Made by a program: the position numbers and the translations under genes. This document shows, piece by piece, positions 1-64,000 of a stretch of 64,000 nt of DNA (position 1 is the stretch's first letter; each line of letters opens with the position of its first letter). Under the pieces are notes generated by a model that was given only the letters and a program-made list of their open reading frames with translations, ran no database searches and was not told where the DNA came from. Origin of the DNA: Trichoderma breve (lineage: Eukaryota > Ascomycota > Sordariomycetes > Hypocreales > Hypocreaceae); contig NC_079236.1 in NCBI RefSeq assembly GCF_028502605.1, positions 930,001-994,000 on the forward strand. Direction: 5' to 3'.

Positions 1-63
1 AAGGATTTAAAAGCCCAGATTCGCGGGGTGTTTGCTTTTTATTCGTCCAAAACTTCAGTCACA

Positions 64-1327
64 ATGGCGTTCACAATGCATGCCCATTCGGGCCAGTTCT
101 GCCCTGGCCATGCCGTCGACCAGCTTGAGGACATTATCCTGCACGCTATATCTCTTGGATATAAAACTATTGGCTTGACAGAGCACATGCCTCGCTATGA
201 AGAACAAGACTTGTATCCAGAAGAGGTATGTCTCACGTTACCATGCATCTATTTGTTTCCAAGCTTGGTTTATTACCTCGCGTTACACAGCATTCTACTC
301 ACACCTACCCCTCCATCACATATTCACATGTCACTCATTCTCTCTCACTCACCCTCTCACACAACCACACACTCATTCTCTCTTACTCAACTTCTCACAC
401 AACCACTCACTCATATCCCCTTCACTCACCCATCTACCACCCAAATCTCACAAATATATCTAACTCTCAAACCCACTTAGCTCTCCGACCCCCAAGCCTC
501 CCTCCAAGCCCTTCCCCCCCGCCACGAAGCCTACATCCTCGAAGCCCGCCGCCTCCAAAAGAAATACTCCCCCCAAATCCACATCATCATCGCCTTCGAA
601 GCAGAATTCATCCGCCCCTCATACGCACCCCTCGTCCAAGCCCTCTTCGACGCATCCTCCCACGTCGACTACTTCATCGGCTCCGTCCACCACGTCCACA
701 GCATCCCCATCGACTACGACAAGGCAACTTACGCCGCTGCCGTCACTGCAGCTGGAGGCTCAGAGGAACGGCTTTATGAGGATTACTACGATTTGCAGTA
801 TGATATGCTAAAGGCTTTGAAACCGCGCATTGTCGGCCACTTTGATCTTATTCGTCTTATGAGTGAGGACCCGGGCAGGGATGTCAGACAGTGGAAAGGC
901 GTTTGGGAAAAGATTCAGCGGAATCTTGAGTATGCTGCGAAGATTGGGGCTTGGCTGGAGTGTAACTCGGCGGCCCTGAGAAAGGGCCTCGACGAGCCTT
1001 ATCCTGGTCGAATCATTTCAGAGGTAAGTTACACCTACATGAGAGCATTTCTCTTCAAGGTATCAACATCAGTGTAAATCTTACTAAACGGTGAAATCAT
1101 AGGAATGGCTCAAACTGGGCGGTAAATTCACAATGTCCGACGACAGCCACGGCATCGCCCAAGTCGCCACAAACTACAGCCGCGCACTCACATTCCTCGA
1201 AAGCCTCGGCGTAAAGCACGTCTGGACTTTCGAGCGCAAAGACCACCCCGAAGCAGGAGAAACCACAAAGGCGGAGCTCAGCGATGTGGGCGTACCTCTC
1301 AGCGAATTTCGTCGAAATTTTTCATAA
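64..1327 (+). CDS. HIS2: Histidinol-phosphatase (PHP family)
   Basis: Predicted histidinol-phosphatase, which removes phosphate from L-histidinol phosphate late in histidine biosynthesis, in the cytosol. Exons 64-225, 481-1023 and 1103-1327 join in frame to 309 aa. The first ATG (64) lies directly before the metal-binding HAH motif (residues 6-8), as expected for PHP phosphoesterases. Further PHP signatures are LTEH near residue 41, GSVHHVH, GHFDLIR and the C-terminal SDDSHG. Both introns have GTATGT/GTAAGT donors and TAG acceptors. Intron 1 (226-480) is long for this window, pyrimidine-rich, and contains a 38-bp tandem duplication. The next gene ends tail to tail with it, so it has its own promoter, largely outside the window. 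The family assignment is secure; precise substrate rests on similarity to the HIS2/HisK group. Confidence 0.93.
336..411. repeat. Two 38-bp tandem units in HIS2 intron 1
   Basis: Units 336-373 and 374-411 abut directly and differ at about four positions. Both are CT/CA-rich. They account for much of the unusual intron length. Confidence 0.8.
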
Positions 1328-1331
1328 AAAC

Positions 1332-1414
1332 CACTTCACTTTTATCATCCCGGAAACAGAGGTACAATAAGACACTTCACTTCTTCTCATTCTGGAAAAT
1401 AGAGGTACAATAGG
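1332..1414. repeat. Two degenerate ~41-bp tandem units after the HIS2 stop
   Basis: Both units begin CACTTCACTT and end AGAGGTACAATA followed by R-rich bases (1332-1372 and 1373-1414). They start within ten bases of the HIS2 stop and would lie in its 3' UTR. The rest of 1415-1790 is AT-rich, non-coding in appearance, and holds the convergent 3' ends of HIS2 and the deacetylase gene. Confidence 0.65.
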
Positions 1415-1790
1415 CCATAATAGGTTAAAGATTTTGCTTTCAGGGGAGCATACAAGATTAAGATATAGAAGGAACTCAAAGACCATCTATAAAAGATAGA
1501 GTAGAATAAATAGCTTCCGACAAGATTTTTGTTTTTCTTTGTTTGGGAACGGGTATCATGTAATGAGAGCAGCCCAGCATTCCAAAGGCTGGTGCCAAGT
1601 TTGGCAAAGGGGTGCTTAGTAGCTAGAAAACAGTTGGTCTCGAAAAAAGAGAGAACGAGCTTCAACAAGCGCTAAACAGGCAAAATAAAGGGCAAATGAA
1701 CTCCTACCCATTCCGTGCTCCGTACCGTACCGTCCGAGTGACATAAGAAATCTAATACCATCTCCTTTTTTGCTTTTTCACAGTAACACT

Positions 1791-4700
1791 TCACTTCCTC
1801 GGTGGGATGGTACCACTTGGCTTCCTCTGAGCCTTGTTCTGGGGTGAGGGGGTGCGGTTGGCCGATTGCTTAGGGGCAAAGGGAATGGTTCCGCTGCTGC
1901 CATACTGGAAAAGTGCGCTGCTCTTCTTCTTAAGGAGGCCAGGCATGACCATTGGGTTGCCAGCCGGGAGTGTCGGGGGCATCCACTTCAGCGGCTCCTG
2001 AGGAGCAACTGAGACCGGGGGTGGCCCTTCAGGTTGGTACTGGTAAAAATCGGCCGTCTCATCGACTGCTTTCGTCGAGCGAGGGGAGCTCACGTTTGGA
2101 ACAGCCTGTCTCGACTCGGGAGAAACAGTTCGTGGCGTGAAATGTTCCAAATTGGGCGTTGATAGGCTGCTCTCAGAGGCGGTCGATAGCGCCGGCATGG
2201 TGCCATCTGGGGATGCGGCATTGATTGTGGGCCTTGAGCTGTTGGGCGTCTTGAGGCCGCTAGACTCTACGGATCTGTTGGTGCTGGCAGATGACGTGCG
2301 CAGCTCTGACTTGGCGACGGCAGCGGCGGCTGCGGCTGCGGCTTGTTCGGCTTCGAGGCGAGCCTTTTCCCGTGCCTCCTTTTGTGATTGGGTGATCAAG
2401 TTGATTTTGATCTTCTTGATGCCCTTGGTGATCTTATCCATGTCGTCAATAGTAGCGTCCAGCCTTGCACCTGCAGTTGCTGTAGTTGTTTCTGCAGGAC
2501 TTTCCCTTCCGGCTTCATGCATTGGTGACCTGAGGGCCGGCTCGCCATGAGCCGTGGTCGGCCTTGACCTTCTAACAGTGATTCTTCCGGTAGAACCGGA
2601 GCTCTGCGCTTGGTTGCCTGCCATTGAGATAGGCCTCCCGGCGATGGGGCCCGCAGATGTTGAAGGGCGAAGCGGTAACTCCTCGTTGATCGTAGCGGCA
2701 CGAGAAATGCTGCGCTGTTGCGTGGGAGCAACGGACGACGTGCTAAGCCGACGGTTATTCCCCTTGGGAGGCAAGCCAATAAGAGGCTGCGGTGTCTGGC
2801 CGCGAGCAGTTGCCTGATAGCCCATGTTAATCATTGTTTGATGTAAAAGAGGGTAAGGAGGGGGTTGTAAACTGCATGCTCACCTTTTCTGCCGCAATTG
2901 CTGGAGTACCTACAGTTCGTCTCCGGTCCCTTGTCTGCCGAGCACTGTTCTCCTCTTGAATGGGATCAATAGCCCTTGGCTTACGATCACGAAGCGACAT
3001 TCTTGATGTTGACCGTTCGAGATCCGGCGTGGCAGTGGATTGCCTACTTTGCCGCGCACGAGCTGCCTCTGGATTCAAGTCGTCGGCCGTGTAGCTGTCG
3101 GTTTGGCGATCCTGTGGGATGAGGAGCTTTGAGAGTTCGTTGGCAGCGACCGTCCACGGAACCTCAGGTGGCGAGGGAGATGGAGATCGGCTAGAAGTGG
3201 TAGACCTGTTGACCAGCGTCGACATGCTTCGTCGCATTTTGAGGGGATCCACGGCCCTTGCCGTAGAAGCTTGGGTCGGTGTACAATAGGTTGGAGGAGT
3301 AACCATACGCGGCTTCTTTGGCGTAACAACAGGAAGTCCTACTGTGGCCTCCAATTTCTCAAGTTCATCAGCCGACCACCACGAAGAATCGTAAGGGTTT
3401 ATGGAAGATAACGCTTGTCCAAAGTACTCGTCATCGTCGTTGTAGACACTTTGCCCGAAAGAAAGACGGCCCTGACGAGGCACGTTCTGCTTCCCAACAA
3501 GACCGCTCAGGTGGCTGAGAATGCCCGAGGTCAAAGCCCTATTGCTATAGCCACCCTCCAAGACACTGACGATGCGACCTTCGACAAAGAGGCCCTCCTC
3601 AGCAGCAAGCTGAACAATATCTTGTGTGAGCCGCGCGTAGAACTCTGTGGGCACATTGACCTTGTGACGCTGCATGCCAGCACTCTCCCATTCACTGGCG
3701 TCAAAGCCAGCAGACAGAAAGATGACGGCCCGCGGTTTAGCGCCTGCGTCTTGTAGCTTCTCTGCCTGCGCTTTAAGATAGCTGCGGGCCTTGTCGAGAA
3801 GTATTGTGTACTTGGTCTCATAAAGGTCCCAGAAATCTTCAACTGTCTTCCACGGCTGGAGATGGGCGTTCCAGACGTTTTGACCGTGGGCATTCTCGAT
3901 GCAAATACTGGCTTTCATAATCTTGTCATCATCGCCGTTTTCGCAAGGATATGAGTTGATGTCGTGCAAGCTGAAGTAACCAATAGATGTCCTCTTCCAG
4001 GCGGCATGGCTCTTGGTGGCAGCCATTGACCGAGAGTTGTGCGCCCAAGCAATGGCCTGAGAGCCATCTCCGTGGTGCAAGTCAAAGTCAATGATGGCGG
4101 CATGAGTCAGTTCGTGGTTCAGAATGCCATGCATAATTCCAACATGGACATTGTTGACCCAGCAGAAGCCAGACGGAAGGTTGGCAGAGCAATGGTGCCC
4201 AGGAGGCCGAACAGCAACAAATGCACGACGCGGCCCAGCCGAGAAGACGGCATCCACACCCTCACACACAGCACCCAGGGCACCCTCAATAGCATCTAGT
4301 GACTCGCTACAAAGGTACAAGTCGCCTTCATGAAGCTTCTCCGCCGTTGCAGTGCTGGCAGGTCTTTGCAGCTCCTTTCCTCCACGAGCCAAGACCGCCT
4401 CTGCAGACTCACACATATTCTTCAACTCTTCCATCCACTTAGTGCCATGCACGTTGGTGACGGCGGGGGACAGCAGCGGCAGCCTCCGGTCCGTCTTGTG
4501 GATGCGAAAGGGGATGCTGGGCAGCATGTGAACATTGCCCTTTGGCAGGATGGGCAGCGCACCATCGCTATGACGTTCACCAAGACGCACATAAGCTGCG
4601 GCCACGCCCAGAATGCCAGCCTTGATTCGCTCAGGCCGCTCCACAATGTTGCTGAGGGCACTCTTGGGGGTGCGCGGGCGCGCAAAGCGGTGGCCGTAGA

Positions 4701-5217
4701 CGGCATCGTTGAGCACAACAACTGTCTCGGTGTAGAGCGTGGACACGGGCCCGTGATGGGCCTCGAGCTCTTCCTTGAAGTGGCCACTCGCCACGGAGCT
4801 GGGCGTGACTGGCGGCCGCCACTCAGGCTCGGGAGCTCCAAACGACGCCCTCAAGCCCGGTGAAACAACCTGCCCCAGGCTGGAGCGCCTGGATAAAGAC
4901 CGCGAAGGGCCGACGCCGTTTGCCGAGTGCAGGGAGTTCATCGAGGCTTTGCGGACGAGGGTGGGGGTTGCGGCTCGCGACTCTCTGCCTGAGGGACTGA
5001 GAGAGGGAGTGAGGGCAGACGAAGAAGGGGAGGCATGGCGAGAGAGATTTAAAGGCGTGAGCGGCGTCGAGGGAGAGGGCAATGGCGATAATCCGGGGGA
5101 TCGCGGGCCACGCTGGCCGAGTGACAGCTGGCTGAGTGACTGCGATAGGCCTGCGTCTTTGTCCCTGGAGTTTGTTGCTGCACGCCGTGGCGGCTCTGTA
5201 TTGGGCGGAGACGCCAT
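1791..5217 (-). CDS. HOS3: Hos3-type histone deacetylase with long disordered tails
   Basis: Zinc-dependent lysine deacetylase of the fungal Hos3 branch. Exon 1 runs 5217-2884 and exon 2 runs 2813-1791 (phase-0 intron, donor GTGAGC, branch GATTAAC, acceptor TATCAG), giving 1118 aa. The catalytic domain spans roughly residues 160-565. RPPGHH is near 336, the zinc-binding DFDLHHGDG near 377, SAGFDASEW near 501 and the GGYS loop near 553, so the active-site residues appear intact. The first ~150 residues are Ser/Pro-rich. The last ~550 are low complexity, with an Ala-rich helix (AAAAAAAAVA) and many Ser/Thr-Pro sites, consistent with disorder and phosphorylation. Yeast Hos3 is about 700 aa, so the extensions are the main difference. 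Likely acts on chromatin; the tails may direct localisation (inference). Confidence 0.92.
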
Positions 5218-8200
5218 TTGGGCGTCTTATAAGACCGGTTTAGTCGGTGGGTTGCAGCGAGGCGACATGCGTTAGCAGAAGGAAAGACGCCAGGAACACG
5301 CCGGAAGAAGCCTGTGAGTATGTGCCAAGTTGGTGTGGGTGGAGAGTGAGCGTATGTATTGTATTATGTTGCGTTGAGAAATGCAGGTTTGCGATGCTGC
5401 TTCAGTTCAGTTGGCAGCTGGCGATGTACGGAGCGATTGCTTCAATTAACGGCTGCCTGATCGATCACTCGATTTCCCTGGTTTTGGTGATGGCTGCAAG
5501 TATTTTTGTTGTTGTTTGGGTCAAGGTTGGCACGCGGCGGCGGCCAGTGGCTCGGGGCGTTTAATGACATGGTCGGGCATGTAATTTCAATTGTCGCCAT
5601 CGTCATAGCCGCTTCGCTTCCCCTAATTCCAGTCCCAAATTCGCGTCCCATCTTGTCTCGCCCCGATCACGTGCCGGTGCGAATCTCATCCAATCTCATT
5701 CATATCACATCCATCCATCAAATAAGATAGGGGGCTGGCAATCAATTGCTTCACGTCACCATCATCGGGCCTCGTCAGGTCGGGCACCACAGCATTGACG
5801 CTGCGCCGGCACAGCTTCGCACGCGCATCTCGCCGATTGTCTGGTGTTTTTCCAGACAAGTAAGGGGTGTTTTTCTGCATCCGAAACGGCAGGTCTCGCT
5901 GCAGTGGAGCAGAGCGTCTCCCTACAGGTACATGCATTTGCGCCTGCTTACAGTCGGGATATCCATGATACACTACGGAGTACATGCAGCGAGGCATGCA
6001 GGCCACGATTGAGGCCAAACAAGACCCTAGACTTCTGGAGGGGGTGGATGCCGCATGTCATGACATCAGCCAAAACCGCCAAATCGGCCACTCAAACGCC
6101 ACCGGACACCAACTTCGTATACTGTACTGTACTGTAATCCATCGTCTGCCGCTGGGGGCGACATGCAGCGGTGGACCTCCAGGCAGGAATACATTCTTTG
6201 AGGGCGTACGTGGCCGAACCACAGCAGAGGCCTTGGATTTGGCAGCGCTGCGGTTTGCAGTCATTCGTCAGCGCTGCCTCCAGCTATAACCGACGAGGTC
6301 CGGTTTGAGCAGCATCACAAGCAAGTGTGCTAGTAGGTGCATAAAACCAGGAACTGCCGACTCCGATTAACGGCTGCAAGCGAAAAGGTGGAATGACTGC
6401 TACAGTAGTGCTGCCGCTGCTCTGCTAGCACAATCGGCTAACAGAACAAGGACCGGGAGCCCATATCCGACGACATGATTATCAGGTATAGATACCATCG
6501 AGAGTTACTGTTAGTCCTCGTAATAGCAGTAGCTTTGAATGGAGTCTGGCGGCCCGAATGTGCAGATGGCATCAGTTACAAATTACACAGCGGGCTCCAT
6601 CTCATTTGAGAGAGTAAAATATTCTCTCATGTGTAAATTTCCGGCAATGTTGCCGTCGTGACTAAAAATACTTGACAGGTACTCCCGTTGTCCGTGCTTT
6701 CGTTGGAAGTGCAAGTAAACGCACCAAGCATAAAGGGGCGACTTTATTAGCGGTCCCCGCTCTACTTCTTTTTTAAGGTACATCTGGGGTAGCGCCAGTC
6801 CCTCGATCTCAAGATGCCTGTTTGTCTGTGCAGTGGAAGGACAGAAGCTCAGACGAAAGAAAAAGCGCCCAGGTTTGTTACATATGTAGGCCGGCTTCCA
6901 CACAGCTTGCCAGACCTTGCAGACGCAAGAGATTAACTCCAATCTCGAGGTAGGTTCATGTTCATGTAAGTCATTCTGTCTTGCTGGATGCATTTGTTTG
7001 TACACATCAAGTAAAGTGCACTTTGTAGGGTAAGTCGATGCTCCGATTCGAGCGATTGAGGCCAATTTCTGGCTGCCCAGGGCTCCATAGACCCGAAAGT
7101 CCGCTTATCGCGCTGGGAACTCGCGCGCAAATAAAGAGCAGAGCATGTGATGGTGTTTTCATGAATTGATGCACAACGACTGGAGGAATTGATCAAGGTA
7201 GCGTAACAAAAAAGAAAGAAAGAAAAAGAAAAGAAAAAAACCTCTCAATTGTGGATAGTCTCCAGGCAGAAACATGCGCAGCAAATCTACGGCATTCATT
7301 GTTGGGCATCGTCTGCTGTCTCAAACAGCACGACAGACAACCAGGCTTGAGTCTCAACTCAGCTCAGCTGCCTGAACATCACACCAGGACAATGCACGCA
7401 TCGTACTCGTATGAGGTCGACTAACACAGCCATCAGATCAGCCCTATTTTCCCGCTTCCTTCTTATCTGCTCTTCATCCTCATTCCATCCCGTCCCAACT
7501 CATCGCCACCGCACCGGCGCTCAATAGCGTCTCATGCATGTGCTCACAACGCATCTCGTCCTTGGCTGCTTTTGTGGCACTAGCCGTCAAGGCCTGACTA
7601 GCCCAAAGCTCGCCCAGTTCAGGGCACATCCCGCAACTCAATCGCCGCCTACGAACAAGGCTTGTGTTTCCATCTTCTGTCTTCCATCTTCCTTCTTCCC
7701 ACAGCCTTCACCAAGTCTGAATTGCTACTCCAGCATCGCCTCTATTCCATCTCCACGATAACCAAACAGTCTTTTCTCATACTCAATACGAGTACTTGTC
7801 ACACCTCCCAACAAATTGAACAGAAATCCTTCCTCTCCAACCCCCTCCGAGCCGTGCCGCGAGCTAGCCAAGCTTTTTTCCCTGGCTACTGATTCAGCCG
7901 CACGGAAATCCGCCTCACCATTGGCCGTGTAACTGCGGCGACAGAATCAAGAGCGCAGAAGCAATGCCATTCCCCCTCTACTTTGTGCTTTCCGCCTCGC
8001 TTAGACTGCATGAGGATCCCAGCTCTGCGCTTGGCCTTGGCCCTCTAGACTCGTCCCCGTGATGTCGGTAGCTCAGCTTTTATTGACCTTGGGAGCCGCT
8101 AGAAGCTCGTCGTTGAAAAAAATGGCGTGTCTCCCATGTACGAGTAGCTGTAGGAGCTTGGGGGCTTAAAACTCAAGAAGCTCGCCTCCTCGCCGCCTTT

Positions 8201-8264
8201 CTCTCTCTCTCTCTCTCTTGCTCTGTGTGATACCCATTCCTGCATTGTTTTGTATTCGTTCGAG
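5218..8264. other. 3-kb intergenic stretch, no convincing gene
   Basis: Divergent upstream region between the deacetylase and the GPI-type gene. Open frames here are short, unconserved in appearance and lack plausible domains. Visible items are CACGTG at 5668-5673, TACTGTACTGTACTG near 6119, an AG-rich run at 7207-7240, two TACTCGTA-type octamers (7404-7411, 7787-7794) and a third at 8139-8146. The last ~900 bases are CT-rich, like a long fungal promoter or 5' UTR for the downstream gene. Confidence 0.6.
8201..8218. repeat. (CT)9 microsatellite before the GPI-type gene
   Basis: Perfect CT dinucleotide run ending about 46 bases upstream of the ATG at 8265. Pyrimidine runs just upstream of the start are common in fungal core promoters and leaders. 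Confidence 0.9.
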
Positions 8265-9548
8265 ATGGCTCTCGCTCTCCTCATTCCCATACTGGCCGGC
8301 GGCGCGGCGGCGCAAATGACGCTGCCACTCATCAACTACGATGAGGTTGTAAATGCTATTAACCCCAATGATTCGGGATACCAGATCTGTACTGCCGCAG
8401 CTTCGTTTCTCTCGGGCTGTGTTGCTGAAATTGGAGGATCCGAGGCGCTGTCCACTGCAAATCCGCTGTCGCTCGCAGCATGTGCCTGCTGCATTGGAAC
8501 GACTGATGTAGCTCCCGTCTACAGCACTTGTGCCGATTATCTCGGTTCCGAGGCGCCTCAGCTGGGTTCTCAGATCTCTGGTGTGTATCTGTCTTTGCGT
8601 TGACTTTCATTGAGTTCCTGTAGCCTCTAACAAACTGCTAGCCTACGACTATCTCTATACCGTGTGCGGAAGCTCTCCAGAGATCTGTCGTGGTCAGATT
8701 GGCGCAAACCCGACCAATTCACAGCCTCCAGCATCATCTCACACTCCCTCCCAGTCCTCGAGAATTCAGTCCCCTTCGCCATCGAGATCAACTGCTTCGC
8801 CGGCCTCCTCGCCCAGCAGCATTCCGCAAGAAACAGAAACGTCAGGTGGATTTACAGCAGAGGGATCAACGGCCGCACCGACCAGAGCTTCTGCCACTGG
8901 AGGCGCATCCGGCACATCTCCTGGAACAGGAACGGGCACTGCGACTAGTCTTGTGACAACACTTGCATCAGCGTGTGTTCAGATGGTGGACATTTTCCAG
9001 GAGTGTACCAGGGCGACGCCTGGTTTTACGGGCATGCCGTTTGGAGAGCAGGCATACTGTTACTGGTAAGATTTATTCCATCTTTATAGTTGAGATTGAC
9101 AACTGACAACGTGTGTGTGTATAGCTGCCGAACTGCCTTGGATGGCCAAGTCACATGGACCGATGAAATCGAGACATATGCTTCAACTTGTCGAAACTGG
9201 GGAGCCACAGCAGGCCCCGGTGAGCCCGTTACCGCCTACGATGGTTCGTATTCCTCATGCTTGTCAAGATACAATATCTGTAAAGATATATATGCTAACA
9301 CAGCGATAGTGGCCAAAACATTTGCTACCTTTTGCCATCACTTCAGCGATGTTTGCTCTGTCTCGACTACTGCTCCTCCAGATAATACCGCGACGAACGA
9401 TGACACAGGTGCGACGACCACTGCAGGTGGCCAAGTTACCGTTACTGTCACTCAACCGCCTGCTTCTACCACCAATGCGGCTGCTACCGCTCGTGTGGGA
9501 CTCGCTGCAGGTGTGATCGCAGTGGCTGGATTTGCTCTGATGGTTTAA
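8265..9548 (+). CDS. Cys-rich secreted protein, probable GPI anchor
   Basis: Unrecognised fungal cell-surface protein of 365 aa. Exons 8265-8580, 8642-9065, 9125-9243 and 9310-9548 join in frame, with standard donors except GTTCGT for intron 3. Residues 1-17 form a signal peptide ending AAAQ. The N-terminal region (to ~125) and a second block (~210-290) contain many paired cysteines. They are separated by a Ser/Thr/Pro-rich stretch likely to be O-glycosylated. The C-terminus has a Thr-rich stalk, a small-residue site (TNAAATA) and a terminal hydrophobic segment with no basic tail, the usual arrangement for GPI attachment. No catalytic motif is visible, so a wall or adhesion role is only inference. 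The two Cys blocks may be a duplicated domain. Confidence 0.8.
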
Positions 9549-9738
9549 GTGGTGGCCGGGCGTACAATGAAGGAATTTAATGTTTGAAATGTCAGAATGA
9601 ATGCAACGGGTAATGCCACTGCTATGGATATAATTGCTGCTATGCTGGATATACATGTCATATACTGGGTATATATACACCAGGCGCGTTGAGACAACCG
9701 TTTAGAGACCGCCAATGACACGTTTAATGATTCTATTA

Positions 9739-11078
9739 TTATACCGTCAAGTCAACATTGACTCTCTTGAGTGCCTCCACAGCCCATTCAGGGTACTGCG
9801 TCTTATCTTCATAAAGCCCTGCGAAAAACTCTCTGATAAGCGCAGGGAACCTGTCCTCAATAACCGCCTGTCGAATGTCGCGCATGAGCTGCAGCTGATA
9901 CCAAACGTTGTGAATCGTCAACAGATGCGCCGCCACCGTCTCCTTGGACGCGTTGTGGTGGATAAAGGCTCTTGTGATACCCATGCCGTCCTCTCCCTCT
10001 CTGCAGCACATGCAGCCACAGCCAGGCTCAATGGGACCAAAGTCGTTGGCGTACTTGAAGTTTCGAATGTTCAAGACGCCATTCTTCGTGACGGCGTTTC
10101 CAAATCGCGCTGTCCTTGTTGGCCAAACGCAGTCAAACATGTCTGCTCCGAGGGCGACGCTGACGATGAGATCTTCTGGGTAACCAATACCCATCACATA
10201 CCGAGGTTTGAGATCGGGAAGTAGGGCTGTACATGTCTCTACGACGCGGCAGTAATCTGCCTTGGCTTCTCCTCCGCTGAGCCCACCTATGGCGATGCCA
10301 GGTGTATCCCTAGCCAGCATCTCTTTGCAGCACTCTCGTCGCATCTCCAAATCTAATCCGCCCTGGATGATGCAAAACAGATTCTGTCTGTCGGGATTCT
10401 TGTGAGCGGCTATGCATCGGTCCAGCCATCTGACACTACGCTCCATGGCCTCTCGCATTCGGGCTTTGTCTGGCGAGGTGGTCACCAGTACATCGTCGAG
10501 CTGCATCATGATATCACTGCCTATTGTGTTTTGCAGTGATATAGAATGTTCAGGGGTGAGGAGCATGGGTGACCCGTCGTGGGGACTGAGGAAACGAACA
10601 CCCTCTTCTGTGATTGTGGCTAGCTTTAGCAGACTGACCATTTGGAAACTGCCGTGATCTGTCAGCTTACACTCATTTCCAATGGAAAATAACAAAGACG
10701 TACCCTCCACTATCTGTAAGAAGGTTGTGATTCCATCCTTGCAACTTGTGGGCACCACCAATAGCATCAAGAATCTCCTGGCCTGGCTTCAAGCCTAAGT
10801 GGTACGTGTTGTTCAGGCAAAGGCGGCAACCAGTATCCTCTAGTTGCTCTGGAGTAATGCCTTTAAGGGAAGCCTGAGTGGCAACAGGCATGAAAATAGG
10901 CAGCTGAACGGGTCCATGAGGAAGTGTGAGAATAGAGGCACGAGCTCGAGTTGTCTGGCTTATGCTTATCGGTTAGTATCAAAACTGGGATCACTTTGAG
11001 ATTTGGGGTGACACTGACTGAACATTTTGCAATCAGTTCAAACGTGAGAGCCGGAGATGTGTACACGTTGGACGCCAT
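9739..11078 (-). CDS. QTRT1: Queuine tRNA-ribosyltransferase catalytic subunit
   Basis: Exchanges guanine-34 for queuine in tRNAs with GUN anticodons. Exons 11078-11019, 10954-10704 and 10648-9739 give 406 aa, close to the ~403 aa of human QTRT1, and the sequence aligns along its full length. DSGGFQMVSL, with the catalytic Asp near residue 101, is assembled across intron 2. The nucleophile Asp sits in [14 protein letters not shown]. The zinc ligands are in CGCMCC plus the later His in [19 protein letters not shown] is also conserved. The start MASNVYTS was chosen because it gives the eukaryotic N-terminus; upstream codons extend the frame without similarity. In eukaryotes this subunit pairs with QTRT2, which is not in the window. 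Fungi generally salvage queuine rather than make it. Confidence 0.95.
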
Positions 11079-11414
11079 TCTTTTGGCCGTCTGCATTATT
11101 TGCCCAAAGATATTCCCTGAACTTCTTGTACCGGCCTCAATCGTGAACCCTTTCCTTGCCTCACAGTGAATTTTCAGCTCTTCTGCCGTTGAATTTCTTA
11201 CACGATAAGGTGCATACCCTGGAACCTGCAAGATTTTGGCGGGGCTTTTGCACGCGCCACACCCCGCCACAACGAGGGGAGTCTCGCCGGCCCAACTTCG
11301 GAAGCCAGGAGCTCGTCTCAATGCTGCCAAAGAATTTGCATCCATTCGAGCCATCGTATGAGTGGCATATCGACCTCAGGCCATTGAGCTTCTCAACGAG
11401 CCTCGACAGTCAGA

Positions 11415-12854
11415 ATGGGGGGCCGAGCCGTATCGCCCGGGGGGGCTTTGCTGAGGACATCACGCATGTTCTCAATTCCCAAGCCCCTTCCCGAACCGCC
11501 GTCAACGAACCTCCATATTGGGGATCACAAGTCTGCGACAATGACGAGACCGTATCCGCAGCATCAGTCCATCACCTCGCCCCTGGCTTCACGAGAGAAG
11601 GGTGACTGGGGACTCAAGCGCCCGTTCCCTTTGAAATCCACCATGGCAACATCTACGCCCTTTATCCGAATCAAACAGGTCGACACCGTTGAAAACGTCA
11701 CCAACTTTGCTTCTGCGGCCGACCACTCTCTATCATTGGAGAAGTTTCAGGAGCTGCGAGTGGCCATGTCCGTGCCCTTCAATACCGACAAGAAGTCCGA
11801 CTCTTCACCACGGACAGAGCTGTGGCACAAGTCAGTGTTTGAGGAGGATATGGACTTTACAGACTTCCAGCGTGGACGGGGAGATGATCGACGATGGAAG
11901 TTCCAGGGTCCTTGGCTTGCTAGAATGACTGAGGGAGAGTTCATCGAGTACCTGAACAAAAAGGTCCGTCCTAAGCGGGCGCATTTCCGAACGCTTCTAA
12001 AGGAGAAGCTGGCGGACGATATCACTACGAGCCAGAACAAGGCTGCATTGGAGTCCGGCAAAGCCGCTCCCGCTAAGATTGAGGCACGAGATATCTCAGA
12101 GGAGCAATTCACAGACTACCTGCGCTCATTGCGCAACGACAGAGTGACGCTGTATGCTCTTGTCTCCAAGTTCCTCGACTTGGCTCCCCTGGGACAACCA
12201 GTTGGAATCATTCAGACCTTCTGGTCCGATCGGGACAGCCTTGCTCCCGATAGCCCGTATGGCAAATCTGGCCCGCCCCCAAGCCACCCGTCCGCTGGTA
12301 TCAGCTACCTGCGAACCGGTTCATTCATGGAGAACCACCCCGTCTACGGCCCCCAGGGCAAGCGAACGCCCGCATTGGCGCGAGTGGTCTATCCCAAGGC
12401 TGGCCCCATGTCTCCCAAGCTTGGTGTCGGAGGTTTCGTCGCTGATGCTCCCTCTGGTGACAACGAGTTCAACCCGAGAACATACGGCTCACGCAGAATA
12501 TCACCCATCAAGTCCATGCTCAACGGCATTATGCATCTTGATACTACCACATTTGGTGGTGCCAAGGCCTACGTTGAGGCAACGACAGCCAATGTTGATC
12601 CCAGCGGCAAGGTCGTCTTGCAGCTCCGAGAAACGGGCCCAGAGGCCCAGGTGGTTGCGAGGGAGAGCAAAGGCCTTACTGAGATCTATCATGACGGCCC
12701 GACCAAGAGCTATGTTCCCACCACTCCCAGCAGCAGCGCCAGCGCTCCTAGCGGACAGGAGGGCCAGAGATCTACACGGGTATCTAACGAAGCCCGCCTG
12801 AACCGTGTTGCTGATGAGATTCTGGAGGAGTCATTACGCCCTGACAAGTCATGA
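11415..12854 (+). CDS. MRP51: Mitochondrial small-subunit ribosomal protein MRP51
   Basis: Intronless, 479 aa, recognised as the fungal MRP51 (bS1m-like) family of the mitochondrial 37S subunit, which supports translation of mitochondrial mRNAs. The N-terminus MGGRAVSPGGALLRTSRMFSIP is the family signature and would also serve as the import signal. Later family-like stretches are SAGISYLRTGSFMENHP near residue 290 and a C-terminal half with short repeats of small residues. The C-terminal ~50 residues are Ser/Ala-rich. It is divergent from the queuine transferase gene with 336 bp between the two starts, so the promoters may overlap. Length is typical for Pezizomycotina and longer than yeast (~344 aa). 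Confidence 0.88.
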   Translation: MGGRAVSPGGALLRTSRMFSIPKPLPEPPSTNLHIGDHKSATMTRPYPQHQSITSPLASREKGDWGLKRPFPLKSTMATSTPFIRIKQVDTVENVTNFASAADHSLSLEKFQELRVAMSVPFNTDKKSDSSPRTELWHKSVFEEDMDFTDFQRGRGDDRRWKFQGPWLARMTEGEFIEYLNKKVRPKRAHFRTLLKEKLADDITTSQNKAALESGKAAPAKIEARDISEEQFTDYLRSLRNDRVTLYALVSKFLDLAPLGQPVGIIQTFWSDRDSLAPDSPYGKSGPPPSHPSAGISYLRTGSFMENHPVYGPQGKRTPALARVVYPKAGPMSPKLGVGGFVADAPSGDNEFNPRTYGSRRISPIKSMLNGIMHLDTTTFGGAKAYVEATTANVDPSGKVVLQLRETGPEAQVVARESKGLTEIYHDGPTKSYVPTTPSSSASAPSGQEGQRSTRVSNEARLNRVADEILEESLRPDKS

Positions 12855-13166
12855 GAAGAGAGGGTTGGGTAGGGTGAACAGTTTTGGCAATTACAAGCCC
12901 GACAGACAAAGGACGGGCTGCGTTGAAAATTGCCAAGTGCTGTATTTTATGAAATATTGTCAAATTCTACCTATGTATCATTCATGTAAAGTAGTACCAA
13001 TAAGAGATGAGCTGTATATGTTTTGATGAGCTTTGAACCCTTCCAGACTTGTATCTCCAAAAGACCTAAATGAGTATAGCTCAATTGGGAAATAACGCTA
13101 GCCGTGACTAGTTAGCACATATGGTTCAGATCGCTGAGAGACTGAGAGTCCTGTCACATGACCCCA

Positions 13167-13190
13167 CACGTGCTGATTTCTGAGCCCTAA
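13167..13190. promoter_or_regulatory. CACGTG plus CCCTAA module upstream of RPS17
   Basis: CACGTG at 13167-13172 and CCCTAA at 13185-13190 lie 117-140 bp before the RPS17 ATG. These match Cbf1-type and Tbf1-type sites, a pair reported to drive ribosomal protein genes in Candida albicans. Binding here is inference from sequence. Confidence 0.5.
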
Positions 13191-13306
13191 TCAATTCGGC
13201 TCCCACACCCCCACCAGTGCTAGACCAAACCACCAAGTTTTCCTGTAGATGGGAATTTCGCAAAGCTTCACTCACTAATCCACCACACCACCTCAATACC
13301 GCCAAA

Positions 13307-13924
13307 ATGGGTCGCGTTCGTACCAAGACTGTCAAGAAGTCCGCCAAGGTCATCATTGAGCGGTACTACCCCCGCCTGACCCTCGACTTCGAGACCAACA
13401 AGCGCATCTGCGATGAGATTGCCATCATTGCTTCCAAGCGCCTGCGCAACAAGGTCAGCACCATCCACTAAGCCGGAAGAAACCACCGACTTGGAAATCG
13501 CGAGGGAAAGAGCGAAAAATAAGAGAGACAAGAAGACATTGTGGCTAACAGCGGAATTTGGGAATTATAGATTGCCGGTTACACCACCCACTTGATGAAG
13601 CGTATTCAGCGTGGACCCGTCCGTGGTATCTCCTTCAAGCTTCAGGAGGAGGAGCGTGAGCGCAAGGACCAGTTCGTCCCCGAGGTTTCCGCTCTCGACT
13701 TCTCCGAGGCTGGCCAGCTGGATGTCGACAACGAGACCAAGGACCTGCTCAAGCACCTTGGCGTACGTTTTCCCCCCTTACCCGCGAAATCTACAAATAC
13801 GTTCACAAGCTGACCGCATATACTATAGTTCGAGTCCATCCCCGTCAACGTCATCCCCGTCTCCCAGGCTCAGGCTCCCGAGCGTGGCCAGCGACGATTC
13901 GGCGACCGCCCTCGCCGCGACTAA
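13307..13924 (+). CDS. RPS17: 40S ribosomal protein eS17
   Basis: Cytosolic small-subunit ribosomal protein near the mRNA exit/beak region. Exons 13307-13453, 13571-13762 and 13829-13924 give 144 aa; yeast eS17 is 136. The N-terminus [20 protein letters not shown] and the block [20 protein letters not shown] are highly conserved across eukaryotes and fix both the frame and intron 1. The C-terminus is the variable, Arg-rich part. Codon choice is strongly biased to C-ending codons, as expected for a highly expressed gene. ATG context is CCAAAATGG. It is followed tail to tail by RTR1, with 434 bases of AT-rich 3' sequence between them. Confidence 0.97.
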
Positions 13925-14358
13925 AAAGGTTTTTTTGTGGGAAAATATTGGGTCTCTGGTTTTGCAACATTTTGCAGGTTGGCGTCTCAGGATGGTAGTG
14001 AGTGCATAGATCTCGAAAAAAGAAAGATCTTCTACCCCACAAGGTGTCGCCGATTCTCTGATTAATTTCGAGATGACGCTTGATTGCCAAAAACCGTCCC
14101 TCTCTTCACACTTGTCTGTGAATGTGACTGAATATGCAAGGTTGCATTGAGCTGGATATGCTATTCCGCTCGTGTTAAATCTCACTTGACCGGTGACTTT
14201 GACATAGGCGAAGATATGCGACCAAATCAATTTAACCAATGGGTATCATTATATGCCCGAACCCACGTATTTTTTGTTTTCCAATACATGCATGACCATG
14301 ACCAAATGACAGCCCAACGCCATATTTTATGCCTTTTCGTTGCCTCCCCTGGAAGCCC

Positions 14359-15174
14359 TTATACTCCAGATTCCCCTGTCTGCTTCTCGGGCAGTTTTGC
14401 TTTGAAACCATCAATAAGTAAATGATCTTCTGAGTTATCAGCTCCGGCTGGAGGAGCCATCTCGGAGGGCGCCTTGACGTCCTTTTCCTTCAACGTAACC
14501 TTGACCTTGTCTAAAGAAGAGCCGATTCTATTGTCGCCTCTTTCCATTGCTAGGGCAGCCGAGTCTCGAGCAGCTTGCCGTTGGTCTTCCAGCTTGAGTT
14601 CGCCGAGCTTGCGGGCCGTTCGATCTGCCTCCGTCTCTGCCGACTTGTCTTCATCCAAAAGATCAATCTGGATGTCGGGAATTCCAGCTCTTTCCCAGGC
14701 AGCCGTCTCGTTAAGCTGAACCTTGACAAAGAGGGCTCTGCGCGCACACTGCTGGGAGCACCACTTCTCCAGCTCCTTGCGCTTGACGATTTCGCCACTG
14801 TTTGTGAGCTTCCATTCCCCACCCGAGCCGGTTTGACGTCTTGGTTTTGGACACAACGTGTAGCCGCACAGTTCATTTACGTTGCGCTCCTCAATGAGGT
14901 CATCGTAGTCGGAAGGTTGGAAGAGCCGGACGTTGGCCTTAAAGTCTGAGACATCGGATGGTGCTGGATTTGAAGCGTTGTATGAGGTCTCCCTAACGAG
15001 AGGGTATTCTGATAAAAGGATTAAGCTGTCGAGGATCTGGCTTTCAAGCTGCTTTCTGTGCTCCAGGAGCGTGGCATGGTGGATGGCGATCTCCCGTGCA
15101 CTCTGCTTGGGCTCGTTGGGAGGCGAAACGGAATCCTTTAGGATGCTCTTGAGCTGACTCGATTTGCTGGCCAT
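14359..15174 (-). CDS. RTR1: Rtr1/RPAP2-type RNA polymerase II CTD phosphatase
   Basis: Intronless, 271 aa. Rtr1 family proteins remove phosphate from Ser5 of the Pol II C-terminal repeat during the shift from initiation to elongation and help import the polymerase. The zinc-finger signature is clear: NELCGYTLCPKP near residue 100-111 and KWCSQQCARRALFVKVQL near 135-152. A helical N-terminus resembles the family. The C-terminal ~90 residues are charged, Ala/Glu/Lys-rich and probably disordered. No canonical phosphatase motif is present, as is usual in this family, so activity is assigned by homology. Start is the ATG at 15174 just before MASKSSQLKSIL. Confidence 0.9.
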   Translation of the reverse strand: MASKSSQLKSILKDSVSPPNEPKQSAREIAIHHATLLEHRKQLESQILDSLILLSEYPLVRETSYNASNPAPSDVSDFKANVRLFQPSDYDDLIEERNVNELCGYTLCPKPRRQTGSGGEWKLTNSGEIVKRKELEKWCSQQCARRALFVKVQLNETAAWERAGIPDIQIDLLDEDKSAETEADRTARKLGELKLEDQRQAARDSAALAMERGDNRIGSSLDKVKVTLKEKDVKAPSEMAPPAGADNSEDHLLIDGFKAKLPEKQTGESGV

Positions 15175-16692
15175 GGGGTATTAAAGCTTCCCTCTTGTGA
15201 TGCCTTGTGCGCCCTGGTTTGCGGAGAGACTTGTCTACGGTCGGGCTGTTGAAGATGTTTGTTGTTCGTTGGTGCGTCTAGAAGCTTGCATGTGCGGTTG
15301 TGCAAAAAAGCAAAGCACCGCTGGCGATTACCAACCAGTAAGGTAGCCTAAGCAAAGCTGCTACCCCACTAAAAGCCGCTGTGCCTTGCTTCTATGGAGC
15401 GTGCCCCAAGAGGCATGTCATGTACTTGTACCTACATATTACAGGAGAGCTGGAGGGGTTTGTGCTTGTGGCGCCGGGGCGGGCGAAACATGCAACCGGT
15501 GGCGCAACTTGGAAGAACTGACAGGGCATCAGAACTTGTTGTTGTATGAGTACGAGTATATAATTGAAGATGCGCAAGGGTGCCCGGGTTTGAAGCAGGA
15601 GCAGCACCTTGGCAGGACGGGGATTGAGGATTGAGGGCCTCAGGCATTGAGCATGTGCCACTGGCCGCGTGGGTTCAAGGTTGGGTTGCGCCCCGATTGT
15701 TGCGGCACGAGGGCTGTGTCGATGGTTGCTGGAGCCGGAGGTCCGAAGAGTTGGGTTTGGTTTGGTTTGGAATTGTGTCGGTTGTTTTGTCAGACTCAAT
15801 GCTGCTAGCGGTCTTGGCTATCTAGTACTCGTAGGCATCCAGGTTTGGGGATTTCACATTGGAAACGATGGAAAGCTTCAAAGTCCCTTGCATTGATGGC
15901 GCAGGTAATTATAGAAATCTGATCTCGCATGCCTGGCCCTAGCATGTTTCGTGTTTTGCAAGGCCAGGCCAGGCACCACGACCGGGTACATATACGGGGT
16001 CGAGTCTTCAAGTACGGTAGCATTTGATTTGATTGATCGAATCCATCCATCCATGGAATTAATGGAAACTAAACTCAACTGCCTGTAACCCTCAACCTGC
16101 AGTCGCTGTAACGGTGACGAATGCGGCACATCCTCGGTACATGTACCTGAGGCGACAACCAACAACCCCCGATTGACCCTTTTCACTCACGCTCCAGGTC
16201 GCCCATTGTCTGGCCCCTCCGCCACTCGTCCTCCTCCAGGTATTGCTACTTGCGACTACCCGGACTCTAGTGCTTCTCGTCATTGCCTAGGCCTCGTCGC
16301 AGCCTGTCATGGTTGCGCTGACGTCGACACTTCCAGCAGATCCACCGCGTTTCACAGCCTCTGAGCCTTTTCATCCTCTACTTCAAACTCTCGTGCAGAC
16401 CAGACCTCAAACGCCCATCTTTGTTTTCTGCCTCCATCCGTCTGCGTCTGCGTCTGGGCTGAAACTGCCGCTTGTTGGCTAGACCAGCAATTCCCTTACC
16501 TGTACTGTATGTACTCGTATCTACGCGAACCCCCTCACTCACCCAGCTTTCTCCCCACGTTTTAGCCACTCACCGGCTGACCAAGGGACGGCTGCTCTCT
16601 AGTGCCCCACAGGCGACGACAACCTCCTCCTACAAAGACGCCTGGGTTGGTCGTGCTGAGCCCCGAGTCCAGCATTGCCGCCAGACACCGCA
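15175..16692. other. 1.5-kb divergent intergenic region
   Basis: Lies between RTR1 (-) and the BBC1-like gene (+). No open frame looks like protein. It contains three TACTCGTA/TACGAGTA octamers (15551-15558, 15826-15833, 16512-16519), an ATCCATCCATCC run near 16042 and a CT-rich last 500 bases, consistent with the promoter and leader of the downstream gene. Confidence 0.6.
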
Positions 16693-19600
16693 ATGGCTGC
16701 CCTGTTCCGCGTCAAGGCGCTGTACGAATACTCGTCGCCGCACGAGGACGACCTCAACTTCCCCGCCGGCCAGATCATTGCTGTCACGGACGAGGACGAT
16801 GACGACTGGTACGGCGGCGAGTACGTCGACGAGGCCGGCGCCAAGAAGGCGGGCATCTTCCCTCGCAACTTTGTCGAGAAGTTTGAGCCCGTGGCGCCCC
16901 CGCGACCCGTGAGGAAGCAGCACAAGCAAGAACCCGAACCCGCCGCTGCTGCCCCTGCGCCCCCTCCGGAGGCTTCTTACGAGGACACAGCTGCGCGATC
17001 GACACCCCCGCCGGGAGATGTGGCCTCAGAGCCCTCGCCAAAGAGACTCGCCGAGCCCGTCAAGCAAACCAGGGCGCCAGAACCTCCTGCTGCAGCTCCT
17101 GCTCCTCCCGTTCCAGCTCCCGCTCCAGTGCCTGTTGCTGTCCCGGCTCCGGCTCCCCCGCCCGCGGCAGCTCCTGCGCCAGTTCCGGTGCCTCTGCCAT
17201 CTTCGCCCAAGCGTGCCGACTCCCCCGCCTCAGCTGCTCCGGCCGCCAGTGCTCCGAAGCCAAAGGCCGCGCCTCCGCCGGTATCCGAGAAGCCCAGCTC
17301 TTTCAAAGACCGCATTGCAGCGTTTAACAAGTCGGCCGCACCTCCGATTGCGCCCTTTAAACCCAGCGGCCTTAGCGGTGCTGGCGGCGCATCGGGCTTT
17401 ATTAAGAAGCCATTTGTGGCACCGCCCCCTAGCCGAAATGCCTTTGTTCCTCCTCCTCGCGAGGCCCCCGCGGCCAAGATTTATCGAAGAGATGAAGATC
17501 CCGAAATCAAGGCTTCCGTGGCCGAGACTCAGGGACAAGCCGAGAGAGCTGGACTGGTTACCTCTGAAACTCAGAAAGAGGGCGACGAAGAAGACCAGCC
17601 CAAGCCTACTAGCTTAAAGGAGCGCATTGCTCTCCTCCAGAAGCAACAGATGGAGCAGGCACAGCGCCATGCTGACGCACTGTCCAAGAAAGAGAAGCCC
17701 AAGAAGCCGCCGCCACCTAAGAAGCGCGTTGATTCTCAAGCTTCCGCCGTTGAGCCTGCTGAGGGAGCCGAAGTTCCCGAACGAAAAGACAGCGACGAGC
17801 CCGCCCCAAGAGCCTCCATGGATTCTGCTCCCCCCGAGCCGGCTCCTCTACCCCCGCGGCCCCAACCCGAACTTACGGAATCTCCCGCAGAAGCTGCCAA
17901 TGGAGATGAAGCGGCTGAAGCGGATGCCGACGACCATACTTCACGACGACTGTCCAAAGTGCCAACCTCCTCATCCGCTGCTCCCGCTGCTGATGTAGAA
18001 CAGCCGGAGACTCAGGAGACGGTGGAGGAAGAAGGAGAGGCAGAGGAAGAGGAAGAGGAGGAAGACGTTGATCCTGAAGTCAAGCGCAGAGAAGAACTCC
18101 GAGCGCGAATGGCCAAGATGAGCGGTGGTATGGGCTTCCATGGCATGTTTGGCGCCCCGGTTCCTCCGATGGGAGGTGGTCTGCCGATGAAAAAGGCACC
18201 CAAGCCACCGGCAAAATCTGCCACCACGCGGGAAGAGGATGTGACCCCTCCGCCGCATGCTCCTCCTGTTCCCACTATGATGGCACTCCCGGGCATGGGC
18301 CTTCCAGGCCTTCCAGTTAAGCCAGCCGAAGAGCCAGCACAAGCTGATGAACCAGAGGCTGAACCAGAACAGAAATCTGAAGAAGAGGAAGATGCCACTC
18401 CTCCTGCTGCCGCCCCCGTGCCCCCCATGCGAGCCGAAGGCGAGTCTACTGGCATTGAACATCTAAAGCCCTTTCATTCTGTCTCTACTAACACTCCCAT
18501 AGCTCCAGAGCATAGGGCACCACCACCTGTTCCTCAGGAAGACCTGTCTGCTCCTCCTGTTCCATTGGCGGGTATGTAAAGATACGGTTATCTTTAAATA
18601 GTCAGATGAGAACTAACACCTCAAAGCTCGACCGCCACCTCCCCCGGCTCCTGTTGGAGGTAATGCGAACCTTTGCAACTAACTGTCTGTTCACGCGCTG
18701 ACTGGCTCAATGAATAGCTCGATCCCCTCCACCGCCGCCCTCAGCTCCCCCCGCTGTCAAGTCAGCTACAGAGGGATCTGAATCTGATGATGAACTGTCT
18801 AATGGGGCTCGTGAGAACGCTGAGGCCGCTGCCTCAGTACTGAGATCACCACCTCCACCTCCTGCCCACCACCCCTCAGAACCTCCTCAGTCGCCCCCGC
18901 GCCCTGGAGCATTCTCGCCAACTTCGCCGACTAGCAAACGTGCTAGCAGGCCTCCGCCGCCCGTTCCAGGGGCTGCTTCCATACTCGCTGCGGTAACATC
19001 TCGCCCACCGCCGCCCCCTCCGCCCGCCGCCCCGAGCCGGCGATCTACTGTGGACTTTGGCGTCGCCTCGCCGACCAGGCCTGCGCAGGCAGGAGAGGAA
19101 ATTGGAGAGGCCACAGAGTACGAGGGCGACTACGATACGGATATTGCATCGTCTGTGCCTCACAAGGATGCTTTGGCGGCGCATGATCAAGAGTCTAGCA
19201 TGGAAGAGACCAGCCTCCAGTCACCATTCAACGATGCTCCTCCAGAGTTGCCTCCGCCTCCCCCGTTTGCTTCGACGCCGAGAGCAGCCCCTCCTCCCGT
19301 GCCACAGTCTCCGCCACTGAACAGAAGGTCTACGGATCTATCTCGGTCTGTTCCAATCTTGCCGCCTCCAGCTCCTCCCCCTAAGCTGCTTTCTCCCACG
19401 GGAGATGAGAACCATGATGGTCTGTTCATCTCAAATGCTAGAGGAGATGACGCCCAGGACTCTCCAATTCTACAGGATGAGCCTACTCCCCTTTCATTCG
19501 AAGACTCTAGAGCCGTGTCGCCACCTGATCGAAGAGCCCCTCCCGCAATAGGCTCTCGTGGACGCTCATCGATGGATATGCCCAGGCCCAGTCTCAGCGC

Positions 19601-20420
19601 TCCCAGGAGATCAATTGATCACCACCGCCCGTCTATGGACTCTGGCTTCATCGCGGGAGATATTGATCTGGCTGTGCAGAGCGGCTGGTGGAAGCAGTCG
19701 AACCAAGTCCCTCCCGTCCTCCAAGGTCGGAAGGATATCCACTTTGAGTGCGATGAATCCACTTCGACAAATCAAGGCGAGAAGGTTATGATCACCAGAG
19801 AAACCTTTATCCTGTTTCAAGATTACTCACAGACCATTCTTACGGCTCGCTACGACCCTAATGACCCGACAACTGTAGAGCTGGAGCAGCGACACGAGGC
19901 GCCCCCTAAGGCGATGCGACAGGACCAGATGGAGGAAGCCTACGACACCTTTGGACGACGTATTTCCGCATCCGCCATCGCTAAGAAAGATCAGGTTGTC
20001 GGCGATGGCACCGCGCAGAGCTTTGTTTTGGAAATGATTCGACCTCTAGAGGATGCCCTGTTGCCTATTAGCACTAGATCGTACGGTGCCCTCGTCTATG
20101 CCAACATGGCCAATGCTTCCACCCAGCAGCACGATGTCATTCGACCTGGCGACATCATTACCATTCGTAACGCCAAGTTCCAGGGAAAGCATGGACCCAT
20201 GCATGCCAAATACTCCAGCGAAGTTGGCAAGCCGGACCATGTCGGCGTTGTGGCCGAGTGGGATGGCACCAAGAAGAAGGTCCGGGCCTGGGAGCAAGGC
20301 AGGGATGGCAAGAAGGTGAAGCAGGAGAGCTACAAGCTGGACGACCTGCGGAGTGGAGAGGTTAAGATCTGGCGTGTGGTTTCTCGTAGCTGGGTCGGCT
20401 GGCAGAAGAAGCTGTCTTAG
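16693..20420 (+). CDS. BBC1: BBC1/MTI1-like SH3 and proline-rich actin-patch protein
   Basis: Probable regulator of Arp2/3-driven actin assembly at endocytic patches; yeast Bbc1 binds type I myosin tails and Las17. Exons 16693-18571, 18627-18659 and 18718-20420 give 1204 aa. Residues ~3-60 form an SH3 domain (ALYEY, DDWYGGEY, GIFPRNFV). Residues ~70-830 are extremely Pro/Ala-rich with many PPPPP tracts and short acidic stretches (EEEAEEEEEEEDVDPEV). The last ~250 residues, from GWWKQSNQVPP to WVGWQKKLS, are a conserved globular C-terminal domain like that of Bbc1. Exon 2 is only 33 nt and encodes one proline-rich segment; both flanking introns are phase 1, so skipping it keeps the frame. First ATG in context CGCAATGGC was used. 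Confidence 0.88.
18627..18659 (+). other. 33-nt symmetric microexon of the BBC1-like gene
   Basis: Bounded by CTCAAAG/ upstream and /GTAATG downstream. It supplies most of ARPPPPAPVG, and the next exon starts with a near-copy (ARSPPPPPSAPP), suggesting that the microexon arose by local duplication including the splice site. Confidence 0.7.
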
Positions 20421-22477
20421 TGGTACTAGAGCAAATTACTTTTTTTTCTTTAGCATGCCTGGCCGGGGAGGGCTTTTTTGAAGAAGCGGAGTGAACAAAT
20501 TAAAAAAAGAAAAAAAATTATTGGGAGGGGAAAGGGGGGCATCCGTGATGCAAAATTAATCTCATATCAACGCCCGGTCCTGACATCCAATTCTTTTTGC
20601 GTGCCAGATTCCGTGTGTTGTTTTATGAAGAGCGCAATGCTTGTTTGGCGGTTTGTTATTTTTTTTTATATCGTATGCCATACAGGTGTTGTTGCCTGCT
20701 TTTTGTACGTTTATGCATCTGTTCATATAATCTTCCACTTAGATGTTTGATTTGCATTATTCTTTGCTAGAAGAGTGATTTTTGCTTGTGACGTTTGAAG
20801 CGGATACAATGTCTGTACGTGACGCTTGACCAGTCGGCTTTTTGGATGGTGATCGATGTATCTCGAGTCTTTGCTGAGGGTTGTTGGAATAGAGCCTCAA
20901 TCTTCCTACTTTGGTGAGATAGATAGATGGCTCTGGTGCTTGGTGATTGTGAGGTGCTATGACTTCGTACTGGGGGCAGAAGAAGTGAGAAAAAAGAGAA
21001 GCATCTTAATACTGCGGCAGTTTGTCCTATCTGGGCCTCCAGAGACCAAAACTTTGATAATTGTTTTTGAGGCGTTGCTACATGTAGTCTTCACTTTGGC
21101 GTCGCTCAAGGCGTCGTTGCGCAGGCGCATAAATTTGTGCCTCTTGCCAAATGCGTAGGCTTCACAGCAATTTTAAACCAGCCTGGGGACCTGAAAAGGC
21201 CAAATCCACTCTTCGATAATACATCTAATAGTTGTGAGGCGCAGGGAGACTGGCTATTCTTCACAGCAATTTTAACCTCTCCCGAGAGTTCGGGAGCTTG
21301 ACCGACTTGCACTCTAATTGGATGTCTTATAAAAATGACATCTCGCTCTTTACAGCAACTTTAGCCTCTCCTGAGACTTGGCAGCTTGGTTAATTTTTGT
21401 ACTTTAATTGAGTGTCTTAAGGTATCGCGTTGCAAGGGGATGAGAGAGGTACAAAAGGAGTTTTTCTCTGACCATTTCTACTAGGTACTACTTGATATAT
21501 AACCTAGCAGATACAGGGAGGATTGAAATCTCAAAGAACCAATCTGTTGTATGTACCTACATGCCTTTGAACGGATTCTCTGGGCGTGTGGTTAAATTGC
21601 CAGCCTTTCGTTATCGTTATGACGCCGGATCTCTTTTTTATTGTCCGGGAGCTTAGGGGAAATCAACGTCTCGGCTTTTAGGAACTGAAAAACCCGAGTT
21701 CTGGTGAGCGCAAAGAGGCCGGGATGGAAATTTACGGTGTGGCGTCTAATATGTCTTGGATTCCGTGTCTCACTCGAGTTTGGTTGATCAATGGGAGTGA
21801 TTCAGTTATGCGGTGTGACCTGTTATTATGCATTCTGCTGCTATGGATTTGCGCCTTTGAGAGACATGGCCAATACTTTGACTTGATCCTATGATTGTTT
21901 CATCTACAATAACATCTGGGCTGTGAAGCATTTAGGCTACACCCAGATGCGTAGTATATACGAACAATACAACAGTAGATGGATTACTACTAGTATGGAA
22001 ACGTCCACTTACTCGTCTCTGCCGAATCGGGGACTAGTAAAGGTCGCACGGCAGATCAGATTGGCTCGGCTCGGCTCGGCTTACGAGAAATGCAGGGCAG
22101 CCGCTGCTACATATCCTCCCTTGCTAGCGGGTCAATGACTTACAAGGCAGCTTTACTCAGTCGTCATATCGAGCAGACGCGATTGACTAAGCTGGCAGAT
22201 GCCTGACGAGGCGAGGGCGGCTGGATCATGCAGGTCGTTGATATCGGAGCAAATGTTGAGGATGGCCCTGTGACCAGGGGAGAGGAACGTCCTCGAATCT
22301 CGAGTCTCTTGGACCTTCTCCCCTGCTCCTCTTTCTTCTTCTCTTCCTCAAGCTATCTTCTCTGTCTACATTACGTCTGGTACGGTATACTGAACTGCTT
22401 GGCTCATTCCTTTTCATCATCTTTGCTCAATCCCCTTTCCTCTCTCTTTTAGCGCATTATCTTTTACATCCTCCAAA
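20421..22477. other. 2-kb intergenic region between BBC1 and the dehydrogenase
   Basis: No credible coding sequence. The first ~300 bases are the AT-rich 3' region of the BBC1-like gene. A cluster of three repeat cores lies at 21161-21368 (listed separately). The last ~250 bases are pyrimidine-rich and lead into the dehydrogenase start. Confidence 0.6.
21161..21368 (-). repeat. Three minus-strand copies of the GAGGTTAAAATTGCTGTGAA repeat
   Basis: Cores at 21161-21180, 21260-21279 and 21349-21368, spaced 99 and 89 bp. Read on the minus strand they are the same motif as the large array at 40.35-47.08 kb. The first two are linked by an open frame (33 codons) reading GEVKIAVK and FKIAVK. A 7-bp inverted repeat CTCCCGA/TCGGGAG (21279-21296) abuts the middle core. 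Confidence 0.8.
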
Positions 22478-23574
22478 ATGCCTGATCCAGATTTCCCTAC
22501 GAAATGCATGGCAGACTTCTTCTCCAACCAAAGAAAAGACCTCCCCATTGCCCTCGAGACCAAAGACGTCAAGGACAAGACTTACATTGTGACCGGCGCT
22601 ACTGGTGGCCTCGGCTATGAGGCCGCCAAACGCCTTGTCCAACTTGAAGCCGCCAAAGTGGTCATTGGTGTGCGCAACGAAGAGAAGGGCGAATTTACAA
22701 AGACGACGATCGAGAAAGAAGCCGGCCGTAAGGATGTCATTGAGGTGTGGCCCCTAGATCTGGCCTCATACGACTCTGTCAAGGCTTTTGGCAAGAGATT
22801 GGAGACGATCGACCGCATCGATGCTCTCGTTTTGAACGCTGGTGTCTCCCACGCTGAGTGGCAGGTCAAGGAGGGCAGCGAGGCTCATATGACGGTCAAC
22901 TTCATTGCCAACCTTCTGTTGACCTTTGAAGCCCTCCCAATTCTTCAGGCCAGCGCGAGCAAGCACGACATCAAACCTCGCATTGTCGTTGTTGGCTCAA
23001 TGGGTGGATTCTTTGCCTTTGAGAGCATTAGGAAGTTCCCCAAGACGGGCGTTCTCGACGACCTCAACGACAAGGCCAAGTGGAAACCCCTGCTTGACAA
23101 TCGATACAATGTGTCCAAGCTGTTTGAGCATTTTGCCGTGCGTGAATTGGCTTCTCTAAAGCCTGTTTCCGAAACCGGTATCATCGTGAATCTCGTTGAT
23201 CCTGGGCTGTGCAAGACTGAGCTTATTCATGAGCAAAGTCCCTTTGTGCGTTTCAAGGCATGGTGTGCAAAGCTGATAATGGGACGGAGTCCCGAGATGG
23301 GTAGTCGGACGCTAATTCACGGTATTGCGGCTGATGAGGAGAGCCACGGGAAGTATCTCACTGCTTGCGAGATTCGAGAGTAAGTCTTTACAAGAGCTCG
23401 TCATATGTGATGATTAAAGTATGGCTAATGATGATGCCTTTCTTTAGGGAGCATATTCCGGAGTGGGTAACCAATGAAGCCGGCCAAGTGCTTCAGAAGC
23501 AGATCTGGGCAGAGCTCCTTGAGAAACTGGAGAAGATTCAGCCTGGTGTTGTGACTGCTGTCATTCACGAGTAA
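22478..23574 (+). CDS. Short-chain dehydrogenase/reductase
   Basis: NAD(P)-dependent oxidoreductase of the classical SDR fold, 342 aa, exons 22478-23379 and 23448-23574 (phase-2 intron). TGATGGLG at residues 39-46 binds the cofactor. LVLNAGVS near 119 is the NAG motif. The catalytic pair is in YNVSK near 209-213, preceded by a Ser in VVGSMGG. The C-terminal extension around 290-342 is acidic/helical and may form a substrate lid. The sequence resembles fungal retinol-dehydrogenase-like SDRs often found near secondary-metabolite genes, but none of its neighbours is a synthase, so substrate is unknown. The start AAAATGCC has good context. Confidence 0.9.
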
Positions 23575-24292
23575 GAGATATAACGCCTAGGTCTTCTTAT
23601 ACTACTGGCGCTGCATGGTGGCTCTTGTAGAGAAGAGTGCTATTTTCTGACAGTATTTGATGGCGCACGATGAGATTGATACAATGACAGTTGCGTACCA
23701 CATAATAATAGAAGTACCTGATACATGTCCGTTGTCAATATTAGCAAGCTATGCTGCGATGATGTCGATGCTGACAAGGGTGACTCTATATCGACGTAAG
23801 ATGAGTGCGAGTCTTAGTAAGAGGGGCTTGCACTCACACGCTTCCATGTGCCGCAATTATATGCGCACACATCAGTACAAGGGGACACAATTTGCATGAT
23901 ATAAAATATAATCTTTTCTTTTAATTATCATTTTTGTTTATTCACCTTGAGAAGCTCAGTTGGTACATAGATGTATGTGCGGGGGCGCAACAAACCTGGA
24001 AGACACCATTTCTCAACACAAATCCATTAGCAACCAGAAAGAAATATCTCTTTTTAAAACACTTGGCTGTCGTTCAAGTAAAATATTTGGCTATTTGAGA
24101 TAAACACTCCTAACTACCAGATAGGAAATTGTTTCTTAAGGAAGCTGCTTCCTCAACTTCGAGTACCTATACACTCGTGGTGATACAGATTGGTTCGATT
24201 CTGTTACTTTCCACTTTACGTTAGATCGGTCGTAATAGAATGAATTTATTCACGTTATGAACTCTATCTATGTATTTACTCGCATATCAAAT
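23575..24292. other. Convergent 3' intergenic region
   Basis: AT-rich sequence between the 3' ends of the dehydrogenase and the secreted hydrolase gene. I see no gene, repeat or RNA element. Confidence 0.6.
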
Positions 24293-27200
24293 CTACGTTG
24301 TATTGGATGAGCCGTTAAAAAGTTGGCTAATCTCTGCTTGACTGAAAAGCTCGGCGCCATTCTTTGACACTGTGTTCTTAGAAGTAGGCCATATTTGATG
24401 ACCGCCAGTCTTATTACCATGCTTCCATGAAAACTTGTCTCCTGGATGAGTGATATTCGACGCCGGCGGTATTAGCGGTTGCTTCGACGGCTTTCCGATC
24501 AAGGGCTGTGCCACCTTGGAGTAAGCATACAGAGAGATGAGAATGCAGCCTCCAGTATTTGGAGGTTCAAGAACATATGCACCTCCATAACTTGTCTTCT
24601 CCGAGCTGTCATCTTCATTCTCACAGAAGAAATCAGTGCTCCAGGCCTCTAAACAAAGTTCGGAATTCATCTCGTCCGATGCGAATGGAAATGACTGTTT
24701 TGCTCCGCATCCAGCTTGATTGGGAGCCCACCCTGCCGAGGCCACAACGTTATAAGTGTCTCTCTCCACTTCTTCCACGAAACCAAACGTGTTGTCTGGA
24801 TCTAGAACATAACTAGCCGAACAAAAAGACTTGACAACTGTCTGTGTTTCGTCCAGGGAGAAAGAAAGGTAGCCATCAAGTCCGTTAAAACAGTAGGCAT
24901 TGCCAACGTTAATGGCCGTGTTGGTTGGGTACGGTGTGGATGATGATACTGGAGTTGACGCCGTTTTGGAAGGCGACCACGTGGTAGTAGCGGGAGGATT
25001 GCTGGAAGTAGAGAGAACAAACTGTGTTAACGTGACAGAGACTGTGACTCCTACAAACGAGGGATAAATGACAGCCCGCGTCCCGTCCAGAGAGGTCGTA
25101 GAGATAGATTTGACGTTAGAAATGGGATAGGCGGTCTGAGCCACAGTCACGTAACCACTGACGACGGGATATGGCGTCTGCTGGACAACAACACTCTCGG
25201 AGAATGTGACAGTAACCGTGGGTCCCCAGTTGCCAATCAAGTCGACATCGTCGCCCTCATCATCAGTGGTAGGATCGATGGAGACCAGCGGACAATATGA
25301 ACCAGTTGTTGTGGCGGTTGCAGTGAGAAAGCAACCGGTGATAACATCCGAAGAAGTAGTAGTACATGATTGTGTCTGACACGATACCCAGTAGTCTGTC
25401 ACTGAGGATGTTGTGCAGTCACAGCCAAGATAAGTGTTGCAAACGGTAGCGCACGGCTTTGTAGTGCAGACTTGATGACACTCAGTGTTTGTCTCTGTCG
25501 CACAGTCCTTGGTTGACTTGGAAGTTGTTGAACTCTCTTCACATCCCTCACCAACACAGTCGTCTTCCGACCCTGGGCCACATCCAGGGCCAATGCATCC
25601 ATGTGATTCATCTCCACCGCCGCCACTTGAACCGCCCCCGCAGTTAATGAGACAGAGGTGACCACAACCAGTGAGACAGATAGGTCCCGGGATCCCAGCT
25701 GAGATGTGAATATTGCCTGGGTGGCCTGGTGGAGGACCAACATCAATGCCAGTCGGGAAGGGGCCTGGTTTATATGTGTAAGTAATGCCATGAGTGGGCT
25801 CCGTAATGATTACGGGCGGTGCGATGATACTGCTTCGTACAGGGACGATTTCTGAAGTGGCCGTGGTTAAGATGATGTTAGACACCTCGATCACGGATGT
25901 CGTGACTGGTGGCAGCGTGATGAACACTGTAATTGTAGTTGTGAGGTATGTAACAACACCAGTTGTGGTCTTTGGCCAAGTCTCCTCAATAGTCTCTGTG
26001 ACGACCGGGAAGGTGATTGTCGTCATGGAAGAGAGTGTCCATGGCGGTAATATGAGCGTACAAGGCGGCTCACAGGCTGCTGTGGGCGATGGAGATTGCC
26101 ATATTGTAGGGTCAATGTACACAACGGCACCGGTGCTGCTACTTGATGCAGGACCTGATGCCCCAGGAATCGACCATGTGACGGTTGGAGTCGGGTCTGG
26201 GTTTGGCGTCGGTACGACCAACACTGGGCAGTCGTTGACTTCAGTGATATCTCGGGGGCCTTGGACACACTCTGACATTGGAGACGAGGAATCTCCGTTG
26301 TATGCCACCACGCAAAACTCAAAGTTCCAGGCCCCTGGGAACAGAAATGTTACCCCAATACAGGGTACATCTGAAGTGTAGCCACCCAGTATGTAGGGCT
26401 GGTCTGGCTCCAGCAGAGACCGAGTATAAAAGCCATAAGCGTAGGCGTTGGGGTTGCTGTCAAATGTGAGCTGTACAGTTGCACCTTCGTTGATTGTGGC
26501 TACCTTGAGCCCAGTTGGAGCGCCAGGTACGATTCCACCAACAATTGCGCCTTTTCCACCGGATGGGAGGCCAGCACAAAGTACACCGTCAACAGTAGCC
26601 CAAGTTTCAACTGCAACCTCCACACGGTCACCGGCGTCCATACCATGGTAACTTGCCGAGGTTCCTGACCACCCATAATCTGACAGAAAGACTTGTGAGG
26701 TCTGGTCATAATAGATGGCGCCGTATACATCAACGTCATATCCTGTAACAGCATCCCATGACATGTCAATCCCGTCTGCAGTGGATCTGACAACAACATT
26801 GGAAGGGCCTGGGGCACACGTTGGGTTTGCTGTTGCTGTGACTTGAGCACTTATTCCTGAGCGAACGTCTGAACAAAACGCCTGGACTTGGTAAAACCAC
26901 TCAATACCAGCAGCAGTCCATGTTGTGGCATACATCGGCTGGGTTACGTTGAATACTGAACTCACCGCGCCGTTGAACCCAGACGTCACAATATATCCAT
27001 AGGCGCCGTCTACCGGATCCCACGTCACTGTGATTCCGCAAGTGCTTGGAGTGGCTTTGACATTGATGGGTGTACTGCAAGCCCGTGCAGGAATAGTGCC
27101 GTTGATAACGAAAGCATTGCCGGGCCAGTTGAATCCCTGAGAGAGGGTGTTTGCAAATGCTTTTGCAATCTGGAACTCTCCCAAAGCATTAGGATGCAAG

Positions 27201-28078
27201 CCATCAGATCCTGCAGGGCACCCATCAGGGTTGCCTTTCACCTCGTTAGAAGACAACGAATTGAGCAGTTTGGCCAGGCAAGGCATCAAAATACTCACAA
27301 GAATAGTTTTCGCGAAATTGGACTAGTTTAATGGGGGATTCGGTGGTAGACAGACTTAGAAACAAACCAGGCAAGGCACCATTATAATCATCAGTCTTGG
27401 TAATGAGATCATCACGGCCACCGATGAAAAGCCTCTGAGGAATATTTGCTATCGCAAACCCGATGTCTGCTTTGGCCGCGCGGGCATTCTTGATGAACGC
27501 CGTCAAGCTCTGCAATGTTCCATAAGCATCACTTACAAACCAACCCACATCATTGAAGCCGAGTTCAAGCAGAATATAATCTGGCTGATATTGTGAGACC
27601 ATTCCTTGAATGAGGCTCATATCTTGGGCCATTTGGCGCCCCCAGGCTGCAAAATGACGGTTTCCTCCGTTGAAAAATTCAGAATTAGAAGGAATACCGG
27701 AGTTGTATCCACCAAGCTGGCGTACAGGCCCCGGGCCTTGCTGCGTGTCTTGGCCATATGGGAGTGGAGGAGTGGCAGGTTGGACAGGATCCTGCTCAAC
27801 TGTTCCTGTGTATGGACCTACAAAGTTCACAGACACGCCGTTGTTATGAAACCACTCCCAGAGGCGGTAACGCCAAGTGAAATCACCATTGCGGCCCTGT
27901 GAACGTTTTAGCACCTGTTGTTGCCCAGCAAAAGAGTTTGGTGATGCTTTGTTCATATTCTCACCTGTGAGATAGAGTCTCCAACGATCATAATCGAAGG
28001 ATTGTTTGTAGGAGAAACGACAGCATTGGTTGTCAAACAGAAACTCAGGAACAAGCTTAGAATTCCGATGATTGACAT
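24293..28078 (-). CDS. Large secreted SGNH hydrolase with fibronectin-like and Cys/Thr-rich modules
   Basis: Exons 28078-27965, 27896-27299 and 27234-24293 give 1217 aa. Residues 1-19 are a signal peptide. The SGNH esterase/lipase domain covers ~28-275: nucleophile Ser35 in GDSIS, LELGFND near 146 and the catalytic Asp/His in DGLHPN (248-253). The nucleophile exon and the His exon are restored only by splicing; the intron 2 acceptor is GAAAG, less certain than the rest. About 280-540 holds three fibronectin-III-like repeats (ITVTWDPVDGAYGYIV and similar). A Thr/Pro-rich linker, a Gly/Cys-rich segment near 730-770 and a DYWVSC-type Cys-rich region follow; the DYWVSC type is also seen in C-termini of some fungal class V chitinases. 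A C-terminal Cys-containing domain ends the protein. Likely a wall- or carbohydrate-associated esterase; substrate unknown. Confidence 0.85.
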
Positions 28079-29226
28079 CGTTGAGGGCCTTCCGGGCAGA
28101 CATTGCCCTGGGAAGAATGACATTGATTGTCTAAACTGGAATAAACCAGTGTAGAGATTTAATATGAATAGAACATCTATCTTTAAGGATAATCATGGTT
28201 GGACTGGCTCTTTTGTATATGTAACTACATTGAGATATTGCACCACAACGATGAGGCTTTTCTGGTCAAACAAATTTCAGACTTGGTCCTCCGGGAAAAC
28301 TATCTACTGCTGTCCGGTCCTTTGGTATAACTCCACTTGAAAGAATCCTTCGAAGTAACATGATGTTGGTGATCTGTTGATATCAAAGTTGACGCCGTGT
28401 GATAGTATGCCGTGGAGGCTCAGACATGCTTAATTGGTTTAGACATTAAGACAAGGTCGTTCCACCTCCCTCATAGAGTTAGCAGTATCCGGTCCAACAA
28501 CGTTAACTACTCTAATCATGCCATAATCTATTGATTTATTGCGCGGTTAGTTAATGTTGTTGGTTGAGCCTCAACGGTTAGATGGTACCCAAGTTCCTTA
28601 TTTGGTCTAGTTAGCTGAGTGACAAGACGGTTAACGTGCCGCTCCATGCCAACGCCAAGATCGAAATAGACAAGCTCTTGACAGCAGCTGAAAAAATATA
28701 TTTCTAGTCTTTGGAGTAGTCCATATAATTGGTACAAGTTTATACCTCAAATGCACGTTGGACGTTACTGTGAATGAGGCACGCTGATGAAGATAACGGC
28801 AAAGACTCTCCAATGTAGGAATCCGTCAAAAGTCCCTCAATGAGCCAACATCACTCACCATCAGACTGAATTAGTCGCTCGCAAAACGGGAAGATGGCCG
28901 GAAACATGATAAAAGAACGCAAAAATGCTGATCAAGAGTCGGGGTCCGAAACATTGTAGCCGAATTGTCACATGGGCTAATCTTGATGCTTGCCGAGAGC
29001 TGAAGTTGTCACATGTTGCTGGCTAACCCAAAGCAATGACGGAGTAAAGAGTAAGGGGAAAAAGAGCTCTCGGAGGTATCTGCCTATTACGGTCCATCTA
29101 GCCGGATATCTCTTTCCCATATCCTACTCATCAAGCCCTTTGAAATACAGTGACCCTCCCTTACCAACTGAGTGAAACTATTTTCCTTGTCCGCAAGACT
29201 ACAGGAATTATTGAACATCCAATAAG
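28079..29226. other. 1.1-kb divergent intergenic region
   Basis: Separates the secreted hydrolase (-) from the membrane-anchored protein gene (+). AT-rich, with only short chance open frames. No repeat or RNA signal seen. Confidence 0.55.
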
Positions 29227-30592
29227 ATGGATAAAAAAATTTCTTCATCATGGAGGTCGCTCTTCACGTACTCTATTGTGGTTGCTCTTTCTCTTCTCCT
29301 TTTTCTCTATGCTGGCCCGTCACAGAGTCCCAGTCTAAAACCCCAAGTGCTTGCGGCACGGGCTGTTGACCATGAAAGCGTGGTTAGCAATCTCACCAAG
29401 CGAGATGCTGCTTACGAAAAGGCGGTTACAAAAGGAAATGCACTGCATTGTTCGTTGGCTAAGACGCCGCAAGAACCTCCACCATTGGAAGCGCCAATAT
29501 ATTTGCAGACGCCTGGACAAGCATATGTTGAGGGGTGGAGAGATTATGATTCCGATGGACCCAATGTTGGAACAAAATTGAGCGCGGCTTTGTCAGCCAT
29601 CAAAGTCCCTGTGAATACATTGAGAGCTATATCTTGGTTTCACGAAAAGGGCGCCAAGATAAAATCTGACCCTAATAACGACGATAGTGAAATGATCAAC
29701 AGCGAAGTAAGCCCCCTCCACCCTCATGATTTTGTGAAGTAATTTAGTGCAATGGAGATTGTACTTTTGGAAATAAAAAAGGCAAAATATACTGACACAA
29801 ATGCTATTTCTTTTCGCAGCCATCAGAGGCGTTCTTCTTCAGCTCTTTCTCTCCCAGCGGCGGTGTTATCATTGCTGATAACAATTATTCCGTCGATGCA
29901 GCCATAAAAGAGTGGGGTCTCGACCCAGATGAGATCACGACACATATTCGTCGAGTAAGTTATGGCTTCCCAAGAACTCTGTTATGTCTCTTTGCTCGGA
30001 GTGACTGACCATGCCTCTCAGTGGAGTGACGCGGCGTGGATGCAATGGGTAAGTACATAAACATGCGTGCTATTCTTTCATATGATTTATTCAGCTTTTG
30101 CATTGTTCAGACATCGTTTGAGCAACTCGGCTGCAGAGCATCAGGTCTAAAACGCAACATGGAGAGCTTGCTAACCTTGCAACATGATAAATACAGGTCA
30201 AAGCCTGCAACGACGCGGACTTCGACGACGTGAGCAACGTTAAATACATATTCAGGGCAACTGTTGTAAATCCGAGCAGTCTAGACCTTCTATTTCAAGC
30301 CCTACGTGAAAAATACAGCGACAGCCCTACAATCCCGCCCATTGGAGTCTGGAAGAACCGGTTAACCCTTGACGTGGCTGAAAATCCTAGGCAGTTCTAT
30401 GCTGTACTTGGCAGTCCGAACGGATCAGGGGTCGCTTATCTTCTAATGACTCACAAAGGAGCACTGGGAGTAAAGACGGTCAATAAAGTTGACATATTTA
30501 CGGGCACTACGCCTTTCACGATCCCAAGCGACGGTATTGGCAAAGCTGATTCGGCAACTATTATACTTCTATTCTACGTCACTGCGCCATGA
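29227..30592 (+). CDS. Unrecognised single-pass membrane or secreted protein
   Basis: I do not recognise the family. Exons 29227-29706, 29820-29954, 30022-30048 and 30197-30592 give 345 aa; exon 3 is only 27 nt (WSDAAWMQW). Residues ~10-28 form a hydrophobic segment after MDKKISSSWR, so the protein is a type II membrane protein or has an uncleaved signal. A KR at ~57-58 could be a Kex2 site. The body contains a central SPSGGVIIADNNYSVDAAI segment, a Trp-rich stretch across exons 2-3, and a C-terminal half of probable alternating strands ending VDIFTGTTPF and LLFYVTAP. Codon use is less biased than in the housekeeping genes nearby, in keeping with an accessory role. The last intron (148 nt) is the least certain part of the model. 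Confidence 0.65.
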
Positions 30593-31002
30593 TATGCGAG
30601 TTGCAAGTGGTTGAGTAATGGCTTACTTGGCCTGGGGTAAAGCAATGATAGGAATTCTTTATATGAATGACTATTAGGGGTTATTCGATATCAATCCGTG
30701 TCTTTAGAATGCCCAGGAAAATAGAAAACTATACAGATAGTGCCTTTCAAGATGTGATAGTATATGATACATAGTTCGTATTGAAATCTCAAAGTTAAAG
30801 TACGATAAACTACATGTATCTATCGAGATAATGTCAAGACTATTTTTCACGAAGCAAGCCGACTTGATGCGTGAAAGGCCGCCGTATAATGTAAATTACG
30901 AGCCAAATGTAATCATCAGCCACGAAGTAACGCGAGCGTAGATAAGTCAATATCGTCTCAGACGTACTTAGCTATGGTAACTGGTAAAATTAAATTGGTA
31001 AC
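30593..31002. other. Convergent 3' intergenic region
   Basis: 410 bases of AT-rich sequence between two converging genes. Nothing further seen. Confidence 0.55.
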
Positions 31003-32394
31003 CTATTGCGTATTTTGAGCTACAAGTCTTCTCTTCTCCCTCATAGCGGCCTTTACACTAGCAACCTCTTCGGGAGGCAAAATGCTTTCCCAGGCCAAGT
31101 AAAAAAAGTACGGCAAATACCGCTTTCCATTCACTGTCCATCCTTCTACCCCTGACCCCATCAATCCTAGCAGATACATCCTCCATCGATCCCAAAAGGC
31201 AAGGCCCATTGGACGAAAAGAGTCAAATTTGACTCCGTTGAGGGGCGAGACCATTATTTGCTTGCCGGCCGTCAGATACATCCTGAAGAAGCGCACACCA
31301 GGACTTGGGCTGCCCATGCCGCTCTCAGTTTGGCCCCATTGCCAGGGGCTGCTAAGCATTGGTTCACCATCTTCAGGCACTGGAGAACCCTTTGTCAATG
31401 CATGGATCTCGTTATCACGGCGAAATCCATATACAGTTAGTGCCTTCTCGTTTGGCTTTGGAGAAGTCATTGTCCGTCTGGCACTTATAGTTGCTGAAGG
31501 CGCTCGGGGTAGTCGGTAGTACACGTCCTCGGCCGTACCCCCGAGGGTTTTTAAATATAGTCTCGCAGTGTTTATCTCTTCTGCTGGATAAGGGGGGGTA
31601 CATTCATTCGCCAAGTCTACCGCGTCCATGTTGCTGAGCATCTTTACATCTTCTTCTGGCCAGCTTATCGTTCCTGATCTGTCTCCAACTAGGCATTGCA
31701 ATTCGCCAACAAACTGTATAACCCACATGGCGCGCAGTGCTCGCATTTCTTCGATCCAGCTAGGCTCTCCTGCATCAACCACCTGGATGGGGGTACCAAC
31801 AAAAATGCGATCCTCCGGTTTGGCGTCATCGTCTGCCTGGCCATTGTGCATATAGGATCCCAAGTATCGAGGAGGTGGGTCAAAAGCGTGCATTGGCCTG
31901 AAGCTTGGATCTCTTATTCGCGCTAGGCATGATTCCAAGCATGCCTGTGCTAGAGAAGAGAGATGGTATGCGGTTGCAACGACTGATCGAAGGGTTGTTA
32001 CTGGCACGCTGGAGGTTGCGAGTAGTTCTGGGCTGATTGAAACCCGTAATTCGGGATGAACCTTCCAAGTTAACTGGCGTAGCATGAAGCCATCTTGGAC
32101 GTCTTGCATGTCTCGAAATGGAAGAACCCCAGAACGTAAAAGGATGACTGCTCTTACGAGTTCTGTCATGCGTGAGGACAGTACACAATTTGGTCCAGAG
32201 AGAATGCCTTCGGTAATAAGCAGAGCATACTGATCAAATAAGCGCCATGTCTGAGGCGATGCCCTCATGAGATTCCAGAGCGTGTCGAGACCAGGTAGTT
32301 GAGTGACGATTTGCAGCAGTATCTCGGGCGCCAGTAGCTCCAACGATGCCGGGCGATGAGGCCTATTGGGTTGTTCCATGTTTGAAGCGTCCAT
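31003..32394 (-). CDS. F-box-like protein
   Basis: Intronless, 463 aa from the ATG at 32394. Residues ~16-55 (ASLELLAPEILLQIVTQLPGLDTLWNLMRASP) match the F-box pattern LPxEILxxIxxxLP, followed by SPQTWRLFDQY, as in many Pezizomycotina F-box-like proteins. If functional it would recruit substrates to an SCF ubiquitin ligase through Skp1. The rest is helical with no WD40 or LRR repeats. A conserved-looking C-terminal block (FRMYLTAGKQIMVSPLN, LAFWDRWRMYLLGLMGSG) resembles fungus-specific F-box proteins of unknown target. It stands alone between AT-rich spacers. Confidence 0.78.
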   Translation of the reverse strand: MDASNMEQPNRPHRPASLELLAPEILLQIVTQLPGLDTLWNLMRASPQTWRLFDQYALLITEGILSGPNCVLSSRMTELVRAVILLRSGVLPFRDMQDVQDGFMLRQLTWKVHPELRVSISPELLATSSVPVTTLRSVVATAYHLSSLAQACLESCLARIRDPSFRPMHAFDPPPRYLGSYMHNGQADDDAKPEDRIFVGTPIQVVDAGEPSWIEEMRALRAMWVIQFVGELQCLVGDRSGTISWPEEDVKMLSNMDAVDLANECTPPYPAEEINTARLYLKTLGGTAEDVYYRLPRAPSATISARRTMTSPKPNEKALTVYGFRRDNEIHALTKGSPVPEDGEPMLSSPWQWGQTESGMGSPSPGVRFFRMYLTAGKQIMVSPLNGVKFDSFRPMGLAFWDRWRMYLLGLMGSGVEGWTVNGKRYLPYFFYLAWESILPPEEVASVKAAMREKRRLVAQNTQ

Positions 32395-34360
32395 CTGTTT
32401 GGTGCAGCTGGAATTTTGAGGCAAAACATGAGATGGGGGAGGACTTTAAGGATATTAAATAGCGCCGAAGGATGATGAAGACTTGCGGGGTTTGATGCCA
32501 ATCTGTTGTTGGTTCGACACATGCATGTACAGGTATTCCGCAGGCCAATTTCGAGACGGCAAAATGAGGGGTAAATTTACAAAGAGCTCTTTCGGTGTGA
32601 TGACGGAGCATGATTTTGAAATCTCTGCCGCTGGCAAAGAGTGAAATCTCAAGAACGATTGTCTGCGACTCTGATGACCAGACATCGGAAGAGGTGATTG
32701 GGCGAAATAGTCCAGGCGCTTATATTAGGACTACAGTTAAACGCCAAGTGACTTTGTTGTTTCTTGCCTACGCACACTTAGTAGAGTATATGTTTATATT
32801 GTAATAGCTAGGATGTTGGATCATGAATGCCTGGATGCACATGAAAATCACATGTCGGTAGATGGGATGCATCTGGACTGTGGTGAGATGCGAACATGGC
32901 AGCCCTGTTCCTTAACAGTTGAGACGTTTACACATGTACACGACTACACAGTTGCCGTCATATGATACATGTACCCCCACAACTGTATTTGGGCTTCTAA
33001 AAAGAAAAGAAAAGAAGTGGACACAGAGAAAACAAAAAGAATAAGCGTATCAAATTTCGATATAAGCAGTCGTCATCCGTTGCCCGCTCAAAGTCTAATT
33101 GACGTCTTGACAAGAGCCCAGAGTGGATGGCCGCGCAACCCTCCCCCAGTAAATCCAGGGCGGTTTGAGGCGGTGCAGGGGAGCGACGCGAGTCTTTTAG
33201 CTTTGATGCATGATTCAAATAGTTGCTGCAAAGGGAGGCGTGTGGCTGAGTGACAGACCAGGGGGGCGCTGCTAACTGTGAATACGAAGGATTGTGGACA
33301 TTGGACGATGGGAATTGCTTGGTGGAAATTTGTAAACCTGGAAGAGAATGAGGTGCATCGGACATGGGTGGAAGAAATACGGATTGAGTTGTTTGATGCT
33401 AATTGCTGCCATTATACAGGAAACAATTGCTTGAAGCTACGATGCAAGTGACATCAGCATCTCATCAACTCTCATGGATGTTTCATCTTCAATTCTTACA
33501 CTCACATAAAAATCATTGTTGCACCGTTTCAAACCATATGTCGACACTGTGAGCCATGATGCCACCAGACTGGCCTAAACGGGTATTGATAGCACGATGT
33601 GGAGCTTGGGCCAGGCGCTAGAAATACAGTGCCGATTGACGGCTATGCAGCAACCCGTTCCAAGCGCCCAGGGGGTAGACAAAATAAACGCACCGTTGAC
33701 TGCAGCAACAATTGAGGCCAAAGGATTCAACGTTGTCTAACAACAAGGATGTTCCAGTTGCCAGTTACTAGTTTCCGTATGACGAAACTGTTTTAGCGTA
33801 ACCCATTGTTCTCCATACAATAAACCTTCATCTGCCGTTTGTTTTCCCGAATGATACCGTCCATTTCCAATCATCGATTTACTACCACAGTTCCTCAACT
33901 CTAGGTCTTTTTTGACTCTACTGTCCTCCTTATTTTGTCGTAGCTTGGGCTGCCTCTTTTGGCGCCCCAAACTAAGCGAGTAGGCCTATTAGCTGTTACC
34001 AGCGGCAAGCGCCCGCCCCCACTTAGCTGAACAGGTCCCCTACCCGTCTGTGCTGTAGCTCTTAATAGAGCTGAGGCTTGGGCATTTCGAAAGGCACCTT
34101 CACCTTTTCAGGCGACGTGAATATTGAATATCCAACTTGAGCTCTACTTCTTCTTTTTGCAACATTCAACATCCAACATCTTACACCAACAGAGCAGAGC
34201 AGACCAGAGCCAACATCAAGCTTCATCTCATGTCCAACTGGAACTGCTGCCTGCTCCATTGAGCATCGCGCATTCCTGGCTGCGACAAACGACCGCTGCT
34301 GATTCGACCGTTTTCCCACCAAATGCCAGCGCCACAAGTCTAGCATTAGCAGCACAAATC
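32395..34360. other. 2-kb divergent intergenic region
   Basis: Between the F-box-like gene (-) and the ankyrin-like gene (+). No coding sequence is credible. The last ~250 bases remain open in frame with the downstream gene but contain no ATG, so they are treated as leader. Confidence 0.55.
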
Positions 34361-37300
34361 ATGCCTTCATTCACGCCAGACGAGCGCCAGCGCAGGATCG
34401 TTCAATTATCGCAACAATGGGGCATCGAGCTCCCCAAGATCCCTCCGCCCTTATCGCGGCCCATGCGCCCGCCCTCATTCCGCACTCCCGCAGACGACCA
34501 GGTGGCCGATGGTCTCATCCAGCAACAGGCGGCTGAATCAGCAAAGACGCGCCCCAAGAGCGGACTGAGTCGCGCATTTTCCTCGAGTAACCTGAAGAAG
34601 GGCAAGGGCTTGGACGCAAAGGACATTGTCGATGTCTTGGGGCAGTGGATCGCCAACTCCGGCTCTCCGGGCGTGGCCGAGGCCCTCCTCTCAAGGCTGA
34701 CGGCGGCTGGTGTTGATTTGTCCGGCGCCCAGCAGCAGAAGAGTGGTATCCTGAATAGGAGGAAGAGTCTGGATAGCTTCGATGGCCGCACGCAGCTGCT
34801 GAGGTCCGCCGTTGAAAGAAACCTAATGGACATGGTCCGGGTCCTGCTTCCTCATGCTGACACTCTGGCCCTCGACGCATCTCTTCCTATTGCCATCCGG
34901 AGCGGCAATGCGCAGATGGTGGAGAATCTGCTGAGGTACGGCGCCAGCACCTCACGATTGACCGAAGCACAAACCGCCTTTCGCCATGCCTGCTCGCTTC
35001 ATGGAATGTCGGCTATCGTCAGCCTGGTGCTTCAGTCAGAGGGCCGACCTCCCGACGACCTAATCTCGGACGCCATGATTGATGCCGCCAGAGCGGGCAA
35101 CTTACAGAGCGTTCTCTATCTTAGCCGCTCCACTGCGGATGGAAATCACAAGCAAGCCGAAGCCTTGAAGCAGGCGGTCGAATTAGGACGCAAGGACATT
35201 GCCGTTGCCATCATCATGGGAAACAGGCCACCACAGCGACCAGGTCTGGACAATGCCTTCCAAGCTGCCTTTGAACATCCATCGATGAATCCGGACTCCA
35301 AACTAGAGCTGGCAGAGCTCTTGCTTTGTGCCGGTGCTGGAGGAGACTTTTTGTCTCAGGCGCTCGAGCTGTCTTGCGAAACCCAGTTTTACGACATGGC
35401 TAACCTGCTAGCCATGTATGGTGCTTCTATCGAGTATAACGATGCCTCGATGCTCAAGGGCGCTATTGCTCGTGGACAGCTGGATCTGGTCAACTCGCTT
35501 CTTCACGACAGAACAGCCCTTAGCCCACCAGCTGCGTCGAGTTGTGTCTCGGCCATTCCAAAGCAAGCTGCTCCCGAAGTTCGCTACACTTTGCTAAGTC
35601 TTTTGCTTAGGAAGGGAGCCAACGGCGATGCTCTCAGCCATGTCCTCGTAGATGCTGTCGAGGCTGGTGATGTGAATTCCGTCGAGCTACTTCTCAACCC
35701 TTACTTCTCAGCATCGCAAGCCAACGGACATAATAAACCCATGAATGGTGGGCGCCATGCCGTAGCATCAATTGATTACCAAAACGGAAGAGCTCTCTCT
35801 GCCGCCGTTATGCAGTCGAATATTGAGCTGGCAAGGAAGCTCTTGACCGCACGCCCTTCGGCTAGCACACTCACAACTGTATTTCCACTTGTCATGAGGT
35901 TGTCTGGCGCAGATCGTTATCAAATGGTCGAGCTGTTTATAAAGAAATCGGTACCTGCATCCAGTTTACATGCTGCCTTTCAGGATGCTATTGGTGAGGA
36001 TATTTCCAAGAGAGACAAGGCGCTCATCAACCTACTCCTACAAAAGGACGCAGACGTAAACTTCAATAATGGCGCTGGGCTAGCTCCCCTTATTTCGCAA
36101 AAAGATGTCGGTCTACTCGCTCCTTTACTGAAGAAAGTGACTCCACAAACAGCTGCAGCAAGAACGCACGACGCTATGCGAGTTGATGATCATAGAGCGA
36201 GATTCGATATCATGACGTTGCTGTTCCAAGCGGGTGCCGCCACCGGCGTGGTTGAAGTCGCAACGGCTTTATCAGAAACACTGAGTGAGAAGCCTGTCGA
36301 CATGTCGTTGCTTCAGCTGTTGCTCCAACATGGCAATGCAGACGTCAATGCGCTTGATGGTGCGGCTATGGCCAAAGCCACGATTAATCCCGACCCAAAG
36401 GTCCTTGGACTGGTTACGAGCCTAGGAAAGCCCACGAGCCAATCGATTTCGAAAGCACTGCAAAGCCTTGCTTCAACGCCTCCATCTGACGGAAAGACTG
36501 TGAAATTGCGAACTTTGTTACCAAAATCTGATCGAAAGGAAGATTTGGATAGCATCCTTGCTCAAGAGGTGCAGTTCATCTCACGAGACCTCAGCCAAGC
36601 GCAGCCACCACTCAATACGCTCAAAATATTGCTCGAGTCGGGGGCTGACCCGAATGCGTACCAAGCCGCCTCTTTGTGCCATGCAATAAGGGGCAGCAAA
36701 ATACAGATTGTTGATCTGTTATTCGGACCCCAGTGCCGTCTGAGCCAAGCTTCATTGGGCTATGCGCTTCCTCACGCATTACGGCTGCAAGATCCTATGA
36801 ATAGACAGACGTTGACCACGAAGCTTGTGGAGGCCGGAGTATCGCCGCAAGAAGTCAACCGGGCATTGATCCATGCAATCAAGACGTACCCAGAAGACTT
36901 TGGCCTAATACGGATTTTATCAACCAAGGCTGATACCTCAGATGGTGAAGCTTTGTCTCTCGCCATATCAAGGGAATCTGCCGATGTGACTGACATTTTG
37001 CTACAATGCTCTAATCATTCAGTTGGAAACCGTAGCTCGGCACTGACCAAGGCGATGGAAATTAAGAACCGCACAACTAGAAATGCCCTGTGCCAACGCT
37101 TATTGGCATACGAGATATCGCCGACTGCGGCGTCAAATGCTCTGCTCGTCGCTGCTCGTGAAGGCGATGTCAAGTTGGGCGATATCCTCATGTCTCATGG
37201 CGCAAGCATGTCGCAAAACAATGGCCAAGCAGTTATAGAAGCATGTCGTGGGGGATCTGTGGAAGTACTCAAGGTTCTTCTAGGAACAGACATGACGGTG

Positions 37301-39992
37301 AACAATACTACTCTAGAAGAAGGATTTCAAGCAGCCACCGAAGTCCGGGACCTGAGCAAACGAGCTATGATCTTTGAACAGCTTCTGGGCAAGGGGTTTA
37401 GAGGAGAGCTTGTGGATGCGCAGCTGGAATCAGCAGCAAGGTACGGAGACGGCGGCCAGGCCATTTTAAGAGTGCTGCTAGTCGCCGGAGCGGATCCGAA
37501 TTATAGCAATGGCGAGGCTGTTGTTGCGGCTACACGAAGTGCTTTTATCAAGAACCTAGAGCTTCTCCTTGGGGTCTGGGATGAAGGCGATAGCCAGGTT
37601 AGTAAAGTACCACCCCCCTTGATGGTGTGCCCTAAGCTAAACCAGTTTTGCAGAAGAAAGTATCTCCTCCTACGTTGATTCGGGCACTCAAAGCTTGCTG
37701 GAACCTGAACCGTGATGATCGATATCTCATAATTAGCGATCTTATGAAAGCAGGTCTGCCCGTTGCGGAAGACTTGCATATTACATTGAACGACGCAGTC
37801 AATGAAGAAGATTCAGAGGAAAGACTGGTGAAACTCTTGCTGGAGTATGGCGCTTCACCTCTGGCCAACGGATGCAAGACCTTAGTTGATGCTGCTGAGA
37901 AGTCACTATCCTCGACACTAGCTCTCCTATTGGACATTGAAATTCCCCAGCAGGATATTAACATGGCGTTTAATAACTCATTCAAGGCCGACAAGTTTGA
38001 GGCTTGGTTCACGCCATCTGGTCTGGAAACGGCGGGCATGCTGTTGGACAAGGGTGCAAAGGGCGATGCTCTTAGCGAGGCGCTCGTCCAAATTATGAAG
38101 CATGCCGACGAGAATATGGAACTCGCCGAGGTGTTTTTCGACGTCCTCACCGCGCATGGTCCAAATGTCGACTACCAGAACGGAGAGCCTCTGCGACTGG
38201 CTGCATCCCAAGCAAACATTGAATGGACTCACAGATTGCTCACTTGTCATCCATCCACAGAAACTCTCACGTTTGCGTTTCACAGCATATTCGATACTGC
38301 GCTCACTCAGGACGTGGTTTTGGAGCTTTTCCAGATGTTTGCAGACTATCATGAGGGAGACGTCCGAGTTGATGTCATGGCGACTCGTGCTGGCTCCATG
38401 CCAGTGCTGGGAAAAGCGATCTCCCAGTATCCTCGCTCCTCAACTATCTTGACGACGCTGTTGGATGCTGGTTATTATCATGACCAGTCTATGCTATATA
38501 AACTGCATCCTGAGATTGAGGAAGAAGAGGAGATGACGCTCCTCACATGGGCCATTGCCCAGCCGCAAAAGAAAGTCAGCTCTAATCTGATTCAGATTTT
38601 ACTGGAACGAGGAGGTAAGTGAATCACGTACCATTCATTCATAATTAGCTGAGAGCCTTGCTGACATTCAGAGTAGCCAAGGTCAACATTGGGACCAAGC
38701 TATCGGGGACAACTCCTCTGATGCTAGCTGTTCGGGAACGTCGCTCAGATATTGTAAAGTTGCTTTTGCTGGAGGGAGCTGACGTTGACGCCATGGACTT
38801 TCTTGGAAGAACTCCAATGGCAATGGTCACTCACCTTAGTGGTGATGTCGCCATTCAAATGATGTCCAGTCTCCTTGCAGCAGAACCGTCAAAGGACGAT
38901 GGCTCGCTGCATAACGCCGCGAGAGATCTCAATCTTCCAGCAGTTAAAGTCCTTATGGAAGCAGGCCACGATCCTGATTTCCCTAGCCCGCTTCACAACG
39001 GTCGCAGCGCCCTAGGAGAAGTTTGTCTGCACGGGTCCGATGCTGGAGAGATGACACCTGAGCGAGAACGAAAGATGCAAAAAGTCATGACTTTCCTTGT
39101 AGATTCGGGGTCCGATTTAACCATCAAGTTAGACGGCAAGTCTATACTATACCTTTGCTTCGACGCGACCGATCCTGTATCTACGACACGGGCGTTGCTA
39201 AAGAGCGGCATGTGGAAGCACATCAACAAGCCATTCAACCAGTACGCAGACGAAACGTTTGTCTATTCACCAACAATGTATATAACCAAGGTTCTGGCGT
39301 CACTCGATGCCCATGACCAGCTCCTTTCAGTTCTTCGCGCAAGTCGTGCGACGGACGTGTATTATGCCAAAGAAGGCAACCAACCCGAAGGAGCCGTCGG
39401 ATTGCCGGAAGATTTGGAAGTGAGGGAGCGAGTCCGAAAGGCCCGCTCGGAGCGGCTAGCGGAAGAGTCTCAGGACTTTGCCCTTGCACTAGCCAGGAAG
39501 CGAGAAATCGCATCTGTAGAGCAGCAGATACATTCACAAAAAGCAGAGATGGAGGATGCCCGTCGCAGAAGGCTGCAGTCCGAGGACCTCGCTACTATTC
39601 GTTCCAAGGCCCAGCTCGAAGAGAGTCTCGCGAACGATGCCTTTAGGCGACGTCTTTCGGAGCAGAGAGCTGTGACGGAAGCTACGCTGGCGAGCTCGCA
39701 AGCCCTTGCCGCTTCCGATCTCGAGGCCGAGGAGGCTAGGCAGCGCAAGGCCCTCGAGTGGGAGAACAAGCTCAACTCTGAGCGGGCGGGTAACGCGCGC
39801 GCGCTGATTGAGATGCGTATCGGCGAGAGGGAGGAGCTTGACCGTATCGAGGTGTCGGCCGAGTCGCGGATCCAGAGGCGGTTGGAGGCGCAGAGGAGGT
39901 TGGTTGAGAGTCAGGAGAAGTTGGCGGGGAGGTTGGCTGGTTCTGGGGGGGATCCGAGGAGGCAGATTGGGTATGTTACTGAGTTGAATTAG
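34361..39992 (+). CDS. 1837-aa degenerate ankyrin-repeat protein with C-terminal coiled coil
   Basis: Exons 34361-37597, 37654-38614 and 38677-39992 join in frame. Residues ~1-140 are Pro/Ser-rich with a basic patch. From ~150 to ~1560 the protein is a long solenoid of ~33-35-residue helical hairpins with ankyrin-like phrases (LLRYGAS, LLLQKDADVNFNNG, LLESGADPNAYQ, LLVAGADPNYSNGEA). Most units lack the TPLH signature; near-canonical repeats occur only in exon 3 (GTTPLMLAVRERRSDIVKLLLLEGADVD). Residues ~1660-1820 are strongly charged, heptad-like and Arg/Glu-rich (EEARQRKALEWENKL), a coiled coil for dimerisation. Such proteins are scaffolds; I cannot name a pathway. MPSFTPDERQRR is the first ATG of the frame. 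Confidence 0.82.
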
Positions 39993-41778
39993 TGATGTTT
40001 TGGCTTTTGGATGGTTCTGAATGGCGTAAGGGGGGTTGAGCGATTGGATTGTAATTTTACGATTTATGAAGTATATACAACTTTTTTTTTTGTACTTGCT
40101 CAGTACTACATGCGACTGGTGTATGTGAATTGTAGTGATCAGTGTCAAGTTTGTTTACTTGATCTGGGAGGCGTTTCGGGCTTGAGAGACTCCCAAACAA
40201 AGAATAATGAGTGGCTTTTTGTCATTACACTCAAGTAACAAAAGGTAGATTATAGTGAAGAATGTTGTGAAATGCACTTGTTGGATGGGATACAAGGCTG
40301 GGTATACGGATTACGATAGGGAATTATCGTGATGCAACATTCTGGTTATCCTGTAAAAATATGGAATCTTTTAAGGCCCTGGGGGGGATTAACATTGCTG
40401 TGAAAGTGACTCAAAAGAGGGTGTGGACCTTTAAGTCCTACTGTTACTACATATGTCGCCATCCTACAAGAAAATGGAGTCTCTGTCTTGGCCTCGGGGG
40501 AGGTTAAAAATGCTGTGAAAGACCCAAGAGTCAGAAGCCGGCTTATGGTTCATGATCTTCCTGCTACTATTACTGGTCACTGTGTAAGAAAATGAAATCT
40601 CTTCAGGGCCCGAGGGAGGTTAAAGTTGCTGTGAATGTGTTGAGGGTGTGCATACCGCATGCGTCGTCATCATGCAAGAAAATGGAGTCTCTCTTAACTT
40701 CCAGAGAGGTTAAAGTCGCTGTGAAGGACTTCTGATGCATATGCTGAGACTTGCATGTGTACTTTGTCTCAAGTTCCTTTTGCTACTACTCGTCATTGTT
40801 TAAGAAAATGGAGTCTCTTCAGACCACAAGAGAGGTTAAAATGGCAGTGGGATTGGATTCGGCCCCGCACATCCATCTCTTTCACCCCCACGATGCCCAG
40901 ACTGAGCCAAGAGATTGAATCGACTTGGCAGTCTAGCCACCTTTAGTTACCAACTTCAAAGATTCAACGTCTAATGTGTATTGAGACATTTGTGCTCGTT
41001 GAACCGTGATGATATAGATGTCGAGGTCAACCGTTCTCCCGCCACAGGCAAGCTGAATTCGACTTATTAGTCCCAGGCGGACTATTTTATAACAACCTTT
41101 GTCGACGAGAAAAACATTCTAAGCATGTCAACGTTTTGATACTGGACCAAGGGCTCTTCTTCCTTCTTCTAATACATTATCCAAGATGACAGTCAGTAAT
41201 ACTCCAACGTCTATATATTATATTCCTATCTAGATTTGAGCCAGCAAAACTTCTTGGCATCCACACAAGTCGTCCTTCAACATCTGTGAAGATAGGCCAA
41301 GGCACTCAAGTGATGGAGATTGGTTCCTCTTTGTGGAAACCGACTTTTTTGTGCCGCCTGGTAGGAGAATATACTTTCCCTGTGCTAGAAGAGAAAAGAG
41401 AGGCTCTATCTCAGAGAGAAAAGGTGAGTGCCTCTTTTGCTCCTCCGCCATCACACCAAGGCTTTTGCTATACTAGGCCTCTACGACGTTGAGCCTCCAG
41501 TATACCGTTCTTTACTACATTGTATTAATCACTTGCAGCATTGGTCATGTAAAAATATGCTTGACAAAGTTTTATTTCGTTAAATGCTTCGATACTATTT
41601 ACAACCCTCCTCTCGGAGTTGATTGAGAATTCGAATCAAGCGGAATGTGTCTTGGACTCGACCATGTTCATTTTTTTATAGACATCATCCAAGAAAATCA
41701 TCGTGTTTGCGCATAAATGATGGTCTTCGACTTTACATCATTGTGCCCACAACCATACTCTTCCTCCCAAACATACAT
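39993..41778. other. Gene-poor spacer holding the left repeat cluster
   Basis: After ~350 bases of AT-rich 3' sequence, the regular repeat cluster occupies 40351-40850 (separate entry). From 40850 to 41778 I see no gene and no clear copies. Confidence 0.6.
40351..40850 (+). repeat. Left cluster of the AAAATGGAGTCT / GAGGTTAAA repeat family
   Basis: Five units with cores at 40387-40406, 40500-40519, 40616-40635, 40706-40725 and 40832-40850, spaced 90-126 bp. Each has an upstream box near AAGAAAATGGAGTCTCT (40468, 40586, 40676, 40802; degenerate at 40351). In units 3-5 the box ATG lies exactly 24 nt before the core GAG and in its frame; units 3 and 4 share one open frame (40592-40735). Between box and core is a C/G-rich stretch such as CCTCGGGGG. 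Confidence 0.85.
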
Positions 41779-42729
41779 TTACTCAACCTCCTCGATGGAG
41801 CGGTTCTCAACGCCAGCAGCGTTGCGTCGCTTCTCCTGCTTGGCCTTCCAGGCACTCGGGGGAGCAGGCAGGGGAATACCGTGGGTAGCGGGTCCGAGTC
41901 TTGGTGATCCGGAGCTGTCAATGCCCCAGGTCTGGGTGATGGTCTTGCTGTTGGAAGCGGGCAGCTTGCCGTAGACAGTGTTGGCAGTCTCACCGGTACC
42001 GTCCTGGAACGCGGTGTAGCTGGGCTCGGTGGTGAGAACAGTCAGGGGCTGGTTGGCAGTGTAGACGATGGTACCCGAGCCGGAGGTGAAGCGGCCGTCG
42101 GCAGCGTTGTAATCACCGACAATGTTGAGGGTGAGGGCGGAGATGGGAGACTCGTATGCGGAAGTGATTCTCCGGTTGGTGCCGTAGATGGGAAGGCTGG
42201 TCAAGGTGACGGAGGTAGAAACGGCCTGGCCACCGGGAGGAGTGTAGACGTAAGTAATGCCAGTGATGACATTGCTGGAGCTGAAGGTGGGAATGATGTT
42301 GATGACGGCACCGGCGGGGATCTGGTTAGCCTTGGGCAGAGTCGTAATGGTGGACTCGCTGTTGATGACTTGTTGATAAGTGTTGGCGGGAACGGTGCCA
42401 GACCAGTTGTCAATGATACCGTAGAGAGTTCGGTCACCGGGCTGGGAGAAGACTACATATTGCTGCCAGTTGGGGGTGGTGCTGGGGGCGCCGGGAAGCT
42501 CCTCTGTCAACATATACGAGTTAGTATTTTGCTATACAAGCAAAAACAATAAGGCTGGGAGTTGCTTACGGGCATAACCGTTGAGCTGGAAGCCAAAGCC
42601 GTTTGAGGCAGAGATGAGAGGCTCGGCAAAGGTGATCTCAACGTTGAGGCCAGTAATGGCATTGCCTCCATCCGCAAGGAAGTAGTTGAAGTTGCTGCCA
42701 AGGCCCTGGGGGGGTGGTGCCACAGACAT
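41779..42729 (-). CDS. Unrecognised beta-rich protein inside the repeat tract
   Basis: I do not recognise this family. Exons 42729-42570 and 42503-41779 (donor GTAAGC, branch TACTAAC, acceptor GACAG) give 294 aa. There is no signal peptide and no transmembrane segment. The N-terminus is MSVAPPPQGLGSNFNYFLADGG. The sequence is rich in Thr, Ser, Ile and Val with alternating polar/hydrophobic residues, suggesting a beta-sandwich; stretches such as WQQYVVFSQPGDRTLYGIIDNW and TGITYVYTPPGG support that. The C-terminal ~45 residues are Pro/Lys/Glu-rich. Codon use is clearly biased to C-ending codons and the frame is intact, so it appears to be an expressed gene, the only one in the 7.5-kb repeat tract. 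A lectin-like fold is possible but not supported by any motif I can name. Confidence 0.75.
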
Positions 42730-42918
42730 TGTGAAGTAGTGATGAAGCTTCTTCTTTATGATAGGACAGACTTGTCAAACTGACTCTTTGCTCAGACTGG
42801 TTCGAGTGAGCTGTTGCGAGATGGTGCTGAATCAAAAGCCTTTGAATCAATGTCCAGAGCGCACCTTTTATGTGTTTCTCAACATCCGCCTCATCCTCAC
42901 AACTACCTTGGAATCATC

Positions 42919-43542
42919 AAGTCTAAGTCCAGCGACTTGCCTATATCGGAAGTCTTATCGCAGCTGCATCGTGATCTAAACAACAAACTTCAAAAGTACG
43001 AGTACTACGTTCCTAATCGAGAGCCCAGATACGAGACTCGACATGTCTACTGATGCTTTTTCAAAATTCCTTCAGCGCACATAGTTTCCGTATGTCTGAT
43101 CGGAAAACGCCCGTACACAATTGCAGAGTTTTGATGAGCTTCTGTTTTCGGAAAACGTCCGTAGATGTTAAGGAACTCTTGAAAAAGCCCCTCCCGTTCC
43201 CCGGCCCCCGTACGTAGCGCTCGGCTCAAAAAACCTCCGCCCATTGACCTTGGATTGGTGTTGATCGGATAGCAGATGCCGTAGCGCCGGAGGCACGAGA
43301 TATCACCTTCGACTTAGACTTCGTGAGGGGGCGTATTCCGCAGTGCGCTAGCATTAAACATCCCTTGTGTGGTTAGCATGATCGGTATATTCAGGCTGTG
43401 ACATATTATCTCAACAGCTGCAGGCAGTATGGCGTCTTTCTCCAACTATAAAAGTGCCGGGGTTAGTTGGAGGCTAGGAGGCTATGGTGAAGCTAATACT
43501 AAGTCTAAGTGCAGCGAGTTGCCTATTTGGGAAGTTCTTATC
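42919..43542. repeat. Pair of 42-bp direct repeats ~580 bp apart
   Basis: Copies at 42919-42960 and 43501-43542 begin AAGTCTAAGT and end CTTATC. They differ at four bases and one indel. A ten-base fragment AAGTCTAAGT recurs at 44141-44150. They could be ends or internal debris of a mobile element; no transposase is visible. Confidence 0.6.
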
Positions 43543-44495
43543 ACAAGCGGGCCACTCATGAAGAGGAGAGGAATGTGAAGGATGTGGCGATGTCGCGATC
43601 CTTTCTCATGCTCACGATATCATGTGGTTGGATTGCAGCAGCAGCAGCTCAGATCACTTGCGGGGTTGTTGAGTTAATGCAGTTACAATTACAGTACTCG
43701 TATATCATCTGTACACGCAATCTTGACAACCCTCTGCTGTGTGGCTGTCCGCGGACGCACGTACGAATGTCAATACGACTGCCAAGACGGTTGTCTAAAC
43801 GGCTGTCGGTGCGCGGCACATGGCTCCCGAAAATACCATCGGCGTTTTCTTGGCTGCTTTTTCTTGGCAGCTAGCCGGAAGGCGGCCACCTCCGTCAATG
43901 CGAGTAGTCTCAGCATGGGGCTAAAGATTGATAACATCATCAACGGGAGTTGGCAACGAAGAGTCATCTGCAGTCCCTCATGATGATCATTTGAAACGGT
44001 GTTGAAGGCTAATGGAATCTTAAATTCCAATCTTTGCAGATCTCTATACTCTATATTGTGTTTTCACCAGTAATTTCTACTGATTTTCAAGAGATCGTCT
44101 TCTGTCCCTTCGGCTTGCCTGTCTTCTGTCCCCCACAAGCAAGTCTAAGTGGGGAGTTTTCCGTAGAGAGGGGCCCTCGATTCCGTCAATCGATCGAGCT
44201 GTTTGTCTATTTTTGGCCCCCGTCTTAGCATCTTGATTGGCGAGTCTTGGCTAACCTAGCAGATCGCGCCATGATCTGACCGAGTGGCGGATGCACATGT
44301 GGCTTAATAGATGAACCTGTCTATCTTGCTGTTCCATGTCCACTTACACCAAGACCCTGTCGTAAGAACCTTGATCACAGCACATATCACATGCTTTAAA
44401 GCACGAATAACATTCCGCAGATGGCATACTCGTAACACGACTGACACCCTCCCACTGCCATTCCTATTCTGGAAGGACACGGCCATCTCCCCTGC

Positions 44496-47078
44496 AAGAA
44501 AACGGAGTCTCGACGGAGGAGGCCTCGATAGAGATAGAGGTTCAAATTGTTGTGTAAGGCCTGAGTCACGGTGAGGCAAGTTCTGTCAGCAGGCAATCTA
44601 GAAACGATCGGCACATAACGCCTGACCGTTATATAAGTCATTAGATACAACGCTACGACATTTACAACTAGCGTCAAGTGTTACACCGAGGGTAGCCATA
44701 ACAGCAGGCCTTAGAATGGATAGTGATAAGAAGAGATGGAAACAATGCAGCAATAGCAAGCTGTGACAAATACATATTAAACGGGATTTATCATATTACC
44801 CATCTCAAGGCGTGCTGATTGCCCATGATGACTCCCTTGTCAGATTCGTCAAGCCAGGTTTTGGGCGGAGTTGAAGATGTTGTGAAGTAGGCCCCCCCCC
44901 GGGAGCTAGCCTCGGCTGCCTCCGGAAGAGGTTAAAACTGCTGTGAAGAATACTCAAGTTTGCATACCCACCCTGCTCATTTGTGCCTGACATTGTGGTA
45001 GGCCGAGTATCACTGACATGAGAGAACCGCGGCACTGAGTTACGCGTCGCGTCACACCATCTAGCAGCAATTTTTACAATTGAAGGCGTAATAAACCATG
45101 GGCTGACTTGAAAAGGGGAATGGCTATTATGGAAGTTGGAAAACGCATAGTACTAAGCAAACATCCACATAACTGACTTAGGATGGTATTTGTTTGGGGG
45201 AGTAGTTATCGAGCATCCCAACTTGGGATCTGACACTCTGGTGATTGCATGCACTTGCAGTTTGAGCACTGTAATAAGATACAATCAAGGTGCTTTTTGA
45301 TACGAGGACCTTGTTCTTCAAATATTTATTACCATCACTAATCTCTCACTATACAAGGTATTAGTGAGCAGGTAAGTGGCCGCGCATGTTGAGCTTTGCG
45401 ATTTGGGATTTGGGATACGAGATACTGGATGGTTGACTTGGGGTGCTAGAAAGTCACTCTTTTGCAAAACGTGATTGGTGTACCAATTGTGAAGTTGACT
45501 ATTCGCTCATGAAGATCTTTGTGAAATCATGAGCTGATTACAGGGTAATTGACCGTTGCTGTCATCTTCAAGGGGCATAGGGTAGAATTGATGGCTAGTA
45601 ATGCTGTGAAAGCAGTTATGCGAGTAATCATGACGAGACATTACTGTTCATGTTGCAAATAATAGAGCCCAACTTAATGTTCCAGGCATCAAAGGAAATT
45701 TAAATTGCTGTGGAATTGGCTTCATTGGAGGCCTCAGTGGATGCCTTCAGATGTATCGTGAATTCAACATCAATGCCCCTTAGCATTCTTAAACTACCTA
45801 TGCAAAGACGGAGGGGATGCATAAGATATACGTGGATGTTTGAACGCTCTTCCGTTTACCATGCGATTTTAAGGGAGGCAGCGACTATAATCGACTACTT
45901 AGTAAACCATCACAGTGAAATATGTATGACTCGTTATCCTGCTAGAAAGAGGTCAAGTCGACTCAATATCACCAGCTCTCAGAAGTGATGAGAAATCCTG
46001 ACACATAAGAGCAATAATAGTGTTCATTTCCCTTCGGTTTTGATCTAGATTATTACTTAATATGGGGCTGCGCCTTCATGTATTGTTGCAAACAATCCTC
46101 CAGCGAGCAGCCATGACGACAGGACATCTCGCAAGAATACAGAACTCAACTCCATTGAACCACTTGGTGCTAAAAGTGCTGTAAAGAGTACTGGCGCGCT
46201 CAGGTTGGGCTCCCTTGCTGCCCAAAATATTCCGAATTGAGTCTTCTCCGCTCCTCCATCATATGGCCTTGAGGGAGGTTAAAAATGCTGTGAAGATTCG
46301 TCGAAGGATCCTGCACCAAGCTCAAGGACACCAGAGACGCGTAGACACTTAGCTCCAATCGCATACGGGCAAGGTCAATCAACTCCGCCCAAGGCGTGAG
46401 GCAGAATCGACTTGGCACCAATCACTAGCATAACCTTGACGTGTAATATTTCTCTGTGGGAACTTGCACACCATTGCAGCAGGTCTAAATAGCATCAATT
46501 TTTACGTAGTGGAGGAGTAGCAAAATAGCAAATGCTAAGATACGTAGTTGGACTTGAAGAAGCTGGAAGCAGGAACGATAATAGAAGATGCTGAGCATCC
46601 TTCAAGAATATGGAACCCAGCTCGGTTCCATCTCTCACGGCCTCGAGGACGCTAAAAATACTGTAAAGGAAACTTTTATTGCCAAAAATCCGAAAAGTAT
46701 TGTGTCCTCATTTGAGCCTCCTCCTGTCCTCTATGATATGGAGTTGGGGAGAGTTAAAATTGCCGTGAAGGATGCCGAAAGGGATGCCTCGGATACTTAC
46801 TTCCATGGCCTCGAGGTTGGTTAAAAATGCTGTGAAGAGCCCAAGCTGACTGAAATCCCAAAAGTTCTTCCCCGATGGAGTCTCTTTGCGATCCTCCAGG
46901 ATTTATGTATGGCCTTGGGGGGATTAAAATTGCTGTGAAAAACCTCTGAATGGCTGGGCTTACACCAGAGCTCAGCCACGCATTGAAAGAGAAATATTAC
47001 TGGCCCATCTTGCTGTGCCAAGCCAAGTCAATTTAGCTCTCCAAGAATGGATGGGAGAGAGTTAAAAATGCTGTGAAG
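44496..47078 (+). repeat. Right cluster of GAGGTTAAAAATGCTGTGAA repeats
   Basis: About twelve plus-strand cores: 44537-44557, 44868-44886, 44928-44947, ~45590-45610, 45693-45715, 46166-46186, 46275-46294, 46648-46668, 46751-46770, 46815-46837, 46920-46939 and 47057-47078. The best copies read GGTTAAAAATGCTGTGAAG. Spacing in the densest part is 64-137 bp. Upstream AATGGAGTCT-like boxes survive in only some units (44496, 46874). A C/G-rich stretch such as CCTCGAGG or CCTTGAGG usually precedes the core. Confidence 0.82.
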
Positions 47079-47461
47079 TCATGGCCAGGCAGCAAGCTCG
47101 GTGATTATCATTAGTTGAGACTACGCCAAGGGAAAGAGGGATGAAGCTGCTTGTATGGGGATTTTATTAGACATTGAAGTTCTAATACTTCACATTATAC
47201 CTATCGATCTGATTCGATCCCAGGTGATTTGATGAAAGAAAGCCGATTTATTTTCTATCATTGTGTAAAGTCTCTCCAGTGGCTGTGGCCTCGTAGTTTT
47301 CACCTCCCAGAACTCTTCATTCATTCCTTTTCATTAACTTCAGGGCACTTCCCGGTCAAGTCATTCAGTCAGTTCTTCATATATGTTCACAACTATTTCT
47401 CATCTAGCAATATATTATTGTACTTCATTGTAGCCATCATGTTCGCAGTTCAGCAAGTAAA

Positions 47462-50292
47462 TCAGCTCTTTCTAGCCATCTTGATCGAGTCAGCGCCCGT
47501 CTCAACGACTCTGAACCCATCCGCATCACCATCTCCCCTGGCAGCCCTCGCAAATGCCTCCTCACTCCTATCACAAATAGTCTCTAGATCTTGATCGCTC
47601 AAGATATCGTCTCCCCCCGATGCTTCGTACACTTCGCCATCTTTGAGCAGCAAAGCTCGTAATGTGTCGGGATCTAAATCCTCTTCCTTTTCGTTCAGCT
47701 TTTGGCCCATCGTCTTGAACCCACCTTTGCGGATGACAAGCTTTTCCAGTCGTCGCTTGGCGTCGGCAGAAAGCAATAGGGATTCCTCCACCGTTCCCTT
47801 CGTGGCGAGACGATAAACTAGCACGGGGCGAGTTTGGCCAATACGATGCGCGCGGTCCTGAGCCTGCAGGTCCTGTTGGGGGTTAAAGTCACTGTCAAAG
47901 AGAATGACAGTGTCGGCAGAGGCTAGATTGATTCCCTGACCACCTGCACGAGTGGATAACAAAAAGATCTTGTATTCTGGGTCCTCGTTGAAGAGTTTGA
48001 TGCTCTCACGTCTGTCCGCTTGAGCAATGCTGCCATCAATGCGGCAGACTTTCCAGCCGCGTAGTTCTCTGCAATAATCCTCTAAAATGTCGAGTTGTGT
48101 AGTAAATTGAGAAAATATGAGCACCTTGTGGTCATCGATGAAGAGATGCTTCAACAATCGATCGAGAAGAAGCATCTTTCCTGACGCTGTGACGATAGTC
48201 TCATCTACCGGAATATCGGTAGCAACAGCCCACGGATTGTAAAAATTGTGCGGAGTATTGCAAACCAGCCGGAGCTGGGCCAGGGGGTTACCCAACTTCT
48301 TGCGTGAAATCTGCTTTTCTGCGGACATATTAGCATCTAAATGATCTAAACGTAGAGGGAAATGAGAGAATGAGAGAAAACATACTGGCCATATCTAGAG
48401 TCTGCGCTCGTTCTAGTTCTTCAGCAGACATTGGCTCCGAATCCTTATCGTCATCATCCTCGTCAGCCATTTCGTTGGCCAGCTTGGCCTCAAATTCATC
48501 ATCTGACATCTTCTCCTCGTCAGAATCAGCTTCCTTGTATGAACGAGCTTGGCGACGGCTGCGAACGCTCAGCGGAGTCGACTGTCGACTAGATTTCGCG
48601 CTTTTAGTTTCTGATACAACAGAGGTTGGAGGACTCTTTCGCTTCGACTTTTGGTTTGTAGGCGTTAAGAGGGGATCAGGCTTGGCATTCTTAGGTGGCC
48701 GCCCCGGACCCCGTTTACCCATCATGAGGCTAAACGCATTCGGAGCTGGCGATTTTGACCGTTCTTCGACCTTTGTGCCTCTAGCTTTTTGTCGAACGGG
48801 TAGAGAAGCTCCCTTGTCGTCCTTTTCCGCCTTTGTTGTCGCTCTTGTTCGGGAAGAAGATCGAGTAGAAGCCCGGGATGCCGTCTTGCTGCGAATTATC
48901 TCCACAGCTTTATCTTCGAGGTATGATCGAGTGTCCATATTTTTGTTAGAAATGACATTGTAGAGATCTGTCTGCTCTTTTGTCATCGGAGCAAACAGAA
49001 CATACTCTCGCTTTTTGGGCAGATAAGCGGCGACGTCTTGCTTGATACGGCGGAGGAGGAGGGGCTGCAAGATGAGATGGATTTTCTTGACCAAATCTTG
49101 CTTCATTTGGTCTTCAATGAACTGCTGTGTTCCCTTTTCATCTTCCAGCTCCGAAAAGTCGAACCAGGATTCAAAGGCCTCCCAGTCAGTAAAGATATTG
49201 GGCAACAAAAAGTGAAGTAAGGACCAAAGCTCCTTGAGATTGTTTTGAAGCGGCGTGCCGGTGATGAGAAGGCGTGTGGCAGATGAGAACTGTCGCAGTT
49301 GCTGGAATAATTTGGCGTCGGCATTCTTCATACGGTGACCTTCGTCCTGTTTGAGAGTGCATTAGTAAGCGATTCAAGAACTGAAACAGAGGGCAAGATG
49401 CTTACGATGATGATGAACTCCCATTTGATTCGGGATAGGTTATGGTGGTCATTGATCACCATCTCGTAAGATGTGCAAACGACGGGAAACTTTTTGGTGG
49501 GGCGACCAGACTTGAGATGGCTCATAATCTTCTTGTGAAAGATCTCTTCTCGTTGGGCCTTGTTGCCATGATACATCTCAATCGGGATAGATGGTACCCA
49601 TTTGTGGAACTCGTCAATCCAATTTGACAGCGTGCTGAGCGGCGCCACGATGAGATGTGGTCCAAGATACTGCTCTTGTTCTCGTAAAAGCGCAATCAAT
49701 GAGATGGTTTGAATCGTCTTGCCTATGAGAGGTTAGAACGCTGTTGAAAGAAAAGGATGAAAAGAGAAAAGCTTGACTAACCCAGACCCATCTCGTCAGC
49801 CAGGATGCCGCTCATACCCTGTGAGCAAATCTCATACATCCAGGTAAGTCCTTCCAGCTGGTACTCGCGCATCGTACCACCAACCATGCACTTTGGCTGT
49901 GTAGCCATCTGCAGGTTGTGCTCACCAAGCTTCTTGCCATCTAGACTGCTGCCAACACGACCAAGTACTTGTGTCTTTTTGGTAAGAATGTCGCTAAAGG
50001 CGGCGCTCTTCTGTAGCAACTCGTCCAGCTCACGCGCCTTAGCTTCTCGCTCTGCTTTGGTCTCGGCCTTTTTCTTTCTTCGTTGTTTAAGAAGATTCGC
50101 GCGTCGCTTTTCCTCAACTGCGGTGTTTGCGAGTCGTGCTTTAGCCTCTTCTTTGATGATGTCTTCATCTACAAGGCCAACGTCTTCTTGATCATCGAAG
50201 GGATCAGTCGGTGGAGTGCTAGGTGCAGTGGTTGGCGGTGTCCGTGAATTCGACATGATTGATTCAACCTCTGAAGTCGAGGTATTCGCCAT
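47462..50292 (-). CDS. IRC5: LSH/HELLS/Irc5-type SNF2 chromatin remodeller
   Basis: DNA-dependent ATPase that moves nucleosomes; relatives are mammalian HELLS, plant DDM1, yeast Irc5 and Neurospora MUS-30, with roles in heterochromatin and genome stability. Exons 50292-49782, 49722-49406, 49346-48386 and 48318-47462 give 881 aa. Residues ~55-110 are a charged coiled coil. The Walker A DEMGLGKT ends near 173, split by intron 1. The Walker B box is DEGH (277-280), split from its hydrophobic strand by intron 2. ITGTPLQNN follows. The second lobe contains [29 protein letters not shown] and [10 protein letters not shown]. Between the lobes is a ~170-residue insert with an AT-hook-like RGPGRPPK (487-494) and an acidic patch. 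The start shares a divergent promoter with the ARC1-type gene. Confidence 0.93.
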
Positions 50293-50993
50293 GATGAGAA
50301 TCGTAACAGAAAATAACCTTCAAAACAAGAAACACGCAAACAAGGTATGTCGTCCAGTAAATCAAGGCCAATATTCTCCGATGCAGCCGAGTAGCCAAAG
50401 AATTCACAAGTCACACAAGAAGAAGCGCGTGAAAAAATCCGAAAGAAAGCAAGTGAAATGCACTAATGCAGGAACCAAGAGGAAAGTGATACAAAAGTTA
50501 AGTGTTGCACCGCGAAAAAGAGCCAATTGCAGCAAAATCCAAACTGCATTCACCTTTTCCTCGGATCCAAGGGAAGCAAATCGTGAAGAGAGCTGAACTG
50601 CAGCGTGACGTAGAGAAACGCGAAATGGCAACGCGGTCACGTGTCTCTCCCTTCTCTTTTCTTGTGTTGCGCGTAAAGTGCCCGATCGCCAGCATTTTGG
50701 CGGCAAGCCACGCTTCTAGCTGGATCGTGGCTGGTGAGAGGCGCCTCCGCCACAGAACCCGAAATCTGCCCCTCCATCCCACCATGATTCGACCCCGCCA
50801 CCAAAAAATTGTCCATCTCAAGAGTCACTCACTCCAAAGCTCACACTCACACTCACATAGACAACAGAAGCCAGCATCCCAGGCTTCATCCTCACCACTA
50901 GCAAAGCTGTTTCTGCGTCGAGTCATTCGCTCATTCCCGAGCATTTCAGCCCATTCGTCTTATCGCACCCCAGTCTCCTATCTTTCCATCAAA
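50293..50993. promoter_or_regulatory. 700-bp divergent promoter between LSH and ARC1 genes
   Basis: Non-coding spacer between two head-to-head genes. An open frame runs through it into the ARC1-type gene but it has no conserved protein character. Sequence near 50850-50865 is a (CTCACA)n-like run. Confidence 0.5.
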
Positions 50994-52193
50994 ATGGCAG
51001 CCCTCAGCTCTCAAAAGTACTCTGCCACTGAGGAGGCCGAGATCCAGCAATGGCTCACCACCTCGGAGCGCCTCAAGTCCGCTGACAACAAGTCTGAGAT
51101 TCTCGAGACTCTCAACGGCCATCTGTCTAGCCGCACCACTCTTCTCGGCAGCAAGCCCAGCAAGGCTGATGTCGCCATCTATGAGACTCTTGCTCCTCTT
51201 GTCGCCAAGTGGACTCCTGAGGAGCGTACCGGCGAGAAGGGTCTCCCTCACATTGTCCGCCACATTGACTTTGTCCAAAACGCCGCTGTTTTTGGCCTGG
51301 ATCTGAAGGACGACCAGAAGGTCAAGGTTGACCAGGAGGAGGTCCTGTACGTCAAGCCTCCCGTTGACGCCAAGGCCGAAAAGGAGCGCCTCAAGAAGGA
51401 GAAGGCTGCTGCCGCTGCCGCTGGAGGCCAGGCTACTCTCGCCGATCGTACCAAGGAAAAGGCCAAGGAGGTCAAGGAGAAGGCCAAGGAGGTCGTTGCT
51501 GAGGCCAAGGGCACTGCCGCCGCCGCTGCTGGAGGTGACAAGCCCAAGAAGGAGAAGAAGGAGAAGGCCCCCAAGCCCCAGAAGGCTCCCGCTGCTGCGG
51601 CTCCTCTTTCTCCCTCCCTGATTGATCTCCGTGTTGGCCACATCCTCAAGGCCATCAACCACCCCGATGCCGACTCTCTCTTCGTTTCCACCATTGCCAT
51701 GGGTGATCCCGCTGGCGAGGACACCACCGAGTACGAGGGCCAGATCTGCCGTACCGTCTGCTCTGGTCTCAACGGCCTTATTCCTCTCGAGGAGATGCAG
51801 GGCCGCAAGGTCGTTGTCGTGGCCAACCTGAAGCCCGTCAAGATGCGAGGCATCAAGTCTTGCGCCATGGTTCTCGCCGCTTCCCCTAAGGTCAAGGAGG
51901 GTGAAGTTGACGACCACAAGGGCCCCGTCGAGCTGGTTACCCCTCCTGAGGGTGCCAAGGCTGGTGAGCGCGTCTACTTTGAGGGATGGAAGGGTGAGCC
52001 TGAGGGTGTTTTGAACCCCAAGAAGAAGATTTGGGAGACTTTCCAGCCTGGTTTCACCACCACTGATAACCTTGAGGCTGCTTTTGACGCCAGCGTCGTT
52101 GAGGTGCTTGGCAAGACTGGCGTTGGTAAGCTGGTGACTGAGAGCGGCGGTGTTTGCACAGTCAAGTCCCTGGCAAATGCTACCGTTAGGTAA
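50994..52193 (+). CDS. ARC1: Arc1/AIMP1-type tRNA-binding cofactor
   Basis: Cofactor that binds tRNA and aminoacyl-tRNA synthetases (Met- and GluRS in yeast), raising their efficiency and keeping them cytosolic. Intronless, 399 aa. Residues 1-110 are a GST-C-like helical domain for synthetase binding. About 120-205 is a Lys/Ala/Glu-rich linker (KEKAKEVKEKAKEVVAEAK), expected to bind tRNA non-specifically. Residues ~207-399 are the EMAPII-like OB-fold: LIDLRVGHILKAINHPDADSLFV, CSGLNGLIPLEEMQGRKVVVVANLKPVKMRGIKS and the C-terminal pseudo-dimer region. Codon bias is extreme, pointing to high expression. The ATG at 50994 has context TCAAAATGGC. It converges with RPO41. Confidence 0.94.
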   Translation: MAALSSQKYSATEEAEIQQWLTTSERLKSADNKSEILETLNGHLSSRTTLLGSKPSKADVAIYETLAPLVAKWTPEERTGEKGLPHIVRHIDFVQNAAVFGLDLKDDQKVKVDQEEVLYVKPPVDAKAEKERLKKEKAAAAAAGGQATLADRTKEKAKEVKEKAKEVVAEAKGTAAAAAGGDKPKKEKKEKAPKPQKAPAAAAPLSPSLIDLRVGHILKAINHPDADSLFVSTIAMGDPAGEDTTEYEGQICRTVCSGLNGLIPLEEMQGRKVVVVANLKPVKMRGIKSCAMVLAASPKVKEGEVDDHKGPVELVTPPEGAKAGERVYFEGWKGEPEGVLNPKKKIWETFQPGFTTTDNLEAAFDASVVEVLGKTGVGKLVTESGGVCTVKSLANATVR

Positions 52194-52647
52194 ACAGACA
52201 TATATTATACATAGACCAAGTAAGAGACTCTTGACGACACATGAAACTGCTCTACGTGATTCAAAATTCTTTACAAGAAATTGTCATTGACTGATAGTTT
52301 GAGTGTTTTTTACATAATTTCTTATCATAGCGTGGCCATGACCGTGGAGTGTTGCATTGATGTACAGCTGACCAACCACCATTCCGGTGTTGTCAATCAA
52401 TTCCCCCATCTGGAATCCTAATATACATTGCTTGTATACAAAATCGCTGAAAAATGCCCCCATGTTCTTCAAACTCCAGTGCTGAATAAATGAAAACGCC
52501 ATATAGATGCACAAGATTTTCAACGCCTTCCCAAACCCCTTAACCCTCTCCATTTTCCGATTCTCCTTTTTTTATATCCATCCTTCATTATACATGATCA
52601 TCGCAGTAGACGCGATGTATATATACGATGCACCGTCTTTGTCCTCT
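52194..52647. other. Convergent 3' intergenic region
   Basis: AT-rich 450 bases between the ARC1-type gene and RPO41 3' ends. Nothing else seen. Confidence 0.55.
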
Positions 52648-55600
52648 TCATGAGAAGAAATACTTGCTCTCTCTCAAGCGCTTCACGTCGAAATCGCCCT
52701 TCTCAGGAACCTTCGGGATAGTAAGCGGCAGCCAAACAGGAAGCGGCGTCTTCTTCTGCTTCTTGACCGGAGCCACACTCTTCTGCCCCGTAATCTGGGT
52801 TTCGAAGAAGGACGACTCCATGTCTTTCATGAGTCGCTCAGCCAGCTCCGCAGCTTGAGAGGAGTCTCCGGTTTGGGCCTCGATCTCCTCTGCACTGACG
52901 CTGGGAGCCTCATCTTCTGGAATGGCACCAAGTCCAATATCCTTGGCGTCCTCTTGGATGTCCATGTCGACTTCAGCAGCCATCATGTCCTCATACACAG
53001 ATGCGGGGGTGACGATTTGCTTGGCAGCTTCGAGGTCCCAAGGGTTCCCGGAGAGTTTCAGCTGGTTGCGCTTATGCTCGAGGAGCAGTTCCTCCTTGGG
53101 AGACAGTTTGCTCTTCTTGCGTAGCTCCTTGATCTTTTGAGCGACCGGGGTATCGGGGTCAATCTTTGCAAGGTAGATAGACCCCTGGTGACGGGCCTCG
53201 AACTCGGCGCCCAAGCGGCCAACGACATCCTCTTCGTGAATTCGGATGAAAGCATCTCGCAAGACTTCATTCATAACATCAAGATCTGCAGCATGTGTCC
53301 AGAATGAATCGTGGACAGCAGCAAAGTCGAGTCCTCGCGCATCGCATTCCAGCGCTGACAACAACATGTGACTGGCATCCAGAGAGTGGATGAAGTTAGG
53401 AGGGAATCCTTGAAGCTGCTTTCTCCTATTGACGGGATCCGTCTGGTCGCTCAAAGGGTAGATGACAGCTTGAAGACAAGTCTTGATTTCTCGTGCAGTA
53501 GTCTTGCGATAAGGTTGGACGACAGGCATTCGAAGTGGCGTTGTCCAAACAACAGATGAACGGAACTGCTGGATAAGATCGTCGAATTCGCCCTTCTTTC
53601 CAGCGGGTGCCCTTTTCCTGGTTTTGCCAGCGCGAGAAGCACCATCCTCGCCCTCGCCGTACGAGTCGACAATTTGCTGTAGCTGAGCTGGAGTCAGCGC
53701 TCGGCACACACGCCCACCAATCTCTCCAAGCCAATACTGGATGTCGTGGGCACCCCTGAACATGGTGGCAAGAGCTTGAAAGACTTGCTTCGCAATATAC
53801 GTGGACAGGAGAATGTTGGAAATGCCGCATTCTTTGCCCAGATTAGGATATAAGGCGTCGATTTGCTTGCAGATTTGCTTCTTGGCTCCAGCAAAGGTAA
53901 CACCGTAGACGTTCGTCATCACAGTCTGCTTAACCACTTTGCGGGTTATCTTTCCGTGGAGCGCCAGTGCAAACTTGTTCTCCTTCTCCATATCTTTAGC
54001 GATGGCCTCCTTGACCAGGTTGGCGACTGCAGAGTATACATCGGCAGGCCTCTCTCCAGGCTCCAAATTAACCTGCTTCGCTCCCCATGTGTCACCTCCG
54101 AGAGCTGCGTAGTGTTGGAGTCCGTTACAGGTACCATCCTGGTGAACTGGTAGATGTGATATAAACTTTGTGGGGTCAGGAAGCTCAAGGGCGGCCTTGA
54201 GTTCAAAACACGCGGAGAGACACTGCCACGGGTCTTCACCCTTGAGCCACCATCTACTGCCTGCCAAGGGATTGGTCGCGGAGTCAATAATGTTTTCCAC
54301 GTTGTCATTCGCAAAGGCTTCACGTTCATCAAAGCTGGCCTTGTCAAGGCCGTACACGTTAGCCAAATGAATTTTCAGCCACCGCAGACCTCGCACTCCC
54401 AACTCTTTGCCTTTGGCGAATTTCAAAATGGCTCGCGCATGATCGGCACCCATGTGGTTGAGATAAGTTGGCATAGGATAAGCTCTTCCCCGGTAGTCGA
54501 CATTGTGTGGGAAATATATCGTCTGATTACGGAAAGCTCGTGCAATCTCCAGTTGCAGATTCATAAAACATCTCTGGGAGTGTAAGCCTGATCGCTCGTT
54601 CTCGATCGCTTTAACTTGTCGAATCCATTTGCCCCGGACAAGGGGGTCGGCTGAAGCATCCGGCTCTGTTGGGGTTTCCAAGTTTGGGTGGAGAGGGGGT
54701 ATGTCGGCAATCTCTTCGCCACTGTTCCACGCCTCCATCATAACATTCAAGGTATCCTTATTAATGATCCATGCTGTTTTACCCAAGATATCCAGGCCTT
54801 TGAACACCTGCGTCATATCCCCACGCTTGATCGCCGCGTTGCTATACAACTTTTGCTCGACGTCTCCGGGCTTCACTCGGACAAGGCTAGTTTTGCTGTC
54901 CAAAAATCCGCCTTCGCTGAAGGACGACCAAGGCTTGGGTTCAACAACCATGGGGAGATGCTTGGCAATGAAATCGCCCATTGGCTCGCGCTTCAGCTGC
55001 TCAACCAAGTGGGTGTTGAAAGTGAGAGCTCCAACCTTTTTGCCCTTTCGCAGTAGCGTTTGGTGATTGAATGCAGGCTGGTATTGGCTAATCAGCTCTT
55101 TAGATGTTGAACCCTCTGCCACAACGTTAATTTTGGCAGATTCGATCAACATTTGGAGCAGGATGGAGCCAACTTGGGCTTTGATTTGTATAGACCAAGG
55201 TTCCCGGCTATTTTCTTCCATGGCTTTCTGCTGCTCAGTCGCATCGAGTAGAGTTGGGTTGGCATCTTTGCTGACAGTCTTTTTGCTTTTCTTTGATTTG
55301 TCCGCCTCGCCCACAAAGCGAAGTTTCCGCTGTCGTCGAGCCTTTCTCTCGGCCAGTTCTTTCTGGTACATCTCGGTATCGTCCTGGACAGCTTTTGCGA
55401 TATGCGTGATCAACCTACTTATAGGGATGCCCTTTTCAACACCAAGGACGGTTCCAAGGTTGACAACTGACAGTATCGTTACAGCTGCGAGACGTGCTGG
55501 TTCACCCTGTTGGATAAACGGACCGTAGACACATCTTGTTAGATCTTTGTCAGATTTTGACTTTTTCGCTTCCGACAATTCAATCAATCGCAGTTCTTGG

Positions 55601-56835
55601 TGGATGCGGCTTTCCATAGCACTCATCCACGACGCCATGTTTTGTGACATGGAGCCTTCTCTAGAAGAGGGCGATAAAGCCGTGGTGACGCCTCGTTTCT
55701 GTAGATTCTTATTGTCGAGACGCCATTTCTCAATTGCTGAACCAATTGAGTCCCTTTCCAGCTGAAGTTGAATGTCCACTCTGTCGGAATACGGTAGCTT
55801 GGAAATGTCCACATCCTGTAGCCCCAACAAGAGTCCAAGGCCTTTCTTTAGGGTATTGAGGCCTTCTCCTCGCTGCGGGGTTGGAATGAGCTCCGGAACA
55901 CTTTCAAAGGTTTTTGCCTCGCCAAGCTTAGTGTCAAGGGTAGGAGAAGCCTGTGCGTCTTCATACTTTTCTGGCGTCAAAGTTGAGTCTTCCAAGTCAC
56001 CTTCATCGGCCGCAAAGTTGTATGTTGGGCAGATTTCGGTAATGACGGCAAGATCTTGATCACTTAGAATTTCATCCATGCTAAGAACCCGTAACCCAGC
56101 TTCGTCGGGTGCCATTCCCATGTATCGCTTTACCAGACGGTCCAATCTAGCGCCCCGCTCAGAAAGTAGAGATGCCTTGAGCATACAGGCAATCGTTTCG
56201 GCCGTGTGCGGCAAATTCTTGCTTCTTATTTGTAGCTCGTACCACTGGTGGAGCTGCTCGGCTTGCTTTCGATCGGGCTTGGTGCGCATTTGTTGGAGAG
56301 ATGCTCGGAGATACCTGTTGTTGAGAATGATTCGCTCTTCGTCGGATGTAGTTCCAGCGGTGCCAAGACGCTTCAACACCAGTGCTGCTCTTTCCAATTT
56401 TCCTACTTTGATGCATGCGTCGAATACCATGAGCATATCTTCAGGTTCACCAGGAATGCCGTAGGTGTTCATTTTTGTCTGAGGCCTTGCAGGTCCCGGC
56501 TCAGGTATAGTCAAAGGCGATGCCGGGTTGAAGGCGTGAATCTCGAATGGTGATGTCGGTGCCTGGAAAGGTGGTATTGATGAGTTTGAGAGGTGGTTAT
56601 ACGGCATTCCCTCCACCTTGAAGTCGTCCACAGCTGTAGCAAGCGTTCGCTCGTGCGAGCCGAAGCCAAGGTCTAGCCCACGACGCCATGGCCGCAGGTT
56701 CTTTGCCAGGTCATTCCGTGGGCTTAATGTAGATATGCAAGCTGAGAGAGAGGGGAGTCGAGAAGAGGTTCTAATTGACTTGAAAGCAGCCGCATGGTGA
56801 ATAGAGGCACTGCGGCCCGCGTGCCTCGGCAGCAT
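52648..56835 (-). CDS. RPO41: Mitochondrial DNA-directed RNA polymerase (T7-like)
   Basis: Single-subunit polymerase that transcribes mitochondrial DNA and primes its replication. Intronless, 1395 aa from ATG 56835; MLPRHAGRSASIHHAAAFKSIRTSSR is a typical mitochondrial presequence, whereas the upstream in-frame extension is a non-ATG hydrophobic shadow. The N-terminal third has PPR-like helices. The T7-type palm motifs are intact: motif A HQDGTCNGLQHYAALGGD near 896 with its catalytic Asp, motif B KQTVMTNVYGVTF near 963, and motif C VHDSFWTHAADLD near 1172 with the second catalytic Asp. A Lys/Arg-rich insertion (RAGKTRKRAPAGKKGEF) interrupts the fingers region near 1075. The C-terminal ~100 residues after the polymerase fold are acidic. 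It is head to head with ATP25. Confidence 0.96.
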   Translation of the reverse strand: MLPRHAGRSASIHHAAAFKSIRTSSRLPSLSACISTLSPRNDLAKNLRPWRRGLDLGFGSHERTLATAVDDFKVEGMPYNHLSNSSIPPFQAPTSPFEIHAFNPASPLTIPEPGPARPQTKMNTYGIPGEPEDMLMVFDACIKVGKLERAALVLKRLGTAGTTSDEERIILNNRYLRASLQQMRTKPDRKQAEQLHQWYELQIRSKNLPHTAETIACMLKASLLSERGARLDRLVKRYMGMAPDEAGLRVLSMDEILSDQDLAVITEICPTYNFAADEGDLEDSTLTPEKYEDAQASPTLDTKLGEAKTFESVPELIPTPQRGEGLNTLKKGLGLLLGLQDVDISKLPYSDRVDIQLQLERDSIGSAIEKWRLDNKNLQKRGVTTALSPSSREGSMSQNMASWMSAMESRIHQELRLIELSEAKKSKSDKDLTRCVYGPFIQQGEPARLAAVTILSVVNLGTVLGVEKGIPISRLITHIAKAVQDDTEMYQKELAERKARRQRKLRFVGEADKSKKSKKTVSKDANPTLLDATEQQKAMEENSREPWSIQIKAQVGSILLQMLIESAKINVVAEGSTSKELISQYQPAFNHQTLLRKGKKVGALTFNTHLVEQLKREPMGDFIAKHLPMVVEPKPWSSFSEGGFLDSKTSLVRVKPGDVEQKLYSNAAIKRGDMTQVFKGLDILGKTAWIINKDTLNVMMEAWNSGEEIADIPPLHPNLETPTEPDASADPLVRGKWIRQVKAIENERSGLHSQRCFMNLQLEIARAFRNQTIYFPHNVDYRGRAYPMPTYLNHMGADHARAILKFAKGKELGVRGLRWLKIHLANVYGLDKASFDEREAFANDNVENIIDSATNPLAGSRWWLKGEDPWQCLSACFELKAALELPDPTKFISHLPVHQDGTCNGLQHYAALGGDTWGAKQVNLEPGERPADVYSAVANLVKEAIAKDMEKENKFALALHGKITRKVVKQTVMTNVYGVTFAGAKKQICKQIDALYPNLGKECGISNILLSTYIAKQVFQALATMFRGAHDIQYWLGEIGGRVCRALTPAQLQQIVDSYGEGEDGASRAGKTRKRAPAGKKGEFDDLIQQFRSSVVWTTPLRMPVVQPYRKTTAREIKTCLQAVIYPLSDQTDPVNRRKQLQGFPPNFIHSLDASHMLLSALECDARGLDFAAVHDSFWTHAADLDVMNEVLRDAFIRIHEEDVVGRLGAEFEARHQGSIYLAKIDPDTPVAQKIKELRKKSKLSPKEELLLEHKRNQLKLSGNPWDLEAAKQIVTPASVYEDMMAAEVDMDIQEDAKDIGLGAIPEDEAPSVSAEEIEAQTGDSSQAAELAERLMKDMESSFFETQITGQKSVAPVKKQKKTPLPVWLPLTIPKVPEKGDFDVKRLRESKYFFS

Positions 56836-57086
56836 TTTGAGATGCAGAGATATCAATCGACCCGCCAACGAAGACGGTCGAGATATACACACACAAAAGA
56901 AGAAATTGAGACAGAAACAGTAAATACAAAATGTGAAAAGAAAAAAGACAAATGTGGTGCTGGTCAGGAACAAAAAGTTCCGCCAGTATCGAGATTACTG
57001 GTGGTGCAAGATAGAACTTTCATCAATGCGGGACCGCACACAGAAGCTCGTCCAAAAGTTTTTCTCTCGTACCATCGACGCCACAC

Positions 57087-57118
57087 ATGATTGGTTGGAT
57101 TGGGCAAAGTGTCACGTG
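57087..57118. promoter_or_regulatory. Shared RPO41/ATP25 promoter motifs
   Basis: Two inverted CCAAT boxes (ATTGG at 57090-57094 and 57099-57103) and one CACGTG (57113-57118) lie in the 431-bp gap between the two divergent mitochondrial genes. CCAAT is bound by the HAP complex in fungi. Function here is inferred. Confidence 0.45.
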
Positions 57119-57266
57119 GAGGCAGCAATTGATAGCGGCAGCCCCACCAACGCCACTGCGGGAGCTTTTCTGTAGAGCCAAAGGCGCTGCCAGATGTGGA
57201 AATTTCACTTGTGCTGTGCAGCATCATCATCATCATCCACCACAGCGCTGGGCAAAGGCAGCAGAG

Positions 57267-59207
57267 ATGATTTCGCGCCCGGTGGCTGCGACTCTGGGGT
57301 GCTGCGGATGCCGAGGGGTGATTCTGAGGGCCGTTGCATCCAGGCCACTGGCGGGCATTGGACAATCGGCATCGCGGGGAATCAGACCGGCGGCGAGCTC
57401 AGGACTACGAAGTTTTTCGACAAGCCAGCAGTTTGGCACCGCAGCGCGAAAAGACGCTGAAACGAAGCCAACGATCGAACAACGAAAAAGCGAGGATGAG
57501 ATTGACGATGAGATTGTCGACAACGACGAGTCCGCGGATACACCATGGTTTCTAGATGTTCAACCGCCACGACATGCGCCGCTGCAGCACATTGCGTCGC
57601 TACCCAAAGTACCCGAAGATGCGCCTCATTTCCTCGAGCCGATGATGAAATACATATACGAAGACATGGGTTTGGACGAGTTATCAATGCTGGATCTCCG
57701 CGACCTTGATCCACCAGCGGCACTCGGTCCCAATCTCATCATGATTTTCGGAACGGCGCGAAGTGAGAGGCACTTGCATATTTCGGCAGGTCGCTTCGTA
57801 CGATGGCTGCGGCGAAACTACCAAGTTGGTGCTCGGGCAGATGGGCTAATTGGGCCGGGAGAACTCAAGACGAAGCTGCGCAGATTAAGGAAGAAAGCGA
57901 AGATGCTGGGGAGCAACACTATGATTTTGCCTGGTTCGGATAATGGAATTTCGACAGGCTGGGTCTGCGTCAATTTCATGGCGCATGAGAATGGAGTACA
58001 AGAAGCTTCCAGTTACGACGAGAGTGGCCGATTTTCAGGGTTTGGTACACCAACGACGGGAACAACAGTGGTTGTGCAATGCATGACGGAATCGAGGCGA
58101 AACGAACTTGATTTGGAAACCCTCTGGAGAGGCATCCTCAAGCGAAACCTTGAAGAGATGCAAAAGGTGAAGGGAAAGACGCCGCTAAATCCCTCGGAGC
58201 TGGAATCCTTGGTCACTTCAAAAATCCAGATGCCTGACAGCCCTTCTGCTCATCAGTGGCAAGCTCTTAAGCTAGCTTCTCAACAGCAGCGCCACTTTTC
58301 GACCATGGCCCGACGTCTTCAAGCTCGTACTCAGAGCAGTGAGTCTAGAGCGACTTCAATGAATGATGACGCTCTAGTAACAGAAGATCAGCCGGGTAGC
58401 CCTTCGTTTGATCTGAGTGCACTGCGGCGACATATCCATGACTTTCAAGTGGCCGGAAGCCCCGTGAGTCGCGAAACTTTGCAAAGCCTCATTTCTGCAG
58501 TATTTCGGGCTGAGCTAACAGAGGAAAACACTGCGTCAGAACGACTTGCTCTGGTGGACCAGCTCAATCTCGTGGCGGAGGAGCGTGGGCTCTCGGTCAT
58601 GTCCAAAGACTGGCTAATCGCCCTCATTGAGTCCATCGCCATGTCTCCGGCATATGGGCCGGAGCTGCAGCGGGCACAGAAGAATGTAGAGTTTCTCCTA
58701 TCCACCAGGCAAAAGTCTGCGTTGAAAAATAGCGAGATCCTGCGACTCATGGCGGCGTACGCGCACCGGTCAGAGTGGGAAAAGTTTTGGGACGCATTTC
58801 GCTCACCTGCTCGATTTCAATTGCCGCGGTCGCCAGAACTGTACGAGTTTGCTTACCGCGTGCTGGCGGCTACTGGAGATCGGAAGCTGTGCACTGATGC
58901 TCTACGTTGGGTGTATCCCGAAATGCTCAAGGAGGAGCCCAAAGTATGGCCTATTGGGCCGCTATACGTGTCATTAAAGGCATGTATCCTAGTTGCAGAT
59001 CCTGCTGCTGAGAGCCTACTGCATCACCCTCCGCCTCAAGATTCGCTGGACCTGTTTGGCCAGCGGCAATTGGTACATAGGGAATTCTTGCGCGTTTTGC
59101 GGGAGGTTGAGAACCTACGACACCATCATGCTGGAGAACAGGCGAGAGAGCAGAGGGCACAGACACTTCGCAAGTTGTCGGGACAGATGCCGTCCAATCA
59201 AAATTAG
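57267..59207 (+). CDS. ATP25: ATP25-type mitochondrial protein (RsfS-like plus M domain)
   Basis: In yeast Atp25 is cut in two: an N-terminal part related to ribosome silencing factor RsfS, and a C-terminal M domain that stabilises the mRNA for ATP synthase subunit 9. This intronless gene encodes 646 aa from ATG 57267, giving the presequence MISRPVAATLGCCGCRGVILRAVASRP. The RsfS/DUF143-like part lies at ~125-240 (LIMIFGTARSERHLHISAGRFVRWLRRNY). The second half (~370-640) is the helical ATP25 region (SFDLSALRRHIHDFQVAGSPVSRETLQ, PLYVSLKACILV). An in-frame ATG 180 bases upstream exists, but its peptide has a His run and overlaps promoter-like motifs. Note that Pezizomycotina carry subunit 9 in the nucleus, so the mRNA role may differ. 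Confidence 0.9.
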   Translation: MISRPVAATLGCCGCRGVILRAVASRPLAGIGQSASRGIRPAASSGLRSFSTSQQFGTAARKDAETKPTIEQRKSEDEIDDEIVDNDESADTPWFLDVQPPRHAPLQHIASLPKVPEDAPHFLEPMMKYIYEDMGLDELSMLDLRDLDPPAALGPNLIMIFGTARSERHLHISAGRFVRWLRRNYQVGARADGLIGPGELKTKLRRLRKKAKMLGSNTMILPGSDNGISTGWVCVNFMAHENGVQEASSYDESGRFSGFGTPTTGTTVVVQCMTESRRNELDLETLWRGILKRNLEEMQKVKGKTPLNPSELESLVTSKIQMPDSPSAHQWQALKLASQQQRHFSTMARRLQARTQSSESRATSMNDDALVTEDQPGSPSFDLSALRRHIHDFQVAGSPVSRETLQSLISAVFRAELTEENTASERLALVDQLNLVAEERGLSVMSKDWLIALIESIAMSPAYGPELQRAQKNVEFLLSTRQKSALKNSEILRLMAAYAHRSEWEKFWDAFRSPARFQLPRSPELYEFAYRVLAATGDRKLCTDALRWVYPEMLKEEPKVWPIGPLYVSLKACILVADPAAESLLHHPPPQDSLDLFGQRQLVHREFLRVLREVENLRHHHAGEQAREQRAQTLRKLSGQMPSNQN

Positions 59208-59464
59208 CATGATTCAAACTCTATATAAAATGATGTGGATGTATCTATTTGGCAGGGAGCATTTTAATCTGGGACTGGGAAAAGGTATGAGAATATGTAC
59301 AAAAGACGCCGCTCCAAAGGGACTTATGACTGTATTACTTTGCGTTCCCAACAAGGCCTCTCATGTTTTGTGTAACATAGTTTGTTTGTATAAATTAGAC
59401 AAAATCGTAAATGGCGGATAAATAGCCAACCTCTGTTCTTTCGCTTTCTACAATAGTAGCAATT

Positions 59465-60713
59465 CTACAGTTGTGACTGAGACGGTCCATCCACAGACTT
59501 GAGAGCATCTCGAAGCAGCGGCGCAACCTGCTTCCTGCTCGCAGACAAGTCTTTCTGCCTCCACGCCTTTCTCTTCCCATCATCACCGTCCAACAACCCA
59601 TCCTTCCACTGCTCCAACTTCAAGCTCTTTGCAACACTGGGGAAATTCCTCGCCGCTTCAACGCCCTTGTCTGTTATCCCCCACACGAGGAGGTGACGCT
59701 GAAATTCTCCATCGGGGTCCGAGGTCGTCATGACACTAGCGACGTCGAGTTTTCTCTCTTTGGCCCAAGAAGCCAGTTCATCGATGAAGACGTCAAGCTT
59801 TTTAGCCTTTTCAAGTAAGTAATCAAAGTTTTGGACAACGCAGCTTATACCCAGCTTGAGACCTGCTTCTTCCCACTCCTTGTAGTCTTTGCGGAAGATG
59901 TCTTGAAAGCTAAGCTTCGAGATGTCCTCTTTGACGGCGGTGATTTCTTTGAAGAATTTGGTTTGGTGAAACTGAGTATGATGGTGGACTTTTGTGTGCA
60001 GATATTCTGCGGCGAGTATGTCTTTGGGTTTGACCTTGTGCTCTTCCTTTAGATCTAGAGTATCGATAAGAATAGGTGCCAAAGCAAGTTTAGCCAGGTT
60101 GTCGTCTTCAACAGCGGCATCTTCAGTTTCTAGCGGAGCAAAGGAGTCCCATGCCGCACGGGATTCTTCGATGATGAGACTCATGCAGCTTCCGCAGGGC
60201 TCGACGACTCGTGGCTTGACATCTGGGCTGGTGACGTTCTCATCAACATGGTGGTCGATGCAACCGATGACTCGCGACTGGAATTTCTTCAGGTCACCCG
60301 TCAAGGCGTTGTGGTCTACCAGAAACCACTCTGTGTCTTCAGGCTTGAGATCAGGGAGTTCAGATAGTGTGAGGATGTCTGTAGGGGCCAATCCAGCTTC
60401 CTGCAGGACAGCGGTCATCTCAGTTCGCAGAACAAGATCGGACCGGGGAATGTTTGAGAGGGGAATGTGTAGAGTGTGGGGGGATGTGTTGGAGCGAATA
60501 TACGCCAGCACTACGGCTGAGCAGAGTGAATCAAGGTCTTGAAATATGTTAGTGAGAGTCTATACTTGGATCAATTGTGGTGATGTGAAATGACACACCT
60601 GCGGATTCATTGCCAATCACCAAGGTGAGAGGACTTGATCTTTGAGCTGGGGGAGCTGTGAGAGCGGATCGGGCAGCGGCTAAGAAGCCCTTGAGGGGTA
60701 GTCTAGGTGGCAT
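59465..60713 (-). CDS. PPX1: Exopolyphosphatase PPX1 (DHH family)
   Basis: Removes terminal phosphate from inorganic polyphosphate. Exons 60713-60599 and 60537-59465 (phase-1 intron, donor GTGTGT, branch ACTAAC, acceptor TCAAG) give 395 aa, matching yeast Ppx1 (397). Metal-binding motifs are GNESADLDSL at 34-43 (built across the intron), VDHN at 113-116, IDHHVDE with the DHH triad at 134-136, and EPCGSCMSLI. A C-terminal DHHA2 domain ends in ...TTSDPDGEFQRHLLVWGI. The first exon carries MPPRLPLKGFLAAARSALTAPP, which has mitochondrial-presequence character (basic, amphipathic, no acids), so mitochondrial as well as cytosolic location is possible. The 3' end abuts ATP25's with 257 bases between. 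Confidence 0.93.
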
Positions 60714-61172
60714 CTTTATAGTGTAGTTTATTAGATGTTGAGATTCGATATCTGGACTGCTTCTATTTGAGATGAGCTGAGGTCTGCAATTGCAAGGCTG
60801 AGCGTATGGCGGGGCATTTGCCTGGAGCTCTTATCGCGATATCAACCACTCCATTTTTTCATGCCGTGCAGCAGGTCATAAAATGTTTTAAGAATTTGGC
60901 CCTCACGACGTCATTCAATTAACTCATGCAGTCAGCTAAATAGCATACATACATCATGTTAATTAAAAAAATCATATTGTGAATTACAATGGCTTCTCAT
61001 AGGCTCTCTAATACAAGATGAATGCCCATCGCTATCATGAATGACATCCATTACAAACAGAGACTTGGACCAGAATGAGGGGCCCCAGCAGTTTATCCAG
61101 GCTTTTAGTTTGTCTTCCAATTCTCAACCCTCGGAAGTAGCTCCGCTACAGTCGCCCCTAAACGCCGGGCAT

Positions 61173-61197
61173 CCGTCCGCATACAGTATACGGACGG
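61173..61197. promoter_or_regulatory. Dyad CCGTCCG-N11-CGGACGG upstream of ZTA1
   Basis: Perfect 7-bp arms at 61173-61179 and 61191-61197, with ATAC/GTAT also pairing inside. Inverted CGG half-sites are the usual targets of Zn2Cys6 factors. Centre is ~195 bp before the ZTA1 ATG. A CCCCT stress element lies just upstream at 61155-61159. The remainder of 60714-61378 is AT-rich intergenic sequence. Confidence 0.5.
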
Positions 61198-61281
61198 GGC
61201 AAAGCCGGCTCGATTTCCACCCGTCGATGCGCCCTATATGTCAACTATCGCATTCGCTCTCCTACAGGGCGGGATATCGAC

Positions 61282-61288
61282 ATTACTA
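61282..61288. promoter_or_regulatory. TTACTAA, Yap1-type site before ZTA1
   Basis: Exact match to the preferred yeast Yap1/AP-1 response element, ~95 bp upstream of the first ATG of the quinone reductase gene. Fits oxidative-stress control, but a 7-mer can occur by chance. Confidence 0.45.
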
Positions 61289-61378
61289 ATACAGCGCCGG
61301 TTCGCCTCCGATCCTAGCCGTATAACTTATACGAACAGCTCGAGCTCCAGAGAAACAATTGGATAAGCAAGAGGCAAA

Positions 61379-62726
61379 ATGATGCACATTTCAAAGCCAA
61401 TTGCAACTGCGTCACGATCGGTGCATGCTCTCTCTAGACAATCGCATTTAGTGACAAGACGCGGCTATATTCATTCCGTTGCTGCCCCTCATCGACTTCA
61501 TCAACCCCTCTGCCCCTCATCCCTTTCCAGCTTACAACTGCTCTCAACAAAAACAACTCCTCCAGCAGCAGCAACAACACCAAAACTTCACTTCCGTAGA
61601 GACTTTTCCACCACCAAAATGGCTCCCATCCCAGCAACCATGAAGGCCGTCCAGATCGCCAAAAATGGCGGCCCCGAAGTCCTCGAATACAACGACATCC
61701 CTGTGCCTAAACCCTCCGCGGGCCAGATCCTAGTCAAGAACCACTTCGCCGGCGTCAACTACATCGACACCTACTTCCGCGCCGGCCTCTATCCCGCGCC
61801 CTTCTTCCCCTTGACCATGGGCCGCGAGGCTTCAGGCGAGGTCGTGGCCGTCCACGACTCCGTCTCCAGGTTCGCGCCCGGAACCCGCGTCGCTTACATG
61901 GCCGGCGGAGAGTCTGCGACTTACGCCGAGTATACCGCCGTGGACGCCGAGAAGGTCGTGGCCATCCCCGAGGGTTTGTCCAGCGAGCACGCCGCGGCGA
62001 TTTACCTGCAAGGGCTGACGGCCTGGACGTTTATTCGCGAGGCGGGCGAGGTCAAGGCCGGCCAGTGGACGCTGGTGCATGCTGCGGCGGGAGGCGTGGG
62101 CACGCTGTTGGTGCAGATGCTCAAGAGCGTTGGGGCCAAGATCATTGCGACGGCGAGCACGGATGAGAAGCTTGCGCTGGCCAAGAAGCACGGTGCGGAT
62201 TATCTCGTCAACTCCAACGATGACATTGTCAGCAAGGTCAAGGAGATTACGGGCGGTCACGGCATCGACGCCATCTTTGACGGTGTTGGCAAGGCGACGT
62301 TTGATGCCGATCTGCAGATGATTGCTCTCAAGGGCCACCTCATCTCATTCGGCAACGCTGTAAGTTTTCAATCCCATTGCTGAAACACAAAGAAAAATGG
62401 AAAGAAGAATGAAAGAAAAGAATGAAACATAATGAGACAAAGGATGAACTAACAATGAATCTCCTCTCTAGTCTGGAGCTGTCCCCCCTGTCAACATCCT
62501 GCAGCTCGGCCCCAAAAACGTCAAGCTCATGAGACCCATCGTCAATGGCTACGTCTCTGAAAGAGCAGACCTTGAAAGGTACACGTCCGAGCTCTTTGAC
62601 CTTGTCATCTCCAAGAAGCTAGAGGTCAACATCCACAACATCTACTCCCTCAAGGATGCCGCCCAGGCGCACATTGATCTAGAAAGCAGAAAGACAACGG
62701 GCAAGCTCCTGATCAAGATCAACTAG
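61379..62726 (+). CDS. ZTA1: Zeta-crystallin-type NADPH:quinone reductase
   Basis: MDR-superfamily, zinc-independent quinone oxidoreductase that detoxifies quinones and enals with NADPH. Exons 61379-62359 and 62472-62726 (phase 0) give 411 aa. The catalytic domain starts near residue 82 (MKAVQIAKNGGPEVLEYNDIPVP), with FAGVNYIDTYFRAGLYP and the Rossmann motif HAAAGGVGTLL near 235. It lacks the zinc ligands of alcohol dehydrogenases, as expected. The first 80 residues are Arg/Ser/His-rich without acids (RSVHALSRQSHLVTRRGY), a mitochondrial presequence. A second ATG at 61619 (AAAATGGC context) would yield the standard cytosolic form of 331 aa. The promoter contains Yap1-like and CGG-dyad motifs. 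Confidence 0.94.
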
Positions 62727-62970
62727 ACGTCATTCACTTAGACTATAAATAAAAAATCATTACATGTTTTATTTCTTCTTTTGGTATTTGTTCTCTTTCT
62801 ATCGCCGAGAAATAACGCATCCATTGTCCAACATCCAATTTCGTAGATGACGCTCATTCTGACGAAAATACTAAATTTGATCATTCATGTCTATTTTTAA
62901 AAAGCATCACATCCAATTCTGCTCTTTTTGTTTCAATGCATTTTTCCAACGCTAATATATCCATTTGTTT

Positions 62971-64000
<1,030 letters not shown>

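Follow-up and report, generated by a model that had tools for sequence, protein, structure and literature searches.

Introduction

What kind of element is a short core that recurs some 17 times on one strand of a 6.7-kb stretch of Trichoderma breve DNA, amid intervening sequence that is hardly conserved, and does it belong to this locus or to the genome? The question arises from the 64-kb window analyzed here (the whole stretch from position 930,001 to 994,000 of contig NC_079236.1), for which an earlier note described a single large array of a 20-nt core in a gene-poor region and offered decayed tandem coding repeats, a binding-site array or a transcribed repeat as explanations.

Results

Motif arrays in the window

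The repeat and its surroundings comprise the following features, given by position in the window; the three arrays are those of a scan with a weight matrix built for the motif described below.

40369..40852, plus strand: array 1, five motif sites starting at 40369, 40484, 40600, 40690 and 40816 (40.8, 48.4, 41.1, 31.5 and 19.7 bits)
40468..40818, plus strand: second box, AAGAAAATGGAGTCTCT, at 40468, 40586, 40676 and 40802; also at 44496
41779..42513, minus strand: gene between the two arrays, a 244-aa open frame that encodes a hypothetical protein and does not belong to the repeat
44537..44556, plus strand: weak 20-nt core copy upstream of array 2 (3 mismatches; below 12 bits in the 37-nt matrix)
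44851..47078, plus strand: array 2, ten motif sites (14.6 to 49.1 bits) starting at 44851, 44912, 45679, 46150, 46259, 46632, 46734, 46801, 46904 and 47042
45595..45610, plus strand: weak 16-nt core copy (3 mismatches)
21160..21384, minus strand: third array, three sites at 21160, 21259 and 21348 (31.5, 43.7 and 34.4 bits)

The number of copies first reported for 40351-47078 is borne out, as 15 sites reach at least 12 bits and the weaker copies at 44537 and 45595 bring the count to 17, although the latter could be chance, since at the looseness of that match shuffled sequence yields about one match per window. All 17 lie on the plus strand, as had been noted. The repeat itself is thus real, but it forms two arrays and not one, separated by about 3.7 kb without cores in which the minus-strand gene lies. 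The product of the gene is 97% identical to the T. harzianum hypothetical protein N5P37_009963, gave no Pfam match, and by our reading is encoded with a further exon upstream.

A genome-wide motif family

The conserved unit is longer than the 20 nt originally proposed. In an alignment of the sites (those of at least 28 bits, which were also used for the identity profile), information content is limited to positions -16 to +20, and the resulting 37-nt motif, TCTCAAGGCCTYGGGNGAGGTTAAAAATGCTGTGAAR, has sharp edges. The copies exceed chance, as the core has 13 matches with at most 3 mismatches in the window, whereas 100 shuffled versions gave 0.00 on average. Nor are they confined to the window: the 20-nt core with at most 2 mismatches has 72 matches in the 38.5-Mb genome (38 forward, 34 reverse) versus none in the reversed control, the 16-mer core has 81 versus 1 in the control, and the 37-nt matrix finds 110 sites of at least 12 bits in the window and 26 further loci, again versus none in the reversed control. 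These sites fall into 30 small groups. A site at 47863, within a helicase frame, was dropped after the matrix scan and counted only in the open-frame overlap, helical-phasing and upstream second-box tests. Core matches outside the analyzed loci lie at C5:3003 kb, C6:3525 kb and C7:874, 930 and 1586 kb, and further copies of the 16-mer, each with one mismatch, are found at C1:1113 kb, C2:3062 kb and C7:654 kb.

The expectation of a family with shared core and flanks holds for the core, which is genome-wide, but not for the flanks: beyond the motif, nothing was detected in common between loci, neighboring arrays excepted. Correlated positions divide the motif into two subtypes, present at 21 and 15 loci, a pattern that can also mean copying. 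Outside this genome, 257 billion bases of prokaryote genomes gave three exact 20-mers, about the chance level by our estimate, and viral contigs gave none.

The second box had been described as preceding the better units; at this locus, three exact copies and two with 2 mismatches occur. It is not a feature of the family, and as such was rejected, since AAGAAAATGGAGTCTCT is near the control level genome-wide (17 versus 13) and its best match upstream of 91 sites outside the window resembles that at random places. At C1:2523434 a lone core is preceded, 88 bp upstream, by part of the box.

Conservation of the motif and its spacers

The core outlasts its spacers. Within arrays the right half of the motif is 0.845 identical (117 pairs) versus 0.26-0.33 for the spacers, in agreement with the original impression that the core is far better conserved than the DNA between copies, and between loci the values are 0.828 (3464 pairs) and 0.25; this constraint is judged from copies within one genome, and the copies were selected by the very matrix that scores them. 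The number of 16-mers near arrays falls with increasing mismatch (43, 32, 22, 14 and 8 for 0 to 4 mismatches), which argues against drift along with the spacers, as that would pile copies up at many mismatches. The moderate excess of windows with 5, 6 and 7 mismatches near arrays (51 versus 28, 187 versus 139 and 701 versus 565) may include some decayed copies. In one recent duplicate pair, at L021, the motif is kept no better than its spacer. Groups with a single site score high, but those loci were picked by good match.

Spacing and genomic surroundings

Most same-strand steps between sites (59 of 72) measure 61-171 bp, and neighboring pairs less than 1 kb apart have the same orientation in 72 of 79 cases and are inverted in the other seven. 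A minisatellite or satellite was considered and rejected, as Tandem Repeats Finder found no array in 40-47 kb and the spacers within arrays are as divergent as given above; a few unit pairs align over about 90 bp. Helical phasing at 10.5 bp was not found (R 0.11), and of the 35 periods examined 12.0 bp gave the highest value, 0.28, versus an uncorrected 5% level of 0.23. Sister arrays on C2, C3 and C4 also match each other outside the motif, in spacers or flanks, hence larger pieces were copied there. Inverted sisters on C2, C3 and C4 enclose 3-27 kb (for the C3 and C4 pairs, part of the enclosed DNA was covered).

The sites avoid long open frames, those of at least 200 aa (40% of the sequence) holding 1 of the 110 sites and those of at least 150 aa (50% of the sequence) holding 4. 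The facing ends of the flanking open frames are 3' in 31 of 50 cases and 5' in 19, a modest bias, based on open frames and not on gene models, in which the concentration at gene 5' ends that marks promoter-type placement is not seen. The genes beside the arrays are diverse, and a gene family common to them was not found, with two cross-locus matches among 1483 open frames of the analyzed loci.

Discussion

Alternative explanations

If the arrays were decayed tandem coding repeats reading KALGEVKNAVK, one could understand why 80 of 86 sites lack stops in that frame and why 40% of the differences from the consensus are synonymous versus 22% expected. The spacings, however, fall across the three frames as 25/24/23, the fourfold positions 5, 14 and 17 are identical in 81, 84 and 82 of 85 sites, residue-changing positions vary freely, and long open frames are avoided, so that this first of the earlier options is scarcely credible. 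An unstructured transcribed repeat, where each array would be a non-coding RNA with cores that either attract an RNA-binding protein or give rise to small RNAs, is consistent with the prevailing orientation of neighboring sites and with a possible short hairpin in the left half, where 63-90% of 86 sites can pair at each of six steps, above slid registers. Yet the 25 pairs with the strongest covariation include none of these six, no consensus fold was found, the folding energy of 66 sites of at least 35 bits is like that of random stretches on both strands, some neighboring pairs are inverted, and the window contains no Rfam family (nor was a tRNA match found in it). Structure therefore lends this option no support, and we retain it as improbable.

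The core of about 37 nt might itself be the unit that is copied, a selfish repeat of very small size spread by insertion, template switching or gene conversion, with arrays then growing by tandem duplication; flanks would never be common to loci because the core alone is copied. That distant loci have only the motif in common agrees with this, as do the two subtypes and the clustering of the groups, 13 of 30 having a neighbor within 100 kb versus a random mean of 4.1 (the list of places used here and in the HNH_2 and transposase distance tests omits C1:1113 and C2:3062 kb). The sister arrays on C3, C4 and C2, on the other hand, share DNA beyond the motif, and neither an enzyme nor a mark of insertion is known for a unit of this length, which makes such an element unlikely. 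Alternatively, the sites could be remnants of large DNA transposons that are now dead, namely repeats close to their ends to which the transposase bound, and chance or a transposase that still survives would have preserved them. The inverted sister arrays on C2, C3 and C4 and the inverted repeats around a gene with an HNH_2 domain at L024 might suggest this. Dead relics are expected to decay like their spacers, though, a common gene family was not found in the analyzed loci, and the 2 DDE_1 and 12 hAT matches in the genome are all more than 400 kb from any array, whereas 37% of random places are within that distance, and hence we consider a transposon origin distinctly unlikely. The HNH_2 gene of L024 was rejected as a partner gene, as 1 of 7 genome matches is within 10 kb of an array. 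As a separate observation, noticed afterwards, an array is found within 60 kb of 3 of these matches and within 150 kb of 5 (random places, 7.9% and 17.6%), a proximity that may reflect a shared regional preference.

A putative DNA-binding site and its known counterparts

Among the three original options the binding-site array fits best, the points in its favor being the genome-wide family with its sharp edges, the retention of the core relative to the spacers, the avoidance of long open frames and the diversity of the neighboring genes. From these we infer a binder, with its type and function, and we give about an even chance to the 37-nt motif being the site of a sequence-specific DNA-binding protein in this Trichoderma, probably a long-site reader with several zinc fingers or Myb repeats. 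Such arrays would have arisen when units about 100 bp long were tandemly duplicated in some thirty intergenic regions, some being copied in inverted form to another location at a distance of 3-27 kb, after which the spacers would have drifted to randomness while the site was conserved. The putative protein would make its main contact with the near-invariant right half (TTAAAAATGCTGTGAA) and a second one with the looser left half (AAGGCCTYGGG). Since the sites lie beside 3' ends of open frames somewhat more often than beside 5' ends, organization of the chromosome or of replication forks, as a polar barrier, boundary or anchor, is likelier than promoter switching. A bolder version, which we put forward tentatively and think rather doubtful, is that the arrays are dispersed platforms, on all large chromosomes, for a hitherto undescribed DNA-binding protein with a long recognition site, which would shape Trichoderma chromosomes in an RTS1- or CTCF-like manner, as fork barriers, boundaries or pairing anchors.

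Several known systems resemble the proposed binding site in part. CTCF-type motifs are long and combine a strong core with a second part that is weaker, and the Trichoderma motif is likewise long and asymmetric with one strong and one weak half, but unlike them it occurs in tandem arrays. The CENP-B box of alpha satellite is a protein-binding box conserved in satellite units, to which tandem units of about 100 bp with a short box kept are similar; unlike in satellites, Tandem Repeats Finder detected no array in 40-47 kb, divergence of the spacers has reached saturation, and intergenic loci that are otherwise unrelated carry the same core. The string AGGTTAAAAATGC presumably resembles the fission-yeast Reb1 site. 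RTS1/Rtf1 of the fission-yeast mating-type locus, Reb1 Ter and the Sal boxes with TTF-I are repeated directional sites of a Myb/SANT protein, and Reb1 sites occur outside rDNA too (PMC5368702). The Trichoderma sites share with RTS1, the Sal box and Ter that they are repeated and directional, and differ from RTS1, Reb1 Ter and the Sal boxes in occupying some thirty places and in having a sequence unlike that of any site that could be checked.

A long intergenic motif that is near-constant at some thirty places amid randomized DNA points to a constraint on Trichoderma chromosomes, and it is specific enough for direct capture of its putative protein. If it organizes replication or chromatin, it would provide a defined boundary or barrier site for filamentous fungi; if it is selfish, it would be an unusually short selfish repeat. 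A description of the motif was absent among the matches listed from the literature searched, an incomplete collection represented by titles and abstract openings. Strings of 13 nt from the motif also occur, one in each, in three papers on African swine fever virus, which we take to be a coincidence.

Motif Copies in the Window and Genome-Wide

The window contains a 37-nt conserved motif whose profile, derived from 85 copies aligned on its 20-mer core, is of high information content over positions of about −12 to +20, carries weak signal at −16 to −13 and drops to background beyond. Hardly any variation is seen in the right half, TTAAAAATGCTGTGAA, and more in the left half, AAGGCCTYGGGN. Two subtypes, with GAG or GG at positions 0-1, are present in 21 and 15 of 27 sources, respectively. 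About 17 plus-strand 20-nt cores had been reported in 40351-47078 by the earlier note, and this is borne out, as 15 score at least 12 bits against the 37-nt weight matrix and there are two weaker copies besides. Allowing three mismatches at most, the 20-mer matches 13 times in the whole window versus 0.00 times in shuffled sequence, the control that the same note had proposed. The window features are:

21160-21384, minus strand, three more motif copies
40369-40852, plus strand, array 1 (5 sites)
41779-42513, minus strand, gene between the arrays
44851-47078, plus strand, array 2 (10 sites)

A 20-bit match at 47863-47899 falls in the frame of an SNF2-type helicase, where it covers the conserved FDSDFNPQQ segment; it is regarded as a chance match and warns that the matrix can score by chance in coding DNA. 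An unrelated direct repeat of 45 bp (42919-42962 and 43501-43545, 87% identical) lies between arrays 1 and 2, with no more than these two copies in the window.

That the motif forms a genome-wide family was established by a scan of the 38.5-Mb assembly (nine contigs, window included): the 20-mer with up to two mismatches matched 72 times (38 forward, 34 reverse) versus 0 in the reversed control, and the 16-mer TTAAAAATGCTGTGAA with up to one mismatch 81 times versus 1, with contigs C1-C8 carrying the matches. Matrix counts cover the window and 26 stretches fetched around matches (110 sites of at least 12 bits; reversed sequence, 0); the lone C1:2523434 site was scored separately, and matches at C5:3003, C6:3525, C7:874/930/1586, C1:1113, C2:3062 and C7:654 kb are outside this set. 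After removal of the helicase match, 109 sites fall into 30 groups, each of 1 to 10 sites. The lone site, at 38.4 bits, looks like a true family member. At this locus (L038 846-950; C1:2523346-2523450), AAAATGGAGTCTCTT, a partial copy of the second box that precedes some copies in the window, is located 88 bp upstream of the motif, the sole hint that distant loci have more than the motif in common.

Array Layout and Placement

Neighboring pairs share the same orientation in 72 of 79 cases, and 59 of the 72 same-strand steps below 1 kb measure 61-171 bp (median 106 bp for steps below 300). With cores masked, homology was detected within arrays or between adjacent arrays and nowhere else. The inverted sister arrays are:

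C3, 4047/4074 kb
C4, 940/964 kb
C2, 6464/6467 kb

On C1, arrays on opposite strands are paired twice at a distance of about 8 kb, and no spacer homology was detected between them (cores masked). The C2 sisters (L024 3842-7708; C2:6463842-6467708) lie either side of an HNH_2-domain gene, with inverted TAGTA-rich repeats (4785-4839 and 6762-6816) between arrays and gene and an outer inverted pair at 4141-4191 and 7880-7930. The C4:964 kb array adjoins a 622-aa open frame that has no Pfam match and contains internal direct repeats, 70-75% identical (L029 3486-3822).

Judged on open frames of at least 200 aa rather than gene models, 23 groups are flanked on both sides (10 convergent, 9 tandem, 4 divergent) and the facing frame end is 3′ in 31 of 50 cases, a modest 3′-end bias. 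The groups are also more clustered than expected at random: 13 of the 30 have a neighbor no more than 100 kb away, compared with a mean of 4.1 for random placement (p 0.0025).

Constraint and Possible Nature of the Repeat

Among sites of at least 28 bits, which were picked by the matrix itself, identity in the right half reaches 0.845 for copies of one array and 0.828 for copies of different loci, and spacer identity is 0.26-0.33 and 0.25, respectively. Near sites, the 16-mer occurs 43, 32, 22, 14, and 8 times with 0, 1, 2, 3, and 4 mismatches (4.5 expected at four). Most copies have thus been spared the drift seen in their spacers, although the 16-mer at 5-7 mismatches is also moderately in excess and the motif has no extra conservation in a recent duplicate pair at locus L021.

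The suggestion that these are decayed tandem coding repeats gains from one frame of the motif, KALGEVKNAVK, in which synonymous change is in excess (0.40 vs. 0.22), but is disfavored because spacings are even over the three frames, fourfold positions are conserved, and sites avoid long open frames: only 1 of 110 is inside a frame of at least 200 aa, although such frames make up 40% of the sequence, and 4 of 110 inside frames of at least 150 aa (50%). A structured RNA was rejected: a six-pair left-half hairpin is feasible in most copies but no covariation was found in it, RNAalifold predicted zero pairs in the motif, an Rfam search of the window gave no match, and sites do not differ from random stretches in folding energy on either strand. 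No transposon was found. In a scan of 50 open frames, the neighboring genes proved diverse (among them SRP54, purine synthesis, HET, terpene synthase and ubiquitin hydrolase), and 1483 open frames gave 2 cross-locus matches. None of the DDE_1 (2) and hAT (12) matches genome-wide is within 400 kb of an array, which for hAT (0 of 12 vs. 37% for random places) was noticed post hoc. One of the seven HNH_2 matches is within 10 kb of an array and five are within 150 kb (17.6% for random places), also noticed post hoc.

Because the motif is kept while its surroundings are randomized, and because it lies outside genes and is not concentrated at promoters, the binding-site array offered by the earlier note is the best-fitting reading, and we see about an even chance that the arrays are sets of putative sites of this kind; a role in chromosome organization is rather unlikely. 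The closest working analogues are RTS1 with Rtf1, the Reb1 Ter sites, which occur both in rDNA and outside, and the Sal boxes with TTF-I, all polar, repeated Myb/SANT sites (PMC5368702); the arrays may be likened to these systems, with membership in that class not claimed. Full-text searches by sequence strings and keywords, with subscription papers mostly outside their reach, found no description of the 37-nt repeat among the papers listed, so that its earlier listing as undescribed is provisionally retained, judged from that literature and one fungal genome.

Relatives of the Host

The window encodes a mitochondrial RNA polymerase that shares 99% identity with one from Trichoderma sp. SZMC 28012, 90% with that of T. 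barbatum and 89% with that of T. virens, and the product of the gene between arrays 1 and 2 matches a T. harzianum protein at 97% identity; because of these identities the host probably belongs to the harzianum group.
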